Notes: generated by a model not told the origin, from the sequence alone. A DNA stretch of 55,924 nucleotides from an uncultured Bacteroidales bacterium (GCA_903828645.1 CAIKNA010000262.1:1-55924), one strand, 5' to 3'. Shown: positions 1 to 55,924, numbered from the stretch's first letter. A program made the numbers and translations.

Positions 1-1132
1 CTGTCCTCACCTGGAATGCTGCATGATCGGGCTTTAGATTGAAAAAATCGTACATGGCATTGCCCGTATTTCCGTTGGTGTAATACATTGTTTTGGTGGC
101 CGAACGGGTATCCGTTATCAGGGGTGCCGGAACCTGGAAAACTGACCCTGCACCAAGCCTGTCGGCAATATCAAGCGTGATGCCGGTAACGCTGTTTATG
201 GCGACAAGTTTTTCAACCGTTATCCCGGTTGGAACCCCGATCGAATTCACGACAGTGATCGTGGCCTGCGGATCCATGAAATAGACCTCCCCGAGCGTAT
301 AGGCATTGTTGAAGACATTCACTTTGACAGTGTCCTTAAGTTGTGAAAAAGTCTGATGACCCAGGAAACCCTCAAACCAGCCGATCGTATCGATCGCGAC
401 CAGGAAGTCGGCACGAGCCTGATCTCCTGCAACAGGTTCTCCCGATTTCTTCAGGAACCCTTCAACTTCGGCATGGATCGTATTGGGTGATGAAGTGAGA
501 TCAAAGGTAACACCCGCGAGGCTGATGGTGGTGTCTGCTGTGCCGTTAACAAATGGTGTTATGGTAAATGAAAAAGGCGCGTTGTTTTTAACGGCATTGG
601 TGATCCGGATGGTCAGCGAACCGGCATTGTTGAAAGTGTGAGTTGTATGGACGCTCAGGGTCCCTTTTTTTACGGTTAATTTATCCACCCTGATCTCCGG
701 GTTGTTGCCGGTCAGGTTGATGGTGAATGGCAAAGGGGGAATGGCCAGGTCTGAAACGCTTAAAATGTCCTGTTCGGTTTGGGTCACCTGGTGCAAATAG
801 GAGAAACCGGCAGGCGACAGTTTGATGAGGTTGACGGGCCTGAGCCTGAACGCATCATTGTTATAGTAGAAAAGAATTGAGATGTCGCCACTCTCATCAA
901 TGAAAAGGTGATCGCCGGCGCCGCCCTGGGTGAGGACTCTTCTGAATGTAATGCTGTCATTCACCAGCGGCAGGGCTAAATCGGGATTCCATGTCATGTT
1001 TTTGACCTTGTCGAATTGGAAATCCTTCCTGCATCCTGAAAAAGTGAATATCAGCACCATCAGGATTATCTGGATACCCGGTGCAAGGCGTATCTTCGCG
1101 GGAATTCTGGTTTTTTCACCGAAACTATTCAT
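1..1132 (-). CDS. putative lipoprotein, C-terminus truncated by window edge
   Basis: Reverse translation from ATG at 1132 gives MNSFGEKTRIPAKIRLAPGIQIILMVLIFTFSGCRKD..., with a lipobox-like FSGC; appears open to the left edge. Absent from the supplied ORF track, probably because it is partial. Confidence 0.75.
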   Translation of the reverse strand, partial: MNSFGEKTRIPAKIRLAPGIQIILMVLIFTFSGCRKDFQFDKVKNMTWNPDLALPLVNDSITFRRVLTQGGAGDHLFIDESGDISILFYYNNDAFRLRPVNLIKLSPAGFSYLHQVTQTEQDILSVSDLAIPPLPFTINLTGNNPEIRVDKLTVKKGTLSVHTTHTFNNAGSLTIRITNAVKNNAPFSFTITPFVNGTADTTISLAGVTFDLTSSPNTIHAEVEGFLKKSGEPVAGDQARADFLVAIDTIGWFEGFLGHQTFSQLKDTVKVNVFNNAYTLGEVYFMDPQATITVVNSIGVPTGITVEKLVAINSVTGITLDIADRLGAGSVFQVPAPLITDTRSATKTMYYTNGNTGNAMYDFFNLKPDHAAFQVRT

Positions 1133-1242
1133 GGTTTGTTGTGTTCAGGTTAGCTTATTTTGCATCAACTAAATTACAATATTACTTAAAAAAACAATTG
1201 TAAATTTTTTTGGTTGAAATTGCCAACCTTTTTTGGCCGGAA

Positions 1243-2136
1243 TTACTTTTTCAGATACTGTTGCAACCCGATCCCGGTGATGATGAGCAGGAGCCCGATC
1301 ACGGTCGAAAGGGCAATCGTTTCGCCGATGGTGAAATGGATGATGATCAGAGAAATGAACGGAGATAAATAGATCAGGTTTGAAACCTTCGCGGTAGTGG
1401 AGGTGTAATTTAAGGCATTGAGCCACAAAACAAAAGTGATTCCCATTTCGAACAGGCCAATATAGACTCCCCCTGCCACTCCCTGCCATCCGGGCAGCCG
1501 AACCCTGCCTGAAATGACAATTAATACAAAGGTATACAGCAACCCGAAACAAAAATTCAGAAAGAGTTTGCTTACTGCTTCCCGCTGGTCCTTCACGTTG
1601 AAAATCCAGTAGAGCGCCCAGAAAAAAGCACTTCCCACAGCCAGAAGTACGCCAAGCGTATGCGCAGTAGTATCGGGATGGATCGTCCCGGTGAAAAATC
1701 CTCCCCTGCCTGAAATGAGGATAATTCCCGCGAAACTTATCACAATCGCGAGGATGCTCACAAAACTTATCTTTTGCCGCAGCATTGGAATCGACAGGAG
1801 CACCAGGACAAGCGGCCAGATATAATTGAGGGTACCGGCCTCCTGGGCCTGCAGGAGATCATAGGCCTTCAGCAAAACTGAATAGTAGAGAAACGGGTTG
1901 AGCAGCCCCAGGAAAGCCGACAGCAGCACCTCTCTCAGGGTGAGTTTGCATAGCAGTGCCGTCTTTCGTTGTACCAGCAAAATTATAAACAGCACGAGGC
2001 AGGCAACCGCCGACGAAATCAACAACAATTCGGCAGGTTCGAGAAAACGCAGTGAGATTTTAAAAGCCGACCCGATGGTCGACCAGCACGCTATGGCTGC
2101 AAAGGCATATAGATAGGCTTTTTTCTGGGGTTTCAT
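1243..2136 (-). CDS. EamA/DMT-family transporter
   Basis: 297 aa, about 10 hydrophobic segments, duplicated EamA-like architecture. Confidence 0.85.
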   Translation of the reverse strand: MKPQKKAYLYAFAAIACWSTIGSAFKISLRFLEPAELLLISSAVACLVLFIILLVQRKTALLCKLTLREVLLSAFLGLLNPFLYYSVLLKAYDLLQAQEAGTLNYIWPLVLVLLSIPMLRQKISFVSILAIVISFAGIILISGRGGFFTGTIHPDTTAHTLGVLLAVGSAFFWALYWIFNVKDQREAVSKLFLNFCFGLLYTFVLIVISGRVRLPGWQGVAGGVYIGLFEMGITFVLWLNALNYTSTTAKVSNLIYLSPFISLIIIHFTIGETIALSTVIGLLLIITGIGLQQYLKK

Positions 2137-2201
2137 AACCTTGCGAAGGTACTCAAAGATCAGAAAAATTTTCTAATTTTGCCGCCTAAACCGAAAAACC
2201 T

Positions 2202-3146
2202 ATGAAAAAGCTTGCTGTTGTTGCTCTTGGAGGAAATGCCCTTTTACGCGGAGATCAGAAAGGAACCATTGACGAGCAGGAGGCAAATGCTAATGCTACT
2301 GCCGAAAGCCTCGTAAAACTTATTAAACGCGATTACAACATTGTGATCACGCATGGCAACGGTCCGCAGGTAGGCAACATCATGCTTGCAAACTCGGCAG
2401 GGTTTAAAATGTTCGGGATTCCCGAAATGCCACTGGATATTTGTGTCGCCTATTCACAGGGATTTATCGGTTATATCATCGAACAGCAATTGAAAAATGT
2501 GTTGGAAATCCATGACATGGAGCGGGATATCATAACCATCACCACCCAGGTGCTGGTGAACAAGGACGACCCTGCATTTCTGAAACCGACAAAACCGGTG
2601 GGGCCCTACTATTCAAAAGAGGAGGCCGACCTGATGACCAAAGATACCCAGTCGGTTTTTAAAGAGGATCCGCGCGGTCGCGGCTGGAGAAAAGTTGTCG
2701 CTTCCCCGACACCCCTTGTGATCATCAATAAAAAAACGATCGAATCGATTGCCCGCGGCGGCCAGATTGCCATTGCCGTCGGGGGGGGAGGAATTCCTGT
2801 TTTTTATGTTGAACCGAACAAGTTGCAGGGGATCGATGCGGTGATCGACAAGGACCTTGCATCTGCGCTGCTGGCATCGCAAATCAATGCCGATAAGTTT
2901 TTTATCCTTACCGATGTTCCCAAGGTCTGCATCAACTACAACACCCCGCAGGAAAAATCACTTGACCGGATGACCATTGCCGAAGCCAAACGTTACCTCG
3001 AAGAGGGCCAGTTCCCCGATGGCAGCATGGGACCGAAAGTCCGCGCAGCCATTCACTTTGTGGAACACTCCGGCAAGGACACCATCATTACAAAAACCAC
3101 AATGCTGGGTATCGACAATGGCGGAACCAGAGTGACGTTGGTGTAA
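2202..3146 (+). CDS. arcC: carbamate kinase
   Basis: 314 aa; VALGGNALL, THGNGPQVGN, VGGGGIPV and TDVPKV motifs typical of carbamate kinase. Confidence 0.93.
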   Translation: MKKLAVVALGGNALLRGDQKGTIDEQEANANATAESLVKLIKRDYNIVITHGNGPQVGNIMLANSAGFKMFGIPEMPLDICVAYSQGFIGYIIEQQLKNVLEIHDMERDIITITTQVLVNKDDPAFLKPTKPVGPYYSKEEADLMTKDTQSVFKEDPRGRGWRKVVASPTPLVIINKKTIESIARGGQIAIAVGGGGIPVFYVEPNKLQGIDAVIDKDLASALLASQINADKFFILTDVPKVCINYNTPQEKSLDRMTIAEAKRYLEEGQFPDGSMGPKVRAAIHFVEHSGKDTIITKTTMLGIDNGGTRVTLV

Positions 3147-3147
3147 A

Positions 3148-3196
3148 ACGATTTACGATTTACGATTTACGATTTACGATTGACGATTGACGATTG
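3148..3196. repeat. tandem heptamer array (ACGATTT)4(ACGATTG)3
   Basis: Seven contiguous 7-bp units read directly, starting one base after the arcC stop. Confidence 0.97.
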
Positions 3197-3200
3197 AAGT

Positions 3201-3242
3201 GTCACCCGTCACGCGTCACGTGTCACGTGTCACCCGTCACGT
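3201..3242. repeat. tandem heptamer array GTCACNN x6
   Basis: gtcaccc gtcacgc gtcacgt gtcacgt gtcaccc gtcacgt read directly. Confidence 0.97.
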
Positions 3243-3243
3243 T

Positions 3244-3501
3244 TTATTCTTCAAACACCATCTTCTTAACTTCCAGTCCCGCGACCTGCAGAAGCGCTTT
3301 TTCCAGTTTGACAAACTCTTCGCGGTTGCCGGTTAGTTCGAGGATGATCAGCCCGCTGCGGGCGCAAAAGTCGTCTTTGACTTCGTGGAGTCCGAGCCGT
3401 GTTTTGATGGTGCATCCAAACTTTGTCAGGATCGCCTGAACATCTGAAACTTCCGACACCCTGTCGGTGATGTGAATACCTAGAATCCAGATCTCTTTCA
3501 T
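3244..3501 (-). CDS. small ACT-like protein resembling the TM1266 family (putative iron-only hydrogenase system regulator), copy B
   Basis: 85 aa, collinear paralogue of 5195..5452 (MKE..I.G..ITDR....... .. LTK....IK.RLG.HEV...C.R.G..IL.L.G); last gene of the hydG run. Confidence 0.7.
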   Translation of the reverse strand: MKEIWILGIHITDRVSEVSDVQAILTKFGCTIKTRLGLHEVKDDFCARSGLIILELTGNREEFVKLEKALLQVAGLEVKKMVFEE

Positions 3502-3510
3502 GGTGTTAAT

Positions 3511-5184
3511 TCAAAGGGATATCTTGTTTTTTGATATTAAATTCCGGAAACGAACGGTAAAGGTTGTGCCGTTAAGACGGGATATCTCAATTTTACCGTC
3601 AAGTTGTTCAACCAGCAGCCTGACGATAAACATGCCCAGTGATTTTTCGGAATCCAGGGAAAATGAGGCGGGCAATCCGATGCCATTGTCCCCGATCATC
3701 AGTGCAAAGGTGTCTTCCTCATCTTTGCGCAGATTGACCTGGATTTCACCCTCCCGGTTGTTGGGAAAGGCATATTTGAATGCATTGGTCAGCAATTCAT
3801 TGGCGATCAGCCCCAGCGGCAGTGCTGTTTCAATGCTCACATCCGTGGGATCGAGCATTGTAACAAGGTTTACCCTGTGCCCGCTGAAAGTTCCGGTGAT
3901 GATGGTTGCCAGGGAATGCAGGTAAGCAGCAAGGGGTATGTGGGCCAGGTTTTCCGACCTGTAAAGGTGTTCATGAATCAGGGCCATCGAACGGATCCTC
4001 AATTCTATATCGCGAATGATCCGGCGCAACTCCGGATCCGTATTATTCCGGAGTTGAAGGTTGAGCAGGCTGATTACAATGGCAAGGTTATTCTTGACGC
4101 GGTGATGGATTTCACGCAACATGATCTCCTTTTGTTCCGCATTCTTCTGCTTCAGCTCTTCAACCTCTTTCTCTTTCGACCTGTCGCGAAGAATGGTCAT
4201 TACCTGTATCACTTCATGGTCTTTGTAGATGGGAACCCTGCGGATTTCAGCATGGATTTCCCGGTTCATGAGGGGCATCTTCTGCTCGGTGACCAGCATG
4301 GCGCCATGATCAAATACATGCTGAAGTTCACCTATAGTTACCTCAGTCATAAACGGATATACTTCCGTGATGAGTTTTCCCACTACCTCCACGGCCATAT
4401 CATGACTGATATGACTCTCTTTCATTGCAGAATTGATGATCACAATGCGGAACTGGCGGTCGACTACATAGATCCAGTCGGGAATTGAATCGAGTGTGTT
4501 ATGATATTGAATTTCTGATCTTTGAAAGGCCTCCACGGCCTGTTTGCGTTCGTTGATCTCCCCAAGCAGTTGCAAATTGTTTTTTGACAGGGCCTTCTGA
4601 TGTAAAAAATTTTTCCAGTTCAGGCTTCTGAACATGTAGGCCATCATGAAACCAATGGAATAGATGGCGATGACAAAGAAAAGATTGTTGAAATAGAAAA
4701 ACGGGCGTTGTTGAAAATTCAGGTTAAGGATATTTGCGACAGAAAAAGCGGCAATCTGGATCAGGCCGATGACGACAACGCTGCTGAAGGGCATCTTGTA
4801 AAAAACAAAAAAACCGATCACAACGAGCATCACCCAGGCAAAATAATACTCAGACCCTTTTTCCGAAAAGTTGGAGAACAAGCCAACATAACAGACTGCG
4901 AGGCAGATAAGCAGGTTCAGGATGATGTAAATTACATGAAGCCATTTGTGGAGGGGTTTGATGTAAGTCACAATAACCGACAGGATCATGATCGGGGAGA
5001 TGATCCAGAAACGGTTATAATATAGCTGTTCGGGTGAACCCGGAAAAAAAAAGATGTTGAACAGGGCAAAGCAGGAGAACATGGCAAGGGTAAGAAAGAG
5101 CCCGATGCGCATGGCCGGCAACGAGGAGATCATAAAGAACTCCTCGAATTCCTTTTTTAAATTTTTCCCTGAACGGCCGCTCAT
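3511..5184 (-). CDS. membrane-bound PAS sensor histidine kinase (HisKA_2/HATPase type)
   Basis: 557 aa; N-terminal TM segments, PAS-like region, phosphoacceptor REIHHRVKNNLAIVISLLNLQ, LGLIANELLTNAFKYAF N-box, GDNGIGLP. Confidence 0.9.
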   Translation of the reverse strand: MSGRSGKNLKKEFEEFFMISSLPAMRIGLFLTLAMFSCFALFNIFFFPGSPEQLYYNRFWIISPIMILSVIVTYIKPLHKWLHVIYIILNLLICLAVCYVGLFSNFSEKGSEYYFAWVMLVVIGFFVFYKMPFSSVVVIGLIQIAAFSVANILNLNFQQRPFFYFNNLFFVIAIYSIGFMMAYMFRSLNWKNFLHQKALSKNNLQLLGEINERKQAVEAFQRSEIQYHNTLDSIPDWIYVVDRQFRIVIINSAMKESHISHDMAVEVVGKLITEVYPFMTEVTIGELQHVFDHGAMLVTEQKMPLMNREIHAEIRRVPIYKDHEVIQVMTILRDRSKEKEVEELKQKNAEQKEIMLREIHHRVKNNLAIVISLLNLQLRNNTDPELRRIIRDIELRIRSMALIHEHLYRSENLAHIPLAAYLHSLATIITGTFSGHRVNLVTMLDPTDVSIETALPLGLIANELLTNAFKYAFPNNREGEIQVNLRKDEEDTFALMIGDNGIGLPASFSLDSEKSLGMFIVRLLVEQLDGKIEISRLNGTTFTVRFRNLISKNKISL

Positions 5185-5194
5185 TAAAACGGAT

Positions 5195-5452
5195 TTAAAC
5201 GGTGAAAACCATCCGCTGAATCTCCAAACCCCCGATCAGGGCAAGTTCATCTTCAAGTTTTTTACACTCTTCCATGCTGCCTGCAAGTTGCAGAATGACC
5301 ACGCCTACCCGGCTGCACACCTCTTCTGAGACTTCATGAAATCCCAGCCTTGATTTGATGACATGGGCATATTTTGTAAGTGCCATTTGCATCTGCCCTG
5401 CTTCCTTGATGCGGTCGGTGATAAGTAAACCGATGATTCTGAGTTCTTTCAT
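5195..5452 (-). CDS. small ACT-like protein resembling the TM1266 family, copy A
   Basis: 85 aa, directly downstream of hydG, paralogous to 3244..3501. Confidence 0.72.
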   Translation of the reverse strand: MKELRIIGLLITDRIKEAGQMQMALTKYAHVIKSRLGFHEVSEEVCSRVGVVILQLAGSMEECKKLEDELALIGGLEIQRMVFTV

Positions 5453-5463
5453 AACTGTTGGTT

Positions 5464-6915
5464 TCAGAAATAGAGGTCCCTTGTGCCATTTTTGATCTGT
5501 TCGATCTTGCCTGTCAGGGTTGTTTTGAATGATTCATCTTCGATTTCATCCAGCTTCTCCCTGATTAGTTCATATCCTTTGACTTTTGTCTCTGCCGGTG
5601 CATAATCTTCAAGGTATTCAGCCAGGGTCATCAAAGCATTGGGCTGGCAAAAGCGTTTGATAAACCCCGGAACGGAAAATTCCATAAAGTGTTCGCCGGT
5701 TCTGCCCAGGCGGTAGCAGGCAGTGCAAAACGAGGGGATATACCTGTGTTCGATCAGGTCGTCCATGATCTCATTCAGGCTCCGGTTATCATTGATCTGG
5801 AACTGTTCAAGGTCGATATCCTGGTCTTCGTTTTCTTTTCTTTTCGAATACCCTCCCATTTCAATGTTGGTGCCTCCGTCGATCTGCGACACACCGAATT
5901 GCATGATTTCATCGCGTACGGCCGCACTCTCCCTTGCGGTGAGGATAAGGCCTGTATAGGGAACCGCAAGGCGAAGAATGGCCACGAGCCGTGTGAATTC
6001 CGCATCGCTTACCATGTGCGACTGGTCTATATTCAGTTCAGATGCATACTGTATCCGGGGAAACGAGATGGTATGCGGACCGACATTGTACACGGCTTCA
6101 AAATGGTTCGTATGCCTCACAAGCCCGAGAACTTCAAACCGCCAGTCGTAAAGGCCGAAGAGTGCCCCGATGCCGACATCGTCGATCCCGGCTTCCTGCG
6201 CGCGGTCAAGCCCTGTGAGCCGCCAGTCAAAGTCTCTTTTCTTTCCGCCCAGGTGAACCTTTGCATAAGTATCCCGGTGATAGGTTTCCTGGAAAATCTG
6301 GTAGGTCCCGATTTTGGAATCCTTAATAATTCGGAAACCATCAATGTCCATGGGCGCCGCATTGATATTTACCCGCCTGATCTCACCCGGACCGCTCTTA
6401 ACCGAGTAAACAGTCCTGACCGATTCGGCAATGAAATCCGCATCATATCCGGGATGTTCCCCGTATACCAGGATAAGCCTCTTCTGACCTGTGTTTTCAA
6501 GGGCTTTCACTTGTGCAACCAGGTCGTCATGGTCGAGGGTGACCCTTTTAATCTTCTTGTTCGATGCTTTGAATCCGCAGTATGCACAATTGTTGGTGCA
6601 GTGGTTCCCGATATACAGCGGGGCAAACAGTACAATGCGCTGGCCATATACTTTTTCCTTCAGCGTCCGTGCTCCCTGTTTTATTTCTTCAATCAGGTCA
6701 GGATCTGTTGCATTGATCAATGTAGCAGTTTCAGCGAGGGTCAAACGCTGTTTATCCAGCGATTTGGCGATAACCTCCCTCACCTGTGCCTTGGTTGCGG
6801 GTGCAGTATTGAGATACCCCCATAATTCATCCGAATCAATAAAGGGAGTCATCCGCTGATCTTTAATCTTTAATTTTTCAGGCCTGAAAATCATAATCAG
6901 ATTGTTTAATGGCAA
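5464..6915 (-). CDS. hydG: [FeFe] hydrogenase H-cluster radical SAM maturase HydG
   Basis: 483 aa; radical SAM CTNNCAYCGF motif, LVYGEHPGYD, C-terminal CTACYRLGRTGEHFMEF cluster motif characteristic of HydG. Confidence 0.92.
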   Translation of the reverse strand: MPLNNLIMIFRPEKLKIKDQRMTPFIDSDELWGYLNTAPATKAQVREVIAKSLDKQRLTLAETATLINATDPDLIEEIKQGARTLKEKVYGQRIVLFAPLYIGNHCTNNCAYCGFKASNKKIKRVTLDHDDLVAQVKALENTGQKRLILVYGEHPGYDADFIAESVRTVYSVKSGPGEIRRVNINAAPMDIDGFRIIKDSKIGTYQIFQETYHRDTYAKVHLGGKKRDFDWRLTGLDRAQEAGIDDVGIGALFGLYDWRFEVLGLVRHTNHFEAVYNVGPHTISFPRIQYASELNIDQSHMVSDAEFTRLVAILRLAVPYTGLILTARESAAVRDEIMQFGVSQIDGGTNIEMGGYSKRKENEDQDIDLEQFQINDNRSLNEIMDDLIEHRYIPSFCTACYRLGRTGEHFMEFSVPGFIKRFCQPNALMTLAEYLEDYAPAETKVKGYELIREKLDEIEDESFKTTLTGKIEQIKNGTRDLYF

Positions 6916-6936
6916 AGGTACTGAAAATACACCAGT

Positions 6937-7824
6937 TTATCCCGGTCTCCTGGTTCGCTCAGAGAGGTAAACACCGCCGATTACCAGCGCAATACCGGCA
7001 ATTTTCTGAAATGTAAAAGACTCGGAAATAAGTAAGTATGAGAAAATTGCCGTAAATACCGGGATAAGGTTGGAGAATATATTCGATTTGCTGATGCCAA
7101 GGAGTTTCACCGAATGGGCAAAAAATACAAACGAAACGGAAGAGGCAAGCACGGCAAGGAGAAGCATCGAGGTGACAATCTCGCGGGTCAGGGGAACTGC
7201 AATAGCCGACTTTGCTTCAAATAGCAGGAAGAATGGCAGGAAAAGAAAGATCCCGATCAGGTTTTGACTGGCAACCAGCATGAGTGCGGAATATTTCATG
7301 GTGAGTTTACGAAGCGTTACCGTGTATAAAAGCGCTGCAAATACAGCTCCAAACAGGAAAATGACCCCCTTGATATCGGCTGCCAGAGAGAGATCACGGG
7401 TAATCAGCATAAGAATGACTCCTGCAAAGGAGACAGCGATGCCGACGAAATTGATTGGTGTGAGTTTTTCCCTGAAGCTGATATATCCGATCACCGGGGA
7501 AAAAACGGGAATGGTGGCAATGATAACCGCTGCAATGGTAGGAGAGGAGTATTTTAACCCGTAATTTTCGCCCAGGAAATAGAGGAATGGGTTAAAGAGG
7601 GCACTCAACAGGATCAGTTTGTAATCTTTCCGTTCCACCTTTTCATTTTTGCCCAGCAGGAAAATCAGGGAGAACAACAGAACTGAGGAGATGATCAAAC
7701 GGATAAAAATGAGGGTAACCGGTTGGTAGGATTTAAGCAGGAGTGAACTCCAGATAAATGACAGTCCCCAGAAGACCATCGCCGCCAACGGATAAAAATA
7801 GACTGGTATGTGAATTTTTTTCAA
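6937..7824 (-). CDS. EamA/DMT-family transporter
   Basis: 295 aa, about 10 TM, FWGLSFIWSSLLLK, duplicated EamA-like repeat. Confidence 0.88.
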   Translation of the reverse strand: MKKIHIPVYFYPLAAMVFWGLSFIWSSLLLKSYQPVTLIFIRLIISSVLLFSLIFLLGKNEKVERKDYKLILLSALFNPFLYFLGENYGLKYSSPTIAAVIIATIPVFSPVIGYISFREKLTPINFVGIAVSFAGVILMLITRDLSLAADIKGVIFLFGAVFAALLYTVTLRKLTMKYSALMLVASQNLIGIFLFLPFFLLFEAKSAIAVPLTREIVTSMLLLAVLASSVSFVFFAHSVKLLGISKSNIFSNLIPVFTAIFSYLLISESFTFQKIAGIALVIGGVYLSERTRRPG

Positions 7825-7986
7825 GGTAGTGCAAAGGTAGTCGATTGGTATTAGTTACCAAAAACGTTGTATTTTCGTCATGATCATTCCTCCCCAACTG
7901 GGGGATCGGGAAGGGGCGCGATTTTTTTTATCCCGAATCTGTAACATTTCAAAAAACGAGCAGTCCATTGTCTAAAATCCGGGGAA

Positions 7987-8559
7987 TTGGAAGGTAAATA
8001 CATCAATATTCATCAAGACCTGATCGATGCCTGCCTGACAGGGGACCGGAATGCCCAATTTGAAATCTACAAACGGTACTATAAAGCCATGTACAACACC
8101 AGCCTTAGAATCGTGAACGACACTGCCGAAGCCGAGGATATCATGCAGGAATCATTCCTGGATGCGTTCCGCCTGCTCGGTACCTATACAGGAGAAGGCA
8201 GTTTTGGTTCCTGGCTCAAGCGGATTGTTGTCAACCGTTCCCTCGACTTTCTTCGCAGGAAAAAGGAGATGGTTTCCCTGGATGAACTGGAATTTGATCT
8301 GACCGATTCCTGTGAAGAAAACAGGGATGAGGTGATTCAATTTCAGGTTGCGGAAGTCAGGCGGGCTATTGCAGAACTTCCTGACGACTACAGGGTTGTG
8401 CTATCGCTCTTTTTAATTGAAGGATATGACCATGAGGAGATTTCACAGATTTTGAATATTTCAAACCAGCTCTCGCGCACACGCTATTCCCGCGCGCGCC
8501 AAAAATTGCTGGAGTTGCTCGGTAAACCCTGTTTTATAAATGTATTTAGCGCAAATTAA
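7987..8559 (+). CDS. ECF RNA polymerase sigma factor (TTG start)
   Basis: AEDIMQESFLDAFRLLGTY region 2 and LPDDYRVVLSLFLIEGYDHEEIS region 4. Confidence 0.9.
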   Translation: MEGKYINIHQDLIDACLTGDRNAQFEIYKRYYKAMYNTSLRIVNDTAEAEDIMQESFLDAFRLLGTYTGEGSFGSWLKRIVVNRSLDFLRRKKEMVSLDELEFDLTDSCEENRDEVIQFQVAEVRRAIAELPDDYRVVLSLFLIEGYDHEEISQILNISNQLSRTRYSRARQKLLELLGKPCFINVFSAN

Positions 8560-8561
8560 TC

Positions 8562-9119
8562 ATGCCAAACCTGGAAAGTTATATTAAGAATCACCTTGAC
8601 GAATTTGATTCCCCTGAACCTGAGCCGGGTCATTTCAGGAGATTCGGGGAGCGGTTAAATGAACAACAGGGACTGAAACCTGAAGTGCATAGCCGCTCGC
8701 AGATGCTTAAAATTGCAGCATTGATCATCATACTGATCACCGTCAGTGTTTTTGTTTTCGATTATGCTACCCGTGAAATCAAACAGCGGCTTGGCAGTGG
8801 AAAAGAGGGGACGGAATTGCCGGTTGAAATCATGGAAGCTGATCAGTATTATGACAACCAGACAAATACCCAAATTTCAACCATTCGTAAACTGGCGGCA
8901 ACCCGGGAAGATGCTGTTGCATTGAATGCCACAGCCTTGCATGAAATTGCCGGTCTCGATGCCACCGCGAATGAACTGAAAAAGTCACTTGCTGAAAACC
9001 CTGGCAATGAAAGGATCCTCGATGCGATTATCCGGAATCAGCAAATAAAGGAAGCCATGCTCAATACAATTATTACACAGCTATCTCATCAAAACAAACA
9101 GTCAATCCAACGGCCATGA
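8562..9119 (+). CDS. membrane protein, putative anti-sigma factor
   Basis: Cytoplasmic N-terminus, single TM (ALIIILITVSVFVF), directly follows the ECF sigma gene. Confidence 0.55.
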   Translation: MPNLESYIKNHLDEFDSPEPEPGHFRRFGERLNEQQGLKPEVHSRSQMLKIAALIIILITVSVFVFDYATREIKQRLGSGKEGTELPVEIMEADQYYDNQTNTQISTIRKLAATREDAVALNATALHEIAGLDATANELKKSLAENPGNERILDAIIRNQQIKEAMLNTIITQLSHQNKQSIQRP

Positions 9120-10168
9120 AAACCATTTTAAAAATAGCACTCTTCATCCTGGGTTTTATCCTCCTGCTCGGTATTAAAGGGGCAAAGGCCCACGGCGAAT
9201 TTACAAAAGTGATCAAAAAGGAGTTTACTGTAACCCCCGACGTACAGCTTACCGTGAACAACCGTTTCGGGAAGGTTCATTGCACCAACTGGGAGATGAA
9301 CTCGGTTTCCATCGAGGTGACCATTACAGTTACCGCAGCAGACCAGGGGGAGGCTGATAAAAAGTTTTCCAGGATTTCAGTTGATTTTACTGACTCTCCG
9401 TCATCAGTCAGTGCCATCACGAACATGAATGAAATAAAAAACTCGGGCAGGGGCCGGTTCTCGGTTGATTACATGATCAGCATGCCTGTCACTGCCAATC
9501 TGGATGTTACAAACAAATTCGGGGATATCTTCATCAACGAGCTCCAGGGCAAAGCAAGAATAAACCTGGGGTATGGCAACCTGGAGGCAAAAAAGCTCGG
9601 AAACTCCGACAACCTGCTGGAAATTAAATTCAGCAAAGCCAGGGTCAATTGGATCAAAGGAGCTGTAATGACATTGAAATATTCAGAAATGAGCCTCGAT
9701 TATGCCGGCAGTTTGCGTCTCGATTCCAAATATTCAAACCTGGATGCCCAAAAAATCATCGCACTCAACATGGTATTCGAAGGGGGTAACCTCAATATGG
9801 AAAATTCATCGGCAGTGGAGAGCCGGGGCAAATTCTCAGACATAGATATACAACGTATCGGGCAAAGTCTTAACCTTGACATTCAGTACGGTAGCTTTGA
9901 GGTGCATGAAATGCCGGCAGATTTCACCTCTGTGAACATCCGGAACAAATATGGCGATGTATCGATAGGGTTGAGCGGGCAGGCAAAATACAGCCTGGAA
10001 GCTGAACTTAAATATTGTGAACTTGATTATCCTGCGGAAAAAGCAAAATTTTCCTACAGGTCAACGACTCCTACGGCAAATTCATATAAGGGAACGGTTG
10101 GGGGAAGTGATTCGCCGGTGAGCAAGGTTGTTATAAACAGTGAGTATGGGAATGTTAGCCTTAAATAA
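9116..10168 (+). CDS. secreted DUF4097-like beta-repeat protein
   Basis: Signal peptide, repeated NKFGDI/NRFGKV/SKYSNL/NKYGDV strands; ATGA overlap with upstream gene. Confidence 0.65.
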   Translation: MKTILKIALFILGFILLLGIKGAKAHGEFTKVIKKEFTVTPDVQLTVNNRFGKVHCTNWEMNSVSIEVTITVTAADQGEADKKFSRISVDFTDSPSSVSAITNMNEIKNSGRGRFSVDYMISMPVTANLDVTNKFGDIFINELQGKARINLGYGNLEAKKLGNSDNLLEIKFSKARVNWIKGAVMTLKYSEMSLDYAGSLRLDSKYSNLDAQKIIALNMVFEGGNLNMENSSAVESRGKFSDIDIQRIGQSLNLDIQYGSFEVHEMPADFTSVNIRNKYGDVSIGLSGQAKYSLEAELKYCELDYPAEKAKFSYRSTTPTANSYKGTVGGSDSPVSKVVINSEYGNVSLK

Positions 10169-10170
10169 TT

Positions 10171-10203
10171 GCAAAATGCAAAATCAAAATTCAAAATGCA
10201 AAT
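10171..10203. repeat. degenerate heptamer-like repeat GCAAAAT
   Basis: gcaaaat gcaaaat caaaatt caaaat gcaaat starting 2 nt after the stop of 9116..10168. Confidence 0.8.
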
Positions 10204-10252
10204 AGTTGTAACCAAATCAGATAATCACGTCAAATAAATTAAAAATTATTCT

Positions 10253-10984
10253 ATGAAAACAACAAGATTCTTTTCGGCATTCATGTTAATCAGCCTGTTC
10301 CTGGGGCTGTCGAGTCTGTTCGCAGCATGCAACGAATTTGGAGTTCATGGCGACGGGAACGTATTGAAAGAGACCCGCAAAACCGGTTCTTTCAACGGAA
10401 TTGAAGTATCCGGTGCATTTGATATTGTCATGAAACAAGGTGCAACCGAAGAGGTAATCATAGAGTCTGACGCCAACCTGCTTCCACTTATCCGCACCGA
10501 TGTTGTTGGCGGGATCCTTAAAATCGAAACAAAAAAGCCGGTAAGCCATGTTACGGTGATGAAGGTTTACATCACCGTGAAGGAGCTGAAACGCATTGAA
10601 ACAAGCGGTGCTGTAGATATCAGGACCGATGGCCGGATAAATGTCCCGGAACTCAGCATTGAGGCATCGGGGGCAACCGATTCGAAACTTGAGATTGCAG
10701 TGACGAAACTGAAACTGGAATGCAGCGGCGCCAGCAAGATAAGGTTCTCTGGTTCTGCGACGGATGTGAGCATGGAGCTTTCCGGAGCGTCCGACATATT
10801 TGGTTATGACCTCCTTGCCGAAAGTTACGACATCGATATCAGTGGTGCCGGTAATGCCCAGGTGAATGTTTCAAAAAAGATACATGCTGAAATTTCAGGG
10901 GCAGGCAGTGTCAAGTACAAAGGATCGCCGGCCGAAATCGATCAGAGTGTTTCCGGAGCAGGATCGATAAAGAAAGTAGAGTAA
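10253..10984 (+). CDS. head GIN domain (DUF2807) lipoprotein-like secreted protein
   Basis: GVHGDGNVLKETRKTGSFNGIEVSGAFDIVMKQG; repeated SGA motifs. Confidence 0.85.
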   Translation: MKTTRFFSAFMLISLFLGLSSLFAACNEFGVHGDGNVLKETRKTGSFNGIEVSGAFDIVMKQGATEEVIIESDANLLPLIRTDVVGGILKIETKKPVSHVTVMKVYITVKELKRIETSGAVDIRTDGRINVPELSIEASGATDSKLEIAVTKLKLECSGASKIRFSGSATDVSMELSGASDIFGYDLLAESYDIDISGAGNAQVNVSKKIHAEISGAGSVKYKGSPAEIDQSVSGAGSIKKVE

Positions 10985-10991
10985 GGAAATT

Positions 10992-11612
10992 TTATTGCTT
11001 TAACCCCGACTCATATGGGGTCCGGTTCAGAATGGAGCGACCGAGGGTTACTTCGTCGGTGTGTTCAAGTTCGTCGCCGATTGAAACTCCACGGGCAATG
11101 GTTGTAAGTTTGAGATTGAATTCTGCCAGTTTCCTGAAAAGGTAAAAGTTCGTCGTATCCCCTTCAATGGTCGTCGGCAGCGCGAGGATTATTTCAACGA
11201 TTTTACCGGTTTCCACCCGGCTGATAAGGGCTTCGATGTGAAGATCGCGTGGACCGATTCCATCCATCGGGGATATGATCCCTCCCAGAACATGATACAC
11301 ACCGCTGAACTGACCTGTATTCTCAATGGCCATCACATCGCGGATGTCTTCCACAACGCAGATGAGAGCGTGGTCGCGTTTCGGGCTTGCGCAGATGGCG
11401 CAAAGCTCCTGGTCGGAAATATTATGGCATTCGGTACAATAAATAATATCATTCCGCATTTTAATTACCGCGGTTCCCAATGATTCAACCTCCTGGACGT
11501 TTCGCTTAAGCAAATGCAACGCCATGCGCAGGGCGGTTTTTCGACCGATCCCAGGTAGTTTGGCCAGCTCATTGACCGCCTGTTCAAGAAGTTTGGAAGG
11601 ATATGATTGCAT
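10992..11612 (-). CDS. recR: recombination mediator protein RecR
   Basis: [24 protein letters not shown], zinc finger [16 protein letters not shown], Toprim [12 protein letters not shown]. Confidence 0.96.
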
Positions 11613-11752
11613 GGAAACCAGTGTTTGGCAGAATAGATTTTTTATATGTCACATTTCCGGAAAGGCTCCTTTGATGTGTAAAAATAAAGTACTTCAGCTG
11701 AATGTTGTAAATTTACCCAATAATTGTGATAAAAAACCAATTTTCACGAATA

Positions 11753-12454
11753 ATGTCCCGAATTTCCATCCTCCTCTTATTGACATTTTTTTCATCCCTC
11801 CTCCCGGCCCAGGATACCCTGAATGTGACAGACAGCAGGGGACACCGGCAAGGCAATTGGCGTAAAGCAGACTCAGCCGGGAGGGTTGTTTACACAGGGC
11901 GGTTCAAAGACGGAGTACCGGTCGGAGAGTTTCGTTACTACTATCCCGATGGCAAACTGAAAACTTTGTCGGTGGTTTCAAACGATGGAAAAAAGGCGGT
12001 GACACTCTCCTACTTTCCCGATGGCCGGAAAATGGCAGCAGGAAATTACCTGAATGAAAAAAAAGACAGTACCTGGCAGTTCTTCAGTGAATCGAGCGGC
12101 ACGCTGGTTTCCGAGGAGACCTATGTCGCGGGTGTAATCGAAGGAGCCTCACGGGTCTATTTCCAGGAAGGAGGGCTGTCGGAACTTCAAATGTATAAAA
12201 ATGGCATCAGGGATGGTGTTTGGGAACAATATTACCTTGATGGGAAACTGAAGTTGCACGGAGCCTTCAAAGGTGGTGAGAAACAGGGGGCCTTTAAAAC
12301 TTTTTACAGCTCGGGAAAACAAATGACTGAAGGTCAGTATAACAAGGGTCACCAGGAAGGAACCTGGACCTATTACACGGAGAAGGGTGCCGTCTCCAGG
12401 AAAGAGTTTTATGACCACGGGAAACTGCTTAAAGTGGACCCGCCTGCCAAATAA
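11753..12454 (+). CDS. secreted MORN-repeat-variant protein
   Basis: Repeated YYPDGKLK/YFPDGRK/YYLDGKLK/FYSSGKQ; signal peptide if started at ATG 11753 (ORF track opens at GTG 11726). Confidence 0.8.
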   Translation: MSRISILLLLTFFSSLLPAQDTLNVTDSRGHRQGNWRKADSAGRVVYTGRFKDGVPVGEFRYYYPDGKLKTLSVVSNDGKKAVTLSYFPDGRKMAAGNYLNEKKDSTWQFFSESSGTLVSEETYVAGVIEGASRVYFQEGGLSELQMYKNGIRDGVWEQYYLDGKLKLHGAFKGGEKQGAFKTFYSSGKQMTEGQYNKGHQEGTWTYYTEKGAVSRKEFYDHGKLLKVDPPAK

Positions 12455-12457
12455 GGG

Positions 12458-15049
12458 CTACTTGTTGGTGAAAACCAACTGGCCCTCGTTTACGCCGATC
12501 TCGATCGCTGCCTCCCGGTCAAGGTTGCCTTCCAGGATCATTTTTGAAAGCTCATTCATCACCTGCTTTTGAATCACCCTTTTTATAGGCCTGGCCCCAT
12601 ATTGCGGATCAAAACCCAGGCGGGCGATTTGTGCGATTGCAGCAGGTGTTGCAGTGAGGGTAATGTTGTTCTTTTCAAGCATTCCTTTAAGAATATTTAT
12701 CTGAATTTCAACCACCTGTGTAATTTCAGCCAGAGAAAGTGGTTTGAACATGATGATCTCATCCACACGGTTCAGGAATTCAGGCCGGATACTCTTTTTG
12801 AGCAATGCGAATACCTCCTCCCGTGTTTTGCTGAACATTTCATCCCGGTTTTTATCGGTCACCTGTTCCATATTCTCCTGGATGATGTGCGAACCGATGT
12901 TTGAAGTCATGATGATGATCGTATTCCTGAAGTCGACTGTCCGGCCTTTATTGTCGGTCAAACGGCCATCGTCGAGCACCTGCAGCAGGATGTTGAAGAC
13001 ATCTGGATGGGCCTTTTCAATTTCATCAAGCAGCACAACAGCGTATGGCTTTCTCCTGATGGCCTCGGTAAGCTGCCCGCTCTCCTCATAACCAACATAC
13101 CCCGGGGGAGCCCCGATGAGCCGCGACACCGTATGCCGTTCCTGGTATTCCGACATGTCGATGCGTACCATGTTGTTTTCATTGTTGAAAAGGAATTCGG
13201 CCAGTGCCTTGGCAAGTTCTGTCTTTCCGACACCCGTTGTTCCCAGGAAAATAAACGAACCGATCGGCCGCCTTGTATCCTGGAGTCCGGCCCGGCTGCG
13301 GCGAATGGCATCTGCGACTGCACCGATCGCCTCGTCCTGACCCACGACCCGCATGTGAAGTTCGGTTTCAAGTTCCATCAGTTTCTGTCGCTCCCCCTGC
13401 AGCATGCGGTTCACAGGGATACCGGTCCACCTGGATACGATCGCTGCAATTTCTTCGGTTCCGATCTCTTCGTTCACCAGGGGTGAATCTTTTTGTATCC
13501 CCGATAATTTTTCCTTCAACCGTTCGATCTCTTTTTCTGCCTGGGGTATTTTCCCGTACCTTATTTCAGCGACTTTTTCCAGGTTGCCGCTTCGGTTGGC
13601 CTGGTCAGCCTCAAGTTTAAAGGCTTCGATCTCATTTTTCCGCAATTGGATGGTGTCTACCAACTCTTTTTCAGACTTCCACCTTGCCCGCAGGTCCTGT
13701 TGTTCATCCTTGAGATTTGCAATTTCTCCGCTCAGTGTCCTCAACCGTTCCTCATCATTTTCGCGTTTTATGGCCTCCCGTTCAATCTCCATCTGGCGGA
13801 TTTTCCGTTCGATTTTTTCCAGCTCTTCAGGCACCGAATTGATCTCCAGCCGCAGTTTCGAAGCTGCCTCATCAACCAGGTCAATCGCCTTGTCGGGCAG
13901 GAACCTGTCGGTGATATAGCGTTGGGAAAGCTCCACAGCTGCAATGATGGCTTCATCCTTTATTCTCACCCGGTGATGCGATTCATACCGCTCCTTCAAC
14001 CCGCGAAGGATGGAGATGGCATCAACCGTGTCGGGCTCATTGACCATAACCGGTTGAAAACGGCGTTCGAGAGCCTTGTCCTTTTCGAAATATTTCTGAA
14101 ATTCTTTCAGGGTCGTTGCACCTATGGCACGCAAATCACCGCGTGCAAGTGCAGGTTTCAGGATATTCGCGGCATCCATCGCACCTTCACTGGCACCCGC
14201 GCCAACCAGGGTATGTATTTCATCAATAAATAAAATAATTTCACCGTCGGCGGCCATAACTTCCTTGACCACGCTCTTCAGCCTTTCCTCGAATTCACCT
14301 TTGTATTTGGCCCCGGCAATCAGGGCCCCCATGTCGAGGGAATAGATCTGCTTGCTTTTGAGGTTTTCAGGAACATCCCCGTCAATAATCCGGTGGGCAA
14401 GGCCTTCGGCGATTGCCGTCTTTCCCACACCAGGTTCCCCGATCAGGATCGGGTTGTTTTTGGTACGGCGCGACAGGATCTGCAGAATTCTCCTGATCTC
14501 CTCATCACGGCCGATAACCGGATCGAGCTTTCCCTCGCGTGCCAGGTCGTTCAGGTTTCTTGCATATTTGTTGAGTGCATGGTAACTCTCTTCCGCCATC
14601 TGGCTTTTCACGCTGCTGCCCTGCCTGAGTTGCCCGATGGCAGTGAGCAGGTCACGTTCGGTCACCCCGTTGTCTTTAAGCAACCGTGCCGCAGGATCGT
14701 TCACGGAAATAATGCCGAGGAGCATATGTTCAATGGATACGAAATCATCCTTCATTCCCCTGGAAACTGTAACAGCCTTCTGCAAAGCCTTTGTGGCATC
14801 CCCCGACAGAAATTGTTCCCCGCCGCTCACTTTTGGCAAAGATTCAACCATTTTATCCAACGCTTTCCCAACGATATCGATATTCACATTCAACTTTTTC
14901 AGCAGATAGGGAATAACATTTTCATCCACAGACAAGATCCCCTTGAGTAAATGTGTGTTTTCCACAGACTGGTTCTGAAAAGCCGCTGCCAGTTCCTGGG
15001 CTTTCTGAATAGCCTCCTGGGCCTTGAGGGTGAAATTATTGAAGTTCAT
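12458..15049 (-). CDS. clpB: ATP-dependent chaperone ClpB
   Basis: 863 aa; two Walker A sites ([28 protein letters not shown]), Clp N domain, coiled-coil middle domain. Confidence 0.98.
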
Positions 15050-15184
15050 GGGTTGATCGGTTTAATTGTTTCATTTGCTGTGTGCTCAAATTTGCGTCCA
15101 AACCCTGGATGCCTTATCATTTATGAAATTGTGTCATAACAATGGCATTTTTTCCGACGTTTTGGCTGTTTTTATTTACATTTG

Positions 15185-15203
15185 CCTGATTCGGCGAATC
15201 AGG
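15185..15203. promoter_or_regulatory. perfect 9-bp inverted repeat overlapping the ribosome binding site
   Basis: CCTGATTCG-G-CGAATCAGG; its 3' end supplies the AGG of AGGAGG before GTG 15210. Confidence 0.7.
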
Positions 15204-15209
15204 AGGCAC

Positions 15210-15572
15210 GTGAAAAAAAAAACATTGGTACTTGGGGCCAGCACAAATCCGGAGCGGTTTTCTTACATGGCTGTGAGAAAGCTCAAATATGGCAATATCC
15301 CTGTGGTGGCGGTTGGTCTCAGGGAGGGGGAGATCAGTGGGGTAAGGATTGAAAAACCATTCCCGAAATTTGAAGATATTCACACCATAACCATTTATAT
15401 CGGTCCGAAGAACCTCACTGCCTATTACGACTATATTATCGGGCTGAAACCCAAACGGGTGATTTTCAACCCCGGCACCGAATCCCCGGAGTTTGCAGGA
15501 AGGCTCTCCTCGGCAGGAGTGGAAGTGGTTCATGCCTGTACGCTGATCATGATCTCGAACAATCTTTACTGA
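15210..15572 (+). CDS. CoA-binding domain protein (YccU/COG1832-like)
   Basis: VKKKTLVLGASTNPERFSYMAVRKL..., IFNPGTESPEF; AGGAGG 4 bp upstream of GTG supports a start inside the 15066 ORF. Confidence 0.8.
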   Translation: MKKKTLVLGASTNPERFSYMAVRKLKYGNIPVVAVGLREGEISGVRIEKPFPKFEDIHTITIYIGPKNLTAYYDYIIGLKPKRVIFNPGTESPEFAGRLSSAGVEVVHACTLIMISNNLY

Positions 15573-15703
15573 AAAACCAGTGAATTTATACGCTTCATTC
15601 CCGGGATGGCAAACGGTCATACTAAGCATGGTGATTGAAGCGTTATCTTATAGTGGCCGGAATCAAAGAATTTCTTATTTTTGTGCCAGTATTGAAATCC
15701 CAG

Positions 15704-16822
15704 ATGAAACATTTCCTCCTCGTACTGTTTTTTTTCTGCAGCATCGTTGCTATCAGCCAGGTATCCATTGTTGTCAGACCTGCTGATACAATTGTTTGTT
15801 TCCGCGACAGCGTTGCATTCACCCCCGTCATCAAAAACACCGGTACAGCGAAAATTTCCTACCAGTGGCAAAAAAATTCCATTGACATTTCGGGCGCCAC
15901 CGATTCTATTTATGCCATCAAACATGTGAAAAGCGGTTCTACCGGTATTTACCGCTGCATTATTTCGGTCGCAGGCATGGGTGTTGACACAAGCAACAAT
16001 GCCGTGTTGCGCATGCATCCCCGGATGTACATCGATACTCTGTACCGTTATAACCAGCTCGGGTGCGCAGGTGTGTGCAAGGGGCAGTTCAAAGCACGGG
16101 TGTCGGGTGGAACTCCATCCTTGATTTATCCACCATACAATTATGTGTGGAATGGGGGACATTCACAGGATACCATTGTCTTTGGCCTTTGTCCCGGCCA
16201 TTCAACCTTTACTGCCACGGATTCATTGGGGTGTTCGATTGACAGTGTTTATTTTGTCGATGTTTTAAAATCACCAAAGGTCACCTTTGAAATCAAACCC
16301 GACAGCGTAGTTTACCTCACAAACCCCAACATACAGGTGAATTTTCCAGATTCCATGAAAAAGCATATCACAAACTGGACCTGGAATTTCGGCGACTCCA
16401 TCAAAGTCCCAAATCTGAACCCGGTATCGCACACATACAGCAAAGCTGCAACTTTTACAGTGGGGTTGAGTTTTACGGATTTAAATGGTTGCGACACAAC
16501 AGTTACCAACATTGTAACAGTTAAAGTGGCCGAACTAGACATTCCCAATCTTTTTACCCCCAACGGGGACGGTATTAACGATTTTTTTGCCATCCAGTTA
16601 AAGGATGACAGAAAGAGAGACTACCGGGAAGCATACCTGGGGGACGAGTTGCTGGTTTTTGACCGCTGGGGGCGAAAAGTGCTCGATACGGTGAATTACA
16701 AAAGTGAAGCCTGGGACGGCGACCGGCTTTCCGACGGAACCTATTTCTTTATCCTGAAGTGCACCGGGCAATTCGGAAACGAGGTCACCAAGGGTTCTGT
16801 TACCATCCTCCGGGGTAAATAA
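15704..16822 (+). CDS. secreted Ig/PKD-domain protein with gliding-motility/T9SS type B C-terminal domain
   Basis: Signal peptide at M15704; WTWNFGDS PKD; IPNLFTPNGDGINDFF...LLVFDRWGRKV...WDGDRLSDGTYFFIL. Confidence 0.9.
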   Translation: MKHFLLVLFFFCSIVAISQVSIVVRPADTIVCFRDSVAFTPVIKNTGTAKISYQWQKNSIDISGATDSIYAIKHVKSGSTGIYRCIISVAGMGVDTSNNAVLRMHPRMYIDTLYRYNQLGCAGVCKGQFKARVSGGTPSLIYPPYNYVWNGGHSQDTIVFGLCPGHSTFTATDSLGCSIDSVYFVDVLKSPKVTFEIKPDSVVYLTNPNIQVNFPDSMKKHITNWTWNFGDSIKVPNLNPVSHTYSKAATFTVGLSFTDLNGCDTTVTNIVTVKVAELDIPNLFTPNGDGINDFFAIQLKDDRKRDYREAYLGDELLVFDRWGRKVLDTVNYKSEAWDGDRLSDGTYFFILKCTGQFGNEVTKGSVTILRGK

Positions 16823-16836
16823 TTTTTCAGGTCATC

Positions 16837-18069
16837 CTATCTGAACAGCAACCGAAGGTAAAATCCCGGCCGGGTGAGTTTTTTTCTGGCCTGGTCACTG
16901 GTAAACATTGCTGTAAGAAGTTCACCCACCTCTTGGTTTTTACACGCTTTTTTTACAACCAGGTTGAAAAGATGCGATGACCTGGCGAGGGTCTGCATGA
17001 CCGACATGGTTCTGAATTCCTGTGAAAATCGCTGCCCGAGGCGGGCGTCATAGGCTTTAAATTTTTTGGCAGAGAAGTCATTGCTGCTGAAGCTGCCTTT
17101 CAGGACAGATGCAGCAATTTCGCTGCTGGCCATGGCATTGCCGATTCCTTCGCCACTGAAAGGGTCAACAAGGAATGCAGCATCACCTAGCAGGAGGAAC
17201 CTGTTGCCCGACCGGCAGAAATGATAGGTTCCCATGGGCAGCGTATGGGCCTCGGGTTTGCCGACGGGTCTTGCATTGATGAACCTGGGGGCTATCAGCG
17301 GATCGCTGGAAATCAGTTCCTGAAAAACAGATGAAAGGTTCTCCCTGCGTTGGATGATCCGTGGCTGCATCATGCCAAACCCTGCATTGACGAGACCTCC
17401 GGTGGAGGGAAATATCCAGAAATAACCGGGGAGAAGCCTCTTTAGAAAAATAAGTTCAATAAAGTTTTCCTGATGAAGGCCCGTTACGTTTTCAAAGTAG
17501 CCGCGGATCCCGACACAAAAATGCTTTTTATCCGCCCGTGTTCCCAGGAGGGATTTTCTGACCACAGAGTGAACCCCGTCGGCCCCGGCAATGACTTTTC
17601 CCCGGAATTCATGGTCCTGCGTTTTTACCACCACCCCCTCCGGATGGGAGGTCACTTCCGAAACATGCCCACCCTGGAAAATGTGTATGTTCGGATGGTT
17701 CTGAAGCTTTGCAAACATGAAATTATCAAAATCATCGCGTTTGCAAACATAACCGGGCGGCGGATGTTCCGGTTTCCTGTTCAGTAAAAATGGAACATCG
17801 AGCTCCTGGCTGCTCGGGGCGATGAAGCGAATGCCCCAGGAAGGAATTTTTTCGACATCCCGGATGAACTCCTCATAAACATCCCCCGGGATCCTTTTCA
17901 TAACACTCAGCACCTTGCCGCTCAGGGCATCCCCGCAAATCTTTTTTCTTGGGAATGTCTCTTTTTCGATGATTCCGATTGTCAATCCTTGCGCTGCCAT
18001 GTTCAGCGCCAGGGTGCAGCCGGCAGGTCCCGCACCTGCGATCAGCAGGTCAAATTCATGTTGAGCCAT
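16837..18069 (-). CDS. FAD-dependent oxidoreductase, geranylgeranyl reductase family-like
   Basis: FDLLIAGAGPAGCTLALNMA, CGDALSGK, GADGVHSVVRK, LLLGDAAFLVDPFSGEGIGNAM. Confidence 0.88.
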   Translation of the reverse strand: MAQHEFDLLIAGAGPAGCTLALNMAAQGLTIGIIEKETFPRKKICGDALSGKVLSVMKRIPGDVYEEFIRDVEKIPSWGIRFIAPSSQELDVPFLLNRKPEHPPPGYVCKRDDFDNFMFAKLQNHPNIHIFQGGHVSEVTSHPEGVVVKTQDHEFRGKVIAGADGVHSVVRKSLLGTRADKKHFCVGIRGYFENVTGLHQENFIELIFLKRLLPGYFWIFPSTGGLVNAGFGMMQPRIIQRRENLSSVFQELISSDPLIAPRFINARPVGKPEAHTLPMGTYHFCRSGNRFLLLGDAAFLVDPFSGEGIGNAMASSEIAASVLKGSFSSNDFSAKKFKAYDARLGQRFSQEFRTMSVMQTLARSSHLFNLVVKKACKNQEVGELLTAMFTSDQARKKLTRPGFYLRLLFR

Positions 18070-18144
18070 GGTTTCTTCTTACAAAGCATGCAAACTTACT
18101 TGAATAATCCCGGATTTTTCGCATTTTTGCTTAAACTATTGCAC

Positions 18145-18789
18145 ATGCGAAAAGAAGAACGTTTCAGGCTGTTCCTTGACTATTTCAAACTGCACCGGCC
18201 GGTGGCAGAAACCGAACTCAGCTACAGGGATCCATACCAGCTGGCAGTTGCCGTGATTCTTTCAGCCCAATGTACAGACAAGCGGGTCAACATCATCACA
18301 CCCCCGTTTTTTCAGGTTTTTCCCGATGTTCATTCATTGGCTGAAGCGGATCCGGCAAAGGTTTTTGAGTTGATAAAAAGTTGTTCCTATCCAAACAACA
18401 AAACCAGGAACCTGGTTGGAATGGCAAAATCGCTGGTCGAAAATTATAATGGGATATTGCCCCCGGATATTGACGAAATGCAGAAAATTCCAGGCATCGG
18501 CAGAAAGACCGCCAATGTGCTTGCTTCCGTGATTTATAACAAGGAGGTCATTGCCGTCGACACCCACGTGTTTCGCGTGTCTGCGCGCATCGGGCTGACC
18601 AGCAATGCCAAAAACCCGTTGCAGGCAGAGCAGCAGCTGATAGAACATATTCCCGGGAATTTGAGGTCGATCGCCCATCACTGGCTGATCCTTCACGGCC
18701 GTTATGTATGCGTGGCCCGCAAACCGAAGTGCGGGGAATGCGGGCTAAAGACGTTCTGCAAATTTTACCTGACGAATCAGGCAACATAA
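18145..18789 (+). CDS. nth: endonuclease III
   Basis: [34 protein letters not shown], FeS ligands C..C..C..C; ATG at 18145 inside longer ORF. Confidence 0.95.
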   Translation: MRKEERFRLFLDYFKLHRPVAETELSYRDPYQLAVAVILSAQCTDKRVNIITPPFFQVFPDVHSLAEADPAKVFELIKSCSYPNNKTRNLVGMAKSLVENYNGILPPDIDEMQKIPGIGRKTANVLASVIYNKEVIAVDTHVFRVSARIGLTSNAKNPLQAEQQLIEHIPGNLRSIAHHWLILHGRYVCVARKPKCGECGLKTFCKFYLTNQAT

Positions 18790-18892
18790 AGTTGTTGATA
18801 ACTCAATCTTCAATCAGGGAAGTTTTCCGTTCATAATTTCTAATTTTGAATTCGGATTTTTTTGATGCAATTCAATTTTCATCACCCTGATT

Positions 18893-19366
18893 ATGGCACT
18901 ATTAAACATTGGCGATAACGCCCCCGAAATAGTTTCTTTTGACCAGCATGGCCAGAAAATTTCACTCGGAGCCCTCAAAGGCCACAAAGTGATCCTCTAT
19001 TTTTATCCAAAAGACAACACCCCCGGTTGCACCGCAGAAGCCTGCAATTTACGCGATAACTACCAGGTTCTCATTGATAAAGGATTTAAAATACTCGGGG
19101 TAAGTGCCGATGATGAAAAGTCGCACAAAAATTTTTCTGAAAAATACGTATTACCTTTTGCCCTCATTTCCGATAAAGCAAAAAAGATCATTATGGATTA
19201 TGGGGTGTGGGGGAAAAAGAAGCTTTACGGAAAGGAGTATGAAGGGATCAACCGGATGACTTTTATCATCGACGAAGCTAGCAGGATATCTCATATCTTT
19301 ACAAAAGTGGATACGAAAAACCATACCGCCCAGATCCTGAAAGAAACGGGGTATCAAAACAAATGA
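18893..19366 (+). CDS. bcp: thioredoxin-dependent thiol peroxidase (Bcp-type peroxiredoxin)
   Basis: FYPKDNTPGCTAEACNLRD. Confidence 0.94.
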   Translation: MALLNIGDNAPEIVSFDQHGQKISLGALKGHKVILYFYPKDNTPGCTAEACNLRDNYQVLIDKGFKILGVSADDEKSHKNFSEKYVLPFALISDKAKKIIMDYGVWGKKKLYGKEYEGINRMTFIIDEASRISHIFTKVDTKNHTAQILKETGYQNK

Positions 19367-19382
19367 CGCACTTCAGTGCGTC
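19365..19382 (+). terminator. stem-loop between bcp and recA
   Basis: GACGCAC-TTCA-GTGCGTC, perfect 7-bp stem overlapping the bcp stop codon, followed by only a short T tract. Confidence 0.5.
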
Positions 19383-19406
19383 TTTATCTAAAAGGAGGAA
19401 CGAACC

Positions 19407-20411
19407 ATGGCAAATGAAGTGAACAAGGAAAAGATGAAAGCTTTGCAGCTTACGCTGGACAAGCTTGAGAAAACTTACGGGAAAGGCACCATCATGCGTC
19501 TTGGCGACAATGCCATCGAGGCAGTTGACGTAATTTCCACCGGATCAATCGGACTTGACGCCGCATTGGGAATAGGTGGCCTGCCAAAAGGCCGTGTGAT
19601 TGAAATCTATGGCCCTGAATCGTCGGGAAAGACAACCCTGGCATTGCATGCCATTGCCGAATCGCAAAAAGCAGGTGGTATCGCTGCTTTCATTGATGCG
19701 GAGCATGCATTTGACAGGTTCTACGCACATAAGCTTGGTGTGGATGTCGAAAACCTGCTGGTCTCGCAACCTGATAACGGCGAACAGGCGCTTGAAATTA
19801 CCGAAAACCTGATCCGCTCAGGTGCAATAGACATCATTGTGATCGACTCCGTTGCAGCCCTCACCCCTAAAAGTGAAATCGAAGGGGAGATGGGCGATTC
19901 AAAAATGGGGTTGCAGGCAAGGTTGATGTCGCAGGCGCTCCGGAAGTTGACAGCAACGATCAGTAAAACCGCAACATGCTGTATTTTTATCAACCAGCTT
20001 CGGGAAAAAATCGGTGTTATGTTTGGCAATCCTGAAACAACCACGGGAGGAAATGCGTTAAAGTTTTATGCCTCGGTGCGACTTGATATCCGCCGCCAGA
20101 CCCAGTTGAAGGAAGGGGATGAAGTGGTCGGAAACCATGTGAAAGTCAAGGTGGTAAAGAACAAGGTCGCCCCGCCATTCCGCAAGGCTGAATTTGACAT
20201 CATTTTCGGTGAAGGAATTTCCAGGGCTTTCGAAATCATTGACCTGGCCACCGAGTTTAACGTGATCAAGAAAAGCGGATCCTGGTTCAGCTACGGGGAT
20301 ACCAAGCTCGGACAGGGCCGTGATGCCGTGAAAAAGATCCTGCAGGACAATCCTGAACTTGCTGACGAACTGGAAGGAAAAATCAGGGAAGTTTTAAATA
20401 CACACGTCTGA
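19407..20411 (+). CDS. recA: recombinase RecA
   Basis: [69 protein letters not shown]. Confidence 0.99.
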
Positions 20412-20415
20412 TAAA

Positions 20416-21432
20416 ATGAGAAACTTCACCGGTTGCCTGGTCCTTTGCCTGTTGGCATTTTGCTCCTGCCACAGCGGCGGAGATACTGCCGGCAGGCAAA
20501 GGCAGGACAACGATACAACACGTTTAAAACTCGAAATTCTGAATCAGAAGATCGAGGCGGATATTACCAACCCGGACCTTTATAACAAAAGGGCGAAATT
20601 TTACCTGCTGGATCACCAGTTCGACAAAGCGCTGAGTGATGTTCGCAAAGCAATATCGATTGATGGCAGCAAATCATCATCCTATGTGACGCTTTCGGAT
20701 ATCTACCTGTTGATGGGTAAACCCCAGGACAGCAAGGATGCGCTTGACAAGGCGATCAGCAAAAACCCGGGGGATGTCGATGCCCTTTTAAAACTTGCTA
20801 AACTTTACCTGATCATCAAGGATTATAAAAACTGTTATCTCACCGTGAAGCAATTGCTGGCCATCGACAATGGGAATGCCCCGGCCTATTTTACCCGGGC
20901 CATTGCCCTGCTTGAACAGGGAGACACCATCCATGCGGTTGACGACCTCAAGCAGGCAGTGGATAAAAACCAGGAATACTATGATGCCTACGTTCAGCTA
21001 GGCGAATTGTATGCCGTAAAGAAAGACCCGATGGCAGAGTTATATCTGAAAGATGCATTGAACATCCGTCCTAAGAGCAGGGAGGCCCTTTATATGCTTG
21101 GATTGCATTACCAGGAGACCGGGAAATATGACAAGGCAATTGCAACCTATCAAATCCTGGCAAAAACGGATACAGCCTTTCGTGAAGCATCATATAACCA
21201 GGGATATATTTACCTGGTATATCTCAAAGACTTTCAAAAAGCCGCCCTGTTTTTCACAGAATCAATTAAAAAGGATCCAAACTACTTTGAAGCCTATTTC
21301 AACCGGGGATATGCCTATGAACTGGCGGGAGATCGAAAGAAAGCTTACGAGGACTATCAAAAGTCGCTGAAAATCAAGGTGAACTACGATAAGGCCATCG
21401 AAGGACTCAACAGGCTGGATGTCAGAAAATAA
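20416..21432 (+). CDS. TPR-repeat lipoprotein
   Basis: Lipobox LLAFCSC, multiple TPR motifs. Confidence 0.88.
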   Translation: MRNFTGCLVLCLLAFCSCHSGGDTAGRQRQDNDTTRLKLEILNQKIEADITNPDLYNKRAKFYLLDHQFDKALSDVRKAISIDGSKSSSYVTLSDIYLLMGKPQDSKDALDKAISKNPGDVDALLKLAKLYLIIKDYKNCYLTVKQLLAIDNGNAPAYFTRAIALLEQGDTIHAVDDLKQAVDKNQEYYDAYVQLGELYAVKKDPMAELYLKDALNIRPKSREALYMLGLHYQETGKYDKAIATYQILAKTDTAFREASYNQGYIYLVYLKDFQKAALFFTESIKKDPNYFEAYFNRGYAYELAGDRKKAYEDYQKSLKIKVNYDKAIEGLNRLDVRK

Positions 21433-21967
21433 TGTCGCTCTCCTGAGGGTACAGGATGCAATGGATGGCCAACTGGGCATTGATCAGCCGGTAGCCGTAT
21501 CGCGTTTCAAACAGATGCCCGCACTCCTTAACGGCGTTTTCCTTGAAGGCTTTCAGGGGTTTCTGGTACAGAAGGAGGAAGTCCTTTAAATCCTGGTAAA
21601 TGTCGGTAAACGATTCGGCAAGGCTTCCCTTTACAGGGTCATTATGGCTTTTCTCATGATGATCGACAAAATAAAATTGATCCTTTTCGCCAAATTTATT
21701 GTACAGAACATTGAACATCGCTTCCCATTGTTCTTCACTCACATAATGTTCCACGGCGTCGTCATCTTCCACTTCGATGTCGGGCAGGAGTGCACTTTTT
21801 AAATAGATCAGCGGCGACACTTTCTGAAGAAAATTCAGCAATTCTTCCACCGAATATTGTTCCGCCTTTTCCATAAAAAGACAGAATTCATTGGCTACTG
21901 TGAGCATTTCAAGCACTTTCCTGGAATATACCGGGTCGTCGCCCGGATTGATAATCTCATCACTCAT
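21422..21967 (-). CDS. DUF5063-like protein
   Basis: MSDEIINPGDDPVYSRKVLEMLTVANEFCLFME...; ORF track opens upstream at 22033 but MSDE at 21967 is the likelier start. Confidence 0.65.
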   Translation of the reverse strand: MSDEIINPGDDPVYSRKVLEMLTVANEFCLFMEKAEQYSVEELLNFLQKVSPLIYLKSALLPDIEVEDDDAVEHYVSEEQWEAMFNVLYNKFGEKDQFYFVDHHEKSHNDPVKGSLAESFTDIYQDLKDFLLLYQKPLKAFKENAVKECGHLFETRYGYRLINAQLAIHCILYPQESDIIF

Positions 21968-22010
21968 CCTGTTTTTTTTATTGGCTGTAAAACTACGGTT
22001 TTTCCGACGA

Positions 22011-24041
22011 TCAGTTCGAAAGATTTTCTTCATGTGGTGCTGTTACATTGAAGTCATAATAATGAATGTGCAAATCGGAATTTATCATGAATTGCAATTG
22101 CCTGTCATTCCCGGCATTTGAAGGATAATAATATGCAGAGAGCAGGAATGCAGGAAAAATAAGGTTGTCATTTTTAATGATGAGACTGAAACCCATGCTG
22201 CTGAAAACTGGTGTTTTAAACAATGGTTGGTTTTTTTTAGCTACCAGGCCGGTTTGTAATTCGACCCTTCCGGCAAAACAGAACCCGTAGAAATACCACG
22301 GGGTATAACACACCGCCGAAAGTTTCCCTGAAATAACTTTCACCCCGCTGAAATAGTCTGCATTGTTTATTTTATCTATTTTAAAATCCAGGTTTGCGTC
22401 ATAACCATCACGGTTATTTGACCGGGAGTTGAAGGCATACCGGTAGTCGGCAGAGCAAAATGTTCTGAATTTGTATCTTTTGTCATGCGATTTAAGAAGC
22501 GGGGTGAAATACTGTAGGTTGAATTTAACCACAGCATCCTCGAACGAGGAATGGTTTAAAAATCCGCCAAATTTCACATAAGCGGAAATGTACCCGATTT
22601 TTTCAAAAAAATTTCCCATTGAAAGATTGACACCTGAATAAAGCCGGGTATAAAAATCACTTTGATCAGGCCCGGCGGTCAATTGAAACAGGTGTCCATA
22701 GGGCAGGTCTTCCGTTTTTCCAAAATCCAGGACAAAATCAGTCAGGTAGTAGTTGTTTCTCGAAACAGAAAAGGTTGTAAGAACTTGCAGACGGTTATAA
22801 TAGCTGCTGTTTGAATCAATTGTTTCAAACGGCCGGGAGGTATAATGCAGCCGGTAAACAGCCTGGGCAATCACGGCACGCGATGTCTCCTTTTGCTTTT
22901 TCAGCAGAAATGCCCTCCCCAGCCAGAGTCCTTCGGAGTTATACCAGTATTTGATATTATTCAGGTTTGGCAATTCATTGACATTTGCGTTTCCAGATGT
23001 GTAGGCCCCCCCCGCCCATTTCGTCAGGTTGGTCAGGAAGACCCTGTCAAATCTTAAAAGCATGGTCATGTTCCCGATATGGTCGGTGGCATAATCGATG
23101 GTAGCATTGATCATTGAACCGCCAATGTTTGAGAAGGTATAGGACAATCCTTCGAACATGAAAAACGGGGCGCGATATAACCCCAGCGACATGTTTGTTG
23201 TGAGCCTGTCGCCCAGGCCCAGGAAATTTGCGTCATAGATTCTGAACCTCACCTGTTGTGCGGTGATCAAAGGAACATCAATCCCGATGGACCATACGTC
23301 TTTTGTAACAACCAGAAGGTCAACAGAATCACTGCCAGGGCATGCTGGTACAACAATGATCCTGACGTTTTCAATGGCAGAAATGTTTCTCAGCAACCGT
23401 TCATTATCCGCCAGTACCGAAGGAATTACGCGGTCCCCTTTTTTAAAAAGCAGGTTTCTCCTGATCACGTATTTCCGGGTGTTGATATGAACGCTGTTGA
23501 GTGCTTTCCCGATCCCTGTCACCGCAATTCTTCCCGTATCATAAACTGTGGTCCCCATCGGAGGCAGAACCCTGATGTCGATCGCCCGGATGATCTTATC
23601 ATGAAACTGTTCAAATGGACCGGCGCTTGCCACAACCTGCGCGTTTTCTGGCAATACGGATTGTTTTGGAGCTGTAAATGCAAGATAATAAAGTAACTGT
23701 GTTAATTTATTATGTGAAAACTTTTTATAAACTGTATCATAAAAAATTTGTGAATTCTGATAAGCACCCGCTTCCTTGTCACTCCTTTTAAGTGGCGGAA
23801 TAAGATAAAAGGTGTCGCGTGGAATGGTGATCGACGTGTTTTTTGAGAGCAGGTAGCGGCCTTTGTGAATAAATACCGTATCAGGCTTATGGTGAAGTTC
23901 ATCAGGATCATTACCACGGAGTCCATTGCCGCAAGCGACAGGATTGTTCAGCAGGAATCCCGCAAAAAGAATGAAGGCTAATCTGAAAAAAATCAGGTTT
24001 GGAAAATCAAAACAACGAATAACAAACCTTTTGGAAAACAT
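22011..24041 (-). CDS. BamA/TamA-like outer-membrane beta-barrel protein with POTRA-like region
   Basis: KYVIRRNLLFKKGD...ERLLRNISAIENVRIIVVP POTRA-like segment followed by beta-barrel; starts directly against the upstream stop codon. Confidence 0.7.
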   Translation of the reverse strand: MFSKRFVIRCFDFPNLIFFRLAFILFAGFLLNNPVACGNGLRGNDPDELHHKPDTVFIHKGRYLLSKNTSITIPRDTFYLIPPLKRSDKEAGAYQNSQIFYDTVYKKFSHNKLTQLLYYLAFTAPKQSVLPENAQVVASAGPFEQFHDKIIRAIDIRVLPPMGTTVYDTGRIAVTGIGKALNSVHINTRKYVIRRNLLFKKGDRVIPSVLADNERLLRNISAIENVRIIVVPACPGSDSVDLLVVTKDVWSIGIDVPLITAQQVRFRIYDANFLGLGDRLTTNMSLGLYRAPFFMFEGLSYTFSNIGGSMINATIDYATDHIGNMTMLLRFDRVFLTNLTKWAGGAYTSGNANVNELPNLNNIKYWYNSEGLWLGRAFLLKKQKETSRAVIAQAVYRLHYTSRPFETIDSNSSYYNRLQVLTTFSVSRNNYYLTDFVLDFGKTEDLPYGHLFQLTAGPDQSDFYTRLYSGVNLSMGNFFEKIGYISAYVKFGGFLNHSSFEDAVVKFNLQYFTPLLKSHDKRYKFRTFCSADYRYAFNSRSNNRDGYDANLDFKIDKINNADYFSGVKVISGKLSAVCYTPWYFYGFCFAGRVELQTGLVAKKNQPLFKTPVFSSMGFSLIIKNDNLIFPAFLLSAYYYPSNAGNDRQLQFMINSDLHIHYYDFNVTAPHEENLSN

Positions 24042-25778
24042 TTATCTCAGTTTCATCGAAGCGATGATTCCCGCAATTTTTTCATCCAGGCGATGAGATG
24101 TATTGTCAAACTCTCCAATATTTGTGAGTTTTTCGCGTACCCCGAAGTAGAATTTTATTTTTGGTTCCGTTCCCGAGGGGCGCACGCTGATGATGCTCCC
24201 GTCGCGGAGAACAAACTGAAGGACGTTGGATTTTGGAAGGTTTATCGGTTTTTCAAGACCCGTTGCAACCTCCTTTTCGATGAGAAGCACGTAATCTTTG
24301 ATTGTAACAACCGTTGAGTTATTGATAGACAGTGGTGGAGCGTTGCGATAGTCCACCATCATTTGCTGGATCTCTTCGGCACCGCTCTTTCCCTTTCGTG
24401 TTACGGAGATAAGCCCTTCCTTATAGAAACCATATTTCTGATAAATTTCTGTCAGCAGGTCAAACAACGACTTTCCCTCATCGGCCATCCATGCTGCAGT
24501 TTCAGCAATCAATGCGCATGCGCTTATGGCATCTTTGTCACGTACGAAATCACCGATCAGGTAGCCGTAGCTCTCTTCTCCGCCTACGATGTATTTCCTG
24601 GTTCCTTCGTGCCGCCTGATCACATCCGCAATGAATTTAAACCCGGTGAGGCATTCGAAATATTCGACGCCGAATGACCTGGCAATTTCGGAGAGGAGTT
24701 TGGTGGTTACAATGGTTGAAACAATGAATTCATTGCCCCGCAGTTTGCCGAGCTCTTTCCAGCGGCTGAGGATATAATAAAAGAGGATGGCCGCGGTTTG
24801 GTTTCCATTGAGAAGGACCATCTCTTTGTTATGATCCCTGATGGCGATCCCCACCCGGTCGGCATCAGGATCAGTAGCCATGACCAGGTCGGCATGAATT
24901 TCCTCGGCCAGTTTGATGGCCATATCCAGTGCGTCATGTTCTTCGGGATTTGGCGAATGAACCGTTGGGAAGTTTCCATCGGCAATCGCCTGTTCCTTGA
25001 CCATGTGGATGTTTTCAAATCCAAACCGGGAAAGGATTTCCGGTACCAGTTTCCTGCCGCAACCATGCAACGGCGTATAGACGATTTTAAGGTCTTTCTG
25101 GCGCATGATGGTTTCGGGGGAGAGTGAAAGTGCCTGTACCCGGTCAAGATATTCCTTGTCGATCTCTGCGCCGATGCTGATGATGTTTTCGGGCACCCCT
25201 GTCCATTTAACTGCGTCGATGGAGGTGATTTTCTCTACCTCCCTGATCACATTCACATCATGCGGTGCGATCATCTGGGCTCCGTCGTCCCAGTAGGCTT
25301 TGTACCCGTTGTATTCGCGGGGGTTGTGTGATGCTGTTACCATCACGCCACTCTGGCATCCCAATTGCCTGATGGCAAAGGAAAGCTCGGGAGTGGGTCG
25401 GAGGTCGTCAAAAAGGAAAACTTTAAACCCGTTGGCTGAAAGTACCTCTGCGACGATTTGCGCAAAATATTTGCTGTTGTTCCGGCTGTCGTACGAAATA
25501 GCCATTTTAATGGGATTCAATGCCGGGAACATCGTTATCAGATAATTGGCAAGACCCTGGGTGGCCATCCCGACTGTATACTTGTTCATGCGATTGGTTC
25601 CGACACCCATGATTCCCCTCAAGCCTCCGGTTCCGAATTCAAGGTCCCGGTAAAAGGCATCTGTAAGCTCCACGGGGTTTGTTTCAATCAGATTTTTTAC
25701 CGCAGCTTTTGTCTCCTTGTCAAAACTCCCCGTAAGCCAAACTCCTGCACGCTCCAAAACCAACTTGTCATTTTCCAT
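24042..25778 (-). CDS. phosphoglucomutase/phosphomannomutase-family phosphosugar mutase
   Basis: LEFGTGGLRGIMG, VMVTASHNPREYNGYK, ATDPDADRVGIA, GGEESYG, VRPSGTEPKIKFY. Confidence 0.95.
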   Translation of the reverse strand: MENDKLVLERAGVWLTGSFDKETKAAVKNLIETNPVELTDAFYRDLEFGTGGLRGIMGVGTNRMNKYTVGMATQGLANYLITMFPALNPIKMAISYDSRNNSKYFAQIVAEVLSANGFKVFLFDDLRPTPELSFAIRQLGCQSGVMVTASHNPREYNGYKAYWDDGAQMIAPHDVNVIREVEKITSIDAVKWTGVPENIISIGAEIDKEYLDRVQALSLSPETIMRQKDLKIVYTPLHGCGRKLVPEILSRFGFENIHMVKEQAIADGNFPTVHSPNPEEHDALDMAIKLAEEIHADLVMATDPDADRVGIAIRDHNKEMVLLNGNQTAAILFYYILSRWKELGKLRGNEFIVSTIVTTKLLSEIARSFGVEYFECLTGFKFIADVIRRHEGTRKYIVGGEESYGYLIGDFVRDKDAISACALIAETAAWMADEGKSLFDLLTEIYQKYGFYKEGLISVTRKGKSGAEEIQQMMVDYRNAPPLSINNSTVVTIKDYVLLIEKEVATGLEKPINLPKSNVLQFVLRDGSIISVRPSGTEPKIKFYFGVREKLTNIGEFDNTSHRLDEKIAGIIASMKLR

Positions 25779-25809
25779 ATCTGTGATTCTTATTTCCTTA
25801 GTAGATCCA

Positions 25810-25837
25810 AAATCGTAAATCGTAAATCGTAAATCGT
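25810..25837. repeat. tandem heptamer array (AAATCGT)4, reverse complement of (ACGATTT)4
   Basis: Read directly; abuts the stop codon of the minus-strand gene 25841..26701. Confidence 0.97.
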
Positions 25838-25840
25838 AAA

Positions 25841-26701
25841 TTATTGGTTAATCCTCCCCAAACACTCCTTCAAACTGTCTCTCCAGTAAGGGATTTCTGT
25901 TTGAAACCGTTGTTTAATTTTTGATTTGTTGAATACACTGTAAAAGGGCCGCACTGCTGGCAGCGGATAGTCTTTAGTTTCGATCGGATTGATTTTACAG
26001 GTTATCCCGCTGAACTCGATGATGGCCTTTGCAAAATCGTACCAGCTTGTAACGCCTTCATTTGAGAAATGAAAGACTTCAACACCGCTGAAGACCGGTT
26101 GTTTTTGGATAATGTCGAGGATCGTCTTTGCAAGGTCACGGGCGTAGGTTGGTGTTCCGGTCTGGTCGAAAACGACATTCAGTTGTCCTCGTTCTTTCCC
26201 GTATTTCATCATTGTTTTGACGAAATTGTTGCCAAACTCAGAATAGAGCCATGAGGTCCGTATGATGATGGCCTGGCTGGCATAGGATTGGACCTGCTGC
26301 TCCCCGGCATGTTTACTCTTTGCATAGAGCGATACCGGGTTGGTCGGATCGTCTTCAACATAGGGCTTGTAGCCTTTACCATCGAAAACATAATCCGTGG
26401 ATATATGTATCAGCAGGACGTTATGCCTGGAAGCCACCCTGGCGAGGTTTCCAACGGCTGATGCATTGATCAGGAAGGCAAGGTTGTCTTCCTGCTCGGC
26501 CTTATCAACCGCGGTGTATGCAGCGCAATTGATGATGACGGCAGGCTGCTCTTCTTTAACAAGCTGTTCAACATCGGTCTCGCTGGTGATATCCAGTTCG
26601 GCAACATCTGTAAAGATGAAAACATCGTGAGGACAGGATGGGGCCAGTAATCTTAATTCATTGCCTAACTGGCCGTTAGAGCCGGTAACAAGTATTTTCA
26701 T
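25841..26701 (-). CDS. rfbD: dTDP-4-dehydrorhamnose reductase family protein
   Basis: MKILVTGSNGQLGNELR, STDYVFDG, YAKSKHAGE. Confidence 0.9.
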   Translation of the reverse strand: MKILVTGSNGQLGNELRLLAPSCPHDVFIFTDVAELDITSETDVEQLVKEEQPAVIINCAAYTAVDKAEQEDNLAFLINASAVGNLARVASRHNVLLIHISTDYVFDGKGYKPYVEDDPTNPVSLYAKSKHAGEQQVQSYASQAIIIRTSWLYSEFGNNFVKTMMKYGKERGQLNVVFDQTGTPTYARDLAKTILDIIQKQPVFSGVEVFHFSNEGVTSWYDFAKAIIEFSGITCKINPIETKDYPLPAVRPFYSVFNKSKIKQRFQTEIPYWRDSLKECLGRINQ

Positions 26702-26721
26702 GGGGAAAGGTTAAGGGGTTA

Positions 26722-27660
26722 TCAGATGATGGATTTGAAATAATCAATGGTTTTGATCAAACCCTCATCGAGCATGATTTTCGGCTCCCATCCCAGCTCA
26801 TTTTTCGCCAGCGTGATATTGGGCTGGCGCTGGGTGGGATCATCGGCCGGAAGTGGCATGTGGATAATCTTTGATGTGGAACCGGTGAATTTTATTACCT
26901 TTTCGGCCAGTTCGAGCATCGTGAATTCATTCGGATTTCCAATGTTGACCGGCCCGGTGAACTCCTCCCTGGAATTCATCAACCGGATCATTCCCTCCAG
27001 CAGGTCGTCCACGTAACAGAAACTCCTGGACTGCAGTCCGTCGCCATACATGGTGATATTTTCACCTTTCAGCGCCTGGACAATGAAATTAGAGACCACA
27101 CGGCCGTCGTTAGGATGCATGCGCGGCCCGTAAGTGTTGAAAATCCGCATGATCTTGATTCGGACATTGTTTTGCTGGTGGTAATTGATGAACAGCGTTT
27201 CGGCGATGCGTTTGCCTTCGTCGTAACAGGACCGGATCCCGATGGGATTTACATGACCCCAGTAAGTTTCCACCTGCGGATGTACCTCAGGATCGCCGTA
27301 TACCTCGCTGGTCGATGCCTGCAGAATCCGGGCCTTGATGCGCTTTGCAAGTCCGAGCATGTTGATGGCCCCCATCACCGAAGTTTTTACCGTTTTAATG
27401 GCATTGAACTGGTAGTGAATCGGGGAGGCCGGACAGGCCAGGTTGTAGATCTCGTCAACTTCGATATAGAAAGGCATAGTGACGTCGTGACGGATCACTT
27501 CAAAATAGGGATTACTGAGAAGATGAACCACATTTTGTTTCTGCCCGGTAAAATAGTTGTCGAGACAAACGACTTCATTGCCCTCCCTGAGCAGTCGCTC
27601 ACAAAGATGGGATCCAAGGAATCCGGCGCCCCCGGTGACCAGAATTTTTTTCTTCAACAT
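26722..27660 (-). CDS. UDP-glucuronate decarboxylase (UDP-xylose synthase)-like SDR
   Basis: [49 protein letters not shown]. Confidence 0.92.
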
Positions 27661-27686
27661 AGGTTTGAATTTTATAAGGTGCGGGC

Positions 27687-29012
27687 CTATTTTGTCGTGT
27701 CGACCCCGATGCAGTAATAGGCGAACCCTTTGCGTTTCATCTCTGCGATCTCATAGATGTTCCTTCCGTCAAAAACCACCAGGTCTTTCAACAGTTTCTT
27801 GATGATGTTGAAATTGGGGAATTTGAATTCGGGCCATTCTGTGACCAGCATGAGACAGTCGGCATCGATCAGCGCGTCGTACTGATCGGGAGCATAGTAA
27901 ATTTTATCCCCGAGTACCCGCTGGGTTTCGTGGATGGCAACAGGATCGTAGGCTTTTACTTTTACACCGGCGTCGAGCAGCTTTTTAATGATCACCAGAG
28001 AGGGCGCTTCACGCATATCATCGGTTTGAGGTTTGAATGATAATCCCCAAACTGCGACCGTCTTCCCTGCAAGGTCTCCCTTGTAATGCTTCACCATCTT
28101 GTTAAAGAGCACCGCTTTCTGATCATCGTTCACTTCTTCAACTGCTTTCAGCACGCGGAGGCTGTATTTGTTATCATCTGCTGTATGGATGAGCGCTTTC
28201 ACGTCTTTCGGGAAGCATGATCCTCCGTATCCTACACCAGGGTAAATGAATTTGTTGCCGATCCGGGAATCAGAACCGATCCCTTTTCTGACCATGTTGA
28301 TGTCGGCGCCAACGATTTCGCAGAGGTTTGCAATATCATTCATGAAGCTGATCTTCGTGGCAAGCATGGAGTTGGCTGCATATTTTGTCATCTCCGCGGA
28401 GACTATGTCCATGAAAATGATCGGGTGTCCGTTCAGGGTGAAGGGCCTGTAAAGTTCTTTCATCAGCTCTTCAGCGCGGAGTGAGTCGCATCCTACGACA
28501 ATGCGGTCTGGTTTCAGGAAATCATCGATGGCGGCACCTTCTTTGAGAAATTCCGGATTCGAGGCAACGTCAAACTCAATATTCACGCCACGTTTATCAA
28601 GTTCCTCCTGGACTGCTTTCCTTACTTTTTCGGCTGTACCCACGGGCACCGTGCTTTTGGTTACGATCAGCAAATAGTTCTTCATATGTTTGCCGCAATC
28701 CCTGGCCACACTGATAACATACTGAAGGTCGGCGCTTCCGTCATCGTCGGGAGGGGTTCCGACAGCGCTGAAGATCACTTCGCAATCTTCGAGTGCTTCC
28801 GCGATGTTTGTCGTAAATTTAATACGGTCCTTTTTCATATTCCGGTGTACCATATCCTCAAGACCAGGCTCATAAATAGGAATGATCCCATTTTTAAGGT
28901 TTTCGATTTTTTTCTGATCAATGTCCACACAGGTAACATCGATACCAACTTCTGCAAAGCAGGTGCCTGTGACTAATCCGACGTATCCGGATCCAACAAT
29001 TGTAACTTTCAT
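27687..29012 (-). CDS. UDP-glucose 6-dehydrogenase
   Basis: [56 protein letters not shown] at 29012 inside longer ORF. Confidence 0.95.
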
Positions 29013-29133
29013 GGGTTGAGGTTTTGAGGTTAATAAACGAATAACAAATATATGGATAAAATGGCACAGCAAGTTAACGTTTTTCTGAAATCCGGCATAC
29101 GCATTAAAAATAAATTACCGGTGTGGTACCCAT

Positions 29134-29937
29134 TCATATATTAAGCCGGGTTTGAATTGCCTGGATATCATTCCGCAACTGCTTGACGGTTTCGACGAGA
29201 TGATAGTTTTCAGAATTCAGATTTTCAGGTATTTTCGGACTGATATAATGCACGAACTGCCATAATTCACGGATATCCCTGACATTTATTTCATAGGGTT
29301 CATACAGCGGATTAAGGGAGTGAAGGACCAGCTTTCCTTCGGTTTTGATCCTGTTCTCAACCACTTTGAAAACAATACCTTCCTCCATGGTCAGGATGAT
29401 GTATGCATCCCGGTCGCGGATGGTTGTCCAATCCTGGATGAATACCCCGGTAACCCATGATCCGTGCGGAACGGGAAGCATCGAGTCGCCGTTTACCTGG
29501 AATGTCCGGTATTTTTTCTGCCGGGATAAAAAAGGCAGCCTGAAGGTCGGCAGGATGCAGATGTATTCAGGATCGGCAAACCCGCTGGCATACCCGGCTT
29601 TGGCTTTTTCCGAAACGAGCTCGATGTTGTCTTCATTGTCTGAGCCTACCGTTGTGGTAAGAATGCGGAGGTTTGAACCCTTGATGAATACATCGTAGCC
29701 TCGTTCCAGCTGACGGAGCTGGCTTTCAGAAATTTTAGCCAGGTCGACCCTGATCAGGGTGTCGATGGCCACATTGTAATATTTGGAGAAGCCGATCAGT
29801 GTTTCAAAGCCAGGCTGGGCAACGTTGTTCTCGTATCCGCTCAGTGTTGAACGTTTCATGTTCAGGGTCACGGCCACATCGTCCTGGGTCCGCCCGCGCC
29901 GGTTCCTTAAAAATTTTATGTTGCTGCTGAAGAACAT
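29134..29937 (-). CDS. XRE-family regulator with C-terminal S24 (LexA-like) domain
   Basis: HTH FLRNRRGRTQDDVAVTLNMKRSTLSGYENN plus FQVNGDSMLPVPHGSWV...IVFKVV S24-like segments. Confidence 0.88.
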   Translation of the reverse strand: MFFSSNIKFLRNRRGRTQDDVAVTLNMKRSTLSGYENNVAQPGFETLIGFSKYYNVAIDTLIRVDLAKISESQLRQLERGYDVFIKGSNLRILTTTVGSDNEDNIELVSEKAKAGYASGFADPEYICILPTFRLPFLSRQKKYRTFQVNGDSMLPVPHGSWVTGVFIQDWTTIRDRDAYIILTMEEGIVFKVVENRIKTEGKLVLHSLNPLYEPYEINVRDIRELWQFVHYISPKIPENLNSENYHLVETVKQLRNDIQAIQTRLNI

Positions 29938-29960
29938 TTTTTTTGTTTTTTAGAAAAATA

Positions 29961-29992
29961 TGATTATATTATCGTCGTAAAATTGATTAAAA
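29961..29992. promoter_or_regulatory. candidate operator in the XRE-S24 / Pol IV divergent intergenic region
   Basis: tgattatattatcgtcgtaaaattgattaaaa, 27/32 identical to 37102..37133 upstream of the dnaE2-like gene. Confidence 0.7.
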
Positions 29993-29994
29993 AC

Positions 29995-31197
29995 ATGGCA
30001 AATATAATAAAAAACATCGTCCACTTCGACCTGGATACTTTTTTTGTATCGGTTGAGCGGCTGCTGCGCCCTGAACTGGTGGGGAAGCCGGTGATCATCG
30101 GCGGTACCTCCGACCGTGGGGTGGTGGCAAGCTGCAGCTATGAAGCGCGGAAATTCGGCATCCATTCAGCCATGCCGATGAAGATGGCGCGGGCTTTGTG
30201 CGGCGATGCCATTCTCGTGAGGGGCGACATGGAGCTTTATTCGAAGTACTCGCACATCGTTACGGAGATCATCGCCGAAAAAGCGCCGTTGTACGAAAAA
30301 GCCTCCATTGACGAGCATTACCTCGATGTTACCGGGATGGACCGCTTCTTCGGGTTGCAGAAATGGACCCATGAGTTGCGCGAAAGCATCATCAGGAATA
30401 CCGGGCTGCCGATCTCCTTTGGACTGTCGGTGAACAAGACCGTGTCAAAGATCGCTACGGGAGAGGCTAAGCCCAACGGCGAACTTTACGTGGATCGCGG
30501 TGCGGTACAGATCTTCCTGGCACCGCTGTCGATCCGCAAAATTCCGATGATCGGGGAAAAAACTTACCGGCTGCTGCGTTCGATGGGTGTGGTGACGATC
30601 GACACCCTGAGCCATATTCCAATCGACATGATGGAACGGGTGATGGGGAAGAATGGCATCGTGATCTGGGAGAAAGCCAATGGCATTGACGGAACGCCGG
30701 TTTACCCGTACCACGAGGCAAAATCGGTGAGCACCGAAACCACTTTTGAGCAGGACAGCATCGATATTGTCCGGATGAAAGAGATCCTGGTGAAGATGGT
30801 GGAGAAGATATCGTTCGAGCTGCGCGACAAGCAGAAACTCACCGCCTGTGTCACGGTGAAGATCCGCTACTCGAACTTCGACACCCATACCCTGCAACAG
30901 CACGTACCCTACACCGCTTTCGACCACCAGCTGATCCCTGTGGTGAAAAATCTCTTCGACCGCATCTACCAGCGCCGCATGCTGATCCGCCTCATCGGCG
31001 TGCGTTTCAGCAGCCTCATCTCTGGAAATCCGCAACTCAACATGTTCGACGACAACGTGGAGATGGTGAACCTTTACCAGGCCCTTGACCGGATCAGGAG
31101 GAAATACGGCCAGAAGATTGTGCGGTGGGGAGTGGCTTGCTCTGAAGGAACATCAGCAGGGCAACCACCACCAGGAGAAAATTGCCTAAGCCCATGA
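29995..31197 (+). CDS. dinB: Y-family DNA polymerase IV
   Basis: VHFDLDTFFVSVERLL, YSKYSHIVTEI, KASIDEHYLDVTGM, SFGLSVNKTVSKIATGEAKPNG. Confidence 0.94.
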   Translation: MANIIKNIVHFDLDTFFVSVERLLRPELVGKPVIIGGTSDRGVVASCSYEARKFGIHSAMPMKMARALCGDAILVRGDMELYSKYSHIVTEIIAEKAPLYEKASIDEHYLDVTGMDRFFGLQKWTHELRESIIRNTGLPISFGLSVNKTVSKIATGEAKPNGELYVDRGAVQIFLAPLSIRKIPMIGEKTYRLLRSMGVVTIDTLSHIPIDMMERVMGKNGIVIWEKANGIDGTPVYPYHEAKSVSTETTFEQDSIDIVRMKEILVKMVEKISFELRDKQKLTACVTVKIRYSNFDTHTLQQHVPYTAFDHQLIPVVKNLFDRIYQRRMLIRLIGVRFSSLISGNPQLNMFDDNVEMVNLYQALDRIRRKYGQKIVRWGVACSEGTSAGQPPPGENCLSP

Positions 31198-32311
31198 GGC
31201 CCGAAACCAGAATCGTATGGGAGAGATCCCGGCCCAGAAGGTCGTCGGAATTTGCCCCGTAAAAAAACAGGAGGATGACCAGTACCGGGATCCACCAGTA
31301 TTGTTTGCGCGAGGCTGTGCAGAAGACCATGAATGCAATGAGCGGCGCACTGAACAGCAGCAGCACCCAGTCGGTTTTTATCAGGTTCGGGACCAGGGCA
31401 ATGAGCAGGAACCATTCGAAAGTGAAGTTTGTGGCACTATTCCCGGCCACGGCTCCCTGCTGTTTCTCGTGATAAATGTTCTGCAGGATGAAGAGGGCGA
31501 CCAGAGAGCAGATTGAAAAAAAGATGGCAAGGATTCCCCAGGCGGGCCATGACGGAATAAAATGCCGGAAGAGATAGTCGAGGGAAGTCATCCCCGGAAA
31601 ATCCCCGCTGTGCGTAGTGATCGATTGGATCCAGTCGCCATACATCAGGATGCTCTTGTGCGGCCCCGGGAAAATAAACGGAATAACCAGGCCGCAGAAA
31701 ACAGTCAGGCTAAACCAGGCCAGCGCCCTCCATTGCTTCCTGAGAACCAGCGGAAGCAGCAGGATCAGCAGGTAGGGTTTTGTCAGGATCACAATGCCCA
31801 GCAGGATTCCCCCCTGCCGGTATTTTCCTGTGAGAAAACTCCGGATGGAAAGTGAGCACAACAATAATAAAATGATGTTGATATTTCCCAGGAACATTTC
31901 CCGTGAGAAATGGATCGCGATGCAGCAAAAAGAGACCGATAGCAGCAGTGTTCCATGTTTGATGTTTGTCACCGGAAAATAATCCGTGAGCAGGTCCCGG
32001 ATCACCATGAACGCATACCAGTATGCGGCGCTGAGAATGAAAAAGTGAATTACGGCAGCTGCTTTAAAATTGAAGCACATGTATGGCAGGAAAAAAAAGA
32101 GGGTCGCCGGACTGTATTTGTAAAACCCGCTGCCGCCATAGAATGAAACCAGATAAACCGGTCCGCCGGATATAAGATTTGCTGCAGCCGTATAGTAAAC
32201 CATGAAATCACCGAGCAGGAAACGGCCGTTGATCATGTTCAGTGTGAAGGTGAGCAGGCATGCCACCGCCACTAACAGCGTGAAACCGTTGAAAATATTG
32301 CTCTTTTTCAT
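31094..32311 (-). CDS. integral membrane glycosyltransferase, GT87/DUF2029-like
   Basis: 405 aa polytopic; DFMVYYTAAANLISGGPVYLV near N-terminus, GILLGIVILTKPYLLILLLPLVL. Confidence 0.75.
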   Translation of the reverse strand: MKKSNIFNGFTLLVAVACLLTFTLNMINGRFLLGDFMVYYTAAANLISGGPVYLVSFYGGSGFYKYSPATLFFFLPYMCFNFKAAAVIHFFILSAAYWYAFMVIRDLLTDYFPVTNIKHGTLLLSVSFCCIAIHFSREMFLGNINIILLLLCSLSIRSFLTGKYRQGGILLGIVILTKPYLLILLLPLVLRKQWRALAWFSLTVFCGLVIPFIFPGPHKSILMYGDWIQSITTHSGDFPGMTSLDYLFRHFIPSWPAWGILAIFFSICSLVALFILQNIYHEKQQGAVAGNSATNFTFEWFLLIALVPNLIKTDWVLLLFSAPLIAFMVFCTASRKQYWWIPVLVILLFFYGANSDDLLGRDLSHTILVSGLMGLGNFLLVVVALLMFLQSKPLPTAQSSGRISS

Positions 32312-32320
32312 GAAAAGTAT

Positions 32321-33787
32321 TTAGCGCTTGTGCGCGGTTTTCAATTCGTAAATATACCAGAAATTTGTGTGTTCCATCCAATGGTTGAAGTTGAAATGTC
32401 TTACCCATTGCGGGAACGAAGAGTAAACCAGCACTGAAGTGAATTGAGCATCCGCCGGTATGCCGGGTTTATCCGTAACAACCAGGCTTACTGTATCCGG
32501 CGACAGAATGATATGGTGTAACGAATCCACCTGCGTAAGTGCGAGACTCTTCCTTTTATAAAAATGGATGTCGACGTTCGCCCTGTGATATGGGTTATCT
32601 CCGGTGAAATAGAGTTTCGCAGCGACAGGATAGTCATCCCAAAGCTTTTTATAGAGCGCGATCTGATCATCGGCCGGCCGGAAGATAAGGATCACCAGCA
32701 TCACCATGTTCAGGTACCAAAAGAGTTTGAATGATATTTTCGTCATCCGGTGCTGCAGCATTTCATACCCGTTTTTTCGAAGCAAAACATCGGCCGACCG
32801 GATGATCATGACCGGAAGAAACCCGATGACAGGGAACAGGAACCTGATCTCTTTGTGCGGAATGATGAAATGGATGGCAAGAAAAGGGACGATCGTCCAG
32901 GTAAGGATATCTTTCGGGTAATAAATAAAATAGAGGAAAATAGCCAGGATATAGACAATGCTCAGCGGTGGAAAGGCATTCAGGAAGGTTTGCTCAATAT
33001 AATACCACCACGGACTGACGCCAAAACCGGCTGCTTTATCCAGGAGGATATTCTGCATGAAGTAATTCCAGGAGGTCAGCACCCACCGGTCATAGTACCA
33101 CCTGTCGATGAGTATTCCCAATGCAAAGCTCGCCAGGATCCCGGCCACGAATATTAAAAGGTGCCGGAATGGGGTTTTTCTGATCACCACCAGCCAGGCT
33201 GTAAAACCAATGATCATAAATGCCACCTGGTACCTTGTTATGAAAGCCAGTCCAAGCAATATTCCCGTAATCAAATAATCGGCAGGCTTCAGGGTTTTCC
33301 GGAGGAGGAACCAGCCCAGCCCGATCACGAATACCCTGCCCGCAAAAGTCTCAGATGAAAACCTGGCGCTGTTGTAGGGGATAAACCAAAGGAAAAACGA
33401 GAGCAGCAGGAAGGTATACAGCAACTTCCTGTTTGTGATCCGGGGGGCGTACATCCTGATTAGCATGTGGATACTGACAAAGGTAAACATGGCCGAGAGC
33501 AGCCTCATCAGGAAGCCGACCATGAATGGATTGGTAATCCCGGCAACCGAGGCGGCTTTATAAACGGAATAGACGATCAAAGGCTGCACAGCCGGGCGCA
33601 TCATGCATTTGTACTCCCACGGAAGGTTCGCCTTTTCCGTCAGCCCGAGTTTCAGCCCTGCGAACTCTATGACCTGGAAATGTTCATCAAAATGGTTATA
33701 GCCTGTAGAAAACCATGCAGTCAGAATGAAAACCAGCGCGGCGACGAGATAAATTTTTTTTGCTGCAATCCCGTTTTCATTGAACAT
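32321..33787 (-). CDS. GT22-like (Alg9/PIG-B type) mannosyltransferase
   Basis: 488 aa polytopic; YNHFDEHFQVIEFAGLKLG (HxDExxQ) and PHKEIRFLFP motifs. Confidence 0.75.
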   Translation of the reverse strand: MFNENGIAAKKIYLVAALVFILTAWFSTGYNHFDEHFQVIEFAGLKLGLTEKANLPWEYKCMMRPAVQPLIVYSVYKAASVAGITNPFMVGFLMRLLSAMFTFVSIHMLIRMYAPRITNRKLLYTFLLLSFFLWFIPYNSARFSSETFAGRVFVIGLGWFLLRKTLKPADYLITGILLGLAFITRYQVAFMIIGFTAWLVVIRKTPFRHLLIFVAGILASFALGILIDRWYYDRWVLTSWNYFMQNILLDKAAGFGVSPWWYYIEQTFLNAFPPLSIVYILAIFLYFIYYPKDILTWTIVPFLAIHFIIPHKEIRFLFPVIGFLPVMIIRSADVLLRKNGYEMLQHRMTKISFKLFWYLNMVMLVILIFRPADDQIALYKKLWDDYPVAAKLYFTGDNPYHRANVDIHFYKRKSLALTQVDSLHHIILSPDTVSLVVTDKPGIPADAQFTSVLVYSSFPQWVRHFNFNHWMEHTNFWYIYELKTAHKR

Positions 33788-33809
33788 AGGCCAGACGCTT
33801 GAAAAAAAA

Positions 33810-35690
33810 TTACCGGCTCACGGCGATTTTGTGGATGTTACTGTGACCGTTTACCGAAATTTCCACGAAGTAAAATCCCGGGTTTAGCTTGCGGAGATTC
33901 AATTCCACCTTATTCATCCCGGCCGGGTATTGAACCGGTTCGAGGGTGAAAACACAGTTTCCCGGCAAATCGTACACCCTGATGCCGGTCACTCCGGGTT
34001 TATCGAGGGTAAACTGCACGGTGGCTATGTCTGTTGCTGGATTTGGGAAAACACGGAGCCGCAGATCATTGTTTAGTTCACTTGTCCCTACCCACACAAT
34101 GTCGTTATTTGCATTGAGAATGACTCCTGATGTATGGTCCATTAACAGTCCGGCAAAATGCAGTTTTTCGTATTTCCAGGCAGCCGGGATGGTGTATTCA
34201 TAATGGGCTGAATGGGAGGTTCCCGCGGCGACCGGCTGGGGAATGCTTCCCGCCGTACCATAAGGTCCGTCGAGGATGGCCCTGCCAACATGGTCGTAAT
34301 GCATGTCGGCCGCAGGTATGGTGCTTGGTTTTGATTCAAAGCCGCACATCGGGCCGTTGGCACCTCCAGCATAGTAATTGGCCTGGCCCCAGGTGGACCC
34401 TGTTCCATAGAGGCTATCCTCCAGGATGACTGCTCCGAAACGGAGTTCGTGGGAGATGTTGGTAATGAATTCCGATCTTACATCGAACGATACAAGCCTG
34501 GTGGCAGGATTCCACGCGAAATTGACAATTTCAACGGTGGCAGGCGAAATGGTCTGCATCTCCTCAAGGTACCCCTGTTCAAAATCCTGAGGGTCCCAGT
34601 TCATCACCCGGTTGATTGTGCCGCTTGGGTATCCGGAGAAGTCAGGGATGATGCTGGGGATGGCGGCATCCCATGCCGCAACGACCATGGGATCCGCGTT
34701 GTGAACTGCCGCACCGATCCAGGTATTTGGATAAGTTTCGGCCATGTAATTCATGAAACAGACGCCGCGTACACACCATCCGCACCAGGTACCCGTCGCC
34801 TCCTCACAGAAAACCTTTTTTGACGGAATCCATGGCACAACGCCAAGCGGAGTGGAAAGCGTGTCGTTGGCGGGATTATTGTCCACGCCTCCGTTTACAT
34901 TCTGAACCTTCACCGCTATTTTATAGGTACCAGGGGTGGTAAAGGTAAGTGGAACATCGTGTGTGAAGGCATACGACTCGCCGAGTGCCAGGTTTTGCCC
35001 GGTGTAGGAATTGATCACAGGGGAACCGCCATCAATAGAATACGCCACATCGAACGAGGTGATGGGGGTGGAACCCATGTTCTTCACATTTCCTGTGAGG
35101 GATGCAGGTGCATTCACTGCAAGGTATTGCGGCAGTTTGATACTGGCGAGCGCTGCATCGAGTATGGGAGGGGTAACCAGGAGAATATTGTCAAAATAGA
35201 CGTAATCGAGATTGTAAAAATTGCCATCAAGGTAGAAACAAAACTGGAACCCGGGGCCTATATCGGCATTTGAGATGGTAACGACCTGGGTCTTTGGGCC
35301 GACGTTTGCTGTTGGCGTGATTTCATAGACAGAAGTCCAGGCGCCGACACCCGACCGGGTGGCTACACCCAGTTTTGGCGCGGGATTGGCATACCAGTCG
35401 TACATGAAATTGAACATCAGTGTAACTGTTGTAATGCTTCCCAGGTTGACGACCGGCGAGATCAGCCGCGTAGTCGCCACTGCCTGCACATAGGTGAACT
35501 TCCCTTCGGGGGCTGTGCCGCCTGCTTTGTTACTCGGGGCAACCGACCACTGGGCTTGCTGATTCAGGATGGACCACCCTGTGGGGGGCATCACTCCAGC
35601 GCTAAAATCCTCCGACAAGTAGGTTTGTCCTGAAACATACCCCACCAGGCAGATTAAACAAATGAACATGGAAATTTTTCTCATACCCAA
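33810..35690 (-). CDS. Omp28-like secreted protein with T9SS type A sorting domain
   Basis: EATGTWCGWCVRGVCFMNYM; C-terminal FPNPATDIATVQFTLDKPG...LNPGFYFVEISVNG... Confidence 0.85.
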   Translation of the reverse strand: MGMRKISMFICLICLVGYVSGQTYLSEDFSAGVMPPTGWSILNQQAQWSVAPSNKAGGTAPEGKFTYVQAVATTRLISPVVNLGSITTVTLMFNFMYDWYANPAPKLGVATRSGVGAWTSVYEITPTANVGPKTQVVTISNADIGPGFQFCFYLDGNFYNLDYVYFDNILLVTPPILDAALASIKLPQYLAVNAPASLTGNVKNMGSTPITSFDVAYSIDGGSPVINSYTGQNLALGESYAFTHDVPLTFTTPGTYKIAVKVQNVNGGVDNNPANDTLSTPLGVVPWIPSKKVFCEEATGTWCGWCVRGVCFMNYMAETYPNTWIGAAVHNADPMVVAAWDAAIPSIIPDFSGYPSGTINRVMNWDPQDFEQGYLEEMQTISPATVEIVNFAWNPATRLVSFDVRSEFITNISHELRFGAVILEDSLYGTGSTWGQANYYAGGANGPMCGFESKPSTIPAADMHYDHVGRAILDGPYGTAGSIPQPVAAGTSHSAHYEYTIPAAWKYEKLHFAGLLMDHTSGVILNANNDIVWVGTSELNNDLRLRVFPNPATDIATVQFTLDKPGVTGIRVYDLPGNCVFTLEPVQYPAGMNKVELNLRKLNPGFYFVEISVNGHSNIHKIAVSR

Positions 35691-35793
35691 ATTTTTTTTA
35701 TGAATGAAAGGTTTAAAAGCCGGATTACCAGCCTGACAAAGTTAATCTTTGTTTATTGTTTCACAAATAAAATAAACGGTGCTGGGAAACTGT

Positions 35794-37005
35794 TCAGAAT
35801 CCGAACAAATGCATGTATGTTTCTGTGATCCGGTTGTCAAGTGATTGATAGAACTCCCTGATTTCACCCGACGCAGGCGGGGATTTTTGCCACGACTTCA
35901 TGTTGTTTTTGGTGTCGGCAAATATTTGGTTTTCAACTGGGGCAAGTTTCTGCATGATGCCGCTGCCTGAACTGCCATAAAGTGCAGGAAGGTTGAGGTA
36001 GTCTTTCCCATGCCCGCGCCTGACCGGGAAACAACGCTCTTTTAATTTCAGCGCTTTGTCGCAAAGAGGGGCGTTGGCACCGTTTTCACCTTGCAGCAGT
36101 GCCGGCAAACGGTGTTCTTTATTAAACCAGACCGGGTAAACCACAGAGCACAATGGAAATCCAAGGACCGTCCACATGGTCATCAGCCAGGGAGATTCAT
36201 TATTTTTTATTCCCTGGATTACAACGGATGCGGCAGATGAAAACCGCGGAATGAAATCGGTAAACCACACAAATTTATCCTTCCCGGATGATTGCATTTG
36301 TTTGAGGTCGGTTTCCGTCAGTGAATGATACAGGCACCTGGCTGCATCCTGCAGAATAAAATCAGGAGTGAGATTGTTTGTTGCCGAAGCCTGGTAGAAT
36401 AATTTCTCGGCCGTGAGATAACGAATATACCCCTGTCCCTCATCGGGTCGCCCGGTAAACGAATAGTTGGTCCTGATGAGGTAGCCCATGGGTGCTGCCA
36501 CCGGATCGTTCACATCGACTTTGAAATAGGTATTGTTCGAGGTTTCAAAATAGGCCCCGTTTCCCATGGCATCAATCACCCCGAAATTGGCTTCCAGGCC
36601 ATAAGGTTTTGGAAGCTTTTTCAAAAGGTTTTCGAAATCATCCACAGAGGCACACTGCTGCAAAGCCTGCCGCATCACCTTCCCTTCATTGATGCCGGCG
36701 TCTGCATCCTCTTTTGAGTTGAGATTGTAGGATGCAGAGTTCATGATGGCAAAACCGGCGGCATTCATGCCGGTCCAGACTTCCGATCCTGTGGTGTCTT
36801 TTGAATTGACCAGGCCGATATAGTCGAACCTGCCATCGGTAAAGTACATCAGCTTATTATCCAGGTCGCCGGTATCGCGGTTTTTCCAGAGCAGGGGCCG
36901 GCCGTCAGGGGTGAACTTACCGGAGATAACGGCCGTGGTGCAGGCCTGCAATGGTCGTATTGCTGCCAGCACCAGAAGGCAAAACAAGAAAACGGGCTTT
37001 CTCAT
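35794..37005 (-). CDS. secreted Ntn-hydrolase-like protein (C45/C69/choloylglycine hydrolase-like)
   Basis: Signal peptide then ACTTAVISGKFTPDGRPLLWKNRD. Confidence 0.72.
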   Translation of the reverse strand: MRKPVFLFCLLVLAAIRPLQACTTAVISGKFTPDGRPLLWKNRDTGDLDNKLMYFTDGRFDYIGLVNSKDTTGSEVWTGMNAAGFAIMNSASYNLNSKEDADAGINEGKVMRQALQQCASVDDFENLLKKLPKPYGLEANFGVIDAMGNGAYFETSNNTYFKVDVNDPVAAPMGYLIRTNYSFTGRPDEGQGYIRYLTAEKLFYQASATNNLTPDFILQDAARCLYHSLTETDLKQMQSSGKDKFVWFTDFIPRFSSAASVVIQGIKNNESPWLMTMWTVLGFPLCSVVYPVWFNKEHRLPALLQGENGANAPLCDKALKLKERCFPVRRGHGKDYLNLPALYGSSGSGIMQKLAPVENQIFADTKNNMKSWQKSPPASGEIREFYQSLDNRITETYMHLFGF

Positions 37006-37100
37006 ACGATATGTTTAATTTGGCTGTGGAATCTGAATTTTCGGTTGAAAAGCAAAAGTACAATATTTTTTTTCCCGTGTGTTTTTAAGTTTGTTCGTTT

Positions 37101-37142
37101 TTGATTATATTGTAGTCGGATAAATGATTAAAATATAATCAA
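37101..37142. promoter_or_regulatory. candidate operator upstream of dnaE2-like gene
   Basis: Perfect 11-bp inverted repeat TTGATTATATT-N20-AATATAATCAA, overlapping the block shared with 29961..29992. Confidence 0.72.
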
Positions 37143-37154
37143 TACAACCAGGCT

Positions 37155-40100
37155 ATGTTCTTAAACTGCCACTCATATTACTCGCTTCGCTACGGAACCA
37201 TCTCCATTGACAATCTTGTTGAAGAGGGAGCCAGGGCAATGCCTGCGGGTGCGATGAGCGGAATGGCCCCTGCGATGGCCCTGACAGACATCAACAACTC
37301 CACAGGTATCATGGAATTCATTGCTGCATGCAGGGATAAAGGCATCAAGCCCATTGCAGGAATTGAATTCAGGCATGAAGGCCGGTTGCTGTACACCGGC
37401 CTGGCAAAAAACAATGAAGGGTTCCGGGAACTAAATGAGTTTCTGAGCCATCATACCCTGGGAAACCTGCCATTGCCCGAACGGGCCCCGGAGCTTGAAA
37501 ATGTCTTTGTGATCAATCCCTTCGTCAATCGTCAATCGTCAATCGTCAATCGTCAATCGTACATTGGTATATCTCCCTCCGACCTGAGCCCCCTCATGCT
37601 CTCGCGACACCGCGACCTCATTCCCCGGATGGTGCTCATGGCGCCGGTAACATTCAGGAATGCGAAAGAGTACGAACTGCACCGAAATTTCAGGGCTGTT
37701 GACCACAATGTATTGCTGAGCCGTCTTGAACCCCGCCAGATCGCAGCGCCTGATGAGATCATGTTGCCTGCAGACGAACTGAGAGAGGTTTGCCGCGATT
37801 TTCCCGGGATCATCCGCAATACGGAAAGTATCCTGGAGGCGTGCTCCATTGATTTCGATTTCAAGGCTTGCAAAAACAGAAAAACGTTTACCGGCGACCG
37901 TTACGATGACCTCATCCTGCTTGAGAAACTCGCCATGGACGGGCTTCAGTACCGTTATGGGAAGGAAAATGGCGAAGCCAGGCGCCGCATCCGCCATGAG
38001 CTGGAGATCATTGATAAAATGGGATTTGCCTCCTATTTTCTCATTACCTGGGACATCATCCGCTATTCGATGTCGCGCGGTTTTTACCATGTGGGGAGGG
38101 GGAGCGGCGCCAACAGCATCGTGGCTTACTGTTTGCGCATCACCGATGTCGATCCCATTGAACTCGACCTTTACTTTGAGCGCTTCATCAATCCGAAGCG
38201 AACTTCGCCGCCCGATTTCGACATCGACTATTCGTGGAAGGAGCGCGACGAGGTGATCGACTACATCTTCAAGCGTTACGGACGCGAACACACGGCCCTG
38301 CTTGGGGCCATGTCGACCTTCAGGGATAAATCAATCTATCGCGAACTGGGCAAGGTTCACGGGTTGCCGAAAGGGGAGATCGACGCTTTTCTGAAATATC
38401 CCGGGGAGGCGATCCATAACAACCACATCCTACGGAAGATCAGTGAACTCGGAGAGATGATGGCCGATTTTCCCAACCTGCGCAGCATTCACGCAGGCGG
38501 GGTCCTGGTCTCCGAAGAGCCGATCACCTGCTATACGGCGCTCGACCTTCCCCCGAAGGGATTTCCGACCACGCAATTTGACATGTACGTCGCCGAAGAT
38601 ATCGGCTTCGAAAAACTTGACATCCTCAGCCAGCGAGGCATCGGGCATATCTATGAAACGGTTGAGATCGTGCGGAAAAACCGGGGCCTCCGTGTTGATG
38701 TACATCAGGTGCGGGCATTCAAAGAGGATGAGAAAGTAAAGGAGCAGCTTCGCAATGCCCGCACGATAGGCTGCTTCTACGTAGAAAGTCCGGCCATGCG
38801 GGGGTTGCTGAAGAAACTGCACTGCGACAACTACCGTACTCTCGTGGCAGCCAGCTCGATCATCCGCCCGGGTGTGGCACGGTCGGGCATGATGAAGGAG
38901 TATATCTTCAGGTTCCACCATCCGGATAAGTTCAAATACCTGCACCCGGTGATGGAGGAGCAGTTGAAGGAAACTTTCGGGGTGATGGTTTACCAGGAAG
39001 ATGTGCTGAAGATCTGCCACCACTTCGCCGGTCTCGACCTGGCTGATGCGGATGTCATACGCCGGGCCATGAGCGGGAAATACCGGTCGAAAAAGGAGCT
39101 GCAGCGCATCATCGACAAGTTTTTCGAAAATTGCCGGAAGTCGGGCTACCCGGAAGATGTGACGAAGGAGGTGTGGAGGCAGATCGAGTCATTCGCCGGG
39201 TACTCCTTTTCAAAAGCCCATTCGGCCTCCTATGCCGTTGAGAGTTACCAGAGTCTTTATCTCAAAGCGCACTATCCGCTCGAATTCATCACCGGGGTGA
39301 TCAACAATTTCGGCGGTTTTTACGCATCCTGGGTCTATTTCAATGAAGCCAGAATATCCGGGGGCAGCCTGCATGTGCCCTGTGTAAACCGGAGTGAATA
39401 CAAGACCTGCATCCGGGGAACAGATATTTTCCTGGGATTTATCCATGTGGCGGGGCTGGAGGCCGAAGTGGGAAAGGCGATTTGCGATTTACGATTTACG
39501 ATTTACGATTTCAGGAAAAATGAGACGCCGTATAAAGACCTGGCTGATTTTATCCAGCGGGTTCCGGTCACGCTTGACCAGCTGATCATTCTTATCAGGG
39601 TGGGGTCATTCCGGTTTACCGGCAAACCAAAAGCATCGCTGTTGTGGGAAGCGCACATGTTGCTGGGGAAGAATCATTCGCCTTCCCAACACGGTGAGAC
39701 CGGGCAATCGAAAATCGAAAATCGAAAATCGTCAATCGAAAGTCCAGTACTTTTCCACACTCCCGTACAAAAGTTCGAACTTCCTTCCCTCGAACAGAAC
39801 GTGCTGTCGGATGTGTACGACGAGATCGAACTGCTTGGATTCCCGGTCAGCTACAGCTATTTCGACCTGCTGGAGACGAAGTTCCGTGGCGACATCTGCG
39901 CACACGAAATGGCCTCCCATGTAGGGAAGACCATTCGTATGCTCGGGTTGCTTGTGACCATTAAGTATGTGCGTACCATCAAACGGGAGTGGATGCACTT
40001 TGGCACTTTCATCGATGTCAACGGGCGTTTCTTCGACACCGTTCATTTCCCGAAGGCAGTTACGGAGTATCCTTTCCGCGGCGATGGTGTTTACCTTGTC

Positions 40101-40190
40101 AGGGGAAAGATCGTGGAAGAATTTGGATTTCCCAGCATGAATGTGGAAAAGATGGCAAAGATGCCGCTTAAGGGCGATCCGCGGGGTTAA
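37155..40190 (+). CDS. dnaE2: DNA polymerase III alpha subunit-like, probable error-prone DnaE2-type polymerase
   Basis: 1011 aa; PHP N-terminus ([24 protein letters not shown]), [83 protein letters not shown]. Confidence 0.9.
   Translation: [1011 protein letters not shown]
37523..37560. repeat. (CGTCAAT)5 heptamer array inside the dnaE2-like ORF
   Basis: Translated as [16 protein letters not shown]; reverse complement of the ACGATTG unit. Confidence 0.96.
39477..39511. repeat. (GCGATTT)2(ACGATTT)3 heptamer array inside the dnaE2-like ORF
   Basis: Translated as [14 protein letters not shown]. Confidence 0.96.
39708..39742. repeat. TCGAAAA/TCGTCAA/TCGAAAG heptamer array (5 units) inside the dnaE2-like ORF
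   Basis: Translated as [13 protein letters not shown]. Confidence 0.92.
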
Positions 40191-41323
40191 TTGATGGCAA
40201 ACGGGTGTGAAGTGACCACGTCAATGTTCTTATGAATCAGCTTGTGGATGTTCTTCAGGTAGGTTTTTTCATCGGCCGAGCAAAAAGACAATGCCGCTCC
40301 GGCTTCACCGGCCCTGCCTGTCCTCCCGATGCGGTGAACATAGGTCTCCGCCTGTTCCGGGATCTCGTAATTGATCACGTGGCTCAGCTTGTCAACATCA
40401 ATGCCCCTCGATGCAACATCGGTGGCAACAAGTACGCGGATGCTCCGGTTTTTAAAATCTTTCAGGGCCTTGTCGCGCGCACTCTGAGATTTGTTGCCAT
40501 GGATGGCCTGTGCCTTGATCCCGTTGCGGATCAAATCTTTGACGACTTTATCGGCCCCATGTTTGGTACGGGTAAATACAAGCACATGCTTGACGGCATC
40601 ATTCTGCAGGACATGTGTCAGCAGCAGCTTTTTATTTTCCTTTTTAACATGATAAACCGATTGCGAAACGAGAATCGGGGGCATGGCGTCGGGTGAAAGG
40701 TTCAGTTGAACAGGGTTATGGAGCAATGCTGCTGCAAGTTTCCTGATTTCATCCGGGGCAGTGGCCGAGAACAGCATGGTTTGCCTTTTAGAAGGTATTT
40801 TCGCGGTAATCTTCCGGATGTCGTTGATAAATCCCATGTCGAGCATGCGGTCGGCTTCATCAAGTACCAGGTACTCCACTTTGTCGAGATGTACAAATCC
40901 CTGGTTCATCAGGTCGAGAAGCCTGCCGGGGGCTGCCACGATGATGTCGACCCCTTTCTGGAGGGCCTGGGTCTGGGCTTTCTGCGAGATGCCGCCATAA
41001 ATGGTAACCAGGCGGATGTCAAGTTCTTTGCCGTAACTATTGATTTCCTCACTGATCTGGGCGACCAGTTCACGGGTTGGGGCAAGGATCAAAGCTCTCA
41101 CGGCACGACGCTGGTTGCGGTCCTTTTCAGTTTCCAGCAATTGCAGGATGGGAAGCGCAAAGGCAGCCGTTTTGCCGGTACCGGTTTGTGCACATCCGAA
41201 AATATCTTTTCCCTGTAAAATTGTCGGGATTGCCTTTTCCTGAATGGGTGTCGGGTTCAGGTACCCTTTCTTACTTACAGCGTTCAATAAAGGCTGGATA
41301 AGGTTCAAATTTTCAAAATTCAT
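40187..41323 (-). CDS. DEAD-box RNA helicase (RhlE-like)
   Basis: GCAQTGTGKTAAFALPIL, VLDEADRMLDMGF, LFSATAP, HRIGRTGRAG. Confidence 0.95.
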   Translation of the reverse strand: MNFENLNLIQPLLNAVSKKGYLNPTPIQEKAIPTILQGKDIFGCAQTGTGKTAAFALPILQLLETEKDRNQRRAVRALILAPTRELVAQISEEINSYGKELDIRLVTIYGGISQKAQTQALQKGVDIIVAAPGRLLDLMNQGFVHLDKVEYLVLDEADRMLDMGFINDIRKITAKIPSKRQTMLFSATAPDEIRKLAAALLHNPVQLNLSPDAMPPILVSQSVYHVKKENKKLLLTHVLQNDAVKHVLVFTRTKHGADKVVKDLIRNGIKAQAIHGNKSQSARDKALKDFKNRSIRVLVATDVASRGIDVDKLSHVINYEIPEQAETYVHRIGRTGRAGEAGAALSFCSADEKTYLKNIHKLIHKNIDVVTSHPFAIN

Positions 41324-41553
41324 TTAACAGTTATTAATATAGATAAAAATGATTTATTGCGGCCACAAAACTGAAGAACAGTCGTGTCCGGGGCATTAAA
41401 AAAGTGTATGGTAGGCTGAATTGTAAAAGTGGGAGGATTACATACAGATTGAGATACAATCTTTCAAATGGAATTGCAAAGGTACGAATAGATATTGTAC
41501 GATAAACAAAAATCACAAAAGAAATGTTCTTTTACCCTGTCATGTTTTTTCCA

Positions 41554-41585
41554 TTTGATTTCATCAGGAAAATTTTATAAGTTTG
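41554..41585 (+). promoter_or_regulatory. Bacteroidota-type promoter TTTG-N20-TAAGTTTG
   Basis: TTTG at 41554-41557 and TAAGTTTG at 41578-41585, about 40 bp upstream of ATG 41626. Confidence 0.65.
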
Positions 41586-41625
41586 TGACAAAATATTTAT
41601 TTCCATAAACTTAAACCAACCAACC

Positions 41626-42513
41626 ATGAACAATGTCGTAGTTCTGATCATCGTCGGAGCAGTCGGAATGCTCTTTTTTTCAGGTATCCGGATCGTTCGC
41701 CCCACCCACCGTGGACTGATCGAGCGTTTTGGGAAGTATAACCGTTTTGCAAATCCTGGGTTTCACTGGATTCTTCCGGGCATCGATCTGATGTACCAGG
41801 TTAACATCACCGAGAAAATGATCAATGCTGAACCGCAGGAGATTATCACCAATGACAACCTGAATGCAAAGGTGGATGCGCAGGTCTATTTCAAGATCAC
41901 CAATGATGAGGATAGCGTGAAGAATTCACAGTACAATGTCAATAATATTGAATACCAGATCGTCAACCTGGCCCGGACGACCCTCCGCAACATCATCGGT
42001 ACCATGACCCTGAAATCGGCCAACAGTGAGCGGGGTAAAATAAATAAGGAACTTCATGGCACCCTGCTTGATGAGACCAGGAGCTGGGGAATCCAGATTA
42101 TCCGCACTGAATTGAAGGAGATCGACCCACCCAAGGATGTTCAGGAAACCATGAACAAGATCGTAAAGGCGGAAAATGAGAAAATTGCCGCGGTTGATTA
42201 TGCCACCGCCGCCGAAACAAAGGCTGACGGAGAGAAACGGGCCGAGATCAGGCGTGCGGAAGGTGTGAAGCAGGGCCAGATTCTCAGGGCTGAAGGCGAA
42301 GCCCAGGCCATCGCGCTGGTCAATGAGGCCGCCGAAAAGTATTTCATCGGCAATGCCCAGATCCTGCGGAAAATACAGGCATTGGAAACATCGCTTAAAG
42401 ACAACTCGAAAATCGTGGTTCCGGCCGGCTCCGACCTGGTGAATGTGCTTGGCGATATGGCTGGCATCATTCCCATCAGGGATAAGCCCGACACCAAATA
42501 TGCGCCGGTATAA
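41626..42513 (+). CDS. SPFH/band 7 (stomatin/paraslipin-like) protein
   Basis: IVRPTHRGLIERFGKYNRFANPGFHWILPGID, REIDPP-like KEIDPPKDVQETM, QILRAEGEAQA. Confidence 0.93.
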   Translation: MNNVVVLIIVGAVGMLFFSGIRIVRPTHRGLIERFGKYNRFANPGFHWILPGIDLMYQVNITEKMINAEPQEIITNDNLNAKVDAQVYFKITNDEDSVKNSQYNVNNIEYQIVNLARTTLRNIIGTMTLKSANSERGKINKELHGTLLDETRSWGIQIIRTELKEIDPPKDVQETMNKIVKAENEKIAAVDYATAAETKADGEKRAEIRRAEGVKQGQILRAEGEAQAIALVNEAAEKYFIGNAQILRKIQALETSLKDNSKIVVPAGSDLVNVLGDMAGIIPIRDKPDTKYAPV

Positions 42514-42737
42514 CAGGTAACAGCCCGTATGCTTTCATCATTACACTGGTTTCTTATTTCCTTTTCTGGTTAGAGCTTATCCGGTTCGGAATTTGATGGA
42601 ATATTGTGCTAAAAATATATATTTCTGCAGAAGAAATTCCAACATCTAAAATTATTCTTACCTTTGAATGTTATGTTTCCGGAAACTGACCAACAGGCAC
42701 TGCACTTTTTTATCTACAACGAAACTTTTTAAACCAA

Positions 42738-44657
42738 GTGATGAGACCGATTATTTTGAAACAACTGAAATTATTTTTTTTAATCATACTGAATGTTGGA
42801 CTTCTCCTGCCTTCCGGTGCGACAAAGGCAACGGCAAACAGAACGTCTGAACCACTCATCATAAGTTCAGCCGGGGATACACTTAAGGCACTGGGTTTGC
42901 TGGTTGAAAGAAATAAAGTAAGCAATAGCCTGCAAGCCATTAAATACGCAAGAATTGCGTTGAATATAGCACGACATACAGATTCAATTACAAATCTTGT
43001 GGATGCGTACAAGTGGATTGGTAAAGCGTACCTGCAGAACCAGATCGACTCAAGTGTCTTTTATTACAACCGGGCCTTGCGCATCGCCGACAGCTGCCAT
43101 CTCATCACACAAAAAGTTCATATTTATTATAACCTGGCAAGTATTTACAATGCAGCATATAATTATAAATCAGCTGTATCACTGCTTGATTCATCTATAA
43201 ATTTGGCTAAGTTGGTCAAAGATCCCGAAGGCATTTCAAATGCATATATAGCGATAGGCAATATTAAATTCAATATCCATGATTTTGTAAATGCCAGGCT
43301 GATGTATGAAGCTGCGCTTGAGATTGCCCGAAAAGGTATGCTTTACAAGCAAATGGGGGTCGCCATGGGGAATCTGGCACGGAAACCATTCGAATTGGAT
43401 ACCCAGAAATCGCTTGCCAAACAACGGGAAGCCCTGGGGTATCTGAATAAAGTAAAGGGTGTTGAACTGGAAATGGCCTACATCTACATTAATATGGGCT
43501 TTTGGAGTGCTATTCCTGATACGGCCCTTTACTATTATAAATCTGCCTTGAAACTTGCACTAAATGCCAATTTGTCCAAAGTTGTTTTTGGAGCATACAA
43601 TGACATGGCGTACAGTTACCTTGATAAAAAAGATGTTAAAACTGCCGAATCGTGCCTGAACCAGGCCATCCCCCTTGCCCTGCAAATGAAAGATAATGAA
43701 TGGTTAGCTTCACTTTACGATACCTATGCCGATGTTTGTGTGCAGAAGGGAGATTTTAAAAATGCGTTTGAATTTCAAAGGAAAGCGAAGAAGGCAAAGG
43801 ATCTCGATTACATCCAGAAGGCAACCGACCAGATCAGGTTGCTGGCTGCCTTATCAGACCTTAAAAGCAAGGAATTAATCATCCAGAACGAAGAAATGGA
43901 GTTGCTGGTCCAGCGTAATAAATTGCAGCGAACAGAACTCTGGCTTGTCATCGCACTTCTGCTCATGGTTGGCTCCGTTTTTACCATCCTTATCCTGCAG
44001 CAGCGGAACAACGTAAAATTGCAGAAAGCGCAGATCAGTTCGGCGAAGAGAATCATTGAAATGGAGGAGGGTGAAAAAGGAAGGATCGCAAGAGAGCTGC
44101 ATGATTTAACAGGTCAGCTTGTCCTGGGGATCTCCGGATCGATTGAAAACATTGAATTTTTAGATCCGGCAGTCAAGGACCATATAAATGCCAGGATCAA
44201 GGAATTGGGCACGAGCATCCGCCATATATCTCACCGGATGAACAGTGCCATGATTGAACACTTTACCTTCAGTGAAATGATCACCGGCTTATGTGAAGAC
44301 ATGCAAAAATTATCGAGGATGAAAATTTCCCTTGATATGACCGAAGAGTTTCCCAACATGCCCAATGAACTGGTACTGCATTTTTACCGGATCACCCAGG
44401 AGTTGCTTACCAATGCCGGAAAACATGCAAGGGAAAGCCAGGTGAAAATAAAAATTTTTGCAAAAAACGACAAACTTTTTCTTGTTTATTCCGACAACGG
44501 TTCAGGTTTTACTGTCGGGGGGAACAGCAAGCCAAGTATGGGGATTTTAAATATTTATGAAAGGGCGAAACTTGTTGGCGGGCAGGCTCATTTAACATCT
44601 GCTCCCGGAGAGGGAACCACCTGGGAGATTTTTTTTCAACTGGACAAAAAAATCTAA
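42738..44657 (+). CDS. TPR-containing NarL-type sensor histidine kinase
   Basis: TPR ectodomain, TM ALLLMVGSVFTILIL, HisKA_3-like RIARELHDLTGQLVLGISGSIE, HATPase YSDNGSGF. Confidence 0.9.
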   Translation: MMRPIILKQLKLFFLIILNVGLLLPSGATKATANRTSEPLIISSAGDTLKALGLLVERNKVSNSLQAIKYARIALNIARHTDSITNLVDAYKWIGKAYLQNQIDSSVFYYNRALRIADSCHLITQKVHIYYNLASIYNAAYNYKSAVSLLDSSINLAKLVKDPEGISNAYIAIGNIKFNIHDFVNARLMYEAALEIARKGMLYKQMGVAMGNLARKPFELDTQKSLAKQREALGYLNKVKGVELEMAYIYINMGFWSAIPDTALYYYKSALKLALNANLSKVVFGAYNDMAYSYLDKKDVKTAESCLNQAIPLALQMKDNEWLASLYDTYADVCVQKGDFKNAFEFQRKAKKAKDLDYIQKATDQIRLLAALSDLKSKELIIQNEEMELLVQRNKLQRTELWLVIALLLMVGSVFTILILQQRNNVKLQKAQISSAKRIIEMEEGEKGRIARELHDLTGQLVLGISGSIENIEFLDPAVKDHINARIKELGTSIRHISHRMNSAMIEHFTFSEMITGLCEDMQKLSRMKISLDMTEEFPNMPNELVLHFYRITQELLTNAGKHARESQVKIKIFAKNDKLFLVYSDNGSGFTVGGNSKPSMGILNIYERAKLVGGQAHLTSAPGEGTTWEIFFQLDKKI

Positions 44658-44678
44658 TTTATTGATAAAGGAGCAATT

Positions 44679-45308
44679 ATGATCAGACTCTTTATAATTG
44701 AAGATCACCCGGTGATCGTTACGGGGTTGAAAAACCTCTTCCGGCCATCAAGGGACGGAATAGAAATTACCGACAATGCATTCAGTGTCGATGATGCCGT
44801 GCTGAAGGCCGATGCAAGCACCTTTGACGTTTTCCTGCTTGATTTGTGGCTGCCCGATGCACATCCATTGATGAACGTTAAAAAATTGAAGGAGAAATTC
44901 CACGGAAAACCCATTGTGATTTTCACCTCCGAGGATTCCTCCTCCTGGCAGCGTAAAATGTTCGAGGCTGGGGTCATGGCATACCTGCTAAAAAGCACCA
45001 ACAAATCAGAGATTAAAGCCACCCTTGAAAAAGTTATCAGAGGGCAGATTGTCTTTTCGGGTCTTGTCGAACCTGATTATGAAAAGAAACTGGCAACCGT
45101 TTTATCAGGCCAGAAATATCACCTGACGCCAAACCAGCAGGAACTTGTCATCCTTTTATCGTCGGGCTTAACCCAGCAGCAAATCGCTGACGCGAAAAAA
45201 ACCAGTGTCTCCACCGTTGAAAAAACACTCAAACATGTCCGCGAACGTTGTGATGCAAAAAACAATGCTGAACTTGTGAAAATACTGCTGGAAAAGGGGA
45301 TCATCTGA
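44679..45308 (+). CDS. NarL/LuxR-family response regulator
   Basis: LFIIEDHPVIVTGL, DVFLLDLWLPD, C-terminal HTH TPNQQELVILLSSGLTQQQIADAKKTSVSTVEKTLKHVRERC. Confidence 0.95.
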   Translation: MIRLFIIEDHPVIVTGLKNLFRPSRDGIEITDNAFSVDDAVLKADASTFDVFLLDLWLPDAHPLMNVKKLKEKFHGKPIVIFTSEDSSSWQRKMFEAGVMAYLLKSTNKSEIKATLEKVIRGQIVFSGLVEPDYEKKLATVLSGQKYHLTPNQQELVILLSSGLTQQQIADAKKTSVSTVEKTLKHVRERCDAKNNAELVKILLEKGII

Positions 45309-45499
45309 TTATTCCCGGAAATTCCTTCTGTTTTCCCTGTTTTTATCAATTTTGGCAAAACCCACCAAAATAGTTTGCCTTCCGGCGAGCAGAATGTCCG
45401 TCATTTTATTTTGTTAACGTGCAGATAATAAAACAGATACTTTTTTTTTATCTCATAACAATAGCGGATTCCCGCAATATGAATTTGAGGAAATCCTCC

Positions 45500-45531
45500 A
45501 TTGTGTGTGTTATGTTTACTACATAACTTTG
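45500..45531 (+). promoter_or_regulatory. Bacteroidota-type promoter ATTG-N20-TAACTTTG
   Basis: -7 TAACTTTG at 45524-45531, ATTG 20 nt upstream, followed by gene at 45580. Confidence 0.6.
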
Positions 45532-45579
45532 ACGACATCGACAAAACACTAGTTAACTCATATTCCAAAAACACAGCGC

Positions 45580-45957
45580 ATGAAAAACTTTACCCTGATC
45601 GCAGCATTCGTTCTTTTTGCCGGATTGAATGGTTTATTTGCACAGAACTTCCCAATCTACCCTATTCCTAGTTATAATTGTCAACTTACAACATTGAAAA
45701 CCGGGTTCCAGCAAAAAACACACGTACTTCCCGGGCGTGAAAAGCGGGATATGGATGTGGTAATTTCCTCCAGTTCAACAAATCCATTCTGGGTATATGC
45801 CAAGGTTTGGGTAGTAAAAGGGACTGGTTCAGAGGTTAAGGGCCCTTATATCATTTTTCTTAATCAACTTCTTTCAGTTCCCATCGATAATACTGGACAG
45901 TGGGGCGTAATTATCGATTGCAATTGGGATGTCGCTGCCAGCGTTTGGATCAATTAG
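45580..45957 (+). CDS. small secreted protein of unknown function
   Basis: 125 aa, clear signal peptide (MKNFTLIAAFVLFAGLNGLFAQ), good promoter and strong downstream terminator. Confidence 0.75.
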   Translation: MKNFTLIAAFVLFAGLNGLFAQNFPIYPIPSYNCQLTTLKTGFQQKTHVLPGREKRDMDVVISSSSTNPFWVYAKVWVVKGTGSEVKGPYIIFLNQLLSVPIDNTGQWGVIIDCNWDVAASVWIN

Positions 45958-45978
45958 CCCATCCCTGAGTTCCCAAAG

Positions 45979-46026
45979 AACAACAGAAGCATCTCACGGG
46001 AAGCTTCTGTTGTTGCATTTTTTATT
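45979..46026 (+). terminator. Rho-independent terminator
   Basis: Perfect 12-bp stem AACAACAGAAGC / GCTTCTGTTGTT with 12-nt loop, followed by GCATTTTTTATT. Confidence 0.88.
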
Positions 46027-46136
46027 GTTTGAGGCAATTGAGTGCAATAAGTTTTTCCCGATCCCTCCATTTCTAATACATAATTCCTTACTTTTGACAA
46101 CTGAATTTTCAGTTTCACCAATCCTTTCAAGCTATT

Positions 46137-46856
46137 TTGTTAGTAGATATTTTTATACCCTGCTTTGTCGACCAGGTTTATCCTGATACGGGGATGAACA
46201 TGGTTAAAATCCTGGAGAAACTCGATGTTGCGGTAAATTTTAATGGAAACCAGACCTGCTGTGGTCAGATGGCTTTCAACAGTGGTTTCTGGGATGAAGC
46301 AAAACAAATGGGGGAGAAGTTTCTCAAGGATTTCCCGAACGACCGCCCCATTGTCGGTCCGTCGGCCTCCTGCATCGGGTTTGTCAGGAACTATTACGGC
46401 TGGTTGTTTCATAATACTGCCTATCATCTTGAATATAAGCAGCTTAAAAAAAACATCTTTGAATTTACCGATTTCCTGGTAAATGAATTAGAAGTGGAGG
46501 ATGTGGGAGCCTCATTTCCGCACATAGTCACCTACCACGATTCCTGTGCGGCGCTCAGGGAGTATAACCTGAAGGATGAACCAAGGCGACTCCTGTCGCA
46601 TGTGCAGGGTCTTGAATTGCGGGAGATGAAAGAGAATGAAGTTTGTTGCGGATTTGGCGGTACATTTTCTGCTAAATTTGAACCTATTTCTGCAGCCATG
46701 GCAGAACAGAAAGTAAATCGTGCGCTCGAAACAGGCGCAGAATACATCGTATCAACCGACTCCTCCTGCCTGATGAACCAGCAGGCCTATATCGACAAGC
46801 ACAATCTCCCCATACAAACCATCCATATCATTGATGTTCTCGCTTCAGGATGGTGA
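46137..46856 (+). CDS. (Fe-S)-binding protein, LutA/YkgE-like (TTG start)
   Basis: IPCFVDQVYPDTG, NQTCCGQMAFNSG, YHDSCAALREYN, EVCCGFGGTFSAKF. Confidence 0.9.
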   Translation: MLVDIFIPCFVDQVYPDTGMNMVKILEKLDVAVNFNGNQTCCGQMAFNSGFWDEAKQMGEKFLKDFPNDRPIVGPSASCIGFVRNYYGWLFHNTAYHLEYKQLKKNIFEFTDFLVNELEVEDVGASFPHIVTYHDSCAALREYNLKDEPRRLLSHVQGLELREMKENEVCCGFGGTFSAKFEPISAAMAEQKVNRALETGAEYIVSTDSSCLMNQQAYIDKHNLPIQTIHIIDVLASGW

Positions 46857-47052
46857 TCCGCCAAACATAACAGAGCACTTTTCAACGGGCTATTAATATT
46901 TTATTGTAAATTTGTAACTTATTGATTTGTTCCTTCTGCTGAGGGAATACCCGGTTTAAGTCATGATACGGTGAAGATGATTTAACGTGTAAAATTGATA
47001 CCATGTTATGATGCGCCGGATTGCACCTGCCGGTTATGTAACTCTAAAAAAA

Positions 47053-47490
47053 ATGAAACAGATGATTCGCAATTTGTTTTTCGGACTGTTAATGATTACC
47101 ACCCTTGCAGTCGGGGCGCAGCAACCAGGAGTTCATCCGAGCGATCCCGGGTTTATTGCCAGGTATGCCGGGTATGATTTTAAGGGAAAATTTGCATCAG
47201 CCATTGAAAAAGATGCTGAGAACAACTACTTCCTGCTGGATTTTTCAAAACTGCCCACCCGTTTTGACCGGGTTTACTTTATGAACATGAGTTTTTCGTA
47301 TGCTAAAATCATCAACGCCGATCCTGACATTAAGAAAGACAGGGTTTGTTTCATGTCAAAAAAAATGTACAGCGAAACAGATGTGCTAAATATTTTTGAG
47401 GAGATTAAAGAGAAAGTCGCCATTATATCAGCTGCCTGGCCTGAGGATAGGAAATCTGAATGGCTTAATACGAACGATAAATACAAATAA
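47053..47490 (+). CDS. secreted protein of unknown function
   Basis: MKQMIRNLFFGLLMITTLAVGAQ signal peptide. Confidence 0.65.
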   Translation: MKQMIRNLFFGLLMITTLAVGAQQPGVHPSDPGFIARYAGYDFKGKFASAIEKDAENNYFLLDFSKLPTRFDRVYFMNMSFSYAKIINADPDIKKDRVCFMSKKMYSETDVLNIFEEIKEKVAIISAAWPEDRKSEWLNTNDKYK

Positions 47491-47502
47491 TCCGATGCGG
47501 TT

Positions 47503-49758
47503 ATGAAAATAAACTGGTATTTATTCATTATACTGCTTATAGGTTGCGGGGCGGCACATGCCCAGCAGGGAGGTGGAGGGAACAACAGTACCTGTGAAAC
47601 GGCTGCTCCATTCTGTACCGGAACATTATATTCATTTCCTGCCGGGGTGAATGCTCCCCCGGGGCAAATCGGCCCGGATTATGGTTGCCTGCATACCCGG
47701 CCGAACCCGGCCTGGTACTATTTAAAAGTGGCAACTTCCGGAAATATTGTCATCCAGATGCATAGCACGCCTGAAAAGGATATCGACTATTGCTGCTGGG
47801 GACCTTTCCCGAATCAAAATTGCTGCGGACTGCTGACGCAACCGAAAATCGTGTCGTGCAGCTATTCCACCAGCGCCTATGAAACCTGCACCATCCCGAA
47901 CGGAGTGGCGGGTGAGTATTACATGCTGATCATCACAAACTTTTCCAATGCCCCGTGCAACATTACTTTCCAGCAGACAGGCGGAACAGGCACCACCGAT
48001 TGTTCGATCCTGCCTCCGGCATGCATGAGCAACAGCCCGATCTGCACGAGCCAGACGTTGCAGTTCACAGCCCAGTCAATTACGGGCGCGACCTACCACT
48101 GGTGGGGACCGGCAGGATTTAACTCCGCGCTGCAGAATCCGACCATTGCCAATGCAACCACCGCCAATGCCGGGGAGTATTTCCTTGGCGTTATAGTGGG
48201 TGGACAGCCAAGCAGCGATACTTCGACCACTTTTGTGCATGTTTATCATCCGGTTGCAAATGCTGGGAACGATACCAGCATTTTAAATGGAGTGACCACC
48301 ACCCTGCATGGCAGGTGTTCAGGAGGGAGTGGCTCGTATCATTATAAATGGACTCCCTCGTCAAAGCTTGTAAACGACAGCATTCAAAATCCACAAACCG
48401 TCAATCTCTTTACGACCCAGGTTTTTACCCTTAAGGTTACCGACGATTCGGCAAGCTGCCAGTCGACAGACATGGTGACGATCAACATTGCAGGAGGCGC
48501 ACTTGCTGTGAATGCCGTAGCAACCCCGTCATCGATCTGTTACGGTGCATCATCACAAATCCAGGCGCTGGGTTCCGGCGGAGCCGGAAACTACACCTAC
48601 CAGTGGTCGGGGCCCAATGGATTTTCATCCAATTTGCAAAGCCCGACGGTGGCGCCAACTGTCACATCTACTTACCAGGTATCTGTTTTTGACGGCTATA
48701 ACACCACGACCGGTTCGGTCACGGTGACGATAATCCCATTGCCTGTTGCCGATGCAGGTGCGACCCAGTCGATTCCAAACGGCACATACACATTTCTCTC
48801 CGGTTCCGTGTTGAATGGAAACAGCAACTACTATTACAGCTGGTCGCCTGCCGGTAAACTGATCAACGCAGGTGTGCAAAATCCCAGGACCACCTTTCTT
48901 TACTTCACAACCGTTTATTCGCTGATAGCAACCGACAAGGTTACAAACTGTGTGAGTAACAATGATGCAAATGTTTCCATCGAAGTAACCGGTGATTCGC
49001 TGAACGTCAACCCTGTAGCCACTCCGGAATCAATATGCAAGGGAGATTCGACCCGTTTGCATGCTTCGGCGGGGGGCGGCAATGTAGGGCATTACCAGTA
49101 CCAGTGGAGTTCAACGCCACCGGGATTCACCTCAACCGATGCCGATCCTGTGGTTCATCCCCTGGTCAATACAACCTACCAGGTAACCGTAACCGACCAG
49201 TTCCACGACACCGTGGGAAGTACCATGGTTGCCATTTACCCTGAGCCTGTAATTCACCTGGGCCCGCCGGATAGTGTGGTTTGCATTTATGACACGGTAA
49301 GATTGAACGCAGGAAATACCGGTTCAACCTATTTGTGGTCGAATGGAGCCACTTCGCAGAACATTAGTTTTGGCACTACCGGTATCGGGTATGATCCTCA
49401 AACCTATACTGTGGAAGTTGTCAACGAACATGGTTGCCGGGCATCGGGCACCATCAATGTTATCTTCTCCTTCGATGCATGCACGGGGATCGGCGATCTG
49501 GACCCCTCCGGCAACATCCGGATCTATCCGAATCCGGCAAGGGACATGGTCAGAATTGAAATGGACGGGTTGTCCGGGGCAACCACGGGCACCCTATTAT
49601 CAGCTTTGGGCAAAGTTCTGCGCGTATTCAATATGAATGGGCCGGTCGACGGAATATCTTCGGCGACGATCGACCTGTCCGGGATTCCCGGGGGAATATA
49701 CCTGGTCAGGCTGAACAATTCATCGTTTACTCATATTCAAAAGCTGGTTATAGAGTAG
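47503..49758 (+). CDS. large secreted PKD/Ig-like repeat protein with T9SS type A sorting domain
   Basis: Signal peptide; PKD/Ig-like repeats; IRIYPNPARDMVRIEM...IPGGIYLVRL. Confidence 0.88.
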   Translation: MKINWYLFIILLIGCGAAHAQQGGGGNNSTCETAAPFCTGTLYSFPAGVNAPPGQIGPDYGCLHTRPNPAWYYLKVATSGNIVIQMHSTPEKDIDYCCWGPFPNQNCCGLLTQPKIVSCSYSTSAYETCTIPNGVAGEYYMLIITNFSNAPCNITFQQTGGTGTTDCSILPPACMSNSPICTSQTLQFTAQSITGATYHWWGPAGFNSALQNPTIANATTANAGEYFLGVIVGGQPSSDTSTTFVHVYHPVANAGNDTSILNGVTTTLHGRCSGGSGSYHYKWTPSSKLVNDSIQNPQTVNLFTTQVFTLKVTDDSASCQSTDMVTINIAGGALAVNAVATPSSICYGASSQIQALGSGGAGNYTYQWSGPNGFSSNLQSPTVAPTVTSTYQVSVFDGYNTTTGSVTVTIIPLPVADAGATQSIPNGTYTFLSGSVLNGNSNYYYSWSPAGKLINAGVQNPRTTFLYFTTVYSLIATDKVTNCVSNNDANVSIEVTGDSLNVNPVATPESICKGDSTRLHASAGGGNVGHYQYQWSSTPPGFTSTDADPVVHPLVNTTYQVTVTDQFHDTVGSTMVAIYPEPVIHLGPPDSVVCIYDTVRLNAGNTGSTYLWSNGATSQNISFGTTGIGYDPQTYTVEVVNEHGCRASGTINVIFSFDACTGIGDLDPSGNIRIYPNPARDMVRIEMDGLSGATTGTLLSALGKVLRVFNMNGPVDGISSATIDLSGIPGGIYLVRLNNSSFTHIQKLVIE

Positions 49759-51752
49759 TGCCGACCAATACATTCAATAAACTCCCGTCGGCAGGTTCAG
49801 GACAGCTCCTCTTATGTCTCCTGTTTTTCCTGTTTGCCTTTATGGCCCGGGCTCAGACAGCGTGGTATAAAAGCAATTGCCCAAGGTCGCAAAAACAGGC
49901 AGAGGTCTGGTATTTCGGTGAAAAGGCCGGAATTGATTTCAGGTCGGGGGCGGCAACCGCGGTTGTTGACCAGAATGTCATGAACTCATTCCAGGCCACT
50001 TCAAGCATTTGCGACAGCCTGGGAAACTTCCTCCTGTTCACCAACGGACGCACTGCGTGGGATAACACCTTTGCCGCCATGCCAAATGCAACCGGTCTGG
50101 CCGGCAATCCAAGGGCTACGCAGCCATGCCTCATTGTTCCCTACCCGGGGGATCCAACGGTCTATTATATTTTCACCATCGAAATGGTCAACTATGACAA
50201 GTTGGATTCCATGCATTTCAGCTCCCAGGGACTCACCTACACGCTCATTGACATGAAACTGCGCGGAGGTCTCGGGGATGCCGTATCCGCTGTACTTAAC
50301 AAACCCTTGCTCACCCCGGTATGCCAGAAGATCACCGCGGTTTCAAACCACGATCATACCGGCACCTGGGTGATCGTGCATAAATGGGATTCAAACGAGT
50401 TTTATGCATACCTGGTCACGGCCTCCGGAATTACCGATTCTGTGGTGAGTGCAGTTGGATCCAAACATTTTGCGCCGACCCAGATTGCCAGAAACAACAT
50501 GGTCGGGTATATGAAATGCTCTCCGGATGGCAGCAGCCTGGCACTGGCTGTCACCTACGATAAACTCATTGAACTCTTCGATTTCAATAACCAGACCGGG
50601 GTGATTTCAAATCCCAGGTCCTACCATGTTTCCAGGCCGGTAGTTAACCCTTATGGCATTGAATTTTCGCCTGACGGAAAAAAATTGTATGCCTCCGTGC
50701 TCGATTACCTGGGAGGGCCCATTCCGAGGAAACCGACCTGCATTTACCAGTTTGACCTGTCAAAAGGATTGAACAACCCGGTGATTGTCGATTCTGCCGG
50801 GGGCATACGTTTCTTTGCATTGCAGCTGGCAACAGATGGCCGGATCTACGGTTCGCGGACAAACAATATGCTGTCAAAACGCGATTCACTGGAGGTGATT
50901 TACAACCCGAACCGGCCGGGTGCCGCCTGCAATTATAACCTGCTGGGTAATTTTCCAGGGACCAGGTTTGATTTGCTTGGACGGAAAAGCATATACAGCC
51001 TCCCGAACTTTGTGCAGAGTTTTTTAAACATCCCTCCTTTTACCTGGGACAGCGTTTGCCATGGCGATGCAACACAGTTTAAAATTACCAATACCGCCAA
51101 CATTGATACGGTTTCCTGGAATTTCGGCGATGGTGGAACTTCTACGTCAAAAACCCCGGTGCATACCTATGCAAAACCGGGAACCTACTGGGTTAGACTT
51201 ACAGAATATTGCAGGGGAGAGGCTTTTGTTGATTCCATGAAGGTGACAAACTATCCGCTGCCGCACATTGCCCTGGCGGATACGGTTTTATTGTATTCCG
51301 GGTCTACCATAAATCTTCATGCAGGCGGTGGATTCACGGATTATCTTTGGTCGACAGGTTCCCGCGATTCCATCATCAATGTAGGAAGCCAGGCATCCTA
51401 CTCGGTCCAGGTAAAGGATATCCATTGTTGTGTAAATTCGGATACAAGCTTTGTGAAGGTCTTTGAATATTTTATTCCAAATGCGTTTACGCCGAATGGC
51501 GACGGACTGAATGATTTCTTCCAGGTATCTGCATTATATAAAAACATCACCTTCAAAATGGTTGTTTATGACCGTTGGGGGCAGTTGGTTTTTCAATCTG
51601 ACAACATCGACAAGGGTTGGGACGGCACATACGGAGGCCGGTATTGCCCGCCCGACTCCTATGTCTGGATTGTCAATATTGGTTTCCTGGGAAAGGATAT
51701 TATTACCCAGGGAGATGTCGTTTTTAATGGTACCGTGACAATAGTAAGATGA
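49758..51752 (+). CDS. secreted beta-propeller-like/PKD protein with gliding-motility/T9SS type B C-terminal domain (GTG start)
   Basis: KCSPDGSSLALAVTYDKLIELFDF, SWNFGDGGTSTSKTPVHTYAKPGTY, IPNAFTPNGDGLNDFFQV. Confidence 0.88.
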   Translation: MPTNTFNKLPSAGSGQLLLCLLFFLFAFMARAQTAWYKSNCPRSQKQAEVWYFGEKAGIDFRSGAATAVVDQNVMNSFQATSSICDSLGNFLLFTNGRTAWDNTFAAMPNATGLAGNPRATQPCLIVPYPGDPTVYYIFTIEMVNYDKLDSMHFSSQGLTYTLIDMKLRGGLGDAVSAVLNKPLLTPVCQKITAVSNHDHTGTWVIVHKWDSNEFYAYLVTASGITDSVVSAVGSKHFAPTQIARNNMVGYMKCSPDGSSLALAVTYDKLIELFDFNNQTGVISNPRSYHVSRPVVNPYGIEFSPDGKKLYASVLDYLGGPIPRKPTCIYQFDLSKGLNNPVIVDSAGGIRFFALQLATDGRIYGSRTNNMLSKRDSLEVIYNPNRPGAACNYNLLGNFPGTRFDLLGRKSIYSLPNFVQSFLNIPPFTWDSVCHGDATQFKITNTANIDTVSWNFGDGGTSTSKTPVHTYAKPGTYWVRLTEYCRGEAFVDSMKVTNYPLPHIALADTVLLYSGSTINLHAGGGFTDYLWSTGSRDSIINVGSQASYSVQVKDIHCCVNSDTSFVKVFEYFIPNAFTPNGDGLNDFFQVSALYKNITFKMVVYDRWGQLVFQSDNIDKGWDGTYGGRYCPPDSYVWIVNIGFLGKDIITQGDVVFNGTVTIVR

Positions 51753-53902
51753 TACAGGAAAAATATACACAAATCATTGCTGCCGAGCTTAATCAGCAGC
51801 CTGGGTTTGTTCAGAACACGATAAATTTACTGGAGAGCGGTGCCACTATCCCTTTCATTGCCCGCTACCGTAAAGAGATGACCGGTTCGATGGATGAGGT
51901 AGTGATTGCACAAGTGCGCGACCGTCTTGCCCTGCTTAAGGAGCTTGATGCGCGGAGGGAAGCCATTCTCAAATCACTCCGGGAACAGGAAAAACTCACG
52001 CCCGAACTGGAAGTTGCAGTGTCGAATGCTGCAACCATGGCCGAATTGGAAGATATCTACCTGCCATATAAGCCGAAGCGAAAAACGCGCGCAAGCATGG
52101 CACGTGAGAAAGGGCTCGAGCCCCTTGCTGTCATGATCCTTTCGCAACGCTACGACGACATTGAATCCAGGGCTGCGAAATTCATCGACCCTGAAAAGGG
52201 TGTTCATTCCCTGCAGGAGGCCATCCAGGGGGCAAACGACATCATCGCTGAAAAAGTCAACGAGGACGTTTACGCCAGGAAACGCATCCGTGGTTTGTTC
52301 CAGAAGGAATCGTCAGTGTCTGCCAAAGTGGTCAAAGGAAAGGACCAGGAGGGGATCAACTTCCAGATGTATTTTGACTACCACGAACCACTGCATCACG
52401 CTCCTTCACACCGGTTGCTGGCGATGTTTCGTGGTGAAAATGAGGGTTTTCTGAAAATTTCCGTAGAAGTAGAAGAGGAACAGGCACATGGAATCCTTGA
52501 AAGAATATTTATCAAAGAGCACAATACCTCCGCCAATTTGGTAAAGAGTGCCATTGCCGACAGTTGCAAACGGCTCCTTTTTCCCTCCATTGAAACAGAG
52601 ATGCGCCAGTGGGCCAAAGAGAAAGCCGATACGGAGGCGATCAGGGTGTTTGCTGAAAACATGCGTCAACTCTTGCTATCTCCGCCACTTGGACAAAAGA
52701 ATGTACTGGCGATTGATCCGGGATTTCGTTCCGGGTGTAAAATCGTGTGTCTTGACCGCCAGGGAAAACTGGTACACAACGAGACCATCTATCCCCATCC
52801 TCCCCAGAATGAGGTAAAGGAATCGATCCATAAGATCAAGAGCCTGGTGAATGCTTACAAAATCGAAGCCATCGCGATAGGGAACGGCACCGGCGGGCGT
52901 GAAACCGAACGGCTGATCAAGTCGATCCCCTTTGATCGCGATGTCATTGCCCTGGCAGTGAATGAAAGCGGGGCTTCTGTATATTCTGCATCAGCCGTTG
53001 CCCGGAAGGAATTTCCCGATTACGATGTAACCGTGAGAGGATCAGTGTCTATCGGCCGGCGGCTTATGGATCCTTTGGCCGAACTGGTGAAAATTGATCC
53101 CAAATCAATCGGTGTGGGACAATACCAGCATGATGTTGATCAAACGGCACTGATGAAGAGCTTGGAAGATACAGTGGTCAGTTGCGTCAATAAGGTGGGG
53201 GTGGAGGTCAATACAGCGAGTGAAGAACTGCTGACCTATGTTTCAGGACTTGGCCCGTCTCTGGCGAAAAATATCATTGCCTACCGCAATGAAAACGGGC
53301 CGTTTAAAACACGAAATGAGTTCAGGAAGGTTACGAGATTTGGTGACAAGGCATTTGAACAGGCCGCAGGATTCCTGCGCATCCGGGACGCTAAAAATCC
53401 CCTCGACCGGAGTTCAGTTCATCCTGAAAGCTACCCGGTGGTTGACCGGATGGCTGAATGTCTTCATTGTACCGTCGATGAACTTATGGGGAAGCACGAA
53501 TTGCGGTCGCAGATCAAACTTGAAGAATTCACAAGCGAAAAAGTCGGGATGCCGACCCTCCAGGATATCATGCAGGAACTGGCCAAGCCCGGACGCGATC
53601 CGCGTCAGCAGTTTGAGATGTTCGAATTTGATAAAAATATTCATTCGATAAGTGACCTGCGGGTTGGGATGAAACTTCCCGGCATCATCACTAACATTAC
53701 AAACTTTGGTGTCTTTGTTGATCTCGGGGTTCACCAGGATGGTCTTGTCCACATCAGCCAGCTTGCCGATCGCTTTGTAAAAGACCCGAATGATGTGGTT
53801 AAACTGAATCAAAAGGTGATGGTCGAAGTGCTTGATATTGACATGGAACGCAAAAGGATCCAGCTGACCATGAAAAATCAGCATACTAATCAGGATGTTT
53901 AG
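51749..53902 (+). CDS. tex: RNA-binding transcriptional accessory protein Tex
   Basis: ATIPFIARYRKEMTGSMDEV, IGVGQYQHDVDQ, C-terminal S1 domain GIITNITNFGVFVDLGVHQDGLVHISQL. Confidence 0.97.
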   Translation: MIQEKYTQIIAAELNQQPGFVQNTINLLESGATIPFIARYRKEMTGSMDEVVIAQVRDRLALLKELDARREAILKSLREQEKLTPELEVAVSNAATMAELEDIYLPYKPKRKTRASMAREKGLEPLAVMILSQRYDDIESRAAKFIDPEKGVHSLQEAIQGANDIIAEKVNEDVYARKRIRGLFQKESSVSAKVVKGKDQEGINFQMYFDYHEPLHHAPSHRLLAMFRGENEGFLKISVEVEEEQAHGILERIFIKEHNTSANLVKSAIADSCKRLLFPSIETEMRQWAKEKADTEAIRVFAENMRQLLLSPPLGQKNVLAIDPGFRSGCKIVCLDRQGKLVHNETIYPHPPQNEVKESIHKIKSLVNAYKIEAIAIGNGTGGRETERLIKSIPFDRDVIALAVNESGASVYSASAVARKEFPDYDVTVRGSVSIGRRLMDPLAELVKIDPKSIGVGQYQHDVDQTALMKSLEDTVVSCVNKVGVEVNTASEELLTYVSGLGPSLAKNIIAYRNENGPFKTRNEFRKVTRFGDKAFEQAAGFLRIRDAKNPLDRSSVHPESYPVVDRMAECLHCTVDELMGKHELRSQIKLEEFTSEKVGMPTLQDIMQELAKPGRDPRQQFEMFEFDKNIHSISDLRVGMKLPGIITNITNFGVFVDLGVHQDGLVHISQLADRFVKDPNDVVKLNQKVMVEVLDIDMERKRIQLTMKNQHTNQDV

Positions 53903-53930
53903 ACGTTTTGAGAGCAGATGTTTTTGATTG

Positions 53931-53965
53931 CGATTTTGGATTTACGATTTATGATTTACGATTTA
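53931..53965. repeat. degenerate CGATTTA heptamer array (5 units)
   Basis: cgatttt ggattta cgattta tgattta cgattta, between tex and the next gene. Confidence 0.88.
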
Positions 53966-53976
53966 GGTTGTCATTG

Positions 53977-54666
53977 ATGTTGCACAGATATTTCTTTTTT
54001 TCACTTTTAATCACCCTCGCTCTCTTTTTTTCGCAGGCAGCTAAAGCACAAAGGATTCTTGGTGCCATGAGCCTTGGAATGAACCTCACCCAGGTGGACG
54101 GGGATGAGTTTTTTGGTTTCTATAAAGTGGGGCTCAATGTCGGGCCGATGGTCACTGTTCCGTTTGGCACCAGGAAAAACTGGTCGGTGAGTATGGAGTT
54201 GCTCTATTCCCAGAAGGGGAGTTACCATAGGGGAGAAGTAGACTCAACCACCTACCGTCTTGTCCAGGATTATGTTGAAATTCCTGTGTTGGTTCATTTT
54301 ACAGATAAAAATGTGATTTCAGGTGGTGTCGGTTTTTCATATGGTCAGCTGGTCAATTACAAGGAAACGAGGAACAGCTTTTATGACAGCCTTTATACCT
54401 ATACAACATCACTCTCCAACAACGATATTTCGGTTATCGCCGATTTGCAGATCCGCCTGTGGAGTAAACTCTGGGCGGATATCAGGTACCAGTATTCGAT
54501 GAAAAGCAACCGGACTGTCATCGTAGATAATCCCAAGGCCTACCCGAGGGATCCCATTACACGCAATCAATATAACAATGTAATCAGCGTCAGGCTGACC
54601 TGGGTTTTCAACCAGGAAAAAATTGCAAAGCTTCCCAGGAAGGCATCCAATATTGAAACGTTTTAA
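53977..54666 (+). CDS. outer-membrane beta-barrel (PorT-like) protein
   Basis: Signal peptide from M53977 (MLHRYFFFSLLITLALFFSQAAKAQ); the ORF extension to 53908 is translated repeat. Confidence 0.75.
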   Translation: MLHRYFFFSLLITLALFFSQAAKAQRILGAMSLGMNLTQVDGDEFFGFYKVGLNVGPMVTVPFGTRKNWSVSMELLYSQKGSYHRGEVDSTTYRLVQDYVEIPVLVHFTDKNVISGGVGFSYGQLVNYKETRNSFYDSLYTYTTSLSNNDISVIADLQIRLWSKLWADIRYQYSMKSNRTVIVDNPKAYPRDPITRNQYNNVISVRLTWVFNQEKIAKLPRKASNIETF

Positions 54667-54668
54667 CT

Positions 54669-55478
54669 TCACATGATTCGTTTGATCAGGCGGAGTTTGT
54701 GGGTGTATCTCTGCAATTTTGCACAATATATTCCCTCGTGGTCAATGGGGTCAATACGCACCTTCCCTGAGCAATGGATGATGCGGTTTCGATCGATCAG
54801 CATCCCGACATGGGTGATGTTGCCCTCGGCATCATCGAAAAATGCCAGGTCGCCGGGTGCAGCTTCGGCAAGCAAACTGACAACCTCTCCCTGGGTGGCT
54901 TGTTGTGACGCATCCCGCAGAAGTTTCAACCCCTGGAGTTTGTAAACCATCTGAACAAAACCCGAACAGTCAATACCAAAAGGGGTGCGACCTCCCCACA
55001 GGTAGGGGGCATTGAGGTACAACATGGATTCTCCGGTAAGTTGCTGCCTGGTTTTCATATAGTTTTGATGTGCATGACCAGCTTTGTTCAGAAGGGATTC
55101 AGAAACCAGTCCTTCGTAAAAAAACAGGTCCTGGCCGACCCTCATCCTCAATTCATCAAGGGCTGGCAATGAACTGCCGAGAACGAGGGGAATCATGGAG
55201 CGTCCGGTTTCATATGATATGAGTTGCACCAGTTCCATCGTGATGGATGTCTCTGATCCGGCAAGGCGCAGGTAATCCTGTTCCCCGACGGGATTGGCCT
55301 GGAGGAGGTCGATCCAGCCTTCATAACCGTCAAATGACAATTTTATTTTTAACCAGGTGTTTTCTTTCCCGGTGACCAGGTATAGTTCGCCGAACAAAAC
55401 CTGTGTAACCATTTCCGATTTGTGCGAAGGCTCAGCCCTGACAGGGATCACGCTATGCAGGCAAATACCATATTCCAT
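54669..55478 (-). CDS. NlpC/P60 cysteine peptidase with SH3-like N-terminus
   Basis: YLWGGRTPFGIDCSGFVQMVYK, PGDLAFFDDAEGNITHVGM. Confidence 0.92.
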   Translation of the reverse strand: MEYGICLHSVIPVRAEPSHKSEMVTQVLFGELYLVTGKENTWLKIKLSFDGYEGWIDLLQANPVGEQDYLRLAGSETSITMELVQLISYETGRSMIPLVLGSSLPALDELRMRVGQDLFFYEGLVSESLLNKAGHAHQNYMKTRQQLTGESMLYLNAPYLWGGRTPFGIDCSGFVQMVYKLQGLKLLRDASQQATQGEVVSLLAEAAPGDLAFFDDAEGNITHVGMLIDRNRIIHCSGKVRIDPIDHEGIYCAKLQRYTHKLRLIKRIM

Positions 55479-55533
55479 GGATGGTGGTGTTAGTTGGCCT
55501 CAAAGGTAGTCAGAAAATTGAAAAAATGCACCG

Positions 55534-55568
55534 GTCACCTGTCACGCGTCACCCGTCACGTGTCACGT
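55534..55568. repeat. tandem heptamer array GTCACNN x5
   Basis: gtcacct gtcacgc gtcaccc gtcacgt gtcacgt read directly. Confidence 0.96.
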
Positions 55569-55712
55569 TTTATTTTTCAACTCCGCCAGCTTGCATCCGC
55601 TGCAGCCATGGCATTTAGACGCCGGCGTTCTGAAAAAACGGATCAGGCGAAGTGTGGTCAGCATCAGTGCTGAGAAAATGATTGCTCCAACAATTAATAA
55701 TTGCCACATCAT
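55563..55712 (-). CDS. small FeoB-associated Cys-rich membrane protein
   Basis: Reverse translation MMWQLLIVGAIIFSALMLTTLRLIRFFRTPASKCHGCSGCKLAELKNKT*; immediately downstream of FeoB; not in the ORF track (too short). Confidence 0.82.
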   Translation of the reverse strand: MMWQLLIVGAIIFSALMLTTLRLIRFFRTPASKCHGCSGCKLAELKNKT

Positions 55713-55713
55713 G

Positions 55714-55924
55714 TCAGGTTATGATTACACTGCCAATCTGGAAGACAGCGAATGATAAAAGCCAGGCGAGAGCTGTTGTATAAGTAATCAGGAAAATGGC
55801 CCATTTCCAACTGCCTGATTCCCGGTTTACAGTTGCCACCACCGCAATGCATGGCATATAGATAAGGATAAAGAGAAGATAGGAAATTCCGGCAAGGGGG
55901 GTGAAGAGTTTTTGTCCCAGGCGA
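55714..55924 (-). CDS. feoB: ferrous iron transporter B, C-terminal fragment
   Basis: Reverse translation RLGQKLFTPLAGISYLLFILIYMPCIAVVATVNRESGSWKWAIFLITYTTALAWLLSFAVFQIGSVIIT*; truncated by window end. Confidence 0.85.
   Translation of the reverse strand, partial: RLGQKLFTPLAGISYLLFILIYMPCIAVVATVNRESGSWKWAIFLITYTTALAWLLSFAVFQIGSVIIT

Follow-up and report, generated by a model that had tools for sequence, protein, structure and literature searches.

HydE, HydF and HydG by themselves mature [FeFe]-hydrogenase in heterologous systems, and HydG consumes tyrosine and cysteine as its substrates. The hand-over of the HydG product and the tuning of H-cluster synthesis are not fully settled. Among the small proteins linked to this system is the TM1266 family (TIGR03959), named 'iron-only hydrogenase system putative regulator'. 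Our literature search found TM1266-type genes present as annotations only, and found no paper on a second family of small proteins, CPF_0552 (NF052672). In C. thermocellum, a TM1266-type gene adjoins hydG and has a predicted Rex site (annotation; PMC8457756), while a T. neapolitana CO2-response expression table lists such a gene together with the Hyd maturases (annotation; PMC7039931). Many hyd operons include genes for ammonia-lyases, enzymes that supply the synthesis of H-cluster ligands (PMC11736057).

Gene layout and family membership at a Bacteroidales hydG locus

We analysed a window of 55,924 nucleotides from an uncultured Bacteroidales bacterium (GCA_903828645.1, CAIKNA010000262.1), in which hydG, two genes for 85-aa proteins (A and B) and a sensor kinase gene form one run on the minus strand (Table 1). 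The gaps hydG/A, A/kinase and kinase/B measure 11, 10 and 9 bp. The start of hydG is most likely the ATG at 6894 rather than position 6915, because relatives share the start and length of the resulting protein (MIFRPEKLKI in the window, MIFRPEKLK in relatives) and a predicted promoter −7 box lies directly upstream. This TAnnTTTG box precedes hydG in 16 of 16 relatives checked, and no further copy occurs on the operon strand from 6913 to 2900. Purifying selection acts on each of the four genes (dN/dS 0.015–0.14 in the comparisons where dS was unsaturated). Between the operon and arcC lie two short 7-bp tandem arrays (ACGATTT and GTCACGC; window 3148–3242), and similar 7-bp arrays occur in the window at 25810, 37522, 39478, 39706, 53931 and 55534.

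Table 1. Features of the hydG operon, in window coordinates
Feature	Position	Strand	Description
hydG	5464..6894	(-)	476 aa; [FeFe]-hydrogenase H-cluster radical SAM maturase; longest ORF to 6915
A	5195..5452	(-)	85-aa CPF_0552-family ACT-fold (predicted) protein; position 1 after hydG
kinase	3511..5184	(-)	membrane PAS / HisKA_2 / HATPase_c sensor histidine kinase; lies between A and B
B	3244..3501	(-)	85-aa CPF_0552-family ACT-fold (predicted) protein; second of tandem
predicted Bacteroidota promoter -7 box TACCTTTG	6913..6920	(-)	TAnnTTTG upstream of hydG

With 499.7 bits against a cut-off of 312, HydG belongs fully to TIGR03955, and it has a CX3CX2C motif at aa 99 and a CX2CX22C motif at aa 390; its closest solved structure is 4wcx (E = 2.7e-130), followed by the HydG structure 4rtb. 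In the kinase, Pfam profiles identified HisKA_2 (E = 1.5e-24, 86.3 bits) and HATPase_c (E = 4.8e-12, 46.7 bits), both above their cut-offs, and PAS_4 (E = 5.2e-6). Its AlphaFold model was weak (pTM 0.39) and too poor for a fold search.

A and B share 49% identity and sit in one family tree. Neither is a TM1266 protein by the curated thresholds: against TIGR03959, B scored 23.5 and A 25.4 bits (cut-off 60.8), and against the TM1266-like Pfam family PF21699, 20.6 and 19.4 bits (gathering cut-off 27), while true TM1266-type genes examined in the same way passed the TM1266 cut-off. NF052672 fits instead, with B at 102.7 bits (cut-off 85) and A, over its full length, at 78.6 bits, just below that cut-off. 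All 51 homologues sampled match NF052672, and the A clade lies within the CPF_0552 tree. A and B are accordingly assigned, from their sequences, to CPF_0552, an uncharacterised sister family of TM1266. The AlphaFold model of B (pLDDT 92.5) has a beta-alpha-beta-beta-alpha-beta topology, and Foldseek searches with it returned TM1266 (2nzc) as the top match, together with the C-terminal domain of NikR, ACT domains and PII-like proteins.

Part of the original prediction for this operon is borne out. The coordinates and the 9–11 bp gaps of four minus-strand genes were reproduced; co-transcription, as read from sequence, agrees with the tight gaps, the gene order kept in relatives and a promoter box found only 5' of hydG; and the identities of hydG and of a membrane PAS/HisKA_2 kinase, the paralogy of the small proteins and, at the level of predicted structure, their ACT/ferredoxin-like fold all stand. 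Their proposed membership of TM1266 does not, since the profile scores fall far under the cut-offs.

Association of CPF_0552 with hydrogenase genes

The window had been described as lacking hydE, hydF and a hydrogenase, and profile matches agree: its contig carries no hydF and no hydrogenase, and the sole match there to the hydE model is hydG itself. The remainder of the genome supplies all three, with hydE on contig C7, hydF on C102 and six Fe_hyd_lg_C proteins on C122 and C336, three of which keep all H-cluster loops. A gene for a double-receiver protein follows hydE in this genome (L001, 2787–3605), and the hydE of several relatives has a LytTR response regulator gene beside it on the opposite strand (L259, 7124–7900). 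A second hydG, on contig C284 (L054, 1–1371 and 7100–8653), was rejected as a native copy. Contig C284 is likely a contaminant in the assembly, because this hydG is 95% identical to another lineage (L190) and sits in a duplicate of the window's syntenic block, whereas only one intact hydG passes the cut-off in other members of the family.

We then surveyed the neighbourhoods of CPF_0552 genes in GTDB genomes. Among the best 80 of 512 places, a sample that leans towards Bacteroidales and was drawn with an alignment that left out A copies and so favours B-like sequences, hydG was directly followed by a CPF_0552 gene in 47 and the ordered tandem hydG-A-B was present in 43. Outside the window's family, no kinase gene lies between the tandem members at these loci. 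In Armatimonadota (L237), a single copy is part of the order hydA-hydG-CPF_0552-aspartase-like (Lyase_1)-hydF-hydE, and Myxococcales (L249) have the same order with one additional gene between hydA and hydG. The aspartase-like neighbour agrees with the presence of ammonia-lyase genes in hyd operons (PMC11736057). In several phyla (Planctomycetes, Syntrophus, Fusobacteriaceae and others), the flanks examined around single-copy genes contained no hydrogenase gene. In other Bacteroidota, some true TM1266-type genes adjoin hydG (L131) or lie close to a CPF_0552 gene (L212).

Co-occurrence points the same way as gene order. Of 395 other Bacteroidota genomes, 24 encode a CPF_0552 protein over cut-off; HydG is present in 16 of these 24, where about 2 would be expected (Fisher p = 1.3e-14, with relatedness ignored), and an Fe_hyd_lg_C protein in 23. 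Eight sampled genomes combine CPF_0552 and Fe_hyd_lg_C but lack HydG, and in seven of these no HydF exceeds the cut-off either; this suggests an association that is stronger with the hydrogenase than with HydG. By gene content and order, a hydrogenase link of CPF_0552 is supported across phyla.

The genomes represented by L282–L291 (G093, G158, G190, G198, G222, G258, G310 and G337) are themselves unusual. These Bacteroidota assemblies are about 99% complete and encode [FeFe]-hydrogenase catalytic subunits with seemingly intact H-cluster loops, yet have no HydG; seven have no HydF over cut-off and five no HydE match. Two of the loci (L282 and L285) are big clusters in which NuoE/NuoF-like proteins, hydrogenase catalytic subunits, HydA-like sensors, histidine kinases and receivers alternate. 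Hydrogenases without detectable maturases merit a study of their own.

Inheritance of A, B and the kinase

The site EamA-hydG-...-arcC is syntenic in the window's family and was compared across 20 loci. The four-gene order hydG-A-kinase-B, whose conservation the original prediction had proposed as a check, was present in 13 of the 20, and hydG-A-B without the kinase in five. In one relative (G042; L194/L173, 772–2241), A and B flank an alkaline phosphatase gene in place of the kinase. Two loci retain hydG and the kinase with A and B gone (G008 and G028; L292 and L293), a third (G040) has hydG followed by a divergent kinase up to the contig end, and two (G039 and G041) have hydG alone; in G035, B stands alone at the site and hydG is elsewhere. 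A and B were thus lost together, with G035 as the only exception, and the kinase segregates independently. Four of the five hydG-bearing relatives that lack A and B (G008, G028, G039, G040 and G041) keep a strong Fe_hyd_lg_C protein, which argues that A and B are not required for maturation.

Mapped onto the HydG tree, the presence and absence of the kinase require 5 changes, which fit a single gain and four losses while A and B were retained. Kinase distances parallel HydG distances (r = 0.88), which also fits plain vertical inheritance. Its distribution marks the kinase gene as a lineage-specific insertion separating A from B. No consistent response-regulator partner emerged among the relatives: LytTR/REC genes lie beside hydE in some, without tracking the kinase. 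The proposal that A, the kinase and B form one sensor module is not supported, given A-B without kinase, kinase without A and B, and a different gene in the slot, and the independent gain and loss of the kinase argues against an obligate complex of the three.

Candidate roles of the A/B pair and comparison with known systems

Sequence conservation points to a family-specific feature. Across 77 non-redundant sequences, Arg35 and Gly37 are present in all 77, His39 in 76 and Cys46 in 72. His39 and Cys46 sit on the lengthened β2–β3 hairpin of CPF_0552 proteins, which looks like a putative ligand or metal site. We considered a NikR-type metal site and rejected it: the His/Cys spacing looks similar, but the hhalign probability is 2.3% and the hairpin length differs.

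In a tree of 124 family members, built from a short alignment and hence with modest support, the position-1 copies adjacent to hydG form one group (35 rows, support 90) and B-type copies a separate grouping. On this phylogeny, A and B are products of one old duplication, with A always beside hydG. The two have since changed in complementary ways. A copies have His39, Glu40, Cys46, Ser47 and Arg48 fixed in 34 of 34, and have lost Cys30 and mostly Glu55; in B copies, Cys30, Thr34 and Glu55 are fixed in 35 of 35 and positions 46–48 are variable; single-copy relatives keep Cys30, His39 and Cys46. Such a pattern would fit a homo-oligomer turned hetero-oligomer.

Building on family membership, the predicted fold, a single duplication, paired inheritance and the cross-phylum hydrogenase link, we infer that A and B are a putative stand-alone, modulatory ligand-binding pair of the [FeFe]-hydrogenase system, with the kinase as a separate later addition, and we give this reading an even chance of being right. 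A and B would assemble as a hetero-oligomer whose extended β2–β3 hairpin would hold a small ligand or a metal through His39 and Cys46, together with Arg35 and residue 30. The ligand state would then tune a protein of the hydrogenase system, be it the hydrogenase or HydG, with a modulatory, non-essential effect. The kinase would have joined the hydG operon later and separately, with no need for A or B, and its predicted co-transcription suggests a hydrogenase-related output and not a physical complex with them.

Two other roles seem unlikely to us, and to the same degree. A and B could be assembly factors that bind Fe, cysteine or the Fe(CO)2(CN) product of HydG via His39/Cys46 and pass it on, as their position immediately beside hydG, the single homologue within complete hydA-G-aspartase-F-E operons and the invariant His/Cys pair on a hairpin specific to this family would favour. 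However, the pair is dispensable, given that G039 and G041 keep hydG without it and G041 also retains a strong Fe_hyd_lg_C match; CPF_0552 also occurs in the eight genomes that lack HydG, of which seven have no HydF above the cut-off; HydE/F/G manage maturation alone in heterologous systems; and the metal ligands of NikR are not homologous (hhalign 2%). Alternatively, the ACT/PII-like predicted fold and the use of tyrosine and cysteine by HydG would suit ACT sensors that fit HydG flux to the supply of tyrosine, cysteine or aspartate. An aspartase adjoins the homologue in two phyla, and H-cluster ligand synthesis is fed by ammonia-lyases (PMC11736057), but the standard amino-acid site of ACT domains is not built on a conserved His/Cys pair, and CPF_0552 occurs in genomes without HydG.

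We regard two further proposals as more doubtful still. In the one closest to the original prediction, an A/B hetero-oligomer senses a metabolite or H-cluster status and controls the membrane kinase and a phosphorelay. Tight predicted co-transcription of A, kinase and B, their order in 13 of 20 family loci, purifying selection on the kinase, and the kinase and receiver genes within hydrogenase clusters of other Bacteroidota are in keeping with this; it is contradicted by the kinase without A/B at L292 and L293 and A/B without kinase elsewhere, the alkaline phosphatase gene in one relative, about one kinase gain and four losses on the HydG tree with A/B retained, and the want of a consistent response-regulator partner. 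The other would cast CPF_0552 as an accessory factor so far overlooked in the biogenesis or protection of the H-cluster. In Bacteroidales, an ancestral homo-oligomer would have given rise to the A/B hetero-oligomer, which would bind iron or an organometallic HydG product through complementary half-sites retained by the two copies (His39/Cys46/Ser47/Arg48 in A; Cys30/Thr34/Glu55 in B). Least probable of all is that A and B merely share the hydG promoter and have a function unrelated to hydrogenase, as the gene is often alone in other Bacteroidota (families f18 and f36) but is associated across phyla with hydG, hydE, hydF and hydA.

With a near-invariant His/Cys pair and a place inside complete hyd operons of unrelated phyla, CPF_0552, uncharacterised in the literature searched, is a concrete candidate where HydG-product hand-over and the tuning of H-cluster synthesis are concerned. 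The differing gene complements at the hydG site, with A, B and the kinase each present in some relatives and missing from others, provide a natural-knockout series. They also carry a warning that gene order in one genome is insufficient to name regulators or a kinase module.

Set against described systems, the HydG of the window is a full TIGR03955 match with both cluster motifs and nothing unusual, and the kinase shares the domain order membrane-PAS-HisKA_2-HATPase_c with other HisKA_2 PAS sensor kinases, differing in being set in a hydG operon. The C-terminal nickel-binding domain of NikR resembles the model of B (Foldseek TM-score about 0.7) and likewise has a His and a Cys on the β2–β3 hairpin, whereas A and B, at 85 aa and with an ACT fold only, have no ribbon-helix-helix DNA-binding domain. 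TM1266 (2nzc) is closer, with the same predicted fold (TM-score about 0.8) and a distant sequence kinship (E = 4e-7); both families are found next to hydG and can share one locus, although the β2–β3 hairpin of A and B is 4 residues longer and TM1266 has no equivalent of Cys46. Closest of all is the CPF_0552 family itself, which A and B match over their full length and from which the window differs in the duplication to diverged A and B beside hydG, with A just under the cut-off, and in the kinase gene placed between them.
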